64,000 bases of DNA. It comes from Smithellaceae bacterium (GTDB taxonomy: Bacteria > Desulfobacterota > Syntrophia > Syntrophales > Smithellaceae). The DNA lies in contig JAUYFM010000067.1 of assembly GCA_030690945.1 (NCBI GenBank), positions 1 to 64,000 of the forward strand, read 5' to 3'. A model generated the notes under the pieces. That model worked only from the letters and a program-made list of their open reading frames with translations. It did not search any database and was not told the origin of the DNA. Each line of letters opens with the position of its first letter. Position 1 is the stretch's first letter. The position numbers were made by a program, and so were the translations under genes. Below are positions 1 through 64,000 of this stretch, piece by piece.

Positions 1-52
1 TTAAAAGAACAACTGCCGCTGCCGCTACGATGGTTCCTAATGTCTTTTTCAT
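1..52 (-). CDS. N-terminal fragment of a CDS truncated by the window edge (MKKTLGTIVAAAAVVLL..., signal-peptide-like)
   Basis: Reverse complement of 1-52 reads ATG AAA AAG ACA TTA GGA ACC ATC GTA GCG GCA..., preceded by a GGAGGT-like RBS (plus strand acctcc near 61-65). Confidence 0.6.
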   Translation of the reverse strand, partial: MKKTLGTIVAAAAVVLL

Positions 53-296
53 GATCTGTTACCTCCTTAGGGTAGTCTGTGTTATTTGCCTTTATACTAA
101 TGAAATTTGCATGCCAGATTTCAATAATGTATAAAAAATAACTGCAACAATTCGATTATTATCATTATTTAACAACAGCAACACTGGACGACACAACGCA
201 AATAACCATCTTTTTCCTCTTTCTTTCAATGAAATGTTCAATCGGCTTGAACGAAACATGAAAAAAGTATTTAAATTGTCTGGTCTTCAATTTTCA

Positions 297-326
297 TTGA
301 CAAGCATCAGGCAACAGGCTTAAATA
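297..326 (+). promoter_or_regulatory. candidate sigma70-type promoter upstream of the Mla-like operon (TTGACA - 17 nt - TTAAAT)
   Basis: TTGACA at 297-302, TTAAAT at 320-325, followed by the permease CDS. Confidence 0.35.
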
Positions 327-382
327 CTTTACAAAATTTAATATTACACCCTTTATGAACCTTTTAAGTCGTCAGAAAAGAC

Positions 383-1561
383 ATGGGAATGGTGGAACGT
401 TCACAACAAGATTGCCAGGCTGCTTACAAGATTTCTTCTAAATGGGAAGATTTGAATCTTTTTATTTATCTTACAGGCGAGTTCGGCCTGAAAAATCTAA
501 TGCTTTTCACAGGTGACATCAAACGAGAAATCTCCAGTCAAAAGACTCAGGCCGTCACTATCGATTTTTCTCAAATCTGCTATTTGGATAGCGCGGCAGC
601 CCTGTCCCTTGTTCAAATTGAAAAAGATGCCGTCGCCCAGAATATCCCTTGCCGACTGGTAAATTTGAATGATGAAGCCAAAGGAATTTTTAGTGTTATT
701 CATCAGGATGCGTTGACCCAAACACCTTTCAAGCCGGAAGTATCCCAAGATGGCTTTATCCGTCAGGTGGGACAAGCATCCCTGGACATCGCCCGCGATT
801 TTGTCAATTTCGTCACGTTTATCGGCGAGCTGCTGATCGCTCTTTTATACACCTTAAGGCATCCTAAGAGCCTCCGGGGAAAAGATGTTCTATTTTACGT
901 CCAGCGGGCGGGCGTGGATGGCCTGCCCATTGTCGCTCTGATCGGCCTTCTGATGGGTTTAATCATGGCTTTCATGTCTTTTTTGCAGTTCAAACAATTC
1001 GGCGCAAACATTTATGTTCCCGCCCTGGTCAGTTTTGCCATGGTCAAAGAACTGGGGCCTCTCATGACGGCCATTCTGGTCGCGGGACGTTCCGGTTCTG
1101 CTTTTGCTGCCGAAATCGGCACCATGGTGGTCAACGAAGAGGTGGACGCGCTCAGTACGATGGGCTTTGATCCAATTCGCTTTCTAGCTGTCCCGAAGGT
1201 TCTGGCCACTATCATCGTCGTGCCGATTCTGACCATTTATGCCGATCTTTCCGGCATTCTCGGCGGTATGATTATCGGCGTCACCAGTCTGGACCTGACG
1301 GTAAAAACCTACATTACCCAGTCGATAAAAACGATCGAGGTGTTCGATGTCGTCACCAGTTTGATTAAGGCCGCCGTGTTTGCCGGGCTGATTTCCGCCA
1401 TCGGTTGCCAGCGGGGATTCCAAGTGCGCTCAGGCGCTCAGGACGTCGGTAAATATACCACTTCTGCCGTTGTCGCGGCGATCTTTCTGATCGTGGTGGC
1501 TGATTCCATTTTTGCCATTATGTTATATTACGTTAAAAGATACTCCGTACTGACCGGTTAA
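383..1561 (+). CDS. mlaE: MlaE-family ABC transporter permease with N-terminal STAS-like domain
   Basis: N-terminal STAS-like segment (VTIDFSQICYLDSAAALSLV) followed by an MlaE permease core (GLPIVALIGLLMGLIMAF...ELGPLMTAILVAGRSGSAFAAEIGTM). Confidence 0.9.
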   Translation: MGMVERSQQDCQAAYKISSKWEDLNLFIYLTGEFGLKNLMLFTGDIKREISSQKTQAVTIDFSQICYLDSAAALSLVQIEKDAVAQNIPCRLVNLNDEAKGIFSVIHQDALTQTPFKPEVSQDGFIRQVGQASLDIARDFVNFVTFIGELLIALLYTLRHPKSLRGKDVLFYVQRAGVDGLPIVALIGLLMGLIMAFMSFLQFKQFGANIYVPALVSFAMVKELGPLMTAILVAGRSGSAFAAEIGTMVVNEEVDALSTMGFDPIRFLAVPKVLATIIVVPILTIYADLSGILGGMIIGVTSLDLTVKTYITQSIKTIEVFDVVTSLIKAAVFAGLISAIGCQRGFQVRSGAQDVGKYTTSAVVAAIFLIVVADSIFAIMLYYVKRYSVLTG

Positions 1562-1591
1562 TAGTCAAACAGATTCAAAAGGAGTTCTGTT

Positions 1592-2386
1592 TTGGAACCT
1601 TCGGAAAACAAGCCCATTATTGTGGTAAAAAATCTGACCGCCCGCTTTGGAAACAATATTGTTTTTGAAGATGTCAGCTTTGAGGTATATAAAGGAGAGA
1701 TTCTTGTAATTGTTGGTGAATCTGGGTGTGGCAAATCGACACTGCTGAAGATCATGATCGGGCTGCAGAAACCTTCCGCCGGCCAGGTTTTGTATCAGGG
1801 AACCGATATTACCCACGCCACGGAAAAAGATCTTAATCTTTACCGGCAGAATATCGGCGTGCTTTTTCAGTCCGGCGCTTTGTTCAGTTCGATGACGATC
1901 AAGGAAAACATTGCGCTGCCGCTTTCGGAGTACACAAATCTCGATTCCGCCGCCATACACCAGATTATTAAAATGAAATTAGGTATGGTCAATCTGGCAG
2001 GCTACGAAAATCATCATCCGTCGGAACTTTCCGGCGGCATGAGAAAAAGAGCCGGCATCGCCCGGGCGATGGCGCTCGATCCCCGTGTGCTTTTCTTTGA
2101 CGAACTATCCGCCGGCCTCGACCCGGTCACTGCGGTGGAACTCGATAATTTGATCACCAAGACCAATGAAGCCCTGGGAACAACAATGGTTATTGTGACT
2201 CACGAGCTGGAATCTATTTACAAAATAGCACATAGAGTGCTAATGTTGGATAAAGAGGCAAAAGGGATGATTGCCGAGGGCAAGCCTTTGGAATTGAAAG
2301 AACAGGCGACAGACCCGCGGGTGAAAAGTTTCTTTTTACGAGAGTTGCCGTCCGCACCAGACGAACAGAGGTTTTATGTCAACTAG
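1592..2386 (+). CDS. mlaF: MlaF-type ABC transporter ATP-binding protein (TTG start)
   Basis: Walker A GESGCGKSTLLK, signature LSGGMRKRAGIARAM, Walker B VLFFDELSAGLDP; immediately follows the permease. Confidence 0.9.
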   Translation: MEPSENKPIIVVKNLTARFGNNIVFEDVSFEVYKGEILVIVGESGCGKSTLLKIMIGLQKPSAGQVLYQGTDITHATEKDLNLYRQNIGVLFQSGALFSSMTIKENIALPLSEYTNLDSAAIHQIIKMKLGMVNLAGYENHHPSELSGGMRKRAGIARAMALDPRVLFFDELSAGLDPVTAVELDNLITKTNEALGTTMVIVTHELESIYKIAHRVLMLDKEAKGMIAEGKPLELKEQATDPRVKSFFLRELPSAPDEQRFYVN

Positions 2387-3308
2387 AAGCTCGAAGTTTT
2401 TAATCGGTCTTTTTGTCATTATCGGCATGACGATTCTGGCGGTCATCATCATTTGGGTGGGCGCGTCCAGAATCCTGATGAAGGGTTCCCTCTACGCGGC
2501 ATATTTCGATGAATCTGTCCAGGGATTACAAGTGGATTCAGCCATCAAATACCGGGGAGTGGAAATCGGCAAGGTGCAGAGCATCGATGTAGCGCCGGAC
2601 TACCGCCTGATTGAAGTGATCATGAAAATCGAGCTGGAGGGTGATTTGCAAAATCAAACCATTGCCTCGCTGAAGACAGCAGGAATTACCGGAATCGTCT
2701 TCATTGAACTTGACCGGCTCAGTGCCGGCGAATTGGCCAGTTCGCCGAAACTTACTTTTCGACCAAACTATCCGGTCATCCCGTCCCGCCGGTCGGAAAT
2801 CAGCCGCTTCCTGGCAGACACAAGCTTCATTATGCAAAACATCAAAGATATCGATTTCAAGGGTATTTCCGATCAACTGAAAAACACCACCCATGCCATA
2901 GAAAACTTCCTGGAAGGCAAGCGCATCAACAATATCATGGCAAACTTGGAATCCACCTCCACCAATCTGGACCAGACGATTGCCAAAATCAACAAAACGG
3001 TTGCTGAAGGCAAAGTGGATAGGGTCGTCAATGAAACCCTGGGCATTTTATCGGAAGCCCGACAACTGATCGGGCAGGCCAGAAGTGAAATCAACGGTTT
3101 AAATCTACGCGAAAAAGCAGAGCGAACGGATGCCATCCTCAAAGACATCGACAAAAAAACAAAAACAATCACCAGCAATCTGCAAGACACGTCGGAAAAT
3201 TTGCGGGCAACCTCGGAAAATCTGCAAAAGCTGTCCGATAGTTTGAACAGAGATCCGTCGGATCTGATTTTCACAAAACCAGCGCCGCCACGCAAAGCCA
3301 TGGAGTAG
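2376..3308 (+). CDS. mlaD: MlaD/MCE-domain substrate-binding protein
   Basis: N-terminal TM helix plus MCE domain (AYFDESVQGLQVDSAIKYRGVEIGKVQSI); overlaps the ATPase gene. Confidence 0.88.
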   Translation: MSTRSSKFLIGLFVIIGMTILAVIIIWVGASRILMKGSLYAAYFDESVQGLQVDSAIKYRGVEIGKVQSIDVAPDYRLIEVIMKIELEGDLQNQTIASLKTAGITGIVFIELDRLSAGELASSPKLTFRPNYPVIPSRRSEISRFLADTSFIMQNIKDIDFKGISDQLKNTTHAIENFLEGKRINNIMANLESTSTNLDQTIAKINKTVAEGKVDRVVNETLGILSEARQLIGQARSEINGLNLREKAERTDAILKDIDKKTKTITSNLQDTSENLRATSENLQKLSDSLNRDPSDLIFTKPAPPRKAME

Positions 3309-3324
3309 TGAAAGGAACCAAACC

Positions 3325-3993
3325 ATGAAAAACTTTTTATCACAGCCACGATGCTTTCGGAAACGATGGTCAAGCTTTTGTCTTATACTGATTGTTTCAT
3401 CTTTCTTTCTAATCACAGGATGCGCCACGAGCGGTAAGCCGCAATACAACGTGGAACATTATCTTTTAAATTACCAGGCGCCGGCCTGGAATAAGCTCGA
3501 AAAGCTTGCGACATCCGTCAAGTTTAACCGGTTTTCCATTGCCGCCGCCTATAATTCGACCAATATGATCTTCCGCAACGACGCTTACAGTCTTGATTTC
3601 TTTAATTATTCCCGCTGGGCGGTCAGTCCGGCCGATATGATCGGTGACAGCCTCTTTAGCAACATGATAGGGAGCGGCCTTTTCCTCGCAGTCTTTTCCC
3701 GACACGAAACAGATGAAGGCCGATTTATCATCTCGGGCGGTATTGAGGAATTTTATCTGCGGATGGATAAAAGCAATAAAACAGCTCTCATCAGTATCTC
3801 CATCTCCATGCAAGACTCCCTGGAAAAAGAAACCGGCAAAAGAATGATGTTTCAGAAGAAATATGTTCGGGAAGAACCTTTGCAGGATCCATCCCCCCGA
3901 GGATACTGCCAGGCCGCAAGCCAGGCCATGCAGGCCACCTCCCAACAAATCATCGGCGATATTTACGCGGCCGTTAAAGCCAGAACCAAATAA
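3325..3993 (+). CDS. ABC-type transport auxiliary lipoprotein (PqiC/YmbA-like)
   Basis: Lipobox-like LITGC near the N-terminus; YxLNYQAPxW start typical of transport auxiliary lipoproteins; operonic with the MCE gene. Confidence 0.7.
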   Translation: MKNFLSQPRCFRKRWSSFCLILIVSSFFLITGCATSGKPQYNVEHYLLNYQAPAWNKLEKLATSVKFNRFSIAAAYNSTNMIFRNDAYSLDFFNYSRWAVSPADMIGDSLFSNMIGSGLFLAVFSRHETDEGRFIISGGIEEFYLRMDKSNKTALISISISMQDSLEKETGKRMMFQKKYVREEPLQDPSPRGYCQAASQAMQATSQQIIGDIYAAVKARTK

Positions 3994-4007
3994 ACGACAG
4001 GTATTTC

Positions 4008-4400
4008 ATGAAAGAAATTTCCGTACAAACCCATGCCCGATTTGAAATGATTGACATCACGGCGGCCGTCCAGAAAGCGGTACGCGATGAAAAAATAGAA
4101 TCCGGTATTGGTCTGGTTTACACGCCACACACAACCGCCGCGGTGACGATCAATGAAAACGCCGACCCGGATGTGCCCCGCGATATCCTGGCGGCACTGG
4201 ACCGTGCTGTTCCCTTATCCGCAAATTACCGGCACGCGGAAGGAAATTCCGCCGCGCACGTCAAGTCATCGCTGGTCGGCGCGTCCGAAATGGTCATCAT
4301 TGAAAACGGCCGCCTGATTTTAGGAACCTGGCAATCGATCTTCTTCTGTGAATTTGACGGCCCGAGAACGAGGAAAGTGTACATCAGTTTTAAGTTTTAA
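4008..4400 (+). CDS. YjbQ family protein (UPF0047)
   Basis: GLVYTPHTTAAVTINENADPDV and GTWQSIFFCEFDGPRTRKV motifs. Confidence 0.9.
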   Translation: MKEISVQTHARFEMIDITAAVQKAVRDEKIESGIGLVYTPHTTAAVTINENADPDVPRDILAALDRAVPLSANYRHAEGNSAAHVKSSLVGASEMVIIENGRLILGTWQSIFFCEFDGPRTRKVYISFKF

Positions 4401-4490
4401 GTAGTTAAGATTTAAGTTTTAAGAAAAATTGTTGCGCGAAGCGCCTCGGCTCTGCATCTTAATTACTTAAAACTTTAAACTTAAAACTAT
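4387..4490. repeat. TTTTAAG-heptamer inverted array between convergent genes
   Basis: gttttaagttttaagtagttaagatttaagttttaag ... cttaattacttaaaactttaaacttaaaactatttta, same unit as the 30.6-kb array. Confidence 0.75.
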
Positions 4491-4491
4491 T

Positions 4492-5259
4492 TTACATAAA
4501 AACTTTTAACATCTGTTCCTGTATCAACCCATTGCTGGCGACAAGACCGGGCGAAAGCAAATCCCACTTTTCGCCTGCCATATCGGAAATGACACCGCCT
4601 GCTTCTATAACCATCAGACAACCGGCGGCCGTATCCCAGGGTTTGAGCTTCAGTTCCCAGAATCCGTCAAACCGTCCGGCGGCAAGATAGGCCAGATCCA
4701 ATGCCGCCGCGCCCGAACGCCGGATGGCCTGCGCCTTTACGGCCATCGCGTTGAAAAAATTAAGATTGTTATCCGGACTTACCCGGATGTCATAAGGGAA
4801 ACCGGTGGCCAAAAGACCGCGGGACAAATCGTTCACGGAGGAGACTTGCAGTTTCTTTCCATTGAGATATGCGCCGCCTGCGCGCGAGGCCGTAAACAGG
4901 TCATCTCTGGTCGGATCGTAAATCACGCCAAGGATGACCGTCCCCTCCTTTTCCAGCGCAATGGAAACGCAAAAAAAGGGAAATCCATGCGCATAATTGG
5001 TTGTTCCGTCCAGAGGATCGATAATCCAGCGCATAGCTGCCCGCTCATTCTTCGCGGCCGATTCCTCGGACAAAATCCCATGATCGGGATACCGGAGGCT
5101 TATTTCCGCAAGAATCAGTTTCTCCGACATCTTATCCGCTTCCGTCACCAGATCGATGGTTCCTTTATAATAAATTTGATTGTTCTTGGTGAGCTTTTCG
5201 ACAAGCAACCTTCCTGCCTGTCGCGCCAGATTTTGGGCAAAATCGACGATCTCTGTCAT
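4492..5259 (-). CDS. suhB: inositol monophosphatase family protein (SuhB-like)
   Basis: WIIDPLDGTTNYAHGFPFFCVSIAL and WDTAAGCLMVIEAGG motifs. Confidence 0.92.
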   Translation of the reverse strand: MTEIVDFAQNLARQAGRLLVEKLTKNNQIYYKGTIDLVTEADKMSEKLILAEISLRYPDHGILSEESAAKNERAAMRWIIDPLDGTTNYAHGFPFFCVSIALEKEGTVILGVIYDPTRDDLFTASRAGGAYLNGKKLQVSSVNDLSRGLLATGFPYDIRVSPDNNLNFFNAMAVKAQAIRRSGAAALDLAYLAAGRFDGFWELKLKPWDTAAGCLMVIEAGGVISDMAGEKWDLLSPGLVASNGLIQEQMLKVFM

Positions 5260-5400
5260 GAATATAAACTCCTTATTAAGATGGTTATCTTAAAGACTTA
5301 AACCATAAAGTACGTTAAAAAGTAAGAACAATCTTAAAAGTTGCGCTGCATAAGAAATAGTGCTAGACAAAACCAAAAAATGTTTGTTTGTGATAGGTTA

Positions 5401-6300
5401 ATGACGACAGAACACAACGCTGATTCCAATTTAATTGAGTTAAAGACGGTGCGGGAAAATTCAGGGCTGACCCTGAAGGAATTATTTGAGCGCACACGGA
5501 TCAGCGTGGTCAATCTGGAGGCCATTGAAAACAGCAATTTTCATTTACTGCCCATCCCGATATGCACTCGAAACTTCATCAAAACGTACGCCGATGCTTT
5601 GGGCGTGGACAGCAAGCCTGTTTTACAGCGCTACGAAAATTACCTGCAAGCGCTACAAATAAAAGAAAAAGAGCAGACAACAGAACAACTTCCCCATGCG
5701 CCTCTGGTTACAATGCTGGGCCGGCATAAAGCCTACCTGTGGATCCTGTGCATCATCATTGTTTTTGCAGCCGTAGCCTTTTTTGTGAGCATCTATAATA
5801 AACCGGTACCGGAAGCGCCTCAAAAAACCGAGACGCCAAAAGAGGCCGTGATTCCCGATACCAATATACAAAATTTGGCGCAGCCGGATAAGTTTCCGAT
5901 CGACATCAATCTGCCCATACCGGAGAAATCAATCACGGCAAATCAAGCAGGCGACCAAAAAAAACAACCGGCACAGAAAATAACCGAAGCGCAGACCGAA
6001 AGCACCCCAGCACCTGCCGTGACGCCCAAAAATAACAAAACCAAAGTCGAGGCGCTTATCCATGGTGAAAAACAGTTTGCCCTGATTGTTCACGCCACCG
6101 AAAAAACATGGATCCGGATTCAAGTCGATGACAAAGAACCTTTTCAGGTCTTACTTGATGCCGGAGAAAAAATTTCACATAAGGCGGCGCGTTTTAATAT
6201 GGACATCGGTAATGCCGGTGGAGTCAAAATACAGTTTGACGGAAAAACCATAGAAAATTTAGGCAAGTCAGGACAGGTTACCCACTTGCGCTTACCATAA
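5401..6300 (+). CDS. RodZ-like helix-turn-helix membrane protein with C-terminal DUF4115-like domain
   Basis: N-terminal HTH_25-like region (LKTVRENSGLTLKELFERTRISVVNLEAIE), single TM helix, C-terminal TWIRIQVDDKEPFQVLLDAGEKI. ATG at 5401 preferred over the ORF start at 5341. Confidence 0.82.
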   Translation: MTTEHNADSNLIELKTVRENSGLTLKELFERTRISVVNLEAIENSNFHLLPIPICTRNFIKTYADALGVDSKPVLQRYENYLQALQIKEKEQTTEQLPHAPLVTMLGRHKAYLWILCIIIVFAAVAFFVSIYNKPVPEAPQKTETPKEAVIPDTNIQNLAQPDKFPIDINLPIPEKSITANQAGDQKKQPAQKITEAQTESTPAPAVTPKNNKTKVEALIHGEKQFALIVHATEKTWIRIQVDDKEPFQVLLDAGEKISHKAARFNMDIGNAGGVKIQFDGKTIENLGKSGQVTHLRLP

Positions 6301-6327
6301 AACAATAAAATTGAAAGAGGTAATATT

Positions 6328-6510
6328 ATGTTTGGAATAGGAATACCGGAACTGCTGATTATATTGGTTATTATTCTTATTATTTTCGGGGTCGGAAAGC
6401 TTCCGGAAATTGGCTCAGCCCTGGGTAAAGGGATTAAGAATTTCAAGAAATCCGTCTCCGACCAAAACGACACAACCGGCACGTCAGTTAAAAAAGAGGA
6501 AGATAAATAG
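6328..6510 (+). CDS. tatA: twin-arginine translocase TatA/TatE family subunit
   Basis: [41 protein letters not shown]. Confidence 0.93.
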
Positions 6511-6551
6511 CCGCCTGCTCTTGTTAACGCTTATCGATAAAAGGTTGAACG

Positions 6552-6962
6552 TTAAAAGGGAACATCTTCCATCGGCGTACTGCTGTTCGATGCGTGAGCC
6601 GCATCCGGGGTAACGTCATCGCCTGCTTTGGTCTGTCCCTTGGAATCCAGCATCTTCATGTCATTGGCCACGATCTCCGTCGTGTAACGCTTCACGCCTT
6701 CTTTATCTTCCCAGTTGCGGGTTTGAATGCGCCCTTCGATAAAAACCAGTTTTCCCTTCACCAGGTAGTTGCCGCAAATCTCGGCCAGCTTACCGAAAGT
6801 AACAATCCTGTGCCATTCGGTTTTCTGAACCTTCTCCCCATTTTTATCTTTCCATTGCTCATCGGTGGCCAGATTGAAGTTGGTAACCATCGTTCCATCC
6901 GGTGTGTATCGAACTTCCGGATCCTTGCCCAGCCTGCCGACCAATATCGCCTTGTTTACCAT
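6552..6962 (-). CDS. ssb: single-stranded DNA-binding protein
   Basis: [33 protein letters not shown]... and C-terminal acidic tip MEDVPF; start set at 6962. Confidence 0.93.
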
Positions 6963-7135
6963 AATGATTTCCCCCCCTGAAATAAGTTGGGGCATCATAC
7001 ATAACAACCGCCTTTGAGGCAAACACATTTTTTGTTCATTTGATGCTGGATCCACCGCGTGCCCGGACCACAATCATGCTTGACTAATCATCAAAAAAAA
7101 TATAGTCAGATTGACTTTAAAAAAGCGGAGAAATT

Positions 7136-8617
7136 ATGGAAGACAATGATCTTTTAAAGGTTCGCCTGGAAAAAATAGCGGCCTTGAAAGCAGCAGGTGT
7201 GGATTTATATCCCAATGATGTAAAGCCCCAAAATACAACGGCTCAGATCATGGCCCAGTTCGGCGACACCGACAGCGAAACGCTGGCGCAATTGACACAA
7301 AAATTTTCGATTGCCGGGCGATTGATGGCCGTGCGCAGCTTCGGCAAAGCGGCTTTCGTCAAGATTCAGGACCGCAAAGGTCAGATGCAATGCTATATTG
7401 CTAAAAACATCCTCAGCGAGCAGGATTTTTTTATTTTTAAAAAGCTGGATATAGGCGACATTATTTATATTTCCGGTAAGCTCTTCCGAACCAAAACCAA
7501 TGAATTGACTGTTGAGGTTGAATCATTGCGCTTAATGGCCAAATCGATTCATCCTCTGCCTGAAAAATGGCATGGCCTGACGGACATTGAAACCCGCTAC
7601 CGGCAGCGGCATCTGGATTTAATATCCAGCCCGGCGGTCAAAGAAATCTTTTACCGGCGCAGCCTGATCATCAAACTGATGCGGCAATTCATGGATACGC
7701 ATGACTTTCTGGAAGTGGAAACACCCATGATGCAGCCGCGAGCCGGCGGCGCCGTCGCCCGTCCGTTCAAAACCCATCACAACGCGCTGGATCAGGAACT
7801 CTACCTGCGGATCGCGCCCGAGCTTTATTTAAAACGACTGGTCACCGGCGGACTCGAAAGAGTTTATGAAATCAACCGCAACTTCCGTAACGAAGGCATC
7901 TCCACCTTTCACAATCCTGAATTCACCATGATGGAGTTTTACTGGAGCTACGCGACTTACGAGGATTTGATGTCTTTTACGGAAGAGTTATTCGGTTTTA
8001 TCGCCAAGAATATTTTCGAGGGACTCAAGTTCACCTATCAAGGCACAGAAATTGATATGACACCGCCCTGGCGGCGGCTCACTGTCAAAGATGCTCTTTT
8101 GCAAATAGCCGGCATGGACCCGGCCGACCTTACCGATTCCACGAAAGCCATTGCTTTCGCCCGCAAAGCCGGTTGTGATGCAAAAGAAACTGACCCGCTG
8201 GGGAAAATTCTTATGGCCATTTTCGACGAAGTGGTTGAAAAAAAGCTTGTCCAGCCGACATTTGTCACTCAGTATCCGGTTGCGGTATCCCCCCTATCCC
8301 GAAGGAGTAACACCGACCCGGAATTTGTTGATCGTTTTGAGCTCTATATTTCCGGCAGGGAAATCGCCAACGCCTTTTCTGAGCTAAACGACCCGGCCGA
8401 TCAGCGCGATCGATTCGTCCAGCAGCTCAAAGAGCGGGAAGCGGGCGATGATGAAGCCCACGAAATGGATGAAGACTATATCCGTGCGCTGGAATACGGC
8501 ATGCCGCCGACGGCCGGAGAAGGAATCGGCATCGACCGGCTGATCATGCTTTTTACCGATTCCGCATCCATTCGGGACGTTATTCTGTTCCCGCTTTTGA
8601 GAACCAAACAGGAATGA
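7136..8617 (+). CDS. lysS: lysine--tRNA ligase (class II)
   Basis: OB-fold (GRLMAVRSFGKAAFVKIQDRKGQMQCYI) and class II motifs (RNEGISTFHNPEFTMMEFY; GIGIDRLIMLFTDSASIRDVILFP). Confidence 0.97.
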   Translation: MEDNDLLKVRLEKIAALKAAGVDLYPNDVKPQNTTAQIMAQFGDTDSETLAQLTQKFSIAGRLMAVRSFGKAAFVKIQDRKGQMQCYIAKNILSEQDFFIFKKLDIGDIIYISGKLFRTKTNELTVEVESLRLMAKSIHPLPEKWHGLTDIETRYRQRHLDLISSPAVKEIFYRRSLIIKLMRQFMDTHDFLEVETPMMQPRAGGAVARPFKTHHNALDQELYLRIAPELYLKRLVTGGLERVYEINRNFRNEGISTFHNPEFTMMEFYWSYATYEDLMSFTEELFGFIAKNIFEGLKFTYQGTEIDMTPPWRRLTVKDALLQIAGMDPADLTDSTKAIAFARKAGCDAKETDPLGKILMAIFDEVVEKKLVQPTFVTQYPVAVSPLSRRSNTDPEFVDRFELYISGREIANAFSELNDPADQRDRFVQQLKEREAGDDEAHEMDEDYIRALEYGMPPTAGEGIGIDRLIMLFTDSASIRDVILFPLLRTKQE

Positions 8618-8677
8618 GATACGCGCCAAAGCTTATGCAGCTGTAAAACCAGCTGTTTTCCAAAAGGATGTTGTTTA

Positions 8678-9964
8678 ATGTCTTACGAATTCTTTATCAG
8701 CAGACGATACATGAGAGCGAAACGCAAGCAGGTTTTTGTTTCGATTATCACTTTTATATCGATTTTTGGCATTTTCCTGGGCGTAGCCGCGCTCATTATC
8801 GTACTGGCCGTCATGCACGGTTTTGAAGAAGATCTGCGGGCAAAAATTTTAGGCATCAAGTCTCATATTGAAGTCACTGCGGATATGGCCGGTCCGATAA
8901 AAAATTATACCGCCGTCCGCGAGGAAATCGATAAAATTCCGGGCGTTGTCGCGTCCACGCCCTTTATTTATACGCAGGCCATGATTCGCAGCGGCAACGG
9001 CGTCACCGGCGTCGTGATCCGCGGCCTGGATACCCAAACCGCGCCGAAAGTTCTCAATCTGGGAAAAATCCGGGAAGGCCAACTCGAATATCTCAATAAA
9101 ATTCCCGACGGCGTATTGAAAGAGCTGTCCGCCGAAGATAAAGGCCTGACCGGCATCATGATTGGCAAAGAAATGGCCCGGAATCTGGGACTTTTTCTTT
9201 ATAATCCCATCACCATCATTTCACCGACGGGCGGGATTGCCACACCGATGGGCATGGTGCCCCGCATGAAAAAATTTGTCGTGGTCGGAATTTTCGAATC
9301 GGGATTTTATGAATACGATTCCACACTGGCCTTTTTGTCTCTGAAAAGTTGCCAGGAATTCCTAGACATGGGCGATACGGTTTCAGGCGTGGATATCGTC
9401 GTTCATGATATCTATAAGGCGGATGTCATCGCCCGCAACATCCAGGGCAAGCTGGGCTTTCCCTTCTTTGCGCAAAACTGGATGCAGATGAATAAAAACC
9501 TGTTTTCAGCCCTGAAACTGGAGAAACGTGTCATGTTTATCATTCTAAGCTTGATTGTACTGGTAGCCGCCTTCAACATCATCAGCGCGCTCATCATGAT
9601 TGTTATGGAAAAGAGCAAGGATATCGCCATTTTAAAGTCTATGGGGGCAACCGCTGCCACGATCATGAAGATCTTTATTTATCAGGGACTGATCGTCGGC
9701 GTGGTCGGAACATTTTTCGGATGTATCGCCGGTCTCACCATCGCACTGAATTTGCAGAAAATTTCTCTTTTGGTGGAGAAAATTTTTAATTTTAAAATTC
9801 TGCCCGGCGACGTGTATTACTTAAGCGAACTTCCCTCGAAAGTGAATTATAGTGACGTGGTCGTTATTGTCATCGGCACGCTCACGATTTGTTTCCTGTC
9901 CACCATTTACCCTGCGCTGAGAGCTTCCAAACTGGATCCGGCGGAAGCCTTGAGATACGAATAA
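8678..9964 (+). CDS. lolC: lipoprotein-releasing ABC transporter permease (LolC/LolE)
   Basis: YEFFISRRYMRAKRKQVFVSIITFISIFGIFLGVAALIIVLAVMHGFEEDL plus C-terminal FtsX-like domain ending DPAEALRYE. Confidence 0.93.
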   Translation: MSYEFFISRRYMRAKRKQVFVSIITFISIFGIFLGVAALIIVLAVMHGFEEDLRAKILGIKSHIEVTADMAGPIKNYTAVREEIDKIPGVVASTPFIYTQAMIRSGNGVTGVVIRGLDTQTAPKVLNLGKIREGQLEYLNKIPDGVLKELSAEDKGLTGIMIGKEMARNLGLFLYNPITIISPTGGIATPMGMVPRMKKFVVVGIFESGFYEYDSTLAFLSLKSCQEFLDMGDTVSGVDIVVHDIYKADVIARNIQGKLGFPFFAQNWMQMNKNLFSALKLEKRVMFIILSLIVLVAAFNIISALIMIVMEKSKDIAILKSMGATAATIMKIFIYQGLIVGVVGTFFGCIAGLTIALNLQKISLLVEKIFNFKILPGDVYYLSELPSKVNYSDVVVIVIGTLTICFLSTIYPALRASKLDPAEALRYE

Positions 9965-9986
9965 TATACCGGACGCGACTGCTGAT

Positions 9987-10649
9987 ATGATACTACTTAC
10001 AAATTTATCGAAGACTTTTATAAAAGACGGCAACAAAATTGAAGTCTTGCGGAATTTAAATCTGGAGATTAAAAAAGGGGATTCCCTGGCTGTCGTTGGC
10101 GTTTCGGGAGCCGGCAAAAGTACGCTCATCCATATCTTGGGCACGCTGGATCATCCGACATCCGGCACACTTTCCATTGCCGGTAAAAATGTTTTTGAGT
10201 GGAGCGAAAAGAAAATCGCCGCGTTCCGCAATTCGACGATCGGTTTCGTCTTTCAATTAAATAATCTGCTGCCGGAGTTCAGCGCGCTGGAAAACACCAT
10301 GATGCCGGCTCTCATCAGCGGTATGCCGAAAAAACAGGCCAATGAAAAGGCGAACCAATTACTTGCGGAAGTCGGGCTGGAACATCGACTGAAACATAAA
10401 CCGGGCGAACTCTCCGGCGGAGAGCAGCAACGCGTGGCCATCGCCCGTGCTTTGGTGATGGAACCGGAAATTCTGCTGGCGGACGAACCGACAGGAAATC
10501 TTGACACGGAAACAGGAAAAAAGATAGAAGATATCCTGGTTAATTTAAATGCATTGAAAAAAATAACATTGATTGTAGTCACGCACAACAAACTGCTGGC
10601 CGACAGGATGTCCGGCAGAATCGGATTGCGCGACGGGAAGATTTTATGA
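9987..10649 (+). CDS. lolD: lipoprotein-releasing ABC transporter ATP-binding protein
   Basis: Walker [16 protein letters not shown], signature [15 protein letters not shown]; follows lolC/E. Confidence 0.93.
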
Positions 10650-13297
10650 TTTCTAATAAAAACACATTCAAAATAATCTCAACCCTCTTTCTTTTTCTTC
10701 TTTGCTTTCTGGCAGAAGCCCAGGCCGAAAACCTCAAGAAAATAAGCATCCTGCCTTTTGACGTTCACGCAAGCGTCGAAGGCGGCACGTTGCAAAAATC
10801 CGTTTACAGTCACCTGGAAAAAGAATTCCAGCGGGAAAAGAAAATTGAAGTTGTAGCGGCAGGTGGTTATGCCAAAAGCAATGTTTTGCTTAATAAAGAC
10901 CAGGCCGTCGCAGCCGGGAAGGCCCTGGGGGTGGACTATGTGGTCACAGGCAGCATCACACAGTTCGGCGAGGCGCTGAACATCGACGTGCAAATTATCG
11001 ATATTACCCGAGAGACGATTTTACCGGCCGTGTCCATGCAGGGCAAGGGATCAGCGGGCTTGGAGGCGTTGGCGGGTGAACTGAAAACGGCAATACTGGA
11101 CCGCATGGGACTTTTGGATAAAATTGCACGGATTGATATCGCGGGCAACCGCAAAATCGGAGCAGACGCCATTAAACAGCAGCTTAAGAGCAAGGCCGGC
11201 AACCCTTTGAACGAAGAGGATATCACCGCTGATATTAAAGCCATTTTCAAGATGGGATTATTTGTGGATGTCAGCGCGCAAGTGACGACAGAGCCGCAAG
11301 GCAAAGTCATTACTTTCACCATTGCCGAAAAAGGACTGATATCGGAAATCCGGCTGATCGGCAACAAGAAACTGGACAAAGACGACATTCTGGGCGCCAT
11401 GACCGTCAAGACAAGACAAAGCCTCAATCAGGAAAAAATTAAAGAAGACATTCAAAAAATCAAGGCGCTTTATGACACCAAAGGGTATTACAATGCGGAA
11501 ATCAGCGACCGCCTGGAAAAAGACGGCCAAAAAGACATTGTCCTGATTCTGGACATTAAAGAGAATGACCGGGTCTATATCCGTTCCATCACGTTTGAGG
11601 GGAATGAATCTTTTTCCACAAAAGAGCTGGTCAAGATGATGACCTCGACAGAGCGCACCTTATTGGGCTTCATTACGGATACGGGCATCCTGCAAACCCA
11701 GCAGATCAAGCAGGATATTCAAAAATTAACCGCTTTTTATTTCAATAACGGTTTTGTCAACGCCCAGATCGGCGAACCGGCCATCACGCACGACGCCAAA
11801 GGCATTTATATCAAGATCATCGTCAAGGAAGGCAAGCGGTTCAAAATCGGTAACGTGGAAATTTCCGGAGATTACCTGGAAAAACCCAGAGTCGATCTAT
11901 TCACGCTTTTAAAAACAAAATCGGGAAACTACTATGATCGGGAAGCGATCTTGAAAGATATGGAAGCGATCACACTGGCCGCCAACGATGAAGGCTATGC
12001 GCACACCGATGTGAATCCCAAAATCACCTCTCGCGAAAAAGAACAACTGGTGGATGTGAACTTCCAGTTGACCAAAGGCAACCTTGTTCATATTGCCCGC
12101 ATCGGCATTTCAGGCAATACGACCACGCGTGACAAAGTTATCCGGCGGCAGCTGTCCATCGTGGAAGGGGATTTGTATTCCTCAAGCAAGCTGAAAAACA
12201 GTTATGCCAGTTTAAACCAGTTGCGTTATTTTGAAGAAGTGGACTTTCAGACGGAAAAGGCGCCGGATAACAAAATGGATGTTAATATCCGCGTCAAAGA
12301 AAAAAATACGGGCATGTTCATGATCGGCGCGGGTTACAGCGCCGTTGATCAGGCCGTGATCATGGCACAGGTCGTCCAGCAGAATTTTCTGGGTTACGGA
12401 CAGACGTTAAGCCTGAAAGCTTCCCTGGGTTCCAAGACCAATAATTACGAGTTGTCCTTTACCGAACCCTGGCTTTTTGATCTGCCGCTGTGGTGCAAAG
12501 CGGACATCTGGAAATACAAAAAGGAATACGATTCCTATACGCTGGATACACGCGGCACCGGAGTAACCCTGGGCTATCCGCTTTGGTGGAAAATTGTCGG
12601 CTATGCCGGCTATAAGCTGAGCATAGATAATATTCAGGACGTCAATCGGTCAACCGCCTCTTCCTATATCAAGGCCCAGGAAGGCGAAAGAACTACCAGC
12701 GCTCTAACCTTCACGCTCGCCTACGATACGACCAACGACAACATGTTTCCCAGCAAGGGAATCAAGACCAGTGTTTCCGTTCAACATGCGGGCACCCCTT
12801 TGGGCGGCAACACAAAGTTCACAAAATATTCGGGCGCCATTGCCGGTTATTACCCGCTCTTCTGGGATATTGTTATCAGCGCGAAAGGCCGAATCGGTTA
12901 TCTGCAGAACAATGATGACCGCGACGACAGAATTCCGATTTACGAAAGATATGTTCTGGGCGGCATCAACTCTCTGCGCGGTCTGCGCTACGTCGGCCCG
13001 ACCAATCCGGGAACCAGTGACGTAATCGGCGGCACCACCATGTTATCCTTCACCGCGGAAGTTGTTTTCCCCCTGATTAAAGACGCGGGCATAAAGGGCG
13101 TTTTATTTTATGATGCAGGCAATACCTGGAACGGCGGTTACTATGTCGATGACTTAAGAATGACTTGTGGCACGGGCATTCGCTGGCAATCCCCCATCGG
13201 ACCTTTGCGGCTGGAATACGGCTATGTACTGGATCGCAAGGGATTGAATGACGACTCGATGGGCCGCTTTGAATTCACCATCGGTATGTTCATGTAA
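10646..13297 (+). CDS. bamA: outer membrane assembly factor BamA with extra N-terminal TolB/CsgG-like domain
   Basis: Multiple POTRA repeats and a C-terminal Omp85 barrel ([29 protein letters not shown]...FEFTIGMFM). Residues ~30-155 resemble a TolB-N/CsgG-type alpha/beta domain. Confidence 0.93.
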
Positions 13298-13362
13298 TAG
13301 AGCAAATGAAGACTGTCTTCACTGCTTGATAATAGACTAACCAACCGAGAGGAGATTTTAAA

Positions 13363-13893
13363 ATGAAAAAAAATATTTGTCTGATTGCAGGATTGGTCCT
13401 GCTCATTATGGTCTGGGCAAACACATCCTTTGCCGCAGATCGGATCGGTTTTATCAACATTCAGGAGATTATTCAAAGCTCGAACGCCGGCAAAAAAGCA
13501 GCCGAAGAATTTAAAAAGCTCGTGGATAAAAAGCAAGTAAACATCAAAGACATGGAAAACGAAGTCAAAAAGATGAAAGACGAACTTGACAAACAAGGCG
13601 CCATTCTGACAGCCGGCGCCCGCAGCGACAAGGAAGCCGCCTATCAGAGAAAATTGCGCGATTACCAGATCCTCGTCGATGACACCAACAAGGAGCTCCA
13701 GAAACGTGATCAGGAATATTCACAGAAAATAATTCCCGATATACTGAAAGTCGTCCGGGCCATTGCTGAAAAGGAAAAATATACTCTGATTCTGGATATC
13801 AGCACCATGCCGATGCCCTATCATGACAAGGCCAACGATATCAGCAAGAAAGTCATTGAAGACTTCAACAAAGCTCAAAGTACAAAAAAATAA
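13363..13893 (+). CDS. skp: OmpH/Skp family periplasmic chaperone
   Basis: Signal peptide then IGFINIQEIIQSSNAGKKAAEEFKKLVDKKQ coiled coil; between bamA and lpxD. Confidence 0.9.
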   Translation: MKKNICLIAGLVLLIMVWANTSFAADRIGFINIQEIIQSSNAGKKAAEEFKKLVDKKQVNIKDMENEVKKMKDELDKQGAILTAGARSDKEAAYQRKLRDYQILVDDTNKELQKRDQEYSQKIIPDILKVVRAIAEKEKYTLILDISTMPMPYHDKANDISKKVIEDFNKAQSTKK

Positions 13894-13899
13894 CCTTCG

Positions 13900-14952
13900 T
13901 TGAACGAAATGAAAAAAAGTATTCAGGAAATAGCCGCCATGATCGGCGGCGCCGTCCTCGGCGACGATAAGAGGGTGATCAGGAATATCCGGCCGATTGA
14001 CGAAGCAGGCATTGATGATCTGACCTTTATCGCCAATCCGAAATATTATAAAATGCTGGAAACGACACGCGCGGCGGCCATCCTCGTACCGCCCGGAACC
14101 GTCGAACCAGATAAAAATCTGATTGTCGTAGCCGACCCCTACGCGGCCTTTGGGAAGCTCCTGGCAGTGTTTTATCCGGTCGATCATGGCCCGATCGGCG
14201 TCCATCCTGCTGCTTATATCGAAGAAGGCGCCTGGGTCTCACAAGAGGCGACCGTCTTGCCCCGGGCTTTCGTAAGCTCGGGCGCCCGCATCGAAAAAGG
14301 CGCGGTTATATACCCCGGCGTGTTTATCGGCCGCAACACATCCGTCGGCGAAGATTCGATCCTTTACGCCAATGTCAGTGTTTATCAAAACTGCATCATT
14401 GGCCGCCGCGTGATTCTTCATTCCGGCGTCGTCATCGGCGCGGACGGTTTCGGCTTTGCCGCGCCCGGCGCGGGCAACGCCAAAATTCCACAGGTCGGCA
14501 TCGTTCAAATTGACGATGACGTGGAGCTTGGCGCCAACACCACCGTTGACCGGGCCACCCTGGGTAAAACCTGGATTCAACGGAACGTGAAGGTTGATAA
14601 TCTTGTTCAGATTGCACACAATGTCGTTATCGGCGAAAATTCGGCCATTGCCGCCCAGACTGGTATTTCGGGGTCCACCAAAATAGGGCGCAGCGTCATC
14701 ATCGGTGGACAGGTCGGCATTGTCGGGCATATTTCCATCGGAGATCATGCCATGATCGGCGCCTCCTCGGGCATTCACAAGGATATCCCCGCAGGCCAGG
14801 TTGGCGGCGGAAGGCCGTTTCTTCCCTACAAAGAATGGCTGAAAGTAGAATCCAGCAAGGTCAAACTTCCGGAAATGCGTGCAAAATTGACACAACTGAT
14901 CAAACAAGTGGAACAACTTGAAGCAAAAATAAATAAACCAGGTGAAAATTAA
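13900..14952 (+). CDS. lpxD: UDP-3-O-acylglucosamine N-acyltransferase
   Basis: N-terminal LpxD domain, hexapeptide repeats, GADGFGFA and [28 protein letters not shown]. Confidence 0.95.
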
Positions 14953-14953
14953 A

Positions 14954-15727
14954 ATGAAAATTCATCCTACAGCAATTATCGCAGCGGACGCCCAGTTGGA
15001 AGACGGCGTAGAAATCGGCCCTTACTGCATTATCGGCAGCGACGTTAAGATCGGGAAAAATACAATCATCGGTCCACACACCGTAATTGATAATTACACG
15101 CGGATTGGCGAAAGCTGTCACATCTTTCAATTCTGCTCCATTGGGGCTCCTCCCCAGGATCTTAAATTCGGTGGGGAAAAAACTACCGTAATTATTGGAA
15201 ATTTTAATACAATCCGGGAATATGTCAGCATCCATCGTGGCACAAGCGCCGATACCGGCATGACAATCATGGGTGATCATAATCTGCTGATGGCCTATGT
15301 CCACATTGCTCATAATTGCAAATTAGGCAATAATGTCATCATCGGCAATTCGACGGGACTGGCCGGACATGTTCATGTTGAAGATTATGCGATTATCAGC
15401 CCGCTGAGCGGCGTCCATCAATTCTGTCGTATCGGCGCACACTGTATCGTTGGCGGCGCATCCGCCGTGGTCAAGGACATTCCGCCTTATGCAATGGCCA
15501 ACGGTAATCGAGCCACGCTATTCGGCCTGAATATGATCGGTCTTCAAAGACGTAATTTTCCAGAAAGCGCCATTGCCGGCCTCAAACAAGCCTATCGCAT
15601 TATTTTCCGTTCCGATCTTCTCCTGGAAGAAGCGTTGGAAAAGGCCCGGACAGAAGTAGAAGACTGCCCCGAAGTTCGGCACTTTATCAACTTTATTCAA
15701 GAATCAAAAAGAAGCATTTGCCGCTAG
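14954..15727 (+). CDS. lpxA: acyl-ACP--UDP-sugar O/N-acyltransferase LpxA
   Basis: [77 protein letters not shown]. Confidence 0.95.
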
Positions 15728-15737
15728 AGAGAGAAAA

Positions 15738-16694
15738 ATGACAACAGAAAAAAATATTCGAGTGGGCGTGGTCGGCATTGGTCATCTCGGCAGTTATCAT
15801 TTGCAGAAATACGCCAAAATAGACTCCTGCAAAATCACGGCCGTGTCTGATACGCAGCTTGAACGGGCACAGAAGGCCGCCGGTCTTTATGCCTGCTCGG
15901 CTTTTACGGACCATCGGGACATGATCGGCCTCGTTGACGCCGTGAGTATTGCCGTCCCGACGGGTTTTCATTACGCTGTCGCCAGAGATTTTCTGGCCGC
16001 GGGCGTTGATGTGCTGATTGAAAAACCCATATGTGCGACTCTCGAAGAAGCTGATGAACTCCTCAGACTTACCGAAAAAAACAAACTGATCCTGCAAGTG
16101 GGATTTGTGGAACGATTTAATCCGGCCATCATGGCGCTTGACTCCGTAATTACGCGGCCGCTGTTCATTGAAGTGCATCGCCTGCATCCCTTCTTTGAAC
16201 GCGGCACCGATGTGGATGTGATTCTGGATTTAATGATTCACGATCTGGACTTAATCCTGAAATTCGTCAATGCGCCGCTCGCCAGCGTGGAAGCGGTAGG
16301 GGTTCCCGTTCTTTCGGACAAAATCGACATCTCCAATGTCCGTCTATCGTTTACCACCGGCTGCATCGCTAACATCACCGCCAGCCGCATCAGCGCCAAG
16401 ACCATGCAGAAAATCCGTTTTTTCGGCCCGGAAGGCTACCACTCCGTGGACTGTCAAAAAAGGGAAGTCCTGTCGCTCAGTAAAATCGTCAACGGCGACG
16501 GCAAGCAGCAAATCGTTCAAAACCATATTGATGTGGGCAGCCACGATCCCCTGGAGGAAGAAGTCCGCTCATTCGTCAGCGCCGTCCTGACCCGCTCCAA
16601 ACCGCTGGTATCCGGCGAGGACGGCCGCCGGTCTCTGGCGCTGGCCATAGAAATTCTTCAAAAAATGAAAACACATGAGGACATCCAATTATGA
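15738..16694 (+). CDS. gnnA: Gfo/Idh/MocA family oxidoreductase, GnnA-like by context
   Basis: Rossmann motif [33 protein letters not shown]; located between lpxA and a DegT aminotransferase, upstream of lpxB. Confidence 0.78.
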
Positions 16695-17785
16695 TCCCGA
16701 TGGTTGATTTAAAAAGACAATACGCCCGGCTGAAAAACGAAATCGACCAAGCCGTGGGGCAGGCACTGGAACAGACGCAATTTATTCTGGGACCGAACGT
16801 CTCTGCACTGGAGGCGGAAATCGCCGCCTACCACGGTCTGCCTTATGCCGTAGGATGCGCCAACGGCACGGACGCTCTGCTTCTGGCCCTGCGCGCCTGC
16901 GGGATCGGCCCAGGCGACGAAGTCATCACCACGCCCTTCACCTTCATCGCCACCGCGGAAGTGGTCGCGCTCGTGGGCGCCAAACCGGTCTTTGTCGATA
17001 TTTGCCCGGACACTTTTAACATTGATCCCGGCAAGATCGCCGCTAAAATTACATCCCGGACCAAAGCCGTCATTCCCGTCCATTTATTCGGCCATCCCGC
17101 CGATATGGACCCGATTATAGACATCGCACGGAAACATCATCTGAAAGTCATTGAAGATTGCGCACAGGCTTTTGGCGCAACGTATCAGGGACAAACCGTC
17201 GGCACCATGGGCGACGTCGGCTGTTTCAGCTTTTTCCCCAGCAAAAATCTCGGTTGTTACGGCGACGGCGGTATCGCGATCACGCACGACGAGGAAATCG
17301 CCTCAAAAATTAAAATGCTCCGCAACCACGGCAGTGCGGTGCGGTATTACCATTCCGAAGTCGGTTACAACAGCCGGCTCGATGAAATCCAGGCCGCCAT
17401 TCTCCGCGTCAAGCTGCCTCAAATCGACACGGCCAATGACGCCCGCCGCGAAAATGCCGCCGCCTATTGCCAGGCCATGGCCGGAAAAGATATCGTGCTG
17501 CCCTCGGAACGTCCCGGCTGCAAACATGTGTATCATCAGTTTACCATCCGCACTAAAAACCGCCAGACCATTGCCGACGCGCTTCAAGGCGCGGGAAGTG
17601 CCTCCGCCGTTTACTACCCGGTCCCCCTGCATCAGCAGGACGTCTTTCTCAAAATGTATGACCTGAAAGAAAACCTGAGCGTCAGTGAAACCTGCGCCCA
17701 TGAAGTTCTTTCACTGCCGATGTTTCCGGAACTGACACCGGAAGAAATCAGGCTGATAACCGATGTGGTCAATAATGTCCGTTGA
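16691..17785 (+). CDS. gnnB: DegT/DnrJ/EryC1/StrS family aminotransferase, GnnB-like by context
   Basis: [51 protein letters not shown] (PLP lysine); overlaps the upstream oxidoreductase gene by 4 nt. Confidence 0.8.
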
Positions 17786-18959
17786 AAAAAGTAATACAAA
17801 GATAAACGTGGCCGCAGTAAGCGGGCATGCTCCGAAGGTGATGATCGTCGCCGGAGAGGCCTCCGGCGATCTGCATGGCTCCTTTCTGGTCCGGGAAATG
17901 CTCGCCATTAATCCATCCCTACACTTCTACGGCATTGGCGGCAACAAAATGAAAGAAGCGGGCGTGAGGCTTTTGGCTTTCGCAGCGGATATTGCCGTGG
18001 TCGGCGTTACGGAAGTATTTTCAAAAATCGGCACGTTTATTAAAATCAACGCCAAAATAAGAAAATCCATGGACCAGTTAAAACCGAATCTGGTTATTCT
18101 GATTGATTTTCCCGATTTCAACCTGAATATCGTGGCCCGGGCCGCCCGAAAAAGAAATATTAAAATATTTTACTATATCAGTCCGCAGGTTTGGGCATGG
18201 CGCGGAGGACGAGTCGAGCAAATTAAAAGGCTGGTCGACAGGATGGTCGTTATTCTGCCGTTTGAAGTCGATTTTTACGCCGCGCGCGGATTCGCTGTCC
18301 ATTATGTAGGCCATCCCCTGCGGGATACGGTGAAAACCTCATTTACCAAATCTCAAGCCAGGCTTCATTTCGGTCTTTCCGAAAAGCAAACGACCATTGG
18401 CCTGGTGCCGGGCAGCCGGACGGCGGAAATCACCAGGCTTTTGCCGGAAATGATGCGGGCGGCGCAAATCATTTCTAAAAAGATACCGGATGCGCAATAC
18501 ATCCTGCCCCTGGCGGACACGCTGGAAGAAAAAATCGCCGCCGGGATCATTGCCTCTTCCGGTCTGAGCGTCAAAATTGTCTCGGGACGCACGTATGACG
18601 TTCTTGCCTGCTGCGATCTGGCTATTGTGACGTCCGGAACGGCAACGCTGGAAACCGGCCTGATGGGCGTGCCCATGATTATCATTTACAAGCTGTCGCC
18701 TTTTTCGGCGGCAATCGGCAGAATGATCATCAAGCCGCAGCATATCGGCCTGGTCAATATCATTGCCGGCAAAGCCGTTGTCCCGGAATTGCTTCAACAG
18801 GACGCCAACGGCCCGCGTATCGCATCCGAGGCTCTGGCTATTTTATTAAACGATGAAAAAAAGAAGGAAATTATCACCGAGCTTCAGAACATCCGCGCCA
18901 AATTGGGCGAACCCGGCGCCGCCAGAAGAGCTGCGCAAATTGCCTGCGATATGATATAG
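17775..18959 (+). CDS. lpxB: lipid-A-disaccharide synthase
   Basis: [43 protein letters not shown]. Start could also be 17763. Confidence 0.96.
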
Positions 18960-18967
18960 GATCAACT

Positions 18968-20725
18968 ATGGAAACTTTTAAAAGATTGTTATTCATGGCC
19001 AAGCAACATTATGTGCGCTTTATCTTTGCCGCACTTTGCATGATCATTGCCGGAGGTTTGCAATCCGCTCTGCCGCTGATTTCCAAGCCGGCCATTGACG
19101 AAATATTTGTCAGTAAAAACATTGCCGCACTGAAATGGATCCCCTTTGCCATTATCGGTATTTTTCTTTTTAAAGGATTGTGCAACTACGGACAGTCCAT
19201 TTTAATGAGTTCTATCGGCTTGCGCATCGTTACCGATTTGCGCAATAAACTTTACGAAAAAATTCAGAACCAATCTTTATCTTTTTTTGCCGAACATCCC
19301 ACTGGATTGCTGATGTCGCGGATCACCAATGATGTTCAATCCGTTCAGACCGCATCATCGGAGGCCATAACAGCATTAATCAAAGACAGCTTTATGCTGC
19401 TGTCATTGGTGGGGGTTATTTTCTACACGGACTGGAAACTGGCGTTGATTGCCATGATTGTTTTCCCCCTGGCCATCTATCCCATTTCCCTGTTTGGCAG
19501 AAAAATGCGCAAGGTGACAACGTCCACGCAAATCACCATGGGAACCCTGAGCTCCCTTTTACAGGAAACCATTTCCGGAACACGCATCGTCAAAGCCTTT
19601 TGCATGGAAAAATATGAAAATAAAAGATTCGCCGCGGAAAATGAAAGGCTGTTTAAATATAACATGAAAGCCGTTTCCGTAAACGCCATTTCCAGCCCCC
19701 TCATGGATTTTCTGGGCGGATTGGGGATTGCCGCCGTCATTTTTTACGGCGGATTCAACGTCGTGCAGGGGCATTCCACGCCCGGCACTTTTTTCTCTTT
19801 TATTGCCGCGCTGCTGATGCTCTACGAACCGGTTAAACGACTGACCAATATCAATAACACCATCAACCAGGGCATTGCCGGTGCCGACCGTATTTTTAAT
19901 ATCATCGACCGCATACCTGATATTGAAGATAAATCGAATGCCATTGTGCTGCCCTCTGTTACCCAAGGCGTCGAGATTGAAAATGCGACGTTTTGCTATG
20001 AAACAACGCCGGTGTTGAAGAATATTAATCTCTCGATCAAGGCGGGTGAAGTTGTCGCGTTTGTCGGCATGAGCGGCGGCGGCAAAACATCGCTGGTGAA
20101 TCTGATCCCCCGTTTTTACGACGTCTCCGCCGGACGCGTCCTGATCGACGGTTATGATATCCGCGACGTCACACTGCAATCGTTGCGCGGCCAGATCGCC
20201 ATCGTCACGCAGCAGACCATCCTTTTTAATGATACCGTTAAAAACAACATCGCGTACGGCGATATCCAGAGAACGGAAAAAGACATCTTGAACGCCGCCC
20301 GTGCGGCCAACGCTCATGACTTCATCAGCCGGCTGCCCAAAGGATACGAATCCAATATCGGAGAACTGGGCACCAAGCTGTCCGGCGGGGAAAAGCAACG
20401 CATCTCCATCGCGCGGGCGTTGCTCAAAGACGCGCCTATTCTCATTCTGGACGAAGCAACGTCGTCGCTGGATACGGAAGCCGAAATAGAAGTACAGGAC
20501 GCGCTCGACAATCTGATGAAAGGGCGCACCACGCTGGTCATCGCGCATCGGCTTTCCACCATCCGCAATGCCGACCGAATCATTGCCCTGGTCAACGGGG
20601 AGATCGTGGAAGAAGGCAATCATGAAGCCCTGATGGCTAAAAAAGGCGAATATTACCGCTTGTATAATTTGCAGTTCAAAGATGAAGGAAACAGCAATGA
20701 TCGATTGGCAAAGGATCTGGAATGA
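18968..20725 (+). CDS. msbA: lipid A export ABC transporter, permease/ATP-binding (MsbA-like)
   Basis: ABC exporter TM domain plus GMSGGGKTSLVNLIPRFYD and LSGGEKQRISIARALLKDAPILILDEATSSLD; LPS gene context. Confidence 0.92.
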   Translation: METFKRLLFMAKQHYVRFIFAALCMIIAGGLQSALPLISKPAIDEIFVSKNIAALKWIPFAIIGIFLFKGLCNYGQSILMSSIGLRIVTDLRNKLYEKIQNQSLSFFAEHPTGLLMSRITNDVQSVQTASSEAITALIKDSFMLLSLVGVIFYTDWKLALIAMIVFPLAIYPISLFGRKMRKVTTSTQITMGTLSSLLQETISGTRIVKAFCMEKYENKRFAAENERLFKYNMKAVSVNAISSPLMDFLGGLGIAAVIFYGGFNVVQGHSTPGTFFSFIAALLMLYEPVKRLTNINNTINQGIAGADRIFNIIDRIPDIEDKSNAIVLPSVTQGVEIENATFCYETTPVLKNINLSIKAGEVVAFVGMSGGGKTSLVNLIPRFYDVSAGRVLIDGYDIRDVTLQSLRGQIAIVTQQTILFNDTVKNNIAYGDIQRTEKDILNAARAANAHDFISRLPKGYESNIGELGTKLSGGEKQRISIARALLKDAPILILDEATSSLDTEAEIEVQDALDNLMKGRTTLVIAHRLSTIRNADRIIALVNGEIVEEGNHEALMAKKGEYYRLYNLQFKDEGNSNDRLAKDLE

Positions 20726-21809
20726 TAACGATTCGATGCGCCGCATCAGTCCGACAAGAGTAATTCTATTGCTCTTCTCGCTGCTCTATCGGCTGATCAT
20801 TCATTGGCGTAACCGACTCTACGATCGACAGATTCTGAAACCTGTCAAACTTTCCTGCCCGGTCATCAGCGTCGGCAACATCACCGTCGGCGGTACGGGG
20901 AAAACACCCTGTGTCATCATGCTTGCAAAAATACTTCAGCGACACGGTTGGAAGCCGGCGATTATCAGTCGCGGTTACGGCGCCAAAAGCGCCCAACCCG
21001 TCAACATCGTTTCCGATGGAAAAAGCATTCTGCTCAAAGCGGATATTGCCGGTGACGAGCCGCTGCTTATCGCCCGGTCGCTGCCGGACATTCCGGTTAT
21101 CACAGGAGCCAAACGTCGCCTGACCGGACCGGCGGCCATCGACCGATTCGGAGCGAATGTACTGATCTGTGACGACGCTTTCCAGCACCGTCAAATCTTC
21201 CGGGATATCGATATTGTTTTGCTCGACGCCGAAAAACCGCTGGGCAACGGTCATCTTCTACCGCGCGGTGAATTACGCGAATCCGTGGACGGCCTTCACC
21301 GCGCCGGTTGTTTTATTCTGACCCGCATGAATGATGAGACGCATCCTGTAAACCAGGACATCACCAGCATCGCACGCACATCAAATATACCCATTTTCCA
21401 CGCTGTTCATCAGTTCAAGGAAATGATCAAACCGGATGGGAGCGCCCGGCCACGAGGCGAACTTCGAGATAAGATAGTTTGCGCTTTTTGCGGCATTGCC
21501 AAACCGGATTCCTTTAAAAAACTATTGCTCGAAGCAGAGGCGAAAATTCTTTCATTTGACCCCTTCCCCGATCATTATGATTTCAGCCTTTATGATTTAC
21601 AGGAATTAAAAAACAAATTTCTCAGCCTGCGCGCCGATTATCTGGTGACCACGGAAAAGGATGCCATGCGCCTCCAGAATCATCCCGAATTTTTAAAAAT
21701 GCTTTGCATCTTACGCATGGAAATGGAAATAAAACCTTCAGCGCAGTCATTCGATAATTTTATAGTAGAGCGGTTGACCGCTGTTGTGAAGAGTAGTGAA
21801 CATCTATAG
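20697..21809 (+). CDS. lpxK: tetraacyldisaccharide 4'-kinase
   Basis: VISVGNITVGGTGKTPCVIMLA; GDEPLLIARSLP; DDAFQHRQIFRDIDIVLLDA; GNGHLLPRGELRE. Confidence 0.94.
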   Translation: MIDWQRIWNDNDSMRRISPTRVILLLFSLLYRLIIHWRNRLYDRQILKPVKLSCPVISVGNITVGGTGKTPCVIMLAKILQRHGWKPAIISRGYGAKSAQPVNIVSDGKSILLKADIAGDEPLLIARSLPDIPVITGAKRRLTGPAAIDRFGANVLICDDAFQHRQIFRDIDIVLLDAEKPLGNGHLLPRGELRESVDGLHRAGCFILTRMNDETHPVNQDITSIARTSNIPIFHAVHQFKEMIKPDGSARPRGELRDKIVCAFCGIAKPDSFKKLLLEAEAKILSFDPFPDHYDFSLYDLQELKNKFLSLRADYLVTTEKDAMRLQNHPEFLKMLCILRMEMEIKPSAQSFDNFIVERLTAVVKSSEHL

Positions 21810-21859
21810 TGAATGGTGGACAGCGGACAGGACTATGGGTGATAGGCGTGAATTACTTT

Positions 21860-21892
21860 TTTACTTAACACTTAAAACTTAAAACTATTTTT
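21860..21892. repeat. short copy of the CTTAAAA heptamer repeat upstream of the acyltransferase gene
   Basis: ttacttaacacttaaaacttaaaactattttt. Confidence 0.65.
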
Positions 21893-21897
21893 TATTT

Positions 21898-22779
21898 ATG
21901 AACATGAACATGAAAATTGCCAAAATCATATTTCGTATCATACCACTGCCTGCCCGACGTGCCCTTGCCGTTGGCCTGGCCAAGCTATTTTATTACCTAT
22001 CCCTCAAGCATCGACTAATCGCCGTTCATAATCTAACACGATCCTTTCCCGAAAAATCTTTAAACGAAATTTTAAGAATCGCCAAAGCCTCCTATGCGAG
22101 CTTTGCCCTGATCCTGGCGGAATTTTCCGATATTTACTATCTTAATAAAGACAATTTACACAAATGGATTCATATTAAAGGCCTGAATAATTATACCGAG
22201 GCCTGCCAAAAAGGAAAAGGAGTTCTCCTTTTCAGCGCGCACTTCGGCAACTGGGAAATCGGCAATGCTGCTCTGGCAATAACGACAAAACCATTTATCT
22301 TTGTTTACCGTATTCTGGACAGCCCATTTCTGGAAGAGGCGATCACTTATGTCCGTGCATCCTACGGGAATACTTCCCTGGATAAGGAAAATGCCATGAG
22401 ACCGATGATGCGCCACCTGAAAAATGGAACAACCATCAATCTTCTGATTGACCAGAACGTGGCTGTGTACGATGGAATTTTTATTAATTTCTTTAATCGT
22501 CCGGCCTGCACAACATCCGGTCTTGCCCTGCTGGCTTTGCACACCGGAGCGCCGGTATTGCCTGTTTTCACCACCCGATTGCCGGATGGTAAGTACGTAT
22601 TGGAGATTTTCCCTGAAGTTGATATCATCCATTCCGGTGACCGGAACGCTGACGTATTGAGCAATACACAGCATTTTACAAAAATTATTGAAGATCATGT
22701 CCGCAAGTATCCGGAACAATGGTTCTGGGTGCATCAGCGCTGGAAGACAAAGCTCTGCCAGGCCAGGAGGAATTCGTGA
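21898..22779 (+). CDS. LpxL/HtrB-type lysophospholipid/lauroyl acyltransferase
   Basis: SAHFGNWEIGNAAL (HX4D/E-like), LLIDQNVAVYDGIFINFFNRPA, WFWVHQRWKTK. Confidence 0.9.
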   Translation: MNMNMKIAKIIFRIIPLPARRALAVGLAKLFYYLSLKHRLIAVHNLTRSFPEKSLNEILRIAKASYASFALILAEFSDIYYLNKDNLHKWIHIKGLNNYTEACQKGKGVLLFSAHFGNWEIGNAALAITTKPFIFVYRILDSPFLEEAITYVRASYGNTSLDKENAMRPMMRHLKNGTTINLLIDQNVAVYDGIFINFFNRPACTTSGLALLALHTGAPVLPVFTTRLPDGKYVLEIFPEVDIIHSGDRNADVLSNTQHFTKIIEDHVRKYPEQWFWVHQRWKTKLCQARRNS

Positions 22780-22852
22780 AGCGTATCTCGCATTTCGGGG
22801 TTCACGATTCACGAGATACTGGATACTGGATAAGAAATACGAGGAAAAAACC

Positions 22853-23905
22853 TTGATACTGGAAGCAAAAAACAAACTGCCGCAAACAGGCCTCCATAAA
22901 ATATTGATTCGCGGCACCAACTGGGTCGGTGACGCCGTGATGACGCTGCCTGCCGTTGCCTCTGTGCGAGCGGCCTATCCGCGCGCACATCTGGCCATTT
23001 TGGCCAAGCCGCCAATTGACGATATCTATAAAATGTTTTCAGCCGCGGATGAAATCATCCCTTATGAAAATAAGTACGATAATCCCGTGGGTGTCTTTCA
23101 ACTGGCCTGGCGGCTGCGCCTTAAAAAATTCGACGCGGCCATTCTTCTGCAAAACGCCGTAGAAGCGGCCATCATGACATTGGCGGCAGGTATTCCCCTG
23201 CGCGCCGGATTTAACACCGACGGCCGCGGTTTTTTATTGACGCACCCGATTCGCCGCACCGGTGAAATCCTTAAAGTTCACCAGATCGATTATTATCTGG
23301 AAATGGTCAAAGCCCTGGGCTGCGCGGATATTGACCGCGCCATGCATCTGGAAACGCATATATCACCCGCAACCGCCAGGGATATCATCAAGCAATACGT
23401 ACCCGGAAACGGCGAGCCGGTGATCGGCATTGCGCCCGGCGCCACCTACGGCCCGGCCAAGCGCTGGATGCCGGAAAGATTCGCGGCGGCGGGCGATCGT
23501 TTAAGCGCCGAGCTGGATGCGCGGGTTGTGCTTTTCGGTGGAAAGAGTGACTGGGAAACCGCCGAACAGGTGCGAAAAAACGCGCGAGCGGACATGCTCA
23601 ATATCGCCGGAAAAACAACCTTACAGGAAGCGGTTTATTGCATTTCCCAATGCCGGTTATTTATCAGCAATGATTCGGGCCTCATGCATGTGGCCGGCGC
23701 TCTGAACATTCCCACGGTCGCCATTTTCGGCTCGACCAATCCCGTCACCACATCGCCCGCGGGAGAGAAAACCATTCTGGTGCGCAAACCCGTATCGTGC
23801 AGCCCCTGCCTGAAAAAGACCTGCCCGACGGATTTCCGCTGCATGACTCTGATCACGGTTGACGATGTCGTCGCGGCGGCAAATACCTTATTAAGGAAAA
23901 GTTGA
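22853..23905 (+). CDS. waaF: lipopolysaccharide heptosyltransferase II
   Basis: ILIRGTNWVGDAVMTLPAV; GIAPGATYGPAKRW; NDSGLMHVAGALNIPTVAIFGSTNPVTTSP. The ORF opens at 22688 but overlaps the previous gene; TTG 22853 is a plausible start (uncertain). Confidence 0.9.
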   Translation: MILEAKNKLPQTGLHKILIRGTNWVGDAVMTLPAVASVRAAYPRAHLAILAKPPIDDIYKMFSAADEIIPYENKYDNPVGVFQLAWRLRLKKFDAAILLQNAVEAAIMTLAAGIPLRAGFNTDGRGFLLTHPIRRTGEILKVHQIDYYLEMVKALGCADIDRAMHLETHISPATARDIIKQYVPGNGEPVIGIAPGATYGPAKRWMPERFAAAGDRLSAELDARVVLFGGKSDWETAEQVRKNARADMLNIAGKTTLQEAVYCISQCRLFISNDSGLMHVAGALNIPTVAIFGSTNPVTTSPAGEKTILVRKPVSCSPCLKKTCPTDFRCMTLITVDDVVAAANTLLRKS

Positions 23906-23911
23906 CACGCT

Positions 23912-24499
23912 ATGAACAAGAACACCGCCATATTTCTGGATCGCGACGGAACCATTAACGACGAAGTCGGCTATCTCGACCATGAGAAGAAACTGCAGAT
24001 CATTCCGGCCGCTTTCGAAGCCATTCGCCTGATTAACGAAAGCGGCATGAAAGCCGTCGTCATCACCAATCAGGCCGGTGTCGCCAGAGGATTCTTCACG
24101 GAAGCATTCGTCCGTAAAATAAACGGACAGGTTCAGAGCGCGCTTCTGGAGCAGGGCGCTCTGATCGACCGGTTTTATTTCTGTCCGCATCACCCGACAG
24201 AAGGAAATGATCCTTATCGCAGAATTTGTAACTGCCGAAAACCGGAACCGGGAATGCTCCAACAGGCTGCGGCGGATCTGGACATTGACCTTGCCCGGTC
24301 CTATCTCATCGGAGACCGTTTCCAGGACATCGAAGCAGCTCACCGGGCCGGCGCCAGAGGCGTCCTGGTCATGACGGGATACGGGCAGGATTTGATGCAG
24401 GAGGTCGGGCCGGACCGGGCCAATGAATTGAATCAACCCGATTATGTCGCCAGAGATATTCTGGAGGCGGTTCACTGGATATTGAAGGATCGAACGTGA
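23912..24499 (+). CDS. gmhB: D-glycero-beta-D-manno-heptose 1,7-bisphosphate 7-phosphatase
   Basis: FLDRDGTINDEVGYL HAD motif; CHHPTEG-like and CNCRKPEPGML zinc-loop motifs. Confidence 0.93.
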   Translation: MNKNTAIFLDRDGTINDEVGYLDHEKKLQIIPAAFEAIRLINESGMKAVVITNQAGVARGFFTEAFVRKINGQVQSALLEQGALIDRFYFCPHHPTEGNDPYRRICNCRKPEPGMLQQAAADLDIDLARSYLIGDRFQDIEAAHRAGARGVLVMTGYGQDLMQEVGPDRANELNQPDYVARDILEAVHWILKDRT

Positions 24500-25533
24500 A
24501 TATTCTGATTATCAAACTAAGCGCCATCGGCGATGTGATTCACACCTTGCCTTCGCTTGCGGCAATGCGCCATTTGTATCCCGATGCGCATATCACCTGG
24601 GTGGTGGAAGAAGCGGCGGCGGATCTCGTTCTCCATCATCCGTATCTGGATCAGGTTTTGATTTTCCGGCGCAAAAGCTGGATAAAGGAAATTAAAGCGG
24701 GGCAGTTTCCTGCGGCATGGCGCGACGCGCGCTCTTTTCTGGTCGCACTGAAGAGCCGCCGGTATGATCTCGTCATCGATTTTCACGGTCTGTTCAAAAG
24801 TTCGATAATCGTTTTTTTGAGCCAGGGCAAAAGAAAACTGGGCTATGATTCCTGGCAGGAACTGAGCGGCTTGTTTCTCAATGAAAAAATTCCGGAAAAC
24901 ATGGACAAGCACGCGGTGGACCGCTACTTGGATTTTCCACGCCATCTGGGCGCGGTAGTCAATCAGGCTGAATTTATTTTGCCCATCAATTCGGAAGCGG
25001 AAGACAAGGCTAAGTCGCTGCTGGCATCTCATGGTCTGGAGAAAAAGCAATACATTGCCGTCAGTCCCGTTGCCCTGTGGGATACCAAATTGTGGGACAA
25101 CCGGAAATTCGCCAAGCTTGCGGATACCATCTCACAGCGGTTGAAGATTCCCGTTGTTTTCACCGGCCGGGACAAAGAATCCCTTGACAAAATCACATCT
25201 CTCATGACCACAAAGCGGATCAATATGGGTGGACAAACGACGCTTCCGGAATTGGCCTGCATCTATAAAGATACATTGACTGTTATTACGACCGATTCCG
25301 GCCCCATGCATCTGGCGGCGGCCGTCGGCGTTCCTGTGATCGCTCTTTTCGGGCCAACCGATCCGGCCAGAACCGGTCCTTATGGAACAGGCCACACGAT
25401 TATTCGAACAGGCCTTTCGTGCAGTCCGTGCCTGTTAAAAAAATGTCCAACTAAAAAATGCATGGAAGAAATAACGCCCGGCATGGTCTTTGAAGCAGTA
25501 GAAAGATTGGTGGGAATAGCTCGTAGCTCGTAG
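24496..25533 (+). CDS. waaC: lipopolysaccharide heptosyltransferase I
   Basis: ILIIKLSAIGDVIHTLPSL; TTDSGPMHLAAAVGVPVIALFGPTDPARTGPYG. Confidence 0.92.
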   Translation: MNILIIKLSAIGDVIHTLPSLAAMRHLYPDAHITWVVEEAAADLVLHHPYLDQVLIFRRKSWIKEIKAGQFPAAWRDARSFLVALKSRRYDLVIDFHGLFKSSIIVFLSQGKRKLGYDSWQELSGLFLNEKIPENMDKHAVDRYLDFPRHLGAVVNQAEFILPINSEAEDKAKSLLASHGLEKKQYIAVSPVALWDTKLWDNRKFAKLADTISQRLKIPVVFTGRDKESLDKITSLMTTKRINMGGQTTLPELACIYKDTLTVITTDSGPMHLAAAVGVPVIALFGPTDPARTGPYGTGHTIIRTGLSCSPCLLKKCPTKKCMEEITPGMVFEAVERLVGIARSS

Positions 25534-25659
25534 CTCATGGTGGATTGATGTTTAAGGTTTTAGGTGTTATATTTTACGTGTCAGGCAGCATTATCGTCAT
25601 TCCGCGTGTGCCCTTCAGGGTAGGCAAGCGAAGCGCGATCCGGAATCCAGGAATGTAAA

Positions 25660-27330
25660 ATGATGAATCAAGCAAAGAGCCGGCAGCCGCAAGCGGCAGA
25701 AAACAGATTTTACTTAAAACGTAAAACGTTGAGCTATTCTTCCATCCACCATCCACTATCAGCTATCAGCTATCTACTATCCAACATCCCCCTTGCTCTG
25801 CTCCTCGCCGTGCTGCTCTTCATCCTGCATTTTCCGCCACCGGCCAACGCGGTCTCATCAACAAACGTTTCCCTGGAAAGCGATCTTTACCGCGACATGG
25901 AATTCTGGGCGGCGGAAGGCCTTGTCGGAAGCCAGCTGTATTCCATCAAACCCTTTGCCCGAAGTGAAGTCGGCAGACAACTTGTTGAGGCGCTGGATAA
26001 ATGTTATGCTCAGAAAACACCGTCCGCAACGTGCAGGAATATTCAAACGCGATACAGAAAACTTTTTAATGCGGAAATCACCGAGGCGCGATCCCCCGAA
26101 AACATCAGCAACCTCTTTATAAAACCCGTGGAAACCTTTTCCGTTTCCTACAGCTATCTGAAAGGCCCTTTCTCCGTTTACAACAATGAGGGAATTCAAT
26201 ACGGCGAAGGCCACAGCGCACTGATCCAATTTCAATCGCAAGCCAGAGTCGGGCAGGTATTTTCTTTTTTTGTGCAGCCCGCCTTCATCTATAATCAGCA
26301 TTTCGGCACTGATGAAGACGGCAGCCGGACCGACGTGCGCCTGCATAAGGGTTATGCAAAGCTGACGATTTTCAACGTTGAATTGCAGGTAGGCAGGGAC
26401 TCTCTCTGGTGGGGCCCCGGTTATCACGGCGCGCTGCTCATGTCCAACAACGCTCATCCCTTTGACATGATAAAATTATCCAATCCGGAACCGATCCTTC
26501 TGCCGTGGCTTTTTTCTTACCTGGGACCGGTGCAATTCAACCTGATTTTTTCACAGCTGAACGACGAAAGAAAAGGCCAGGAACTGGCCAATCCTTTTCT
26601 ATATGGCATGCGGCTGGGCCTTAAACCGCATCCATATCTGGAACTGGGGGCATCCCATCTGGTTGTGTTTGGCGGCCCGGGGCGGCGCAACCTGAGTCTC
26701 AGCGAGATCAACCAGATTCTCTTCGGCAATACCGATAGAGATTACCAGAAAACAGAAAGCAACCAGGAATTTGCTGCTGATATGGCCCTGACCCTACCCA
26801 ATCTTAAAAAATACATTTTTGTGGCTGACGGTATCAAGCTTTACGGTGAAATCGGCGCGGAGGATAACGGGTATCCCCCGACCAGCCGTGCATGGCTTGC
26901 TGGCCTGGCCATATTTAAACCATTCGGGCTGGACAAAGCCGCCCTTCGCGGGGAGTATGCGACTACAGTTTTAGGGCCTTACAACGGACCGGACTCCTGG
27001 TATCGGCATGGAGCATATCCCATGCGTTATGAGGGTCGTACCTTCGGGCATCACATGGGCACTGAGGCCGAAGATTATTTCGTCGAATGGTCACAAGGTT
27101 TTGATAAATTATACTACAAACTGAGTTTTGACCAGGAAAGAAGCGGCTTTAAAACAAAACTTTATACGCAGTCTAAAAATCAGTATCTGGGAGAATTGGG
27201 TTACCGGGTCAATGATAACGTAAACATCTCGCTGCGGTACGCTTATGAAGCAATCAAAAACCTCGGCAATGTCCAAGATGAGCGCCAGACGAATCACTTT
27301 CTAAGTCTGGAGACCGCCATTTATTTTTAG
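25660..27330 (+). CDS. capsule assembly Wzi-like outer membrane protein
   Basis: Signal-like N-terminus, YRDMEFWAAEGLV...; VGRDSLWWGPGYHGALLMSNNAHPFDMIKLS; beta-barrel-like C-terminus. The start is uncertain because a low-complexity repeat is translated at the N-terminus. Confidence 0.75.
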   Translation: MMNQAKSRQPQAAENRFYLKRKTLSYSSIHHPLSAISYLLSNIPLALLLAVLLFILHFPPPANAVSSTNVSLESDLYRDMEFWAAEGLVGSQLYSIKPFARSEVGRQLVEALDKCYAQKTPSATCRNIQTRYRKLFNAEITEARSPENISNLFIKPVETFSVSYSYLKGPFSVYNNEGIQYGEGHSALIQFQSQARVGQVFSFFVQPAFIYNQHFGTDEDGSRTDVRLHKGYAKLTIFNVELQVGRDSLWWGPGYHGALLMSNNAHPFDMIKLSNPEPILLPWLFSYLGPVQFNLIFSQLNDERKGQELANPFLYGMRLGLKPHPYLELGASHLVVFGGPGRRNLSLSEINQILFGNTDRDYQKTESNQEFAADMALTLPNLKKYIFVADGIKLYGEIGAEDNGYPPTSRAWLAGLAIFKPFGLDKAALRGEYATTVLGPYNGPDSWYRHGAYPMRYEGRTFGHHMGTEAEDYFVEWSQGFDKLYYKLSFDQERSGFKTKLYTQSKNQYLGELGYRVNDNVNISLRYAYEAIKNLGNVQDERQTNHFLSLETAIYF

Positions 27331-27400
27331 TCCATTCCATTTCCAGGACAGGGTTTGGATTAGATCAGGCGGCTTATCCTTTATACTTTCACTTTGATCC

Positions 27401-28051
27401 TCATTCTGCTCTGTATAGTTTGTTGGCCTCCATGTAACCGATAACGTTGTCCGGCACCAAGTATCTGATGGATTGGCCTTGGTGAATCCTTTCCCGAATA
27501 TCTGAGGATGAAATATCCAGAAAGGTTGTCTTGCGGAAAAAAACAGAGCCGCCCTGCGGGTCTTTAAAAATTTCGTTTTGCTGATCATAAACAAAACGCG
27601 CGGCGATATCGGGCGGCAGGATATGAACCAGACCCTTATTTTCGTAGCCCGGTCTGGTCATCACCGCAAAGTGGCAAAGCGATAAAAGCTTTTCCCATTT
27701 ATACCAGGTGGTGATCACGTCAAATGCATCCTGGCCGGTAATGAAATATAATTCTAAACTTTTATCATGGGTATCTAAAAAATATTGGACGGTATCCATC
27801 GAATAGGATTTCCCCGGCCGCAGGTTTTCCACATCCGAAAAATAAAATTGATCATTGCCTTCGATGGCCAGGCGTATCATTTGTGAACGATGTTTAAAGG
27901 GCGTAATCACGCAAGCCGTCTTATGCGGCGGCAGGGCTGCGGGAATAAAGATTACGCGATCCAGATTTAGAAGGGTGATCAGTTCCTGGGCGGCACGCAG
28001 GTGACCGAAATGAACCGGGTCAAATGTCCCGCCGAAAAGTCCCCATTTCAT
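27401..28051 (-). CDS. nadD: nicotinate-nucleotide adenylyltransferase
   Basis: [59 protein letters not shown]. Confidence 0.95.
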
Positions 28052-29343
28052 GCGCGGACCTGGCCGTCGCCGTAAATGATAAACTTGGACGTAGTAAGTT
28101 CTTCCAGTCCCATCGGCCCGAATGCATGCAGCTTGGTGGTCGAAATGCCGATTTCCGCGCCCAATCCCAGCTCAAAGCCGTCACTGAAGCGTGTGGAAGC
28201 GTTCACCAGCACCGTTGAAGAATTGACTTCATTCAAAAACCGCTGCGAGTTGGCATAATCTTTGGTAATAATGGATTCCGTATGCAGCGATCCGTATTTT
28301 TCAATATGCGCGATGGCTTCGTCGATAGATGGCACAACCCTCACGGCCAGAATCAAGTCCAGGTATTCCGCGTACCAGTCTTCTTCGGTTGCCGCGTCGA
28401 TATTTTTCAGGATCTTTCTTGTTTTTTCGCAGCCTTTGAGCAGGACGCCTGCTTTTTGCAGCCTTTCTGCAGCCTTCGGCAAAAACGCGGGGGCAATGTC
28501 CGAATGCACCAGCAAGGTTTCCAGTGCGTTGCAGACACCGGGCCGCTGCACTTTGGCATTGTCACAGATATTCACAGCCATGTCTATATCAGCGGCGGCA
28601 TCCACAAAGACATGACAGACGCCTTTGTAATGCTTAATGACGGGAATTTTGGACTGGGCGACCACGGCGCGGATCAGTTCTTCGCCGCCACGCGGAATAA
28701 TTAAATCAATATGCTCGTCGAGTTGCAACATCGTCGAGACAGCCTCGCGATCGGTAAACGGAATGACCTGAATAGCCTTGTCCGGCAGGGGGCTCTCCCG
28801 CAAAACATCCTCTAAAACAGACGCAATAGCCAGGTTGGAGTGAATAGCTTCTGAACCGCCGCGTAAGATGACCGCGTTGCCCGATTTGAGACACAGGGCG
28901 GAAGCATCCACTGTGACATTGGGGCGCGATTCATAGATAATGCCGATCACCCCCAAGGGGATACGCATACGGCCAACTAAAAGGCCGTTGGGACGGCGCC
29001 ACATAGACGTCACCTTTCCTACCGGATCAGGCAGCGCCGCAACTTCGCGCAGCCCCTGCGCCATAGCCTCAATGGTGGCATCTTTGACCGTCAGCCGGTC
29101 GATCATGGCCGCGGAAAGGCCCTTTTCTCGGGCGCCGGTCACATCCCGGCTATTTTCGGACAGGATAAAATCACGATGGCCGATGAGCTCATCGGCCATT
29201 CGTAAAAGTGCGGCATTTTTTGCGTTGGCAGGAATATGGGAAAGGGGGCGTGATGCCGTAAGCGCGTCTTCGGCTATTTTTTTTACGGTGCCTTGGATAT
29301 CCATTCTGCTTCCCCTACTTGAATATTTTAAAATAACTTGCAA
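28048..29343 (-). CDS. proA: glutamate-5-semialdehyde dehydrogenase
   Basis: [44 protein letters not shown]...; [26 protein letters not shown]. Probable start MDIQGTVKK slightly inside the ORF. Confidence 0.95.
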
Positions 29344-29496
29344 TTTCTGTAATTATTGATAAAAACCGCATCACCTTTAAATAAAGAGGACCGCTTGGGG
29401 AAAATTAATCGTATTGACATTTATTCGTCCAGCGGTACTGGTTACATTTACAAGACAAAAGGATACGTGTCAAGGTCTTTGCCCGGATGAATTTTT

Positions 29497-30564
29497 ATGA
29501 GCCGATTACGCATCAAAGCCGGAAAAAAAGCTTACGAAATCATTAAAGACGGTGGATTTAATTTTGACGCCGTTTCCGCTTATTACGGAGCGGCGGTAGG
29601 GCCGCGCTGGCTTGTCGCCAGCGGATTTGATCTGACGCTTCTGACGCAAAATCTTCTGGGACGATCCAGATCCGTGCATCTCATCGGATCGTCAGCCGGC
29701 GCCTGGCGTTTTGCCGCATGGCTGCAGCCGCAGGCCGCCGACTGTTACCGGAAATTCATTCACGCCTATATCACCGTCGGCTATACCCGAAAAGATACGC
29801 CGGCAACCATTCTGGAAAAATTCTCTCACATCATGAACGCCTATATCGAGGATGACGCCCTGCCCTTTGCCCTGGCCAACAAGCGCTATCGTTTGTCCGT
29901 GATCACGGCCCGCTCGCGAGGCCTGGTCGCTTCCGAAACATACTTGTTGCAGAAAAGCGCTCTGGCCGCCTGTTACGTGCTGAATTTCTTCAGCCGGAAT
30001 AATCTTTACCATTTCGCCGACAGGGTTGTTTTCTACGACGGCTCCAAGCCGCCCCCTTTTTGTTTTCAACCGCAATTCCAGGGCAAGTATGTGCGGATAA
30101 ATGAATCAAATTTCAAATACGCGGTGATGGCCTCCGGCGCGATCCCGCTTATCGTTGCCGGAGTAAAGAATATTTTCGGCGCGCCCCGCGGTGTTTATCG
30201 CGACGGCGGCTTGATCGATTATCACCTGTCGCATCAGTTTGCCGCAAAAGAAAATGAATTGGTCCTTTTTTTCCATCACCAGGAAAGGATTATTCCCGGC
30301 TGGCTGGATAAAAAAAATAAACGGCGCACACCGGATGATCAAACATTGAATAACGTTGTGATGGTTTTTCCATCGCAGAGTTTCATCGACCGGCTGCCGT
30401 CGGGTAAAGTCCCGGATCGGGATGACTTTCTGACCTATATCGACAAGGGCGCTGAAAGAATTGCCCACTGGAACAAAGCCGTGGAGCTTGCCGCGCCACT
30501 GGGCGATGACTTTTTGGAACTGGTGGAAAGCGGAAAGATTAGGGAAGTGGTTGAAAAGATTTAA
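29497..30564 (+). CDS. patatin-like phospholipase family protein
   Basis: Ser hydrolase motif GSSAGAWR and RDGGLIDYH (DGG/DGA) motif. Confidence 0.75.
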   Translation: MSRLRIKAGKKAYEIIKDGGFNFDAVSAYYGAAVGPRWLVASGFDLTLLTQNLLGRSRSVHLIGSSAGAWRFAAWLQPQAADCYRKFIHAYITVGYTRKDTPATILEKFSHIMNAYIEDDALPFALANKRYRLSVITARSRGLVASETYLLQKSALAACYVLNFFSRNNLYHFADRVVFYDGSKPPPFCFQPQFQGKYVRINESNFKYAVMASGAIPLIVAGVKNIFGAPRGVYRDGGLIDYHLSHQFAAKENELVLFFHHQERIIPGWLDKKNKRRTPDDQTLNNVVMVFPSQSFIDRLPSGKVPDRDDFLTYIDKGAERIAHWNKAVELAAPLGDDFLELVESGKIREVVEKI

Positions 30565-30696
30565 GTTTTAAGTTTTAAGTATTAAGTGATTATAATTATT
30601 TATTTTTTTCTTAAAACTTAAATCTTAAATCTTAAAACTTAAATCTTAAATCTTAAATCTTAAATCTTAAAACTTAAATCTTAAATCTTAAAACTA
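30559..30696. repeat. intergenic heptamer array: about 4 copies of TTTTAAG-type units, then 12 tandem inverted copies of CTTAAA(A/T)
   Basis: Read directly: 30610-30693 splits exactly into 12 heptamers cttaaaa/cttaaat; left arm atttaag-ttttaag-ttttaag-tattaag in inverse orientation. Confidence 0.9.
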
Positions 30697-30702
30697 TTGA
30701 TT

Positions 30703-31620
30703 ATGATTATTCAAGAACTTCTGGATATTTATACCTCCTGCACCCTTTGTCCGCACGCCTGCCGGGTTGACCGGACAAAGGGCGAGTTGGGCTATTGCCG
30801 TCTTCCCGCCGGGATTATCATGGACTGCTCACTGGCCCATCACGGAGAGGAACCACCTCTTTCGGGAACACGCGGCGCCGGGACAATTTTTCTTTCTTCA
30901 TGCAACCTGAAATGCATCTATTGCCAGAACTATCAAATTTCTCACAGCGAGCAGGGACGGGAGTTAACCGTTTTACAATTGGCCAAAATTATGCTCGATC
31001 TGCAAAAAAACGGCTGTCACAATGTCGAACTGGTGACCCCGACGCCTCAGATGCCTCTTGTGATGGAGGCTCTGTGTATGGCGCGTGCCCAAGGCCTCAC
31101 CGTTCCCTTTGTTTACAATTGCGGCGGCTATGAAAATCCCGACATCATCCGTTTCCTGGACAGCATGGTGGATATTTATCTCCCGGATTTCAAATACGGA
31201 CTTAATCAAGATGCCGAACTTTTCTCCGGCACGCCGGACTATCCGCGCTTCGCCATGGAATCCATCCGGGAAATGGTCCGACAGGTCGGCTGCGACCTGA
31301 ATGTGGAAGAAGGTGTCGCCACACACGGCATCGTCGTCCGCCATCTGGTTTTACCGGGAAGGCTGGAAAATTCTAGGGAAGCGCTGAGGCTTCTGAAAAA
31401 TGAAATATCAACAAGCGTCCCGATTAGCCTCATGTCGCAATATACACCCATGGCAAATGTGCGCTCTCATCCACTTTTAGGCCGCAGAATCAGCAGCGCT
31501 GAATACTCTCAAATACTGGATTATGCCCTTGATCTGGGTTTTGAAAATCTATTTGTTCAGGATGTCAATGACGACGACCTGACTCCGGATTTTGATCGTG
31601 CAAATCCATTTGGTTCGTAA
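30703..31620 (+). CDS. radical SAM protein, PflA/PflX-like (COG1313-type)
   Basis: CNLKCIYCQNYQISH (CX3CX2C) plus N-terminal CTLCPHACRVDRTKGELGYC cysteine cluster. ATG 30703 preferred over TTG 30697. Confidence 0.88.
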   Translation: MIIQELLDIYTSCTLCPHACRVDRTKGELGYCRLPAGIIMDCSLAHHGEEPPLSGTRGAGTIFLSSCNLKCIYCQNYQISHSEQGRELTVLQLAKIMLDLQKNGCHNVELVTPTPQMPLVMEALCMARAQGLTVPFVYNCGGYENPDIIRFLDSMVDIYLPDFKYGLNQDAELFSGTPDYPRFAMESIREMVRQVGCDLNVEEGVATHGIVVRHLVLPGRLENSREALRLLKNEISTSVPISLMSQYTPMANVRSHPLLGRRISSAEYSQILDYALDLGFENLFVQDVNDDDLTPDFDRANPFGS

Positions 31621-31630
31621 AGGTGACCTG

Positions 31631-32245
31631 ATGCAAAGTGACTTGCAAAAAATTTACGACCGTTTTGCCGATATATACGATAATAATCGGAACTTATTTG
31701 ACATGACGGAGGTCATCGCCGATTTCTCTAAAAGATTGCCTAGCAAGACAGGCCGCCTGCTTGACCTGGGCTGCGGCGCGGGAGAACCTTTTCCAGCCTA
31801 CTTTATCGGTCAGGGCTGGCAGGTCACGGGCGTGGATTTTTCCTCCCGGATGCTGGATCTGGCCCATCGCTACCAACCGGACATGAAAACTATCTTCGCC
31901 GATATCAGTGAAGTGGATTTTCCCGATGCACAGTTTGACGCTGTCACCGCCATCTATTGCCTTTTTCATATTGAATACCAAAAGCATGAGGAAATTTTCC
32001 GGAAAATCTACCGCTGGCTTGCGCCAGGCGGTCACTTTCTTTTTACCTGTGCCACAAAAGAATATACGGGTGCTGATGTTTTTAACGGCACTAAGGAATT
32101 TCTGGGAGAACAATTATTTTACAGTCACACAACGCCCGACAACCTGGCAGCAAGCTTAATATCGATTGGTTTCACGATAGAATCCGCCCAATACCGCCAA
32201 ATCGGCGGCGAAACATTTCTCTGGATAACGATCGCCAAACCGTAA
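31631..32245 (+). CDS. class I SAM-dependent methyltransferase
   Basis: LLDLGCGAGEPFPAYFIGQGWQVTGVDFSSRMLDLA; AVTAIYCLFHI; WLAPGGHFLFT. Confidence 0.88.
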   Translation: MQSDLQKIYDRFADIYDNNRNLFDMTEVIADFSKRLPSKTGRLLDLGCGAGEPFPAYFIGQGWQVTGVDFSSRMLDLAHRYQPDMKTIFADISEVDFPDAQFDAVTAIYCLFHIEYQKHEEIFRKIYRWLAPGGHFLFTCATKEYTGADVFNGTKEFLGEQLFYSHTTPDNLAASLISIGFTIESAQYRQIGGETFLWITIAKP

Positions 32246-32247
32246 TT

Positions 32248-32370
32248 ATATCAAGTTGCATTCAAAGGATAACGCGGCGGCAAGGAGGAGGCTCCGCAGG
32301 CGTATTATCGATACGCCGAGGAAGCAGACGATGCAGCCAACAAAGTTAGCCAAAGAATGCGACTTGATAT
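32248..32370. repeat. about 123-bp MITE/REP-like palindromic element with terminal inverted repeats and internal hairpin
   Basis: Left end ATATCAAGTtGCATTCaaaGGaTAAC; right end reverse complement ATATCAAGTcGCATTCtttGGcTAAC (21/26 identical); internal GGCGTATtatcgATACGCC stem. Confidence 0.85.
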
Positions 32371-33077
32371 TAGGGCATTTTAAAAATACTGACACCCTGC
32401 GGCGTCTGGAATTGGAATAATTTCGAGGAAAGCCCGGCGTTCATTTTGATGCCGGAAAATTTGAGAATAGTGGAATTACCCATCACATCATCAAAACTGA
32501 CCTGAAGAATATGAAAGTTATTTTTCTCAATCGTCATTTGCAGATATTGATAGGAGGCGCCTTTTTCGCGCGGATATAACTGCAGCAGATAGTTGCCGCT
32601 TTTATCCACGGCATGAGGGCTTGCATATTTGATAGTAAAGTCATCGCTTAGCTTTCCCAAACCGGACAGAAATTTGATTAAAGCCTCAGATTTAAAAATC
32701 TTATCAGACTCCTGAGTATATACCGACTTATCCTGCGGCAGATAAAGCCAGGCTTTTTGTGAATTGATAATGAGTTTTTTCGTCTTTGGCTTTTTATAAT
32801 CCCAGAGCATCTGTTTAGGATTTTTAAAATAGACGATCCCCTCTTCCATATCCGTTTTGCGGATGGATTTTACCATGGTTTCCTGAACAAAATTCGCCTG
32901 AAAATCCTGTGTCTCCTCATAAATTTTCTGCAACCGGTTCACGGTTTCATCAATGGGAGGCGGTTCGGCAGCACAAGGAATATGAGACCAGACAACCCCC
33001 AAAAGGATAGCAAAAAAAGCCGCAACGATCTTTACTGATATAAATAACTTATTTTTATCGAGATTTGGTTTCATCAT
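32370..33077 (-). CDS. lolA: outer membrane lipoprotein carrier protein LolA
   Basis: LQKIYEETQDFQANFVQETMVKSIRKTDMEEGIVYFKNPKQMLWDYKKPKTKKLIINSQKAWLYLPQDKSVY. Confidence 0.88.
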   Translation of the reverse strand: MMKPNLDKNKLFISVKIVAAFFAILLGVVWSHIPCAAEPPPIDETVNRLQKIYEETQDFQANFVQETMVKSIRKTDMEEGIVYFKNPKQMLWDYKKPKTKKLIINSQKAWLYLPQDKSVYTQESDKIFKSEALIKFLSGLGKLSDDFTIKYASPHAVDKSGNYLLQLYPREKGASYQYLQMTIEKNNFHILQVSFDDVMGNSTILKFSGIKMNAGLSSKLFQFQTPQGVSIFKMP

Positions 33078-33217
33078 TTTTTATTTTCAAAAATATCGAA
33101 AAATTGGTCGAAAATGGCATATTTTTTCAATAGCGTTTATATCTTCATGCTGAGTGATCCATAAATGGCAATGCTTAAAAGGCACATTAATAACTAATTG
33201 ATATCATTAATATATAT

Positions 33218-33366
33218 TATTGCTCAAACCTTAAGCAATCTGGTCTAAAAGCCTAACCATTGCGGACTTACCTGACTTATAAACATGGTTACCAACAGGT
33301 CTTTCCACAACATTGTGGAATACAAATTCAAGTGCCTGTATCCAAGGGATAAAGACCTGAGATGGC
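33218..33366 (-). ncRNA. ssrS: candidate 6S RNA (SsrS-like)
   Basis: Minus strand reads ...CTCAGGTCTT[...]TATTCCACAATGTTGTGGAAAGACCTGTTGGTAACCATG[...]GTCAGGTAAGTCCGCAATGGTTAGGC[...]AAGGTTTGAG. A 10-bp closing stem forms with G-U pairs, there is a TTCCACAA/TTGTGGAA hairpin, and by eye it resembles the E. coli 6S segment ACCACAAGAAUGUGG...GGUUGGUGAGCAUG. Ends are approximate. Confidence 0.5.
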
Positions 33367-33388
33367 CCCTATCTTCTTTACGCTGCCC

Positions 33389-34459
33389 TTAAGCAAGCTG
33401 CATACGCCAGCCGAAAGGATCCTTTTTGCTTCCATACTGAATATGTAAAATTTCATGAAACAATTTCTCGGCAAGCGATCCGGTCTTCCCGTTGTTTATG
33501 ATATACTCCTTCTTGTGGAAATAAATCTGTCCCACCGGTGAAATAATAGCCGCTGTTCCCGAGGCAAAAGCTTCCTTGAGCGTTCCTTTTTCGATCGCGT
33601 CAATCACTTCCGTTATGGGCAGGGGTCTCTCCTTTACATTCACACCCAGATGAGACGCCAATTTAATAACGGAATCGCGCGTCACACCCGGCAGAATGGT
33701 TCCTCCGAGCGGCGGTGTGATCAGCTCATCACCGATCACAAAAAAGATATTGCTGGTGCCCACTTCTTCCACATACTTCTTTTCCCGCGCGTCCAGCCAA
33801 AGCACTTGTGTATAACCCATGTCGGTGGCAATACGGCTGGCATAAAGACTCGCGGCATAATTACCTGCCGCCTTGACTTGGCCTGTGCCACCCATCGCCG
33901 CCCGCACATATTCTTCGGACACATAAATCTTGGTTGGTGCAAAACCGTGGGCGTAATAGGCGCCAACCGGCCCTGCAATAATAAAGAAGAGGTATTCACT
34001 GGACGGATGCACGCCGAGAGCGGCTTCCGTGGCAATCATCGTCGGCCGGATATAAAGGGATGACCCCGCCTCTCTGGGAATCCAGTCGCGCTCGAGCAAC
34101 ACAAATTTTTTAAGGGCATCAAAAAACACCGTTTCGTCAATTTGAGCCATGCAAAGCCTTTCAGCGGACGCATTCATCCTTCTGATGTTCTCCATCGGAC
34201 GGAAAAGATAAATTTCATCTTTCTTCCCCCGGTAGGCTTTCAAGCCTTCAAATATCTCCTGGCCGTAATGAAGACACATAGCGGTCGGATCAAGCTGCAA
34301 GTAATGGTAAGGTTCGATGACGGGGTCATGCCAGCCGGTTCCTTCCTTATATTTCATGGTGAACATGTGGTCGGTAAAGTGCTTGCCAAAACCTAATTTG
34401 GTTTCATCAGGCTTGGGTTTCATGTATTTCGGCAACGCTTCGACAATCTTAATTTCCAT
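33389..34459 (-). CDS. ilvE: branched-chain amino acid aminotransferase
   Basis: CLHYGQEIFEGLKAYRGKKDEIYLFRP; GGTGQVKAAGNYAASL; EEVGTSNIFFVIGDELITPPL. Confidence 0.94.
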   Translation of the reverse strand: MEIKIVEALPKYMKPKPDETKLGFGKHFTDHMFTMKYKEGTGWHDPVIEPYHYLQLDPTAMCLHYGQEIFEGLKAYRGKKDEIYLFRPMENIRRMNASAERLCMAQIDETVFFDALKKFVLLERDWIPREAGSSLYIRPTMIATEAALGVHPSSEYLFFIIAGPVGAYYAHGFAPTKIYVSEEYVRAAMGGTGQVKAAGNYAASLYASRIATDMGYTQVLWLDAREKKYVEEVGTSNIFFVIGDELITPPLGGTILPGVTRDSVIKLASHLGVNVKERPLPITEVIDAIEKGTLKEAFASGTAAIISPVGQIYFHKKEYIINNGKTGSLAEKLFHEILHIQYGSKKDPFGWRMQLA

Positions 34460-34523
34460 AGATTCCTCTTTATTAAAATACCTTCCAATAACGAACGTCG
34501 GCTAAATTATTTTTTTCATATCA

Positions 34524-36053
34524 CTAAACGATGCGTCGATCAAGGCTTCTATATTGAATCGCTTCGGCAATATGCGTGGGCTCAATTTTTTCCTTGCCTT
34601 CCAGATCGGCAATCGTGCGGGACACTTTCAGAATACGGTTCATGGCACGAGCGGAAAGACCCAGTTTTTCTATGGCCATTTCCATGAGCTGATGCGATTC
34701 TTCATCAATGAAACAATAGGAGCGGATCTGTTTTTCCGTCATGCGGGCATTGGTAACGACACCCGAATTGCCAAAGCGCTTTATTTGCCTTTCACGCGCG
34801 CCATCAACCCGCTCTCTGACTGGTGCTGATGCTTCGCCTTCTTCTTTTCCCGTCAAGGCCCGGTATCTGACCGACGGCACCTCGATATGCAAATCAATGC
34901 GATCCAGCAGCGGGCCGGATATTTTCGCCTGATACTGGCGGATCTGCTGGGGTGAACAGCGGCAGGCGCGAACCCGATCCCCAAAATAGCCGCAGGGACA
35001 GGGATTCATGGCGGCCACCAGCATAAACTTGGCAGGAAAGGCCGCGGTCACGGCCGAGCGGGTGATCGTAATCGTTCCTTCTTCCAGCGGCTGGCGCAAT
35101 GCTTCCAGCGCATTTCTTTTGAATTCCGGCAGCTCGTCCAGAAAGAGCACGCCCAGATGAGCCAGGCTGATTTCTCCGGGATGCGGCATTTGGCCGCCTC
35201 CGACCAGACCGACATCGGAAATGGTATGATGAGGCGAACGGAAAGGCCGTACGGCAATCAATGTTTCTCCTGAATTCAGCAGACCGGCCACGGAAAAAAC
35301 CTTGGTTACCTCGATGGCCTCTTCAAAGGAAAGATCAGGCAGAATCGTGGGCAGCCGCTTGGCCAGCATACTTTTACCGGAACCGGGCGGACCAATCATC
35401 AAAATATTATGGCCGCCGGCCGCCGCGACCTCCAACGCCCTCGTCGCCTGCTTCTGGCCTTTTATTTCAGAAAAGTCGATATCATAGTGACGATTCTTTT
35501 GAAAAATATTACCGGTATCCAGACAGAGCGGCGAAATGGTTTGTCTGGCTCCCAAAAACTCGACAACGTCGGGAAGCGTCTTGACGCCATAAACACGGAT
35601 GCCTTCCACCATGGCCGCTTCCGCAGCGTTTTCTTCCGGCACAAATACTGATTGGATGCCCAGCTCCCTCGCTTTAAAAGCAGCGGGCAATACGCCCCGA
35701 ACACCTTTAATACTGCCGTCGAGCGACAACTCGCCGATAAAAAAGCAGCCCTGAAGGGCGGTTTCTTCGATCAACCCCTCCGCGGCCAGAATGCCTACCG
35801 CAATCGGCAGATCAAAGCCAGTTCCCTCTTTCCGAATATCAGCAGGCGCCAGATTAACGGTGACGTGAGACCGTGGAAAACGGTAACCGGAATTCTTGAT
35901 GGCGGCCTTGATCCTGTCGCGGCTTTCTTTCACAGAGGCGTCAGGCAGGCCGACCGTGGCAAATTGCGGCAAACCCTGGGAAACATCTACTTCCACCGAT
36001 ACAGGGTATGATTCCATACCGATAACACTCATGCCGAACACTTTTATGAACAC
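34524..36053 (-). CDS. YifB/ComM family Mg-chelatase-like AAA ATPase
   Basis: VEVDVSQGLPQFATVGLPDASVKESRDRIKAAIKNSG; GPPGSGKSMLAKRLPTILP; NPCPCGYFGD. Confidence 0.94.
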   Translation of the reverse strand: MFIKVFGMSVIGMESYPVSVEVDVSQGLPQFATVGLPDASVKESRDRIKAAIKNSGYRFPRSHVTVNLAPADIRKEGTGFDLPIAVGILAAEGLIEETALQGCFFIGELSLDGSIKGVRGVLPAAFKARELGIQSVFVPEENAAEAAMVEGIRVYGVKTLPDVVEFLGARQTISPLCLDTGNIFQKNRHYDIDFSEIKGQKQATRALEVAAAGGHNILMIGPPGSGKSMLAKRLPTILPDLSFEEAIEVTKVFSVAGLLNSGETLIAVRPFRSPHHTISDVGLVGGGQMPHPGEISLAHLGVLFLDELPEFKRNALEALRQPLEEGTITITRSAVTAAFPAKFMLVAAMNPCPCGYFGDRVRACRCSPQQIRQYQAKISGPLLDRIDLHIEVPSVRYRALTGKEEGEASAPVRERVDGARERQIKRFGNSGVVTNARMTEKQIRSYCFIDEESHQLMEMAIEKLGLSARAMNRILKVSRTIADLEGKEKIEPTHIAEAIQYRSLDRRIV

Positions 36054-36234
36054 TATATTGTCTCCGAGGAAGAATTTACGGTTAAAAATAATAGCTAATT
36101 ACCGTATATATATCAAGTTTTTAATTTACTTAAAAATATTTTCGACTTTCTTGACTCATCAAAGGCGCTGTGCTAGGGTCTCTGCAAATTGTTTAGATTC
36201 ACATAATTCAAGCATACTAAAGTCAATAGCCGCC

Positions 36235-36720
36235 ATGAAAAAGCTATCCCATGTTAATGATTCAGGTCAGGTACAAATGGTGGATGTAACGGACAAGGAC
36301 AAGACCGTCCGAAAGGCAACCGCCCGCGGCAAAGTCATCATGAAAAGCAGCACGCTTCAGCTTTTGGAAGAAGGCCGGGTGGCTAAAGGCAACGTGCTGA
36401 CCACCGCCAAAATCGCAGGTATCATGGCGGCAAAAAAAACCGGCGAACTTATCCCCTTATGTCATCCACTGGCACTGACGGGCATTGATATCACCTTTGA
36501 AATCGACCGTCTAAACTCGCAGGTGATCATCGAAACGCAGGTCCGGACAGTCGGTCAAACCGGCGTGGAAATGGAAGCGCTGACGGCGGCCAGTATTGCC
36601 GCTCTGACCATTTACGATATGTGTAAAGCCGTAGATAAAGAAATAACCATCAGTGATATTATGCTTCTGAAAAAAAGCGGCGGCAAAAGCGGCGCCTTTA
36701 CCAGAAAAGCATCAGAATAA
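36235..36720 (+). CDS. moaC: cyclic pyranopterin monophosphate synthase
   Basis: MVDVTDKDKTVRKATARG; KKTGELIPLCHPLALTGIDI; GVEMEALTAASIAALTIYDMCKA. ATG at 36235 used, not the longer ORF start. Confidence 0.94.
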   Translation: MKKLSHVNDSGQVQMVDVTDKDKTVRKATARGKVIMKSSTLQLLEEGRVAKGNVLTTAKIAGIMAAKKTGELIPLCHPLALTGIDITFEIDRLNSQVIIETQVRTVGQTGVEMEALTAASIAALTIYDMCKAVDKEITISDIMLLKKSGGKSGAFTRKASE

Positions 36721-36734
36721 TTCGGAGATCATAC

Positions 36735-37247
36735 TTGAGTCAGGTTTTTAAAATTAAGAAAGCCTTCAGGATTCCCTTTATCAGCGCCGTAACGCTTTTA
36801 TTTGTTCTTCTGGCGCTCAGTCTTTTCGATGGGCAACTCTGGGAACAAATTCTAATCGCGGCTATATGCGTTGTCACGCTGGTTATTGCCATAGAGACAC
36901 GTGAAAGAGAGTTTACCGTTTTCGAAAACGGCTTGCGTATTAAAAAATTTTTCCGCACGAAAGATTTTACCTGGGCGGAAATCACGTACCTGGGTGTCGT
37001 CATCATGCGCAATAAGGCTTACTTTCTTCTGACTACAACCAAAGGGTTTTATGTGTTTTCCAATCTTCTGCAAAATCATACGCTCCTGATCCGACATCTG
37101 GCGGACAAGCTTGGTGAGGAAAAAGTGGAGGCGGAAGTTAAAAGCTATCTGGAGGATCCCGTCGAACGGACATCTCTGGTTGTTTTGACTTGGATTGCCC
37201 TGATTATTATCGTCGCGATTATCCTGACCAAATTGATAAAATTATAA
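36735..37247 (+). CDS. hypothetical membrane protein, PH-like (DUF5673/YcxB-like possible)
   Basis: Two N-terminal TM helices, ETREREFTVFENGLRIKKFFRTKDFTWAEITYLGVV PH-like segment, C-terminal TM helix. Start uncertain (TTG). Confidence 0.6.
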   Translation: MSQVFKIKKAFRIPFISAVTLLFVLLALSLFDGQLWEQILIAAICVVTLVIAIETREREFTVFENGLRIKKFFRTKDFTWAEITYLGVVIMRNKAYFLLTTTKGFYVFSNLLQNHTLLIRHLADKLGEEKVEAEVKSYLEDPVERTSLVVLTWIALIIIVAIILTKLIKL

Positions 37248-37332
37248 TTTCCGTTCGTCTCGTCGTTTTGAGCAGCAAAAATATTAAAGTGAATGGCATA
37301 TTTGAAAAGATGGATTCAAATGCAGGAGTTTC

Positions 37333-37644
37333 ATGGCTATGAGAGCAAAAAATCAGAATAAAACGGCAGCAGGCATCGACGTCCAGGAAACATGTTTCAC
37401 AGTCGTCGAAGAAATATTGGAAAAAAACTTGGATGATCTGGCTACGGTCTTATCCGTTTCCGACAACGGTAAAAGCAAACTTCACGAGGAAATCATGGCC
37501 ATGGTGGAAAAAGGTCTGTTCAAAATCGCCCTGCGTCGTTCCAGCTATGTCAAAAGCACAGCGGCGGCATTTCTGGGTATCAACCGCAATACGTTTACCG
37601 ATAAGATGGCCAAGCTGGGCATCGACTGCGAAAAAATCAAATAA
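37333..37644 (+). CDS. Fis-type helix-turn-helix protein
   Basis: C-terminal FKIALRRSSYVKSTAAAFLGINRNTFTDKMAKLGID resembles the Fis/NtrC HTH_8 domain. Confidence 0.75.
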   Translation: MAMRAKNQNKTAAGIDVQETCFTVVEEILEKNLDDLATVLSVSDNGKSKLHEEIMAMVEKGLFKIALRRSSYVKSTAAAFLGINRNTFTDKMAKLGIDCEKIK

Positions 37645-37770
37645 GGATCCCCGAAATATTTATATCCTGTATCGCTGAAAAAATCAGATCCGATTACCGG
37701 GAAAGAATCCATCCACTTCAGGAACGGTTATTGCAGACCCCATCGTAAACAACCGGGAAAACACGGACGA

Positions 37771-37978
37771 CATACAAAGTGTCCGCCTTGATGCATGGCG
37801 TTAGGAATTGTTCGTAAGCACCATGCAAAACCAAGCTGGAAAAGGGTTTTCACACATCAAACCTGCCCGTTCCCGATGACCGGACAGGTTGACACGGGTA
37901 GAACCGCAGTCCAACAAAATTGTTGAAAAAAATACCGCATGGTGTAGCTAAAACTTGCCAGGATAAAGGACAAAGGGC
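37771..37978 (+). promoter_or_regulatory. structured leader candidate upstream of the GlmS-like gene
   Basis: TGCATGG...CCATGCA stem; AACCTG(37860-37865)/CAGGTT(37885-37890) and interleaved CCCGT(37866-37870)/ACGGG(37894-37898), a possible pseudoknot. Confidence 0.3.
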
Positions 37979-37989
37979 AAAAGAAAATA

Positions 37990-40900
37990 ATGATTTATAC
38001 AAAAATGTTCAATACTCTAAAAAAAACATTCTTTTTTATTACACATTGCCAAATTTTTATCGGCGCTCATCCTGATGCTGTTGATAAACCAGCCATCATA
38101 TTTTTCCCGCTTCTTCCCGGTCAACTGAATTGCGGTTTTGCCGGATTGATGACGTGCCGCCTGCAGAGAAATCCTTTGGATATGACAGCCGATCTCTCGC
38201 TTATTGCCGTGTGGAAAAAAGTTAAAAGCGCCGGCTTGCAGACTGTCTTCACCAGGGAAAATTCTGCAGGGAATTATTTAAACGGTATGGAAGCCATCCA
38301 TGCCCTGGATATGGCCGTAACCCAACTCAAACAGGAAGACGCGCAGGAATTTCTTTTTTTTCAGACAGACAGATCGGCTGATTTGTTTCACACCGCTCAA
38401 GACATGACAAAGTTTCTGACTGATGAAGAGAAGCAGTTGGAAGATCAGGACGCTGTTATCAGCTCTGTTGATCTGGAAATAATCAATAGCCGGCTTCTTT
38501 CGCTCAAGGACATCTGCTGGATTCTGGAAAAAGATATTCTGGCCAATCTGCAAAAAATCCTCTCGCTTTCCGGCGCAGAGAAATCTTCTGCGGTCAATCC
38601 TTCCGCCTTTCGGAAATACCGGAAACTCAATCTGCTGTTAAACGCGCTGGATCGTCTGGAAGTTCGGGGACGCGACTCGGCGGGTCTTCAGTTAACCTTT
38701 GTTCTGAAAAATGACCAAGTGTTGCAGGAGATCATCCGGCAGATCCGGAAAAACGGATGGGATGATGATTATCAGAGGCGGACGCAAAAAGGCGACCTTG
38801 TCAACCAGTCCATTTTCATGTCAACCGGCCATAAAGACAATCCCGGCAGCGCCAGCGTTACGTTCACCTATAAAACCTTTTCCATCGTCGGCGAGTTGGG
38901 ACGCAATGTAGTTGATTTGAGACATTCCATTCAAAAGGATCACATCCTGCAATGCTTTACCGTGGGAGATTCGGATTGTGAAACAGCCCTGACGCATACC
39001 CGCTGGGCTTCCGTCGGCTCCATCACCGAGGAAAATTGCCATCCGGTAAACAATTATACAACCATTCAGTCCAACCCTGCCTATCCTCATTACTCCAACA
39101 TCGATGCGCAAATCAATGGGGTTCTCAATGGGGATATCGATAATTATCCGGCGCTCCGGAAGGCTTTGGAGGAAGACGGCGAATTGATCGCCTCACAGGT
39201 TACCACCGACACCAAAATCATTCCGCTGCAAATCGAAAAGTATCTGAAGGCGGGACAGAATCTGACGGAGGCGTTCCGCCTAGCCGTCAATGATTTTGAA
39301 GGGTCGCAGGCCATCGCCATGACCTGCAACCTGGAACCGGGTAAAATGTTTCTGGCGCTCAAGGGCAGCGGCCAGTCCATTTATGTGGGCGTGAATGACG
39401 ATCAATATATGTTTTCTTCTGAACTTTACGGCCTGGTGGAAGTCATGCCACGTTTCATCAAGATGAACGGTGAAGAAGCGGGCAACGGCAAAGCCGGCGG
39501 ACAGATTTTCATCTTGGACCAGAATCGCGGCGGTGGCATAAAGGGCATCACCGCCTGCTTCTATGACGGCGTTGCCATTCCTCTCGCGGACGACGATTTA
39601 CAAACCGCGGAAATCACCACACGGGATATCGACCGCAGCGATTACCCGCACTTTTTCCTCAAGGAAATTTCCGAATCCGCCCTGTCCATTAAAAGAACCC
39701 TGCGTGGCAAATACCGAATCGTCGCATCCGGTCAATCCGCCCTGCAAGTCACGTTTAATTTGGGTCCGGATATCGTTCCTTCCGCTGTGCGCAATGGACT
39801 TCAAAACGGCTCAATTAAAAACATCATCGTCATCGGTCATGGAACAGCAGCCGTGGCAGGCCAAGTCTTAGCCGATACTCTGTCTTATTATCTCAAAGGC
39901 AGCCACCTCAACATCCTTGCCCGTATCGCCTCGGAACTAAGCGGTTTCGGACTGAAAGACGATCTGGCCGACACGCTCGTTATTCCGATCACGCAATCGG
40001 GCACGACCACCGACACCAACCGGGCTGTGGCCATGGCTCGGGAACGCAGCGCGCAAATCATCTCCATCGTCAACCGCAGACAATCGGATATTACCGCCAA
40101 ATCACACGGCGTCTTTTATACCAGCGACGGCCGAGATATTGAAATGTCAGTTGCCTCCACCAAAGCTTTCTACGCCCAAATTGTCGCGGGACAAGTGCTG
40201 GCGCTGTTTATCGCCCAGCTTTTGGGATCGCGGACCGATGAAGACATCGCGACAGCGCTCAAACATCTTGAATCCGCGCCACGTCTGATGGAACGGATAT
40301 TTGACAGTCGTGAAGCCATTGCCGCCTCGGTGAAAAAAACAGCCGGCAAGCGTTTCTGGGCGATTGTGGGCAGCGGCCCCAACAAGGCGGCGGCGGACGA
40401 AATCCGCATCAAACTGTCGGAGCTTTGCTACAAAACGATTTCCACGGACATCGTGGAAAACAAAAAACACATCGATCTGTCCGCCGAACCGCTGATTCTG
40501 GTATGCGCCGCCGGCAACCCCGAGGCGGTTGTGGAAGACGTGGTCAAGGATGTCGCGATATTCAGAGCACATAAGGCAACCACCGTCGTTTTCGCCGATG
40601 AAGGCGATCACCGATTTGACGCCGTCGCCGACGCGGTCATCGCCATACCCATCGCACCTGCGCCCCTGCCGGTGATCCTCAATACCATGGCCGGCCATCT
40701 GTGGGGTTACTTTGCGGCGCGTGCCATTGATGAAGAGGCACAGATTTTCCGCGAATTCCGCAGCCGCCTGGCGACGGAATTGACGAAAAGGACAAAAAAT
40801 AAATTATCTATTTTTGACATTTTTGACATGATTGCCGATGTTTCTTTTTGCCGGATCATTAATGATTTTTATGCCCTGTTCAAATCCCAAAGCCAAAACG

Positions 40901-41745
40901 GAGCGTTCAGCGTTCTAGCCGGCCAAACCATTGCCGATCTGTTGCTCTTGTTGAAATATGCCTCAGGCAAGCTGCCGCTGCAGGACATTCGCCAGGAATT
41001 CAAAGGAGAAGAGGATCTGCTCAATCCGTTTGATCTTCTGGACGCAATGCTCGGAACGGCCATTGATGAGTTGACTCGTCCGATTGACGCCATCCGCCAT
41101 CAGGCCAAAACCGTCACAGTGGGCACCAGCCGGAAGGAAAAAGAACTCAAAGGCATCGTGTTCGACCTGCTCGAAACCCTCAAGTTTTCCGCGAAAAATA
41201 TGACCTATCGCAATATTCTATCGATCCATCGCCTCCAGCCTGCCCTGGCAGCAGTACGGGGATATACGGTTTATGATATCAGCGGTCTTGATGAACAGAG
41301 TCATCCCACGCAAGATTCGACCATTGCGATCCGCGTCAAAAGCGGCGTGGCCAATGATATGAAGTCACGCGCGGATCATTCCACAACGCTGATGGGAGTG
41401 AAAAAAACCATCGTCAGCACAGGCCATGTCTATCTGGGCCGGGGCAAAACAGACAGCGCCCCGATTATGATCATCCCTCTGCAGGGTGCAGGCGCCCAAA
41501 TCGTGAACCTGCTGCTGATTCACATCATCTTCAATGAAACACTGAACCTGTCGGAAAAAATGGAGGTACTGGGATACCGGTATGACGATATCCGCAACCT
41601 GATTAATGAATACAACCTCGCCTGGAACGACCGGTATTTGGATACTCTGTCGTTGGAATCGCTTTTCAGCGAATCTATTGAAATAATTGCCGGACGGATA
41701 AAATCACAGCACAGCCAATTCCAGACTCAGCATAAACTTTCATAA
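37990..41745 (+). CDS. GlmS-like glutamine amidotransferase/double-SIS-domain protein with large insertion and C-terminal extension (1251 aa)
   Basis: GATase II motifs RLEVRGRDSAGLQL, THTRWASVGSITEENCHPV, LNGDIDNYPALR, TTDTKIIP, YPHFFLKEISESALSIKRTLRG; SIS1 VIPITQSGTTTDTNRAVAMA; SIS2 DEIRIKLSELCYKTISTDIVENKKHIDL; about 330-aa C-terminal region without an obvious GlmS counterpart. Confidence 0.85.
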   Translation: MIYTKMFNTLKKTFFFITHCQIFIGAHPDAVDKPAIIFFPLLPGQLNCGFAGLMTCRLQRNPLDMTADLSLIAVWKKVKSAGLQTVFTRENSAGNYLNGMEAIHALDMAVTQLKQEDAQEFLFFQTDRSADLFHTAQDMTKFLTDEEKQLEDQDAVISSVDLEIINSRLLSLKDICWILEKDILANLQKILSLSGAEKSSAVNPSAFRKYRKLNLLLNALDRLEVRGRDSAGLQLTFVLKNDQVLQEIIRQIRKNGWDDDYQRRTQKGDLVNQSIFMSTGHKDNPGSASVTFTYKTFSIVGELGRNVVDLRHSIQKDHILQCFTVGDSDCETALTHTRWASVGSITEENCHPVNNYTTIQSNPAYPHYSNIDAQINGVLNGDIDNYPALRKALEEDGELIASQVTTDTKIIPLQIEKYLKAGQNLTEAFRLAVNDFEGSQAIAMTCNLEPGKMFLALKGSGQSIYVGVNDDQYMFSSELYGLVEVMPRFIKMNGEEAGNGKAGGQIFILDQNRGGGIKGITACFYDGVAIPLADDDLQTAEITTRDIDRSDYPHFFLKEISESALSIKRTLRGKYRIVASGQSALQVTFNLGPDIVPSAVRNGLQNGSIKNIIVIGHGTAAVAGQVLADTLSYYLKGSHLNILARIASELSGFGLKDDLADTLVIPITQSGTTTDTNRAVAMARERSAQIISIVNRRQSDITAKSHGVFYTSDGRDIEMSVASTKAFYAQIVAGQVLALFIAQLLGSRTDEDIATALKHLESAPRLMERIFDSREAIAASVKKTAGKRFWAIVGSGPNKAAADEIRIKLSELCYKTISTDIVENKKHIDLSAEPLILVCAAGNPEAVVEDVVKDVAIFRAHKATTVVFADEGDHRFDAVADAVIAIPIAPAPLPVILNTMAGHLWGYFAARAIDEEAQIFREFRSRLATELTKRTKNKLSIFDIFDMIADVSFCRIINDFYALFKSQSQNGAFSVLAGQTIADLLLLLKYASGKLPLQDIRQEFKGEEDLLNPFDLLDAMLGTAIDELTRPIDAIRHQAKTVTVGTSRKEKELKGIVFDLLETLKFSAKNMTYRNILSIHRLQPALAAVRGYTVYDISGLDEQSHPTQDSTIAIRVKSGVANDMKSRADHSTTLMGVKKTIVSTGHVYLGRGKTDSAPIMIIPLQGAGAQIVNLLLIHIIFNETLNLSEKMEVLGYRYDDIRNLINEYNLAWNDRYLDTLSLESLFSESIEIIAGRIKSQHSQFQTQHKLS

Positions 41746-41871
41746 TGGCTGAAACTTTTGCAAATTAAGCGCTTGTCCGGATCAATATGAAAAAATCAAA
41801 TTTTCGTTTGACAAAGTAGTTTTTTGAAAGTAGGTATACGGCAAACGATAGCCGATTGCGATGGAAAACGC

Positions 41872-42873
41872 ATGAAAGAGCTTTTTAAGCCTGAAGACAT
41901 TGAACGAAAAGTCATCCTCATTCTGAAAATTTTGCACGAAAGCCCGGAACCGATGGGTGCGCGTGTGATTGCCCGCAGGATGTTGGAGCGCAACGTGCAA
42001 CTCAGCGAAAGGACGGTCCGCTATCATCTCAAGATTATGGACGAACGGGGACTTACCCAACTGGTAGGCAGGCGCGACGGCCGGGTCATCACAGAGCAGG
42101 GACTTGCCGAAGTATCCGACGCCCGTGTGCAGGACAAGATTGGCCTTTCCATTTCACGCATAGACATCCTTTCCTTCAAGACAACTTTTGATGTCAAAAA
42201 GAAGCGTGGTCTGGTGCCGGTTAATATCTCCTTCTTCCCGAAAGAGCAGTTTAATCAAGCCCTGAAGATCATGAAGCCTGTCTTTCAAAAAAAGCTGGCC
42301 GTCAGCTCACGCGTCGCAGTAGCACAGGCCGGCAAAACCCTGGGTGATATTGTGGTGCCTCAGGGTAAAGTGGGATTCGCAACCGTGTGCAGTATCGTGA
42401 TCAATGGCGTTCTTTTAAAGCATGGCATTCCCATTGATTCCAAGTTTGGCGGTATTCTCCAGATGAGAAAAGGGGAAATATTGAGATTTGTGGAGCTGAT
42501 TCATTACGCCGGCTCATCGCTCGATCCTTCGGAAATCTTTATTCGCGGAAAGATGACCTCTGTCGGACAAGTGGTGGCTGAAGGCGAGGGGAAAATTTTG
42601 GCCAATTTCCGTGAAATACCCGCACTGAGCCGAAGCCTGGTTGACCGCGTAGTCGATGACTTTGCCAAGACCGGTATTCATGGCGTCTTATCCATCGGCA
42701 GTATCGGCCATCCTGTGTGTCAGACCCATGTGGATATGAATAAGATCGGGATGATTCTTATCGGCGGCTTGAACCCGGTTGCTGCGGTCGGTGAAGAAGG
42801 TTTTGATGTGGACAATAAGGCCATGTCCACGGTGATGGAATTTGAAAAGCTAAAGGATATTGAGACGCTTTAG
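41872..42873 (+). CDS. NrpR-like transcriptional regulator (winged helix plus single NrpR/DUF128-type domain)
   Basis: ILKILHESPEPMGARVIARRMLERNVQLSERTVRYHLKIMDERGLTQLVGRRDGRVITEQGLAEV; FATVCSIVINGVLLKHGIPIDSKFGGILQMR. ATG 41872 preferred. Confidence 0.85.
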   Translation: MKELFKPEDIERKVILILKILHESPEPMGARVIARRMLERNVQLSERTVRYHLKIMDERGLTQLVGRRDGRVITEQGLAEVSDARVQDKIGLSISRIDILSFKTTFDVKKKRGLVPVNISFFPKEQFNQALKIMKPVFQKKLAVSSRVAVAQAGKTLGDIVVPQGKVGFATVCSIVINGVLLKHGIPIDSKFGGILQMRKGEILRFVELIHYAGSSLDPSEIFIRGKMTSVGQVVAEGEGKILANFREIPALSRSLVDRVVDDFAKTGIHGVLSIGSIGHPVCQTHVDMNKIGMILIGGLNPVAAVGEEGFDVDNKAMSTVMEFEKLKDIETL

Positions 42874-42930
42874 ATATCACGAGAAATGTCGTGAGCATAT
42901 CAACACATCGCGGCGTGTCATTGAATAAGG

Positions 42931-44202
42931 TTGCAGGGAGGCGCTATGGATTTTAAGCCGAAATCCTATGAAAAAATTTGTCAACTGATCGATCGCGGCG
43001 TAGATATTCCCAACCCCGGAACACTCGATATCGGCAATGAAATCAATGTCGATCAAATTTCGGGAAAGGGCGTTACGATTTATCCGGGTTGCCGGATCTA
43101 TGGCGCAAAAACTGTTATTTCCTCCGGCTGCAAGCTGGGCTGCGAGGCGCCGGTCACGATTGAAGACTGCCAACTTGGACCGGCAGTCGAGCTCAAAGGC
43201 GGCTTCTTCAGTAAATCTGTTTTTTTGGAAAAAGCAAATATGGGCATGGGCGCGCACGTCCGTGAAGGATGCATTCTGGAGGAAGAAGCCGGCGGCGCCC
43301 ATTGCGTAGGATTAAAACAAACCATTCTTTTTCCCTTCGTAACACTGGGCAGCTTGATCAACTTCTGTGACTGCCTGATGGCCGGCGGCACCAGCCGAAG
43401 CAACCATAGCGAAGTGGGAAGCTCCTATATCCATTTCAATTTCACGCCGGATGCCGACAAAACAACGCCTTCAATGCTTGGCGATGTCCCCCGGGGGGTG
43501 ATGCTCAACCAGCCCCCCATTTTTCTAGGTGGTCAGGGAGGGATCATCGGTCCCGTGCGTCTGGGATACGGCAATATCGTAGCGGCGGGCTCCATCCTGC
43601 GGCATGATTATTCCGGAGACAATCAACTAATCTTCGAGACGGCCCCGGCAAGCAGTGTGAAGGACTTCGTTCCAGCAGCCTACCCCGGGCTCGGTCGTGT
43701 TGTGGAAAACAATATTCTCTATCTGGCCAACCTGACGGCTCTTGAATCGTGGTACACGCATGTCAGAAAGCCGTTTCTGGAAATCCAACCATACGGGCTT
43801 CTCCTGTATGCAGGCGTCGCGGAACAACTTTCCGCAGCGAAAAAGGAACGTCTCAAAAGATTAAAGGCGCTGGCGGAGAAAGCCAAAGCGGCAGCCAGCA
43901 AAAACCGGCAGGGTGCAGCAGCCGGTGCAAGACAGGAGCTCTCTGGGCAAATCGGCTTCATAGAAGGACTCTTCACTGGGAAAATGCCGGACGTCCTGGC
44001 CGCGACGGATCCATCCCGTGAGGCCTTTCTCAATGATTTCGGAAAGGCCACAGAAAACAACAAAGCGAATTACCTCACGGCTATTCAGGGTCTGCCCGTG
44101 GAGATTTCGTTAAAAGGTGTTATATGGCTAAATGGCATAGTCGATGCTCTTGCCCAAAAGGTCACGCAGGCTCTGCCGTCACTGGATTTATTCAAAAAAT
44201 AA
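42931..44202 (+). CDS. left-handed beta-helix protein, UDP-N-acetylglucosamine pyrophosphorylase-related
   Basis: Hexapeptide-like segments (GKGVTIYPGCRIYGAKTVISSGCKLGCEAPVTIEDCQLGPAVELKGG), CDCLMAGGTSRSNHSEVGSSYIHFNFTP. Likely start ATG 42946 (MDFKPKSYEK). Confidence 0.72.
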   Translation: MQGGAMDFKPKSYEKICQLIDRGVDIPNPGTLDIGNEINVDQISGKGVTIYPGCRIYGAKTVISSGCKLGCEAPVTIEDCQLGPAVELKGGFFSKSVFLEKANMGMGAHVREGCILEEEAGGAHCVGLKQTILFPFVTLGSLINFCDCLMAGGTSRSNHSEVGSSYIHFNFTPDADKTTPSMLGDVPRGVMLNQPPIFLGGQGGIIGPVRLGYGNIVAAGSILRHDYSGDNQLIFETAPASSVKDFVPAAYPGLGRVVENNILYLANLTALESWYTHVRKPFLEIQPYGLLLYAGVAEQLSAAKKERLKRLKALAEKAKAAASKNRQGAAAGARQELSGQIGFIEGLFTGKMPDVLAATDPSREAFLNDFGKATENNKANYLTAIQGLPVEISLKGVIWLNGIVDALAQKVTQALPSLDLFKK

Positions 44203-44216
44203 TAGTCAACCACTTC

Positions 44217-44267
44217 GCGAGCTCGCTGTCGTGGCATGAAATGAACGTATTTATATCGCGAGCTCGC
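44217..44267. repeat. two copies of the 10-bp palindrome GCGAGCTCGC (44217-44226 and 44258-44267) upstream of glmM
   Basis: Read directly; spacing 41 bp start-to-start; longer shared context tcGCGAGCTCGCtg. Confidence 0.8.
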
Positions 44268-44360
44268 TGCGGCGAATTAACGCTCGTCCCGCAACAGCGG
44301 GATTAAAATAATTTTGATCAGTTGATTCACAAGCAGTAAATCATTGCAAAAAGGAGAATA

Positions 44361-45713
44361 ATGATGGGGAAATTATTTGGAACCGACGGAATCAGAGGAG
44401 AAGCCAACCGCTATCCGATGAACGCGGCAATAGCTTTCAGTGTCGGGCAGGCCGTCGCACACCTGTTTAAAAAAGACAAACACCGTGCCCACGTGATCAT
44501 TGGAAAGGATACCCGGATTTCGGGATACATGCTGGAGAGTTCACTGGAAGCGGGAATCACGTCCATGGGAGGGTGCCCTATCCTTGTCGGCGTGCTGCCC
44601 ACCCCGGGAATTGCCTTCATCGCCCAAAGCATGCGGGCTGACGCCGGCATTGTCATTTCCGCTTCACACAATCCCTTCCAGGATAATGGCCTGAAAATTT
44701 TTGGCGGTGACGGTTTTAAATTGACCGATGAAGAGGAAGACAGTATTGAAGACCTGATCCTTAATGAAAAGCTTTCTGAACTAATGCCGACAGCCAGCGG
44801 AATGGGAAAAGCCGCCCGCCTGGATGATGTTAACGGACGTTACATCGTTTTTCTGAAAAATTCTTTTCCCCGTAATCTTTCCATGGAGGGGATGAAAATC
44901 GTTTTGGATACCGCCAACGGCGCAACATACAAAGTGGCACCTAACGCCTTTATTGAACTGGGCGCCGATGTTGAAGTCATTCACAACACGCCGGACGGTG
45001 TAAACATCAACGCCAAGTGCGGATCACAGCACACAGAGGACCTCAGGAAGAAAGTCGTGGAAAGCGGCGCGGCCATTGGCCTGGCCTTTGACGGGGACGG
45101 CGACCGCCTCATTGCCGTGGATGAAAAGGGTAACGAGATCACCGGCGATCAGATTCTCATCATCTGTGCCAATATCTTGAAAAAAGAAGGCAAATTGAAA
45201 AACGATCTTCTGGTCAGCACGGTGATGAGTAACCTCGGCTTAAAGGTTGCCTGCAAGAAATACGGCTTTAAGCACCATGCCTCTAAAGTGGGAGACCGCT
45301 ATGTCCTCGAAGACATGCTGCGGATGGGATCCGTGATCGGTGGTGAGGAAGCAGGTCATATGATCTTTCTGGATCATCACACCACTGGTGACGGCATTAT
45401 TGCCGCCATGCAGCTCGTTGCCGCGATGGCGAAAGAAGGCAAACCACTTTCCGAACTGGCGCGCATGATGGATATTTTCCCGCAGAAATTGATCAATGTT
45501 GATGTCAAAAGCAAGCCGGATCTTGATAAAGTTCCGAAGCTGGTAGAAGCCATCTCGCAAATAGAAAAAGAACTGGGTGAAGAAGGACGCGTTCTGGTCC
45601 GGTATTCCGGCACTCAGAATATGTGTCGTGTCATGGTGGAAGGACCTTCCGATCTGGTAACCGCAAAATATTGTCAACAGCTCGCCGATATCGTAAAAAG
45701 TGAACTGGGATAG
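44361..45713 (+). CDS. glmM: phosphoglucosamine mutase
   Basis: KLFGTDGIRGEANRYPM; GIVISASHNPFQDNGLKIFGGDGFKL; AFDGDGDRLIAVDEKG; VRYSGTQNMCRVMVEG. Confidence 0.95.
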   Translation: MMGKLFGTDGIRGEANRYPMNAAIAFSVGQAVAHLFKKDKHRAHVIIGKDTRISGYMLESSLEAGITSMGGCPILVGVLPTPGIAFIAQSMRADAGIVISASHNPFQDNGLKIFGGDGFKLTDEEEDSIEDLILNEKLSELMPTASGMGKAARLDDVNGRYIVFLKNSFPRNLSMEGMKIVLDTANGATYKVAPNAFIELGADVEVIHNTPDGVNINAKCGSQHTEDLRKKVVESGAAIGLAFDGDGDRLIAVDEKGNEITGDQILIICANILKKEGKLKNDLLVSTVMSNLGLKVACKKYGFKHHASKVGDRYVLEDMLRMGSVIGGEEAGHMIFLDHHTTGDGIIAAMQLVAAMAKEGKPLSELARMMDIFPQKLINVDVKSKPDLDKVPKLVEAISQIEKELGEEGRVLVRYSGTQNMCRVMVEGPSDLVTAKYCQQLADIVKSELG

Positions 45714-45734
45714 TTTGAAGGAGAACAATAAATC

Positions 45735-46694
45735 ATGGGAACAACCGTTTTTGTTACACGAGACTTTGCACACATGAGTGAAGTGGCGGCAGACTTTGTC
45801 ATCAAGAAAACGATCGGCATCCTTAAAGCAAAAAATGGAGCTGTTTTGGGACTGGCAACGGGGAATTCACCCACGGGGCTCTATAAGCACTTCGCCAAAG
45901 CGGCCAACGAGGGCCGGTTTGATTCTGGACGGATCCGCAGTTTCAATCTCGACGAATATGTCGGCCTGCCGGGCGATAATATTCAGCAGCGGGTTCTGCA
46001 CCCCGAGAGTTACGCTTATTTCATGATTCAGGAACTTTTCAGTCATCTCAATAAGAAATTTATTGAAACCCGCGTGCCCTACGGCTCGCTGATTGACCAG
46101 AAAACATTGATCAAAGAATTGAAGGAAAACAAAAACGACTGGGAATTCAAAGGCACAGACGCGGGAAAATCCATTGCCATCAAGGCAAAACCGGCATCCG
46201 CCTATCTGGCCTGGATCTGGAAAGAAATTCTGGACGGCTACTCCCGGAAAATAAAATCGGCGGGAGGAATCGACCTGCAGATTATCGGCGTGGGCGGTCG
46301 CGGCCATGTGGCGTTCCACGAATCAGGCATTCCTTTTAAAGGCAGTTCAGTGCTGCTGGTCAAACTCGACGACAACACAATTGCCAATGCCGTTGCCGAC
46401 GGACATTTCAGCAAAAAATCAGATTCACCGCAGTACGCCATCAGTATGGGAGCGGAGCTGGTTTATCAGGCCAGAACGGTCGTTTTGGTAGCCAACGGCC
46501 AGCGAAAAACAGAGTCTGTGACCCGCTCGCTTCTGGGTGATGTAACCCCTGAAATTCCCATATCGCATGGTCAGCAATACGCGAAACAAGGCGGTGAGTT
46601 GATTTATGTTCTCGACCGCGTTGCGGCCGGAGGCCTTCTGGCCAATCCAAAGGAACTCAAAGATAGGGGCATCGTTTTAAAGAACATGGCTTAA
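45735..46694 (+). CDS. NagB-like glucosamine-6-phosphate isomerase/deaminase family protein with divergent active site
   Basis: LGLATGNSPTGLYKHFA; SFNLDEYVGLPGDNIQQRVLHPESY; IIGVGGRGHVAFHESGI. Confidence 0.85.
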   Translation: MGTTVFVTRDFAHMSEVAADFVIKKTIGILKAKNGAVLGLATGNSPTGLYKHFAKAANEGRFDSGRIRSFNLDEYVGLPGDNIQQRVLHPESYAYFMIQELFSHLNKKFIETRVPYGSLIDQKTLIKELKENKNDWEFKGTDAGKSIAIKAKPASAYLAWIWKEILDGYSRKIKSAGGIDLQIIGVGGRGHVAFHESGIPFKGSSVLLVKLDDNTIANAVADGHFSKKSDSPQYAISMGAELVYQARTVVLVANGQRKTESVTRSLLGDVTPEIPISHGQQYAKQGGELIYVLDRVAAGGLLANPKELKDRGIVLKNMA

Positions 46695-48347
<1,653 letters not shown>

Positions 48348-48388
48348 CAGACGCAGAATGGAAGCTGATGATCGCCAATATCATTGTT

Positions 48389-50227
48389 CTATGGCGTATT
48401 GAAAGGGATGGTAATTTTATACACGCCGCCCGATAGAACGGTCTCTACCGGAAAGGGTGCTTTTTCGTAAACTTTCAACATGGCCCTGTTGTTTTCCAGA
48501 ACATCGGCCTTGAATCCGGCCATGCCTTCTTCCCGGGCCGCCCGTATTAAAAGATTGAAAAGATAAGTTGAAATGCCCATGCCCTGATAGTGTTCATCCA
48601 CAATAAACGCGGTATCGGCAAAGGGATCTCCCTGCGACCGGGCATAGCGGCCCTCGCCGATAATTTTTTCAACGCCGGACTCATCAATAATGGCCACCAT
48701 AGACATGGTGAAGCGGTAATCCACATTAACATATTCCTGCATCTTTTTATGAGGCATGGTCTTGATCGGGCTGAAATAGCGGTAATAAACCGACTGGTCG
48801 GAAAACCGGTAAAACAGCCGCCGCATCTCTTCTTCGTCGGACGGCCTGATCGCCCGGAAGCGGACGTTCACGCTGTCTTTGAATTTATGCGAACAGGCGA
48901 TTTTATCCGGATAAAGATGGCCGGACTCGGCAAAATATATTTGATCAGCGTAAATCATCTTCGCTTCTTTGGCCTGTCTGACCAACTCGGCGCGGTCGTC
49001 GGGATGCGCGATTTCAATGAGCGCCTGTGCGCGCTCGCGCAATGTCTTGCCCATTAAATGGGCCACGCCGTATTCGGTAACAACAACGTCCATGGATTCA
49101 CGATTGGTAAACTGGAAGGGATATTTATCCAAAGAAAGAAGAATGTTGGGTTTTCCCTTGCGATTGCGGCTGGGCATGGAAAAAATGGTCCGGCCGTTTT
49201 TGGACAGCGCCGCACCCCAAAAGAGTTCCTGAACATTGCCGGGACCGGCGGTCACATTGCCCTTGCCGGTATGCAGCGCGATATCACCAGTCAGATCGAC
49301 TTTCCGCGCCGGAAAAATGGCAACCATGTTGTCATTGAGGCCGATGGTCCGGGGGTCCATTACAATATCCTGTGGCTGAAATTCCACCAGCGCATTTAAA
49401 TCCAACCAAGCCATCAACTCCTTAGTGCCGATGACATAGGACGCACAGGTCTTGCCACGAAAGACGCCTTTATAACGGTTAGTAATGGCGCCACTCTTGA
49501 CCAGTTCCATCAGCGCGTCGGTAAAGAAAGGCGAATGAACACCCAGATTCTTTTTTGTGGCCAGCGTTTTGGCCAGTGCTTCAAAGAGCGGCCCGATCCC
49601 GTAGGAAATGCAGCTGCCATCCTGGATGACTGAAGCGACATTGACGGCTATTTTCAGATAGATTTCCTGCAACGGCCAGCGCTCGACATAATAAGGCGGC
49701 TCGGTCGCCTCGACCAGATAGTGGAAATCATCCATATTCACCAGCGTGTCGCCCATCGTCCGGGGAATCTGGAAATTGATTTCGCCGACAACGATTTTAG
49801 CCATTTCCATGGCCTGCCTTTCCACGGACGCGCCTACCAGATAAGCATAGCCGTTTTCGTCGGGAGGGGTTACCTGAATAAAAGCAACGTCAATATGAAT
49901 AGCGCCGGTTTTAAAAAGCCAGGCAACACGCGAGAAACGACTGGGGATAAGGTCAACCCGTCCCTGACTGATGGCGTCGGAGGCAAGCCATCCAGAAAAA
50001 AAAGTCTTTAAACGAAACTTCCGGGCATAACGTTCATCAATGGCTACCGCATCGCCGAGACTGACCAGTTGGATCAACTCCAAATCCTGCAAGTTAGCTT
50101 GATTGGATTCCATCAGGTGCCTGACCAACGTGCGGGGTTCAGCCATGCCCGTCCCCAGGAAAATACTCATACCCGGGTCAATTTTCGCCAACACTTCCCC
50201 GGGTGACACTATTTTCTGCTTCCACAT
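48389..50227 (-). CDS. acetyl-CoA hydrolase/CoA-transferase family protein fused to C-terminal GNAT acetyltransferase
   Basis: N-terminal CoA-transferase features (IFLGTGMAEPRTLVRHL; VDLTGDIALHTGKGNVTAGPGNVQELFWGA; ATEYGVAHLMGKTLRERAQALIEIAHPDDR) and C-terminal GNAT (AFIVDEHYQGMGISTYLFNLLIRAAREEGMAGFKADVLENNRAMLKVYEK). Confidence 0.9.
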   Translation of the reverse strand: MWKQKIVSPGEVLAKIDPGMSIFLGTGMAEPRTLVRHLMESNQANLQDLELIQLVSLGDAVAIDERYARKFRLKTFFSGWLASDAISQGRVDLIPSRFSRVAWLFKTGAIHIDVAFIQVTPPDENGYAYLVGASVERQAMEMAKIVVGEINFQIPRTMGDTLVNMDDFHYLVEATEPPYYVERWPLQEIYLKIAVNVASVIQDGSCISYGIGPLFEALAKTLATKKNLGVHSPFFTDALMELVKSGAITNRYKGVFRGKTCASYVIGTKELMAWLDLNALVEFQPQDIVMDPRTIGLNDNMVAIFPARKVDLTGDIALHTGKGNVTAGPGNVQELFWGAALSKNGRTIFSMPSRNRKGKPNILLSLDKYPFQFTNRESMDVVVTEYGVAHLMGKTLRERAQALIEIAHPDDRAELVRQAKEAKMIYADQIYFAESGHLYPDKIACSHKFKDSVNVRFRAIRPSDEEEMRRLFYRFSDQSVYYRYFSPIKTMPHKKMQEYVNVDYRFTMSMVAIIDESGVEKIIGEGRYARSQGDPFADTAFIVDEHYQGMGISTYLFNLLIRAAREEGMAGFKADVLENNRAMLKVYEKAPFPVETVLSGGVYKITIPFNTP

Positions 50228-50254
50228 AATTTCCCGCCCATTGCTTGAACTGCA

Positions 50255-51448
50255 TCAATCAAACATTTCTTGATCCCGCCTATACCAGTAATCGGGAAAA
50301 AGCCGATACATCAATCTGGAAAAAGGTCCGATATATTCATTTTTTCTTTTATCAAACTGGCAGGCGTGAAGGATCATGTCTTTAATCGCGTCTTTGTTGC
50401 CGCCCTTATTAAAGATATTATAGGCGCAGGAAAAAAGCGGGCTGTACATGTTTTTCTTTTCCAAGTATTTATAAACATTGCGAATTGTATTGGGACCTTC
50501 CGGCGTACCGTCTATTTTGCCCAGCACCTTTAAGTTAGTCTCAATGGGATTGCCGGTGTAAAGCTCATAGAAATATTTCCCGTAGCGGTAATTTTTACTG
50601 GCCATAGAAGAAACGGTGACATACATATCGCCGACGCCGGCCTGGGAGTGAAACGCCTGAAAACTGCCGCCTAAAAGACGGGTCAGCGAACGGATTTCCA
50701 CGCCGGAACGGGCAAAGATGGTGCCGGGTATCGAATCGCCTAAATCCAGTGAATCCGTCAAACCCTTGATATTGGCCACGATATTTTTTAACGCCCCACA
50801 GGCCTCCACGCCGATTTTGTCAAAATTATAATAGGCATTGAGCTCCTTGCGGTTAAACATCAGCAGGTGATCCCGAATAATATTAGCAGTGCGGCGATTC
50901 CCCGCAACGGTTAGACAAACCGGTTTACCCAAGGCGATGTCCACGTCAAAAAACGGTCCGCCGATGCATGCGACCTGATACTTATGCTCCAGATTATATA
51001 AATGATTGTGAATGAGCTGCGACGGCGTGATCAACTCGGTCGATATTTCGTCGGAAATCAATCCTTTGATAGGCGAAATCAGACAGGTATCGCCCGCCTT
51101 TTTATCAATTATCGGCTTGAGATAATTGAGTAATTCCGGCAGACGATTCATCGTGACGGATAAAATAATGAAATCGTTATTTTCGACGATATGCTCCAGG
51201 TCGTTAGTCGCGTAAACTTTCGGCGACAGACGCGGAACCTGATCCATGCCACCCACCAATTTGGCCAAATCCTCTGTCAAATGAATGGGATTCAAGTGGT
51301 CCCGGTTAATGGCCTTGCAGACGTCCGAGTTATGGTAATAAATGGCGACGCGCTTATTGTCGCGTCCCAGCTTATAAGCAAACGAAGTCCCCAGGCGTCC
51401 CGGCCCGATGATGGCGACTCTTGTTGTATCTAAATTGGAAACAATCAT
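50255..51448 (-). CDS. NAD(P)H-dependent glycerol-3-phosphate dehydrogenase-like protein (divergent GpsA)
   Basis: VAIIGPGRLGTSFAYKLGRDNKRVAIYYHN; GVEACGALKNIVANIKGLTDSLDLGDSIPGTIFARSGVEIRSLTRLLGG; GVGDMYVT. Confidence 0.78.
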   Translation of the reverse strand: MIVSNLDTTRVAIIGPGRLGTSFAYKLGRDNKRVAIYYHNSDVCKAINRDHLNPIHLTEDLAKLVGGMDQVPRLSPKVYATNDLEHIVENNDFIILSVTMNRLPELLNYLKPIIDKKAGDTCLISPIKGLISDEISTELITPSQLIHNHLYNLEHKYQVACIGGPFFDVDIALGKPVCLTVAGNRRTANIIRDHLLMFNRKELNAYYNFDKIGVEACGALKNIVANIKGLTDSLDLGDSIPGTIFARSGVEIRSLTRLLGGSFQAFHSQAGVGDMYVTVSSMASKNYRYGKYFYELYTGNPIETNLKVLGKIDGTPEGPNTIRNVYKYLEKKNMYSPLFSCAYNIFNKGGNKDAIKDMILHACQFDKRKNEYIGPFSRLMYRLFPDYWYRRDQEMFD

Positions 51449-51649
51449 CTCTATCGCTCTTTATTGTAATGATAGACTTATTATCTGGAACTCATTGTCC
51501 GGATGTCAAACCCTAATAGCCTTTTCAAAAAAAGTAAAACAAAATTTACCGGAATACAGCTATTTTTAGTTGCATTATCCCGGAGGATTGTTTAGAAATC
51601 TGAAACACCGGAAGTAGACAACACAACCCTTGAGACGAGTAATAATCTT

Positions 51650-52303
51650 ATGGCCGAGGAAACAATTATTCATTATCCAAACGGAGCAGTAAAGGAAAAG
51701 AAATATCTGCTGGCAGGGAAGATGGAGGGTGAATACACAACTTATTTTCCCAGCGGCCAGATCATGGCACAGCTTCATTTCAGCCGCGGCAGAAGAAACG
51801 GCCCCGCCATCAGCTATTATTCCAACGGACAGGTTCGGGAAAAAGTAAATTTTATCAATGATAAAATGGACGGTCTCTATCTTTCCTATTCTGAAAACGG
51901 TCATGTGCGGGAAGAAGAGCATTACCAAGACGGAAAATTGCACGGCCCCTACCATCGTTATTATAAAACAGGGGAATTACGGGAAGAAGAAAATTTTCAA
52001 AGCGGAAAATTTGAGGGGGAATATTTCTGCTATTATAAAAGCGGGGAAATTAAGGAAAAGGGTTTCTTTAAAAACGATAAACGAGAAGGCGACTACATCG
52101 CCTACTTCAAAAACGGACAGATCAAAGAGAAAGCGACTTATAAAAACGGCAATCCGGCGGGCAAGTTTCTGACCTTTAACGAAGACGGCGCCCATATCAA
52201 TGAAGACAATAGCGAAAACGCCGATTCGGCGCGCACCTGGGAGGAAAAGGATGTTGCCAATTTGCTGCATGATCTGAGTCATTTTGATAAGAAGCAAAAA
52301 TGA
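51650..52303 (+). CDS. MORN_2/YwqK-like repeat protein
   Basis: About 8 tandem ~23-aa units of the type YY.NGQ.REK..F.NGK.DG.Y..Y (e.g. SYYSNGQVREKVNFINDKMDGLYLSYSENGHVREEEHYQDGKLHGPYHRYY). Confidence 0.82.
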   Translation: MAEETIIHYPNGAVKEKKYLLAGKMEGEYTTYFPSGQIMAQLHFSRGRRNGPAISYYSNGQVREKVNFINDKMDGLYLSYSENGHVREEEHYQDGKLHGPYHRYYKTGELREEENFQSGKFEGEYFCYYKSGEIKEKGFFKNDKREGDYIAYFKNGQIKEKATYKNGNPAGKFLTFNEDGAHINEDNSENADSARTWEEKDVANLLHDLSHFDKKQK

Positions 52304-52333
52304 TCACAGTCTGAATACGAGGAGATAGACATC

Positions 52334-53173
52334 ATGATCAAAACTATACTCATTCCGGTTGATGGATCGGCCAACAGCGCCACCGCTGTCGATTACGGCA
52401 TCTATATCGCGCCGAAACTAGAGGCAACCCTTACGGGACTTCATGTCATCGACGTATATTTGATTCAGGGACCGCTGATGACCGATATTTCCGCCACCGT
52501 CGGCATGCCGCCCTATGATGGTTTTTTTGAGGCCGTTGAAACGTCGCTGAAAGAGAAAGCCGACGCCGTCTTGAAGAATTTCGAAGATCGTTGCCGAACG
52601 GCGGGTATCTCCTGTCTAACGAAAAAAAATATCGGTAAAATCAGCGACACCATCATTGAAGAAGCCGAAAACGCTGATTTAGTTTTGATGGCAAAAAAAG
52701 GGGAACATTTTCACTTGAAGGAAGGCGGACTGCTCGGATCGGTTGCCGAGGCTGTTATTCGCCGTTCGGGGAAACCCGTCATAGTCATTCCGGAGTCCTT
52801 TCGTGAGATCGAAAGCATAGGACTGGCTTACGACGGCAGTGCCCCCGCCAGAAAAGCATTGGCGTTGTGTCTAAACATCTCCGAAAAATCCAAATGGCCG
52901 ATCACCGTCCTCATTATCAGCGCGGACGCGCAAAAAGCAGCGGATTTATCCGTGCAGGTTGAGGAAATGGCTCAAAAAAACTTGGTAGATTGCGAAGTGA
53001 TCATCTCCGCAGGCCGTGAAGCAGACGAAATTCTCAAATTCATTGCTGAAGGCGCGGTGGAATTAATGGTCATGGGCGCCTACGGACATAACCGCCTGCG
53101 CCAATGGCTTCTGGGCAGCACAACCTCCCACATCATTCACAAAAGCCCCATTCCGGTGCTACTGATACGCTGA
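52334..53173 (+). CDS. universal stress protein, tandem UspA domains
   Basis: MIKTILIPVDGSANSATAVDYGI; C-terminal LMVMGAYGHNRLRQWLLGSTTSHIIHKSPIPVLLIR. Confidence 0.93.
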   Translation: MIKTILIPVDGSANSATAVDYGIYIAPKLEATLTGLHVIDVYLIQGPLMTDISATVGMPPYDGFFEAVETSLKEKADAVLKNFEDRCRTAGISCLTKKNIGKISDTIIEEAENADLVLMAKKGEHFHLKEGGLLGSVAEAVIRRSGKPVIVIPESFREIESIGLAYDGSAPARKALALCLNISEKSKWPITVLIISADAQKAADLSVQVEEMAQKNLVDCEVIISAGREADEILKFIAEGAVELMVMGAYGHNRLRQWLLGSTTSHIIHKSPIPVLLIR

Positions 53174-53254
53174 AAAAGAACAAACAGCTGGAAGTTATCA
53201 TGAATCAGGTCATCTCAATCTGTAGGGAACGGTCTGGTGACCTTGAGTGCCAAA

Positions 53255-54016
53255 TCAAATCTGATTATCCACCAGATTTTTCAGCGTTTCAAGTACATCA
53301 TATCGGGTCAGGTCATATTGAATGGGTGTGATGGTGACATAACCTGCGGCAAGCGCGCCGATATCCGTTTCGATTTCCTGCGGACCTGCCATTTTTTCTC
53401 CTGACATCCAGTAGTAGATATTATCGCGGGGATCCACGCGTTTCTCGAAGGATTCGATGATCCGGCTTTTGCCCTGGCGCACTACCGCGATACCGCGAAT
53501 CTGATCATCCGGAAGACACGGCACGTTGACATTGAACGCGCCACCTGCAAGCGAGGGGTTGGCGGCAAGGAATAAAACCAGTTTACGGGCCATCCGGGCG
53601 GCAAAAGAAAAATCCAATTCCTGATGCGTATCGAGAGAGATGGCCATAGAGGTAACGCCCATCATCGCCGCTTCCGTCGCAGCGGAGACCGTTCCCGAGT
53701 AAATCACATTGTTTCCGCAATTGGCGCCTCGGTTAATTCCGGACACCACCAGATCCGGCATTTGTCCGGCCAGTTCCTTGATGCCGATTTTTACGCAATC
53801 CGCCGGCGTACCGCAAACGGCGTAACCCAGAAAATTGCCGCCTTTCATTGCGCTCCGCACCATCAAAGGACGAAAAAGCGTAATCGCATGCCCGACAGCA
53901 CTCTGTTCAATTTCCGGCGCGACAATAAAACAATCAGCCTCCTTCGACAGTTCTTCGTAAAGAGCGCTTAAGCCCCGCGCATAAATCCCATCATCGTTGG
54001 TCAGTAAAATCCGCAT
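53255..54016 (-). CDS. surE: 5'/3'-nucleotidase SurE
   Basis: MRILLTNDDGIYARGLSALYEEL; VVSGINRGANCGNNVIYSGTVSAATEAAMMGVTSMAISLD. Confidence 0.96.
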   Translation of the reverse strand: MRILLTNDDGIYARGLSALYEELSKEADCFIVAPEIEQSAVGHAITLFRPLMVRSAMKGGNFLGYAVCGTPADCVKIGIKELAGQMPDLVVSGINRGANCGNNVIYSGTVSAATEAAMMGVTSMAISLDTHQELDFSFAARMARKLVLFLAANPSLAGGAFNVNVPCLPDDQIRGIAVVRQGKSRIIESFEKRVDPRDNIYYWMSGEKMAGPQEIETDIGALAAGYVTITPIQYDLTRYDVLETLKNLVDNQI

Positions 54017-54041
54017 CCCAATTTCCTATAACCCCTTGCCC

Positions 54042-54069
54042 GTAGGGAACGGTCGCGACCGTTCCCTAC
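54042..54069. repeat. 28-bp perfect palindrome GTAGGGAACGGTCGCGACCGTTCCCTAC
   Basis: Read directly; half-copy GTAGGGAACGGTC at 53222-53234 on the other side of surE. Confidence 0.95.
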
Positions 54070-54074
54070 ATTTT

Positions 54075-55385
54075 CTATTTCACCTGCTCAATTTTCCCGT
54101 TTTGAACTCTCAAAATAAATGCGTCTTTTTGGGCCACCCGACTGCCGCCAAAAGAAATACTGCCCGTGGCTCCCCGAAAACGCTCAACGGCAAGCAACGC
54201 TTGAACGAATTCAGCGCGTGTTTTAATTTGCTGGTCTTCCAGAACACTCAGGACCACTCCCATCGTATCATAAGACAGGGCGTCAATATTGACGGGCTCC
54301 CGGCTGTAAGCTGAATAATAAATATCAACAAAATCATTGGTCTCCGGCAGAAAGCCGTTCACAAAAAAACTGTCGGCAAAAATGGCCCCTTCCAGATATT
54401 CAACACCTTTCTTCAGTAAATCAGGCGAATGCCATAAGCTTGTCCCAAAAAGTTGCATCCCTTTGACGTCATAAAAAGCAAGTTGAGAGGTAATCATCTT
54501 CACACGTAAGGCTGAATCCGGAATAAACAGGGCTCCAAAATTCAGAGACAACTTGAATTTTGCTTCCTGAGGCATGGCATAAACCTTTTCTGATGCTCCT
54601 GTCTTATGTCCTGTCAGTTTGTTGATCTGTTCCGTAAAATCCGTTTGCGTCTTGCTGTAAGGAATGGCTTTACCCACCTTGACGCCCGTTTTTTGAGCTT
54701 CACTACGGAAGATACGAACCATTTCTTCTCCATAATCATCTTGCGGATAAAGGATGGAAAAAATCGCGATATTTGATCTATCCAAGGCGTATTTCGTTAA
54801 GGCCTCTATTTGCTGAGTCGGCGTCAGAAAATGCTGAAACACATACTCACCCACTTCCGTGACACCCTCTTTTGAGGTGATTAAAATCACCGGCACTTGC
54901 CGCTTCTGGGCTTCGCGGGCAGCAATGACTGCTTCGACGGTGCCGGAGATGGCGACAATCGCCATCACTTTTGCCCCATCTGCCAAATAGGCAACCGCGT
55001 CCTTCATGCCATCCGGAGTTTCACCGGAGTCGGCGACAACAATTTTCCATGGTGAGGGAAAGCGCTGATTGAATATTTCCGCCGACAACAGAACCGCGTC
55101 GAGCGCCTTGCTTCCCGCATCGGCAAAGCGGCCGGTGAGAGGAAAAACACATCCGATTGTATTACGATTGACTGAACGGGAAGGTGGTAAAACGACCAGC
55201 GGTTTTTGTTCCGGTTGTTTGATCTCGGGAGGCTTGACCTGAACCGCCGGTAAGGGTTTTTCAACCGCTTTCATTTCCGGCATCGCTGCTTTTTTTGGGG
55301 CAATCGAAGGCCCCTTTACACAACCCGTTAAAAACACAAATAGAAATATAATAGATATTGCAGCCAGCAGGCGATAATTCTTCAC
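54075..55385 (-). CDS. penicillin-binding-protein-activator/LppC-like lipoprotein (periplasmic-binding fold)
   Basis: Lipobox LTGC; IGCVFPLTGRFADAGSKALDAVLLSAEIFN; VPVILITSKEGVTEVGEYVFQHFLTPTQQIEAL. Confidence 0.8.
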   Translation of the reverse strand: MKNYRLLAAISIIFLFVFLTGCVKGPSIAPKKAAMPEMKAVEKPLPAVQVKPPEIKQPEQKPLVVLPPSRSVNRNTIGCVFPLTGRFADAGSKALDAVLLSAEIFNQRFPSPWKIVVADSGETPDGMKDAVAYLADGAKVMAIVAISGTVEAVIAAREAQKRQVPVILITSKEGVTEVGEYVFQHFLTPTQQIEALTKYALDRSNIAIFSILYPQDDYGEEMVRIFRSEAQKTGVKVGKAIPYSKTQTDFTEQINKLTGHKTGASEKVYAMPQEAKFKLSLNFGALFIPDSALRVKMITSQLAFYDVKGMQLFGTSLWHSPDLLKKGVEYLEGAIFADSFFVNGFLPETNDFVDIYYSAYSREPVNIDALSYDTMGVVLSVLEDQQIKTRAEFVQALLAVERFRGATGSISFGGSRVAQKDAFILRVQNGKIEQVK

Positions 55386-55442
55386 TGTACCTCCTTAATG
55401 GTTATGAAGAATTGTATAATATTTTTCAGGACAGGTCGATAT

Positions 55443-55478
55443 AAAAAGTCCGAAACCGTGTTTCACGATTTCGGACTT
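55443..55478 (-). terminator. rho-independent terminator downstream of dnaK
   Basis: Minus strand AAGTCCGAAA-T-CGTGAAACACG-G-TTTCGGACTTTTTAT: long hairpin followed by T-run. Confidence 0.85.
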
Positions 55479-55492
55479 CGGATAGGAATGAT

Positions 55493-57415
55493 TTATTTTT
55501 TCACTTCTTCAAAATCCGCATCCACGACATCATCGTCCTTTTTGCCGGAGGCCTGGCCTTCGCCGCCCGCGGCTCCCGCGCCACCCGCGCCCGGTCCACC
55601 GGGACCGCCGGCCGTCTTGGCATACATGGCTTCCGCCAGCTTATGCGACACAGTCATCAAGTCATCCTGAGCTTTCTTGATCGCTTCGAGATCGTCGCTT
55701 TCCAGCGCTTTTTTCACGCTGGTAATGGCTTCTTCAATTTTAGTCTTTTCCGCCGCATCGACCTTATCGCCGAATTCCTTGATATTCTTCTCGACGGAAT
55801 ATACCAGAGAATCGGCGTGGTTTCTGGCCTCGATGAGTTCCTTACGGCGCTTGTCTTCTTCCGCGTGCGTTTCCGCATCGCGGACCAGTTTTTCGATTTC
55901 CGCCTCGGAAAGCCCGCTGGAGGCCGTAATCTTAATGCTCTGTTCCTTGCCGGTGCCCAGATCTTTGGCGTTGACATGCACGATGCCGTTGGCGTCAATA
56001 TCAAATGTTACTTCAATCTGTGGAATGCCACGCGGCGCGGATGGAATGCCCACCAGTTCAAAACGACCCAGCGTTCTGTTGTCTCCGGCCATCTGGCGTT
56101 CGCCCTGCAGAACATGAATGCTCACCGCGGGCTGATTGTCGGCCGCTGTCGAGAAAATCTGACTTTTCTTGCTGGGAATCGTCGTGTTTTTCTCGATCAG
56201 TCTCGTCATAACGCCGCCCAGGGTTTCAATGCCCAGAGAAAGCGGCGTGACATCCAAAAGCAGAACGTCTTTGACATCGCCTGCCAGAACGCCACCCTGA
56301 ATGGCCGCACCGACCGCCACGACTTCATCCGGGTTGACACCCCGATTCGGTTCTTTTCCGAAAATCTCTTTTACCTTCTGCTGGACACGCGGCATGCGGG
56401 TCATACCACCGACAAGAATGACTTCATCAATATCTTTGGCTGACAGATTAGCATCTTTCAGCGCGGTCTGGCAGGGACCAATGACTTTGTCAATCAGCTC
56501 TTCCACCAGCTGTTCCAGCTTGGCGCGTGTCAGCTTCATGTTCATATGCTTGGGCCCCGACGCGTCTGCTGTGACAAACGGCAGGTTGATGTCCGTTTCC
56601 ATCGTCGTGGAAAGTTCCATCTTTGCCTTTTCCGCCGCTTCTTTCAGCCGCTGCAGCGCCATTTTATCACTGCGCAGGTCAATACCCTGATCCTTCTTGA
56701 ATTCAGCGACCAGATAATCCATGACGCGCTGATCGAAATCTTCACCGCCCAGGTGCGTATCGCCGTTGGTTGATTTCACTTCAAAAACGCCTTCGCCCAA
56801 TTCCAAGATGGAAATATCAAAGGTGCCGCCGCCCAAATCGAAAACGGCTATTTTTTCATCTTTCTTTTTATCCAGACCGTAGGCCAGCGCCGCAGCGGTC
56901 GGTTCATTGATAATACGTAAAACATTCAGGCCGGCAATTTTGCCTGCGTCTTTGGTCGCCTGACGCTGCGAGTCGTTAAAATAAGCCGGAACCGTAATAA
57001 CAGCATCCGTTACTTTTTCTCCCAGATAGTCTTCCGCGGTCTGTTTCATCTTCGTCAGAATTATCGCAGAAATTTCCGCCGGAGAATAATTTTTGCCTCG
57101 CACGGTCACCTGCGCGTCGCCATTCCCCGCTTCAGTGATCTTGTAAGCAGAGATTTTCACATCGTACTGAATTTCCTTGGAGCTGTATTTTCTGCCGATC
57201 ATTCTTTTGACGGCGTAAACGGTATTTTCCGAATTGGTAATCGCCTGTCTTTTGGCCACCTGGCCCACCAGCCGCTCACCGCTTTCTGTAATGGCGACAA
57301 TTGAAGGCGTGGTGCGGTTGCCTTCCTGATTGGCAATAACAACCGGGTCGCCCCCTTCCATAATCGCCACACATGAATTGGTTGTTCCTAAATCTATTCC
57401 GATAATCTTTCCCAT
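55493..57415 (-). CDS. dnaK: molecular chaperone DnaK
   Basis: [57 protein letters not shown]-terminal [14 protein letters not shown]. Confidence 0.98.
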
Positions 57416-57426
57416 TTTATTCCTCC

Positions 57427-58038
57427 TTATTCTCCCTTTGTATCATTGATTGCACATCCATTATTTTCTGTAGTCTTTTTGCATACACAGACCCTCGACG
57501 GCCTAATCAGTCTGCCGTTGAGCAAATAGCCTTTTTCCATTTCACTGACAATTTGGTTGTTTTGATGATCCGCGCTGTCCATTTGCATCAGAGCTTCGTG
57601 AAAGTTGGGATCAAAATCCAAACCGGCACTTTCGATTCTCTCCACGCCATGTTTTTTCAGGCAGCCGAGCAGTTGATCCTGAATCAGCGTAATCCCCGAC
57701 TTAAAAGCCTGCGCGTCATTGCTATCCGCATGTGTCAGCGCACGATCCAAGCTGTCCAGAAAAGGTAAAATGTCCTTAACCAAATCCTCTTTGCCGTATT
57801 TAAGAATATCGGCTTTATCCCGCGCCGCCCGCTTTTTATAATTATCCAATTCCGCAACGGTTCGTAAATAGCGGTCGTAATTCTCTTTGGCTTCTTTTTC
57901 TTTCGCTTCGAGCGCTTCTTTTAAATTTTCAGTTTCGGTGTCAGCCGCTTCTTCCACGACATCAACCGGTTCCGAAGTATCCACCTTTATTTTTTTATCG
58001 ATATGATCTTTTTTCGTTTTCACTCCCGCCCCTGCCAC
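57427..58038 (-). CDS. grpE: nucleotide exchange factor GrpE
   Basis: [56 protein letters not shown]. Confidence 0.95.
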
Positions 58039-58041
58039 TTT

Positions 58042-58626
58042 TTATTTTAAATCCGGTTTCTGGAATAATTTAATATCCACCAGTTCGCAAATCGCATGAC
58101 CGGCCGTAATATGTGTTTCCTGAATCCGTGCTGTGCTGTTGGATGATACATTCAGGGACAAATCAGCTATTTGGGCAATAGCGCCGCCGTCCTTACCGGT
58201 AAAAGCCAGCGTTACCAAACCCATCTTCTTGGCCAACTCGAGGCCTTTCTGCACATTTAGCGAATTACCGCTGGTGCTGATTCCCCAGGCCACATCGCCT
58301 TCTTGCCCCAGTGCCCGGATCTGCTTGGCAAATATTTCCGAAAAATCGTAATCGTTACCTATAGCGGTAATAACGGACGTGTCTGTTGTCAATGCAATAG
58401 CCGGTAGCGGCGGCCTTTCGATAATAAAGCGGTTAACAAATTCCGCTGCGATGTGCTGCGCATCCGCGGCGGAACCGCCATTGCCAAAAATCATGATTTT
58501 ATTCCCAGCTTTGAGAGCTGCTGTCAGAATCTCAATGACGTTCACCAACTTGCCGAGATTATCATTGATAAAAGCCTCCTTGACGCGGCAGCTTTCCTTG
58601 AATAATTTGACAATGTGATCTTTCAT
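58042..58626 (-). CDS. gmhA: phosphoheptose isomerase (SIS domain)
   Basis: IMIFGNGGSAADAQHIAAEFVNRF; GISTSGNSLNVQKGLELAKKMGL; IQETHITAGHAICELVD. Confidence 0.93.
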   Translation of the reverse strand: MKDHIVKLFKESCRVKEAFINDNLGKLVNVIEILTAALKAGNKIMIFGNGGSAADAQHIAAEFVNRFIIERPPLPAIALTTDTSVITAIGNDYDFSEIFAKQIRALGQEGDVAWGISTSGNSLNVQKGLELAKKMGLVTLAFTGKDGGAIAQIADLSLNVSSNSTARIQETHITAGHAICELVDIKLFQKPDLK

Positions 58627-58886
58627 GATGATTTATCCTTAGTTCCTTTTAAAAACCGCTGCTTAAAGCGCGCCTAATATAAGAACGGGGACGTAGAGTG
58701 TCAAGGGCGGCGGGCCGATTTTTACCCCCCTTTCCCCTTCTTCCATCGCCTACGGCAAGCGGGATATGGATATGACCGCAACCCCCGTTGGCCATATAAT
58801 TGTCATTCATCTATTTTGTTCGAAATAGATTAAAAACAAACAATAGCAAATGCTTACATAATAATTTTGAGGAAGGATGAAATTTG

Positions 58887-58915
58887 TTGACATAAAATAT
58901 CAATCGCATTATATT
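58887..58915 (+). promoter_or_regulatory. sigma70-type promoter for tRNA-Gln (TTGACA - 17 nt - TATATT)
   Basis: TTGACA 58887-58892, TATATT 58910-58915, about 58 bp upstream of the tRNA 5' end. Confidence 0.7.
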
Positions 58916-58973
58916 CACGCCGCCCGTCAACAGGATAAAAACCGGACAGGCAGCGCTCTTCAACATTTCCTAC

Positions 58974-59047
58974 TGGGGAATCGTTCAATGGTAGGACAGC
59001 GGACTCTGACTCCGTCAATCAAGGTTCGAATCCTTGTTCCCCAGCCA
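58974..59047 (+). tRNA. tRNA-Gln (anticodon CTG)
   Basis: TGGGGAA...TTCCCCA acceptor stem, D-arm GTTC-AATGGTAG-GAC, anticodon arm GCGGA-CTCTGAC-TCCGT (anticodon CTG), T-arm CAAGGTTCGAATCCTTG, discriminator G and encoded CCA. Confidence 0.96.
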
Positions 59048-59254
59048 ATTTTTTAATCAATCACTTACACAATAGTTTAAAATTCTTACTTATTTGTCCC
59101 GTTAGGAATTGCCACTATTTTGCCACTTTCGGAAAACATTCAAATCAACACATTTTTGATTTGTTCAAGGTATTTTGAGCGGTAACCCTCGCCCAGCGCC
59201 GCTTTTGAATCTTTACCCACAAAAAAGGTTGATGTTTTCACGCCCTGCCAGACA

Positions 59255-59280
59255 ATAAAAAACCCGCCTGGGAGCGGGTT
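59255..59280 (-). terminator. rho-independent terminator downstream of the aspartic protease gene
   Basis: Minus strand AACCCGC-TCCCAG-GCGGGTT followed by TTTTTATTG. Confidence 0.8.
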
Positions 59281-59302
59281 ATGGCAATTATTTGTCCTTG
59301 TG

Positions 59303-59869
59303 TTATTTACCGCAGCATTTTTTATATTTTTTCCCGCTGCCACAAGGGCAGAGAGCGTTTCTGCTGATCATAGCTTTGTCATGCCTAATGGGTGTCTGCA
59401 AACTATTTGATTCGGCGACGAAATCCATGCAAGCAATAGAGGGGAGGCGAAAAGTAAATACCGTTTTCCCTTCGAAGCAACTAATAGCAAAGTCACCAGG
59501 GCCGATGATATCCATTCCAATCAGTACATCCGCCCCATGAATATCTGCTTCCACGACTCGAAGACTAGGGATGCTAACTTTATTGGGAAGAACGATATTA
59601 ACAAGATAAGCCGCTGTCCTGATAATCCCGCCGGCTGTATGGGTTTGCGCCATACCTATTGGTTGTAGCGAGCATTCTTCTACTATTCTTTTTGAAATGC
59701 ATGTTGATGTTGCGCCGGTATCCCATATGGCCTGGCAAGCGCATTTTTTTGGATGGATGGTGTTTAAAGCCGGATCAAACGCCTGGGATACAACAGTATC
59801 TGTCCTAAGCACATTAGTTCGTCCGTTAAATTTTATCGTAAATGACGATGTACCTGGAAGGGCATTCAT
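59303..59869 (-). CDS. retropepsin-like aspartic protease with C-terminal SEC-C motif
   Basis: IWDTGATSTCISKRIVEE catalytic-type D-T-G, ADVLIGMDIIGPGDFAI, and terminal ALCPCGSGKKYKKCCGK (SEC-C). Confidence 0.85.
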   Translation of the reverse strand: MNALPGTSSFTIKFNGRTNVLRTDTVVSQAFDPALNTIHPKKCACQAIWDTGATSTCISKRIVEECSLQPIGMAQTHTAGGIIRTAAYLVNIVLPNKVSIPSLRVVEADIHGADVLIGMDIIGPGDFAISCFEGKTVFTFRLPSIACMDFVAESNSLQTPIRHDKAMISRNALCPCGSGKKYKKCCGK

Positions 59870-60136
59870 TTAGGCAAATACTACCCGTGAATGGAAGTGG
59901 GCTGTATAATCATTTTCGCCTGGCGAACAATATTGGACAAGGAACGTCCCAAGGTCATGATTTTTTGACGTTTCTGTTATGGCTTCAATATCAGATGAAT
60001 ATGCACCTAACACCTGACCGTTTTTAATTACGATATACTGTCCGTTATATTTTTTAACAAACTCTTCCTGATGCGCGAGATAAAAATCAAAATCTTTTTC
60101 CAATACATTAAGTTTTACTTCTGCTTTTTGTCCCAT
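59870..60136 (-). CDS. small DUF5678-like protein, cotranscribed with the aspartic protease
   Basis: FDFYLAHQEEFVKKYNGQYIVIKNGQVLGAYSSDIEA; strong RBS (AAGGAGG) upstream; stop TAA immediately adjoins the downstream ATG (TAAATG). Confidence 0.65.
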   Translation of the reverse strand: MGQKAEVKLNVLEKDFDFYLAHQEEFVKKYNGQYIVIKNGQVLGAYSSDIEAITETSKNHDLGTFLVQYCSPGENDYTAHFHSRVVFA

Positions 60137-60624
60137 GGCCTAGCCTCCTTTCCATGGTGGTGACTCTATGTAAACGCTTCTTTCCTGCCTGTCAAGTCCA
60201 AAATGCACAAGGGCAGGGGGTTTGAAAATTCATTTATTCCCGCCAATTTTATCCATCATGGCATTTACGTCTTCGCTTCTGTATTGAGAAAGAGTGGTTA
60301 CTCAAATGCATAATATCACTTGAATAATTTATGTGTCGTTATTTTATGTCTAGCATGGTGTTGTAGGAGTGACTTCCCGCGCACAAAGCACCAGGTACCG
60401 TGGAAATATGGCAAATTGCACCTTGCGCAAAATTGCCAAGTCCAAAGCAACTGCGCGCCTTGGGCAATGCTCAACCTAGCGGATTATGGCGGGCATTAGT
60501 TTTTATCGAATGCGCCTGCCTTTCTAATTATTGTCCATAATTTCGTTGACATCAAAGCGTCGCTTTCCTATAGTGCTTCAATCTTAATCTGTAACCATAT
60601 TACTAATGCGCCCAAGGAGAACTA

Positions 60625-62175
60625 ATGAACCATAACGGTAACAATATTGAATCCCGTCTGTGGGAAGCAGCGGATGAACTGCGGGCCAACTCCAAACTGA
60701 AATCTTCGGAATACTCCGTCCCGGTGCTGGGACTGGTCTTTCTGCGCTATGCCGACCACAAGTTCCAAGCTGCGGCAAAAGAATTAGAGGGCTCGGGTGG
60801 CGGAAGGCGTAAGATAGGACCTCCGGACTATCAGGCTAAAGGAGTGCTTTATCTACCCGAAGCGGCACGTTTCTCGGCGCTGATCCAATTACCCGAAGGG
60901 GCCAATATCGGCGCGGCCATCAACGATGCTATGCGCTCCATCGAGGCGGAGAACCCCGACCTCAAGGACGTACTGCCCAAGACCTACAACCGTTTCGAGA
61001 ACTCCCTGCTCAAAGAACTGCTCAAGACCATGAACTCCGTCCCCATGGACATAGAAGGGGACGCCTTCGGCAAGATTTACGAATACTTCCTCGGCCACTT
61101 CGCCATGAGCGAGGGCCAGAAGGGCGGCGAGTTCTTTACCCCCACCGCCATGGTGCAGCTTCTTGTCGCCATCATTCAGCCATTCCATGGACGCATTTTT
61201 GACATTGCCTCCGGCTCCTGTGGCATGTTTGTGCAGAGTGCCCGTTTTGTCGCGGAACATAAAAAGAACCCCGGCGCTGAACTGAGCATTTACGGACAGG
61301 AAAAAGTGGCCGAGACAGTGAAGCTGGGTAAGATGAACCTGGCCGTGCATGGCCTGGCCGGTGACATCCGCCAGGGCAACGCTTATTACGAAGACCTGCA
61401 TAAATCCACCGGCAAATTCGATTTTGTTATGGCCAATCCGCCCTTCAACGTGGACCGGGTGGACAAGGATAGACTCAAGGATGACCCGCGCTTTCCCTTC
61501 GGCCTGCCCCGCGCCGACAACGCCAACTACCTCTGGATTCAGCTTTTCTACAGTTCACTAAATGAAACTGGGCGTGCCGGGTTTGTCATGGCCAACTCTG
61601 CTGCCGACGCTCGCGGTTCGGAACTGGACATCCGCAAGCAGATTATCGAAGCCCACGCCGTGGATGTGATGGTGGCCGTCGGTCCCAACTTCTTCTACAC
61701 TGTAACCCTGCCCTGCACCCTCTGGTTCTTCGACCGGGGCAAGCGCCACACCGCCCGCGCCGATCAGGTGCTCTTCATCGACGCCCGCCACCTCTATCGT
61801 CAAATCGACCGCGCCCACCGTGATTGGACCCCGGCACAGATCGAGTTTCTGGCCAATATCGCCAGACTCTATCGCGGAGAGGAACCGGAAAACCTGCACG
61901 ACAGCGCCGCCCTGTTGGCCGAACACTTCCCCGATGGCCGATATGCCAATGTGGCGGGTCTGTGCAAGGTGGCGACGCTTGCCGAGATTGAAGCCCAGGG
62001 ATGGAGCCTCAACCCAGGCCGCTATGTGGGTGTCACCGCCCGTGTCGAGGATGACTTCGACTTCAAGGTACGGTTGGAGGAGCAGAACGAGGAACTGGAA
62101 ACCCTCAACGCCGAAGCGCGGGAACTGGAAGAGCGGATCGCGGAGAATGTGGTCAAGTTGCTGGAGGGGGAATGA
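60625..62175 (+). CDS. hsdM: type I restriction-modification system methyltransferase subunit
   Basis: N-terminal Hsd[49 protein letters not shown] (NPPF). Confidence 0.96.
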
Positions 62176-63431
62176 TAGCTGAATGGAATGAAATAACATT
62201 TGGCCAGCTTTGCACGCTTCGCGCTGGCTCGGCTTTCAAGATTCAATATCAAGGCCGACCGGCAGGTGACTTCCCTTTCATCAAAGTCAGCGACATGAAT
62301 CTCGCTGGAAACGAAATTTGCGTTCGTGAATCCAATCATTGGATAGACGAAGTGGTACGCGCTGAAATTAAGGCCAAACCTTTTCCCGAAGGAACAACAG
62401 TATTTGCGAAAATCGGCGAAGCACTAAAGCAAAACAGGGTCCGCTTTCTGGCCCGTGACACGATCATTGACAACAACATGATGGGCGCGATCCCGAATCG
62501 TGATGTTGTTGATGCCAGATTTTTGTACTACAGACTTTCAGAATTCGACTTTGCAGCCACATCGACCGGCACGGCTTTGCCATATCTCACGGTTAGTACG
62601 CTCGCAGCGTCCCGATTCCGTATTCCCCTACTCCCCACGCAGCGGAAAATCGCGACAATACTCTCGGCCTACGATGACCTGATCGAGAACAACCTGCGGC
62701 GGATCAAGATACTGGAGGAGATGGCGCAGAACCTCTACCGCGAGTGGTTCGTCAAGTTCCGCTTCCCCGGCCACCAGAACGCCCATTTTACAAATTCCCC
62801 TCTTGGCAGGATTCCAGAGGCGTGGAAGGTGGTGAAGATACCCGCGGCGGTGCAGGTCCGACCGAAGCTGCCTGTGTCCAAGCACGAACGAGTGGCTTTT
62901 GTTCCGATGGGTAGCCTCTCCGAAACTTCGATGCTTATTGGTGACGTTGAATACCGTTCAAATGCCACCGGAGCACGTTTCCAAAATGGCGATACCCTCT
63001 TCGCACGAATCACACCCTGTCTGGAGAATGGCAAAACAGGGTTTATTCAGTTCTTGCCAACCGATGACACCGTCGCCTGTGGCTCGACGGAGTTCATTGT
63101 CCTTCGTTCCAAAACGGTATGCCCGGAATACGTCTATCTGATGGCCCGCAGTGATCTATTCCGTGACAACGCCATAAAGAGTATGTCCGGCGCTACAGGT
63201 CGCCAGCGCGTCCGCGAAGAATGCTTTGATCAATTTCTCTTGGCACAACCTCCTGACGCGATCCTCGAACGTTTCCAGATGGCCACGCGCCCTCAATTCG
63301 AGATGATTCATTCATTGAACCACCGAAATCAGACCCTCCACCGCACCCGCGACCTGCTGCTGCCCCGGCTCATTTCCGGCGAGGTGGATGTATCAGATCT
63401 GAACATTACGATTCCCGAGGAGACAGTATGA
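62172..63431 (+). CDS. hsdS: type I restriction-modification system specificity subunit
   Basis: Two target-recognition-like halves with conserved [47 protein letters not shown] overlap with hsdM. Confidence 0.93.
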
Positions 63432-64000
63432 GCCAGATATTCAATATGTACTGTGACGAATCCTGTCATCTAGAAAACGACCGGCAAAAGGCGATGGTGC
63501 TGGGTGCCGTCTGGTGTCCGCTGGAAAAAACACGGGAGATAGCGATCCGGTTGCGGGAAATAAAGTCGAAACATGGTATGCCGATCCCTTTCGAGGTGAA
63601 GTGGACCAAGGTTTCTCCGGCTAAAAAGGATTTATACCTCGATCTCATCGACTATTTTTTCGATGACGACGATCTCCATTTTCGGGCGCTGATCGTGCCC
63701 GAAAAGGATAAGTTGAATCATAATTCCTTTCCAGGACAAGACCACGACACTTGGTATTACAAGATGTATTTTGACATGATCAAGGTCATTCTTCGACCAG
63801 ATGCCCACTATCGAATCTATCTGGACATTAAGGATACGAGAGGCGCTGCTAAAGTAGTCAAGTTGCATGAAGTATTATGCAACAATATGTATGACTTTTC
63901 CCGCGAAGTAATCGAACAATTACAGTTGGTCCATTCCCATGAAATCGAGCAGTTGCAACTTGCCGACCTCTTGATTGGCGCAATCAGTTACTTGAATAGG
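63428..64000 (+). CDS. DUF3800 domain-containing protein (truncated at window edge)
   Basis: Open frame [31 protein letters not shown]...YRIYLDIKDTRG...IEQLQLADLLIGAISYLNR, ATGA overlap with hsdS; CDES/D-D/QLADLLIGA motifs. Confidence 0.85.
   Translation, partial: MSQIFNMYCDESCHLENDRQKAMVLGAVWCPLEKTREIAIRLREIKSKHGMPIPFEVKWTKVSPAKKDLYLDLIDYFFDDDDLHFRALIVPEKDKLNHNSFPGQDHDTWYYKMYFDMIKVILRPDAHYRIYLDIKDTRGAAKVVKLHEVLCNNMYDFSREVIEQLQLVHSHEIEQLQLADLLIGAISYLNR

Follow-up and report, generated by a model that had tools for sequence, protein, structure and literature searches.

GlmS and GlmU, textbook enzymes and also drug targets, take part in the essential synthesis of UDP-GlcNAc. In some glutamine amidotransferases, among them glutamate synthase and PurF of Bacillus subtilis, the residues preceding the catalytic Cys must be removed; to our knowledge, no propeptide is known for any GlmS. 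For the nitrogen regulator NrpR of methanogens the operator is of the type GGAA-N6-TTCC. The methanogen protein is a 2-oxoglutarate-responsive repressor (PMC9765008). Relatives of GlmS, of the C-terminal half of GlmU and of NrpR lie side by side in the locus described here.

The locus occupies part of a window of 64,000 nucleotides, the whole stretch of DNA that was analysed, which belongs to a 3.15-Mb genome whose nearest named relatives are metagenome assemblies of Smithella-group Syntrophales (Syntrophaceae/Smithellaceae). Five consecutive open reading frames, all on the plus strand, encode a diverged glucosamine-6-phosphate synthase of 1251 aa, here called GlmSx (37990..41745); NrpR, a regulator with winged-helix and NRD domains (41872..42873); a left-handed beta-helix protein, the probable GlcN-1-P N-acetyltransferase, which resembles a detached C-terminal half of GlmU with a helical C-terminus (42946..44202, the most likely start being the ATG at 42946 behind GGGAGG); a canonical phosphoglucosamine mutase, GlmM (44361..45713; 579 bits against a TIGR01455 cut-off of 447.55); and NagBx, a diverged glucosamine-6-phosphate deaminase/isomerase (45735..46694). 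The open reading frames and the domain matches, including GATase and SIS domains in the 1251-aa protein, confirm the gene order and domains given in the preliminary description. In relatives the constant upstream neighbour is a small Fis-type HTH gene (37333..37644, plus strand), and the constant downstream neighbour is pyrG, encoding CTP synthase (46734..48347, plus strand), which is possibly co-transcribed. The same families and neighbours recur, far beyond chance, on numerous contigs of Syntrophales as well as in further families of the phylum, the genomes compared being mostly metagenome assemblies.

GlmSx aligns with canonical GlmS across the glutaminase domain and both SIS domains (hhalign E=2.2e-50), and its AF2 model (pLDDT 80.7) retrieves human GFAT-1 and E. 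coli GlmS as its best Foldseek matches (E about 1e-22). It shares with GlmS/GFAT, the L-glutamine:D-fructose-6-phosphate amidotransferase (PDB 2j6h, 3ooj, 6r4e), an Ntn glutaminase with its catalytic Cys (putatively N-terminal in the mature protein), two SIS domains, a Lys in the VTV tail and an identical order of motifs, but it is twice as long, about 26% identical, and falls below the NCBIfam cut-off, reaching 230 bits (about 218 in the genome search) against the 418 bits of the TIGR01135 equivalog. Its sequence places it in a sister subfamily of GlmS, outside TIGR01135 membership. The glutaminase motifs (Cys48-Gly, RGxDSAG, HTRWA, NGxxxNY and TDT) and the isomerase-site equivalents of Lys485, Glu488, His504 and Lys603 do not vary among 29 homologs, while at the phosphate site Gln348, Ser349 and Thr352 of E. 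coli GlmS are kept and Ser303 and Ser347 are replaced by Ala and Thr, respectively.

The additional length of GlmSx is distributed along the protein. Forty-seven residues precede the catalytic Cys48 (37990..38130, plus strand), and their motif, IxxGxxPxxVxxxxIIxFPxxxxxLxCG, is kept even in distant families; in two separate lineages (G028 and G188) the GlmSx frames open directly with Met-Cys-Gly and lack the extension. By analogy with glutamate synthase, the extension fits a propeptide, putatively self-cleaved, that would need removal to free the Cys. The likeness to glutamate synthase and B. subtilis PurF consists in an Ntn glutaminase with residues ahead of its Cys, but the extension of GlmSx is long and conserved in sequence. 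An all-helical insert of ~150 aa lies within the glutaminase domain (38167..38604, plus strand, the limits being approximate), as judged from the alignment to E. coli GlmS and the helices of the AF2 model, and a further ~110 residues are inserted ahead of the C-tail. The tail itself, RPIDAIRHQAKTVTVGTSR (41077..41133, plus strand), aligns its catalytic Lys (K1040) with LAKSVTVE of E. coli GlmS and is invariant in 29 sequences. Whereas this tail is terminal in canonical GlmS, in GlmSx it is internal, ~210 residues before the protein end, and is followed by an extra alpha/beta domain (41134..41742, plus strand) that is folded in the AF2 model and has no Pfam match. We know of no earlier description of this combination of extension, inserts and internal tail, and the literature, as far as it was covered, yielded nothing on a long GlmS.

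GlmSx appears, from the distribution of sequences, to replace GlmS in a number of families that belong to one phylum. The genome search found no canonical GlmS in the window genome, and none of 30 Syntrophales relatives has one above the curated cut-off, while 25 of the 30 have a match, at least, to GlmSx. Of 345 genomes drawn evenly from the phylum, 37, from some 16 families (genomes within one family not being independent of each other), carry the long GlmSx, and at least five carry a shorter relative; only one of these 42 (G210) has canonical GlmS beside it. All 24 comparison genomes have GlmS, but they were picked for ordinary-length hits and this figure is not independent; the Fisher values calculated in the analysis are to be taken with both kinds of dependence in mind. 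The shorter relatives (G034, G071, G130, G354 and G336; two families) are 1137-1170 aa long, and their genomes contain a full-length GlmU in three of five cases and the beta-helix protein in none.

GlmU shows a corresponding division. A full-length GlmU is absent from all 30 Syntrophales relatives, nearly all of which have a uridyltransferase of ~250 residues alone, and in the window genome this half is a separate protein of 252 aa (G000:C22). The beta-helix protein contains no uridyltransferase domain and gives only weak matches in the domain search, mainly to the C-terminal half of GlmU; by profile comparison it aligns with the whole acetyltransferase half (GlmU 246-447; hhalign E=1.3e-16), and it is the best match to that half within its own genome. 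Like the GlmU acetyltransferase domain, it has a left-handed beta-helix, the entry motif GVxxxxP, the phosphate-binding positions and, invariant throughout the family, the positions of Arg333, Lys351 and Asn386. It differs in being separate from the uridyltransferase, in carrying a helical C-terminus of about 180 aa, and in having Ser at the position of the catalytic His363, though His159 and His168 are invariant nearby and one or other may take the catalytic role. The AF2 model, which averages pLDDT 62 and stays under 50 over much of the helix part, is too poor to place these residues, and a fold search based on it was discarded as meaningless in favour of the profile comparison. The protein occurs in all 37 genomes with long GlmSx, only one of which has a full GlmU, and in all four tested genomes without any GlmS; among 30 loci carrying its gene, 28 have glmM (22) or GlmSx (another six) as a neighbour. 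Homology to the GlmU C-half, co-occurrence with a detached N-half and adjacency to glmM or GlmSx together make it most likely that the beta-helix protein is the GlcN-1-P acetyltransferase. A literature search of partial coverage found no report of a split GlmU. Elsewhere in the phylum, five genomes (G183, G230, G157, G044 and G129) have canonical GlmS and GlmU matches that stop at about 240-320, and lack the beta-helix protein; a split or shortened GlmU may be more widespread in the phylum, with another acetyltransferase.

The changed His363 position and the helical C-terminal half could instead mean that the beta-helix protein is a structural or regulatory partner of GlmSx or GlmM and that an unrelated enzyme acetylates, and some members of the phylum, which have a truncated GlmU without a beta-helix protein, fit such an arrangement. 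Against it stand the homology specific to the GlmU C-half, down to entry motif and phosphate-binding positions, the rank of best such match in its genome, the company of the detached N-half and the adjacency to glmM, and we regard this explanation as rather improbable. A broader objection is that the whole locus might serve a specialised aminosugar, for a surface polysaccharide for example, with general UDP-GlcNAc made elsewhere, since the three sugar proteins other than GlmM are all strongly diverged and fall below their family cut-offs. We consider this very unlikely: neither the window genome nor the 30 relatives offer a canonical GlmS or full GlmU to make the general precursor, GlmSx takes the place of GlmS across its many families, and the glmM of the locus is canonical. 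The variant amino-sugar route put forward in the preliminary description is therefore supported, because a diverged GlmS without canonical GlmS is found together with a detached acetyltransferase half and a separate uridyltransferase; the neighbourhoods recur, and the separate canonical glmS-glmU pair that might have accounted for UDP-GlcNAc was looked for and is absent from the window genome and these 30 relatives.

The regulatory part of that description fares differently. NrpR has a winged HTH and an NRD domain, both above Pfam cut-offs (NRD 279.7 bits against 25 bits). Its likely start is the ATG at 41872 rather than the TTG at 41824, because a conserved promoter and operator occupy the stretch opened by the TTG, and the idea of a protein N-terminus starting there was rejected on this ground. 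A promoter-like element, TTGACA-17-TAGGTA with a weak -10 (41808..41836, plus strand), is kept upstream of nrpR across relatives and upstream of gdhA in the window genome; a consensus promoter scan did not call it. Just after the TTGACA element lies the palindrome CGGCAAACGATAGCCG (41839..41854), a candidate NrpR site with the consensus CGGCAA-N4-TTGCCG, which in 17 of 19 genomes matches at 11-12 of 12 positions ahead of nrpR (G004 and G029 have no good copy there), against 7-8 typically in random stretches. A perfect copy precedes the distant gdhA of the window genome, on another contig (G000:C11). Upstream of GlmSx the best match is 8/12 in the window, and the homologous loci that were checked give 7-9; these values are at background level, and control of GlmSx itself by NrpR was rejected.

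Like the methanogen protein (PDB 3nek domain), this NrpR has a winged HTH and NRD domain and occurs beside nitrogen-assimilation genes, but it is bacterial, has one NRD domain and a different candidate operator, and is associated with gdhA, glutamate synthase and sugar genes; nothing on NrpR in these bacteria was found in the part of the literature covered. In most relatives nrpR is directly upstream of gdhA, in others it is next to glutamate synthase genes, and in several Smithella-group genomes the nrpR-gdhA pair separates GlmSx from the acetyltransferase-glmM genes; Syntrophales loci outside the Smithella group have no NrpR near GlmSx. These neighbourhoods mark NrpR as a nitrogen regulator that entered the locus as part of a travelling nrpR-gdhA pair, and the idea of a regulator belonging to the cluster itself is not supported. 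Nor is the proposed control of the glutamine-consuming step, since the operator follows GlmSx and precedes nrpR, a position that should give it control over nrpR, the acetyltransferase gene, glmM, nagBx and perhaps pyrG. The preliminary interpretation as a whole is thus supported for the variant route and not for these two regulatory claims. Alongside glutamate synthase, three loci (L193, L194 and L195, in G013, G010 and G014) encode NRD-domain proteins of about 270-315 aa that lack an HTH and are possible 2-oxoglutarate-sensing partners without DNA binding. One contig (L043, 1-12566, in G004) has flanking genes and NrpR 96-98% identical to the window, whereas its GlmSx, acetyltransferase and GlmM are only 72-78% identical and nagBx is missing; this mosaic reflects either recombination or an assembly chimera.

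Since nrpR and gdhA move as a unit, and the core of GlmSx, acetyltransferase and glmM occurs without NrpR in most families, the operator might control only nrpR and gdhA, the sugar genes being transcribed independently and their neighbourhood a passenger of the insertion. This is possible, though doubtful, given that only 72 bases separate nrpR from the acetyltransferase start, with no terminator-like site on the plus strand between them. Two rearranged loci also argue against it: in one (L044) a deletion has fused the acetyltransferase gene to the first codons of nrpR, with the promoter and operator of nrpR ahead of them; in the other (L072) only a decayed remnant of nrpR is left, the acetyltransferase gene is still preceded by promoter and operator, and an intact nrpR-gdhA is present elsewhere in that genome. 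Neither has a functional nrpR at this position, and since in both the acetyltransferase gene still directly follows the promoter and its operator, it is plausible that NrpR controls the acetyltransferase-glmM part through the candidate operator.

NagBx scores 133.7 bits against the 236.9 bits of the NagB family (TIGR00502), below that cut-off. It has in common with the deaminase Asp72, His143, Glu148 and Lys208, but differs in the replacement of Asp141 by Arg (13 of 13 members compared), the loss of Arg172, an insert of ~50 aa and its position in a biosynthetic operon. Five genomes carry the acetyltransferase and lack every form of GlmS (G009, G022, G353, G018 and G021), and in the first three, as in G018 at a contig end, NagBx directly follows glmM. 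This makes four of five GlmS-less genomes with NagBx versus about half of the others, an enrichment that is not significant. The 97%-complete G021 has acetyltransferase and glmM and lacks GlmS, GlmSx and NagBx, and G018, which has no GlmSx, carries a lone 50-residue match to the GlmSx C-terminus downstream of pyrG (L143, 4024-4173). E. coli NagB working in reverse is said to make GlcN-6-P in glmS mutants (Vogler et al., 1989). A reversal has likewise been noted for animal GNPDA (PMC10138107). Because four of the five GlmS-less genomes carry NagBx right after glmM, we tentatively suggest that NagBx could run in the aminating direction as an ammonia-dependent GlcN-6-P synthase, G009, G022, G353 and probably G018 keeping acetyltransferase, glmM and nagBx without GlmS.

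We propose that the whole locus is the cell's de novo route to UDP-GlcNAc in remodelled form. GlmSx would convert fructose-6-P and glutamine to GlcN-6-P after loss of its N-terminal propeptide has exposed Cys48; GlmM would convert GlcN-6-P to GlcN-1-P; and the beta-helix protein would acetylate GlcN-1-P, from which the separate 252-aa uridyltransferase would make UDP-GlcNAc. Within the Smithella group an nrpR-gdhA pair would have settled between GlmSx and the acetyltransferase-glmM genes, with gdhA now elsewhere in the window genome. NrpR would act at two places, its own promoter and gdhA, by way of CGGCAA-N4-TTGCCG, so that transcription starting ahead of nrpR and running on into the acetyltransferase gene, glmM, nagBx and perhaps pyrG would follow nitrogen status, GlmSx, without an operator, being outside this control. 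As a complete explanation, joining the remodelled route to NrpR control of the downstream genes, we think this probable. Homology, residue conservation, the pattern of gene replacement, neighbourhoods and the common operator were computed; enzymatic activities, propeptide cleavage, binding of NrpR and its response to 2-oxoglutarate we infer from them. The chemistry is known, and the sequences point to protein architectures and a regulatory link as what is new.

A set of families in one phylum would thus have replaced both GlmS and GlmU, the former by an enzyme of double size with an internal tail, which seems to need maturation, and the latter by two proteins. Annotation pipelines miss GlmSx and the split GlmU, and for that reason the pathway maps drawn for these little-studied anaerobes seem to have gaps. 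The common operator offers a concrete candidate for a bacterial NrpR regulon, in which a type of nitrogen-status switch previously known from methanogens would be tied to genes for cell-wall precursors. The GlmS-less genomes raise an ammonia-dependent route to GlcN-6-P; if that were true, then where both enzymes are present an NrpR-controlled nagBx would switch between glutamine-fed and ammonia-fed amino-sugar synthesis.
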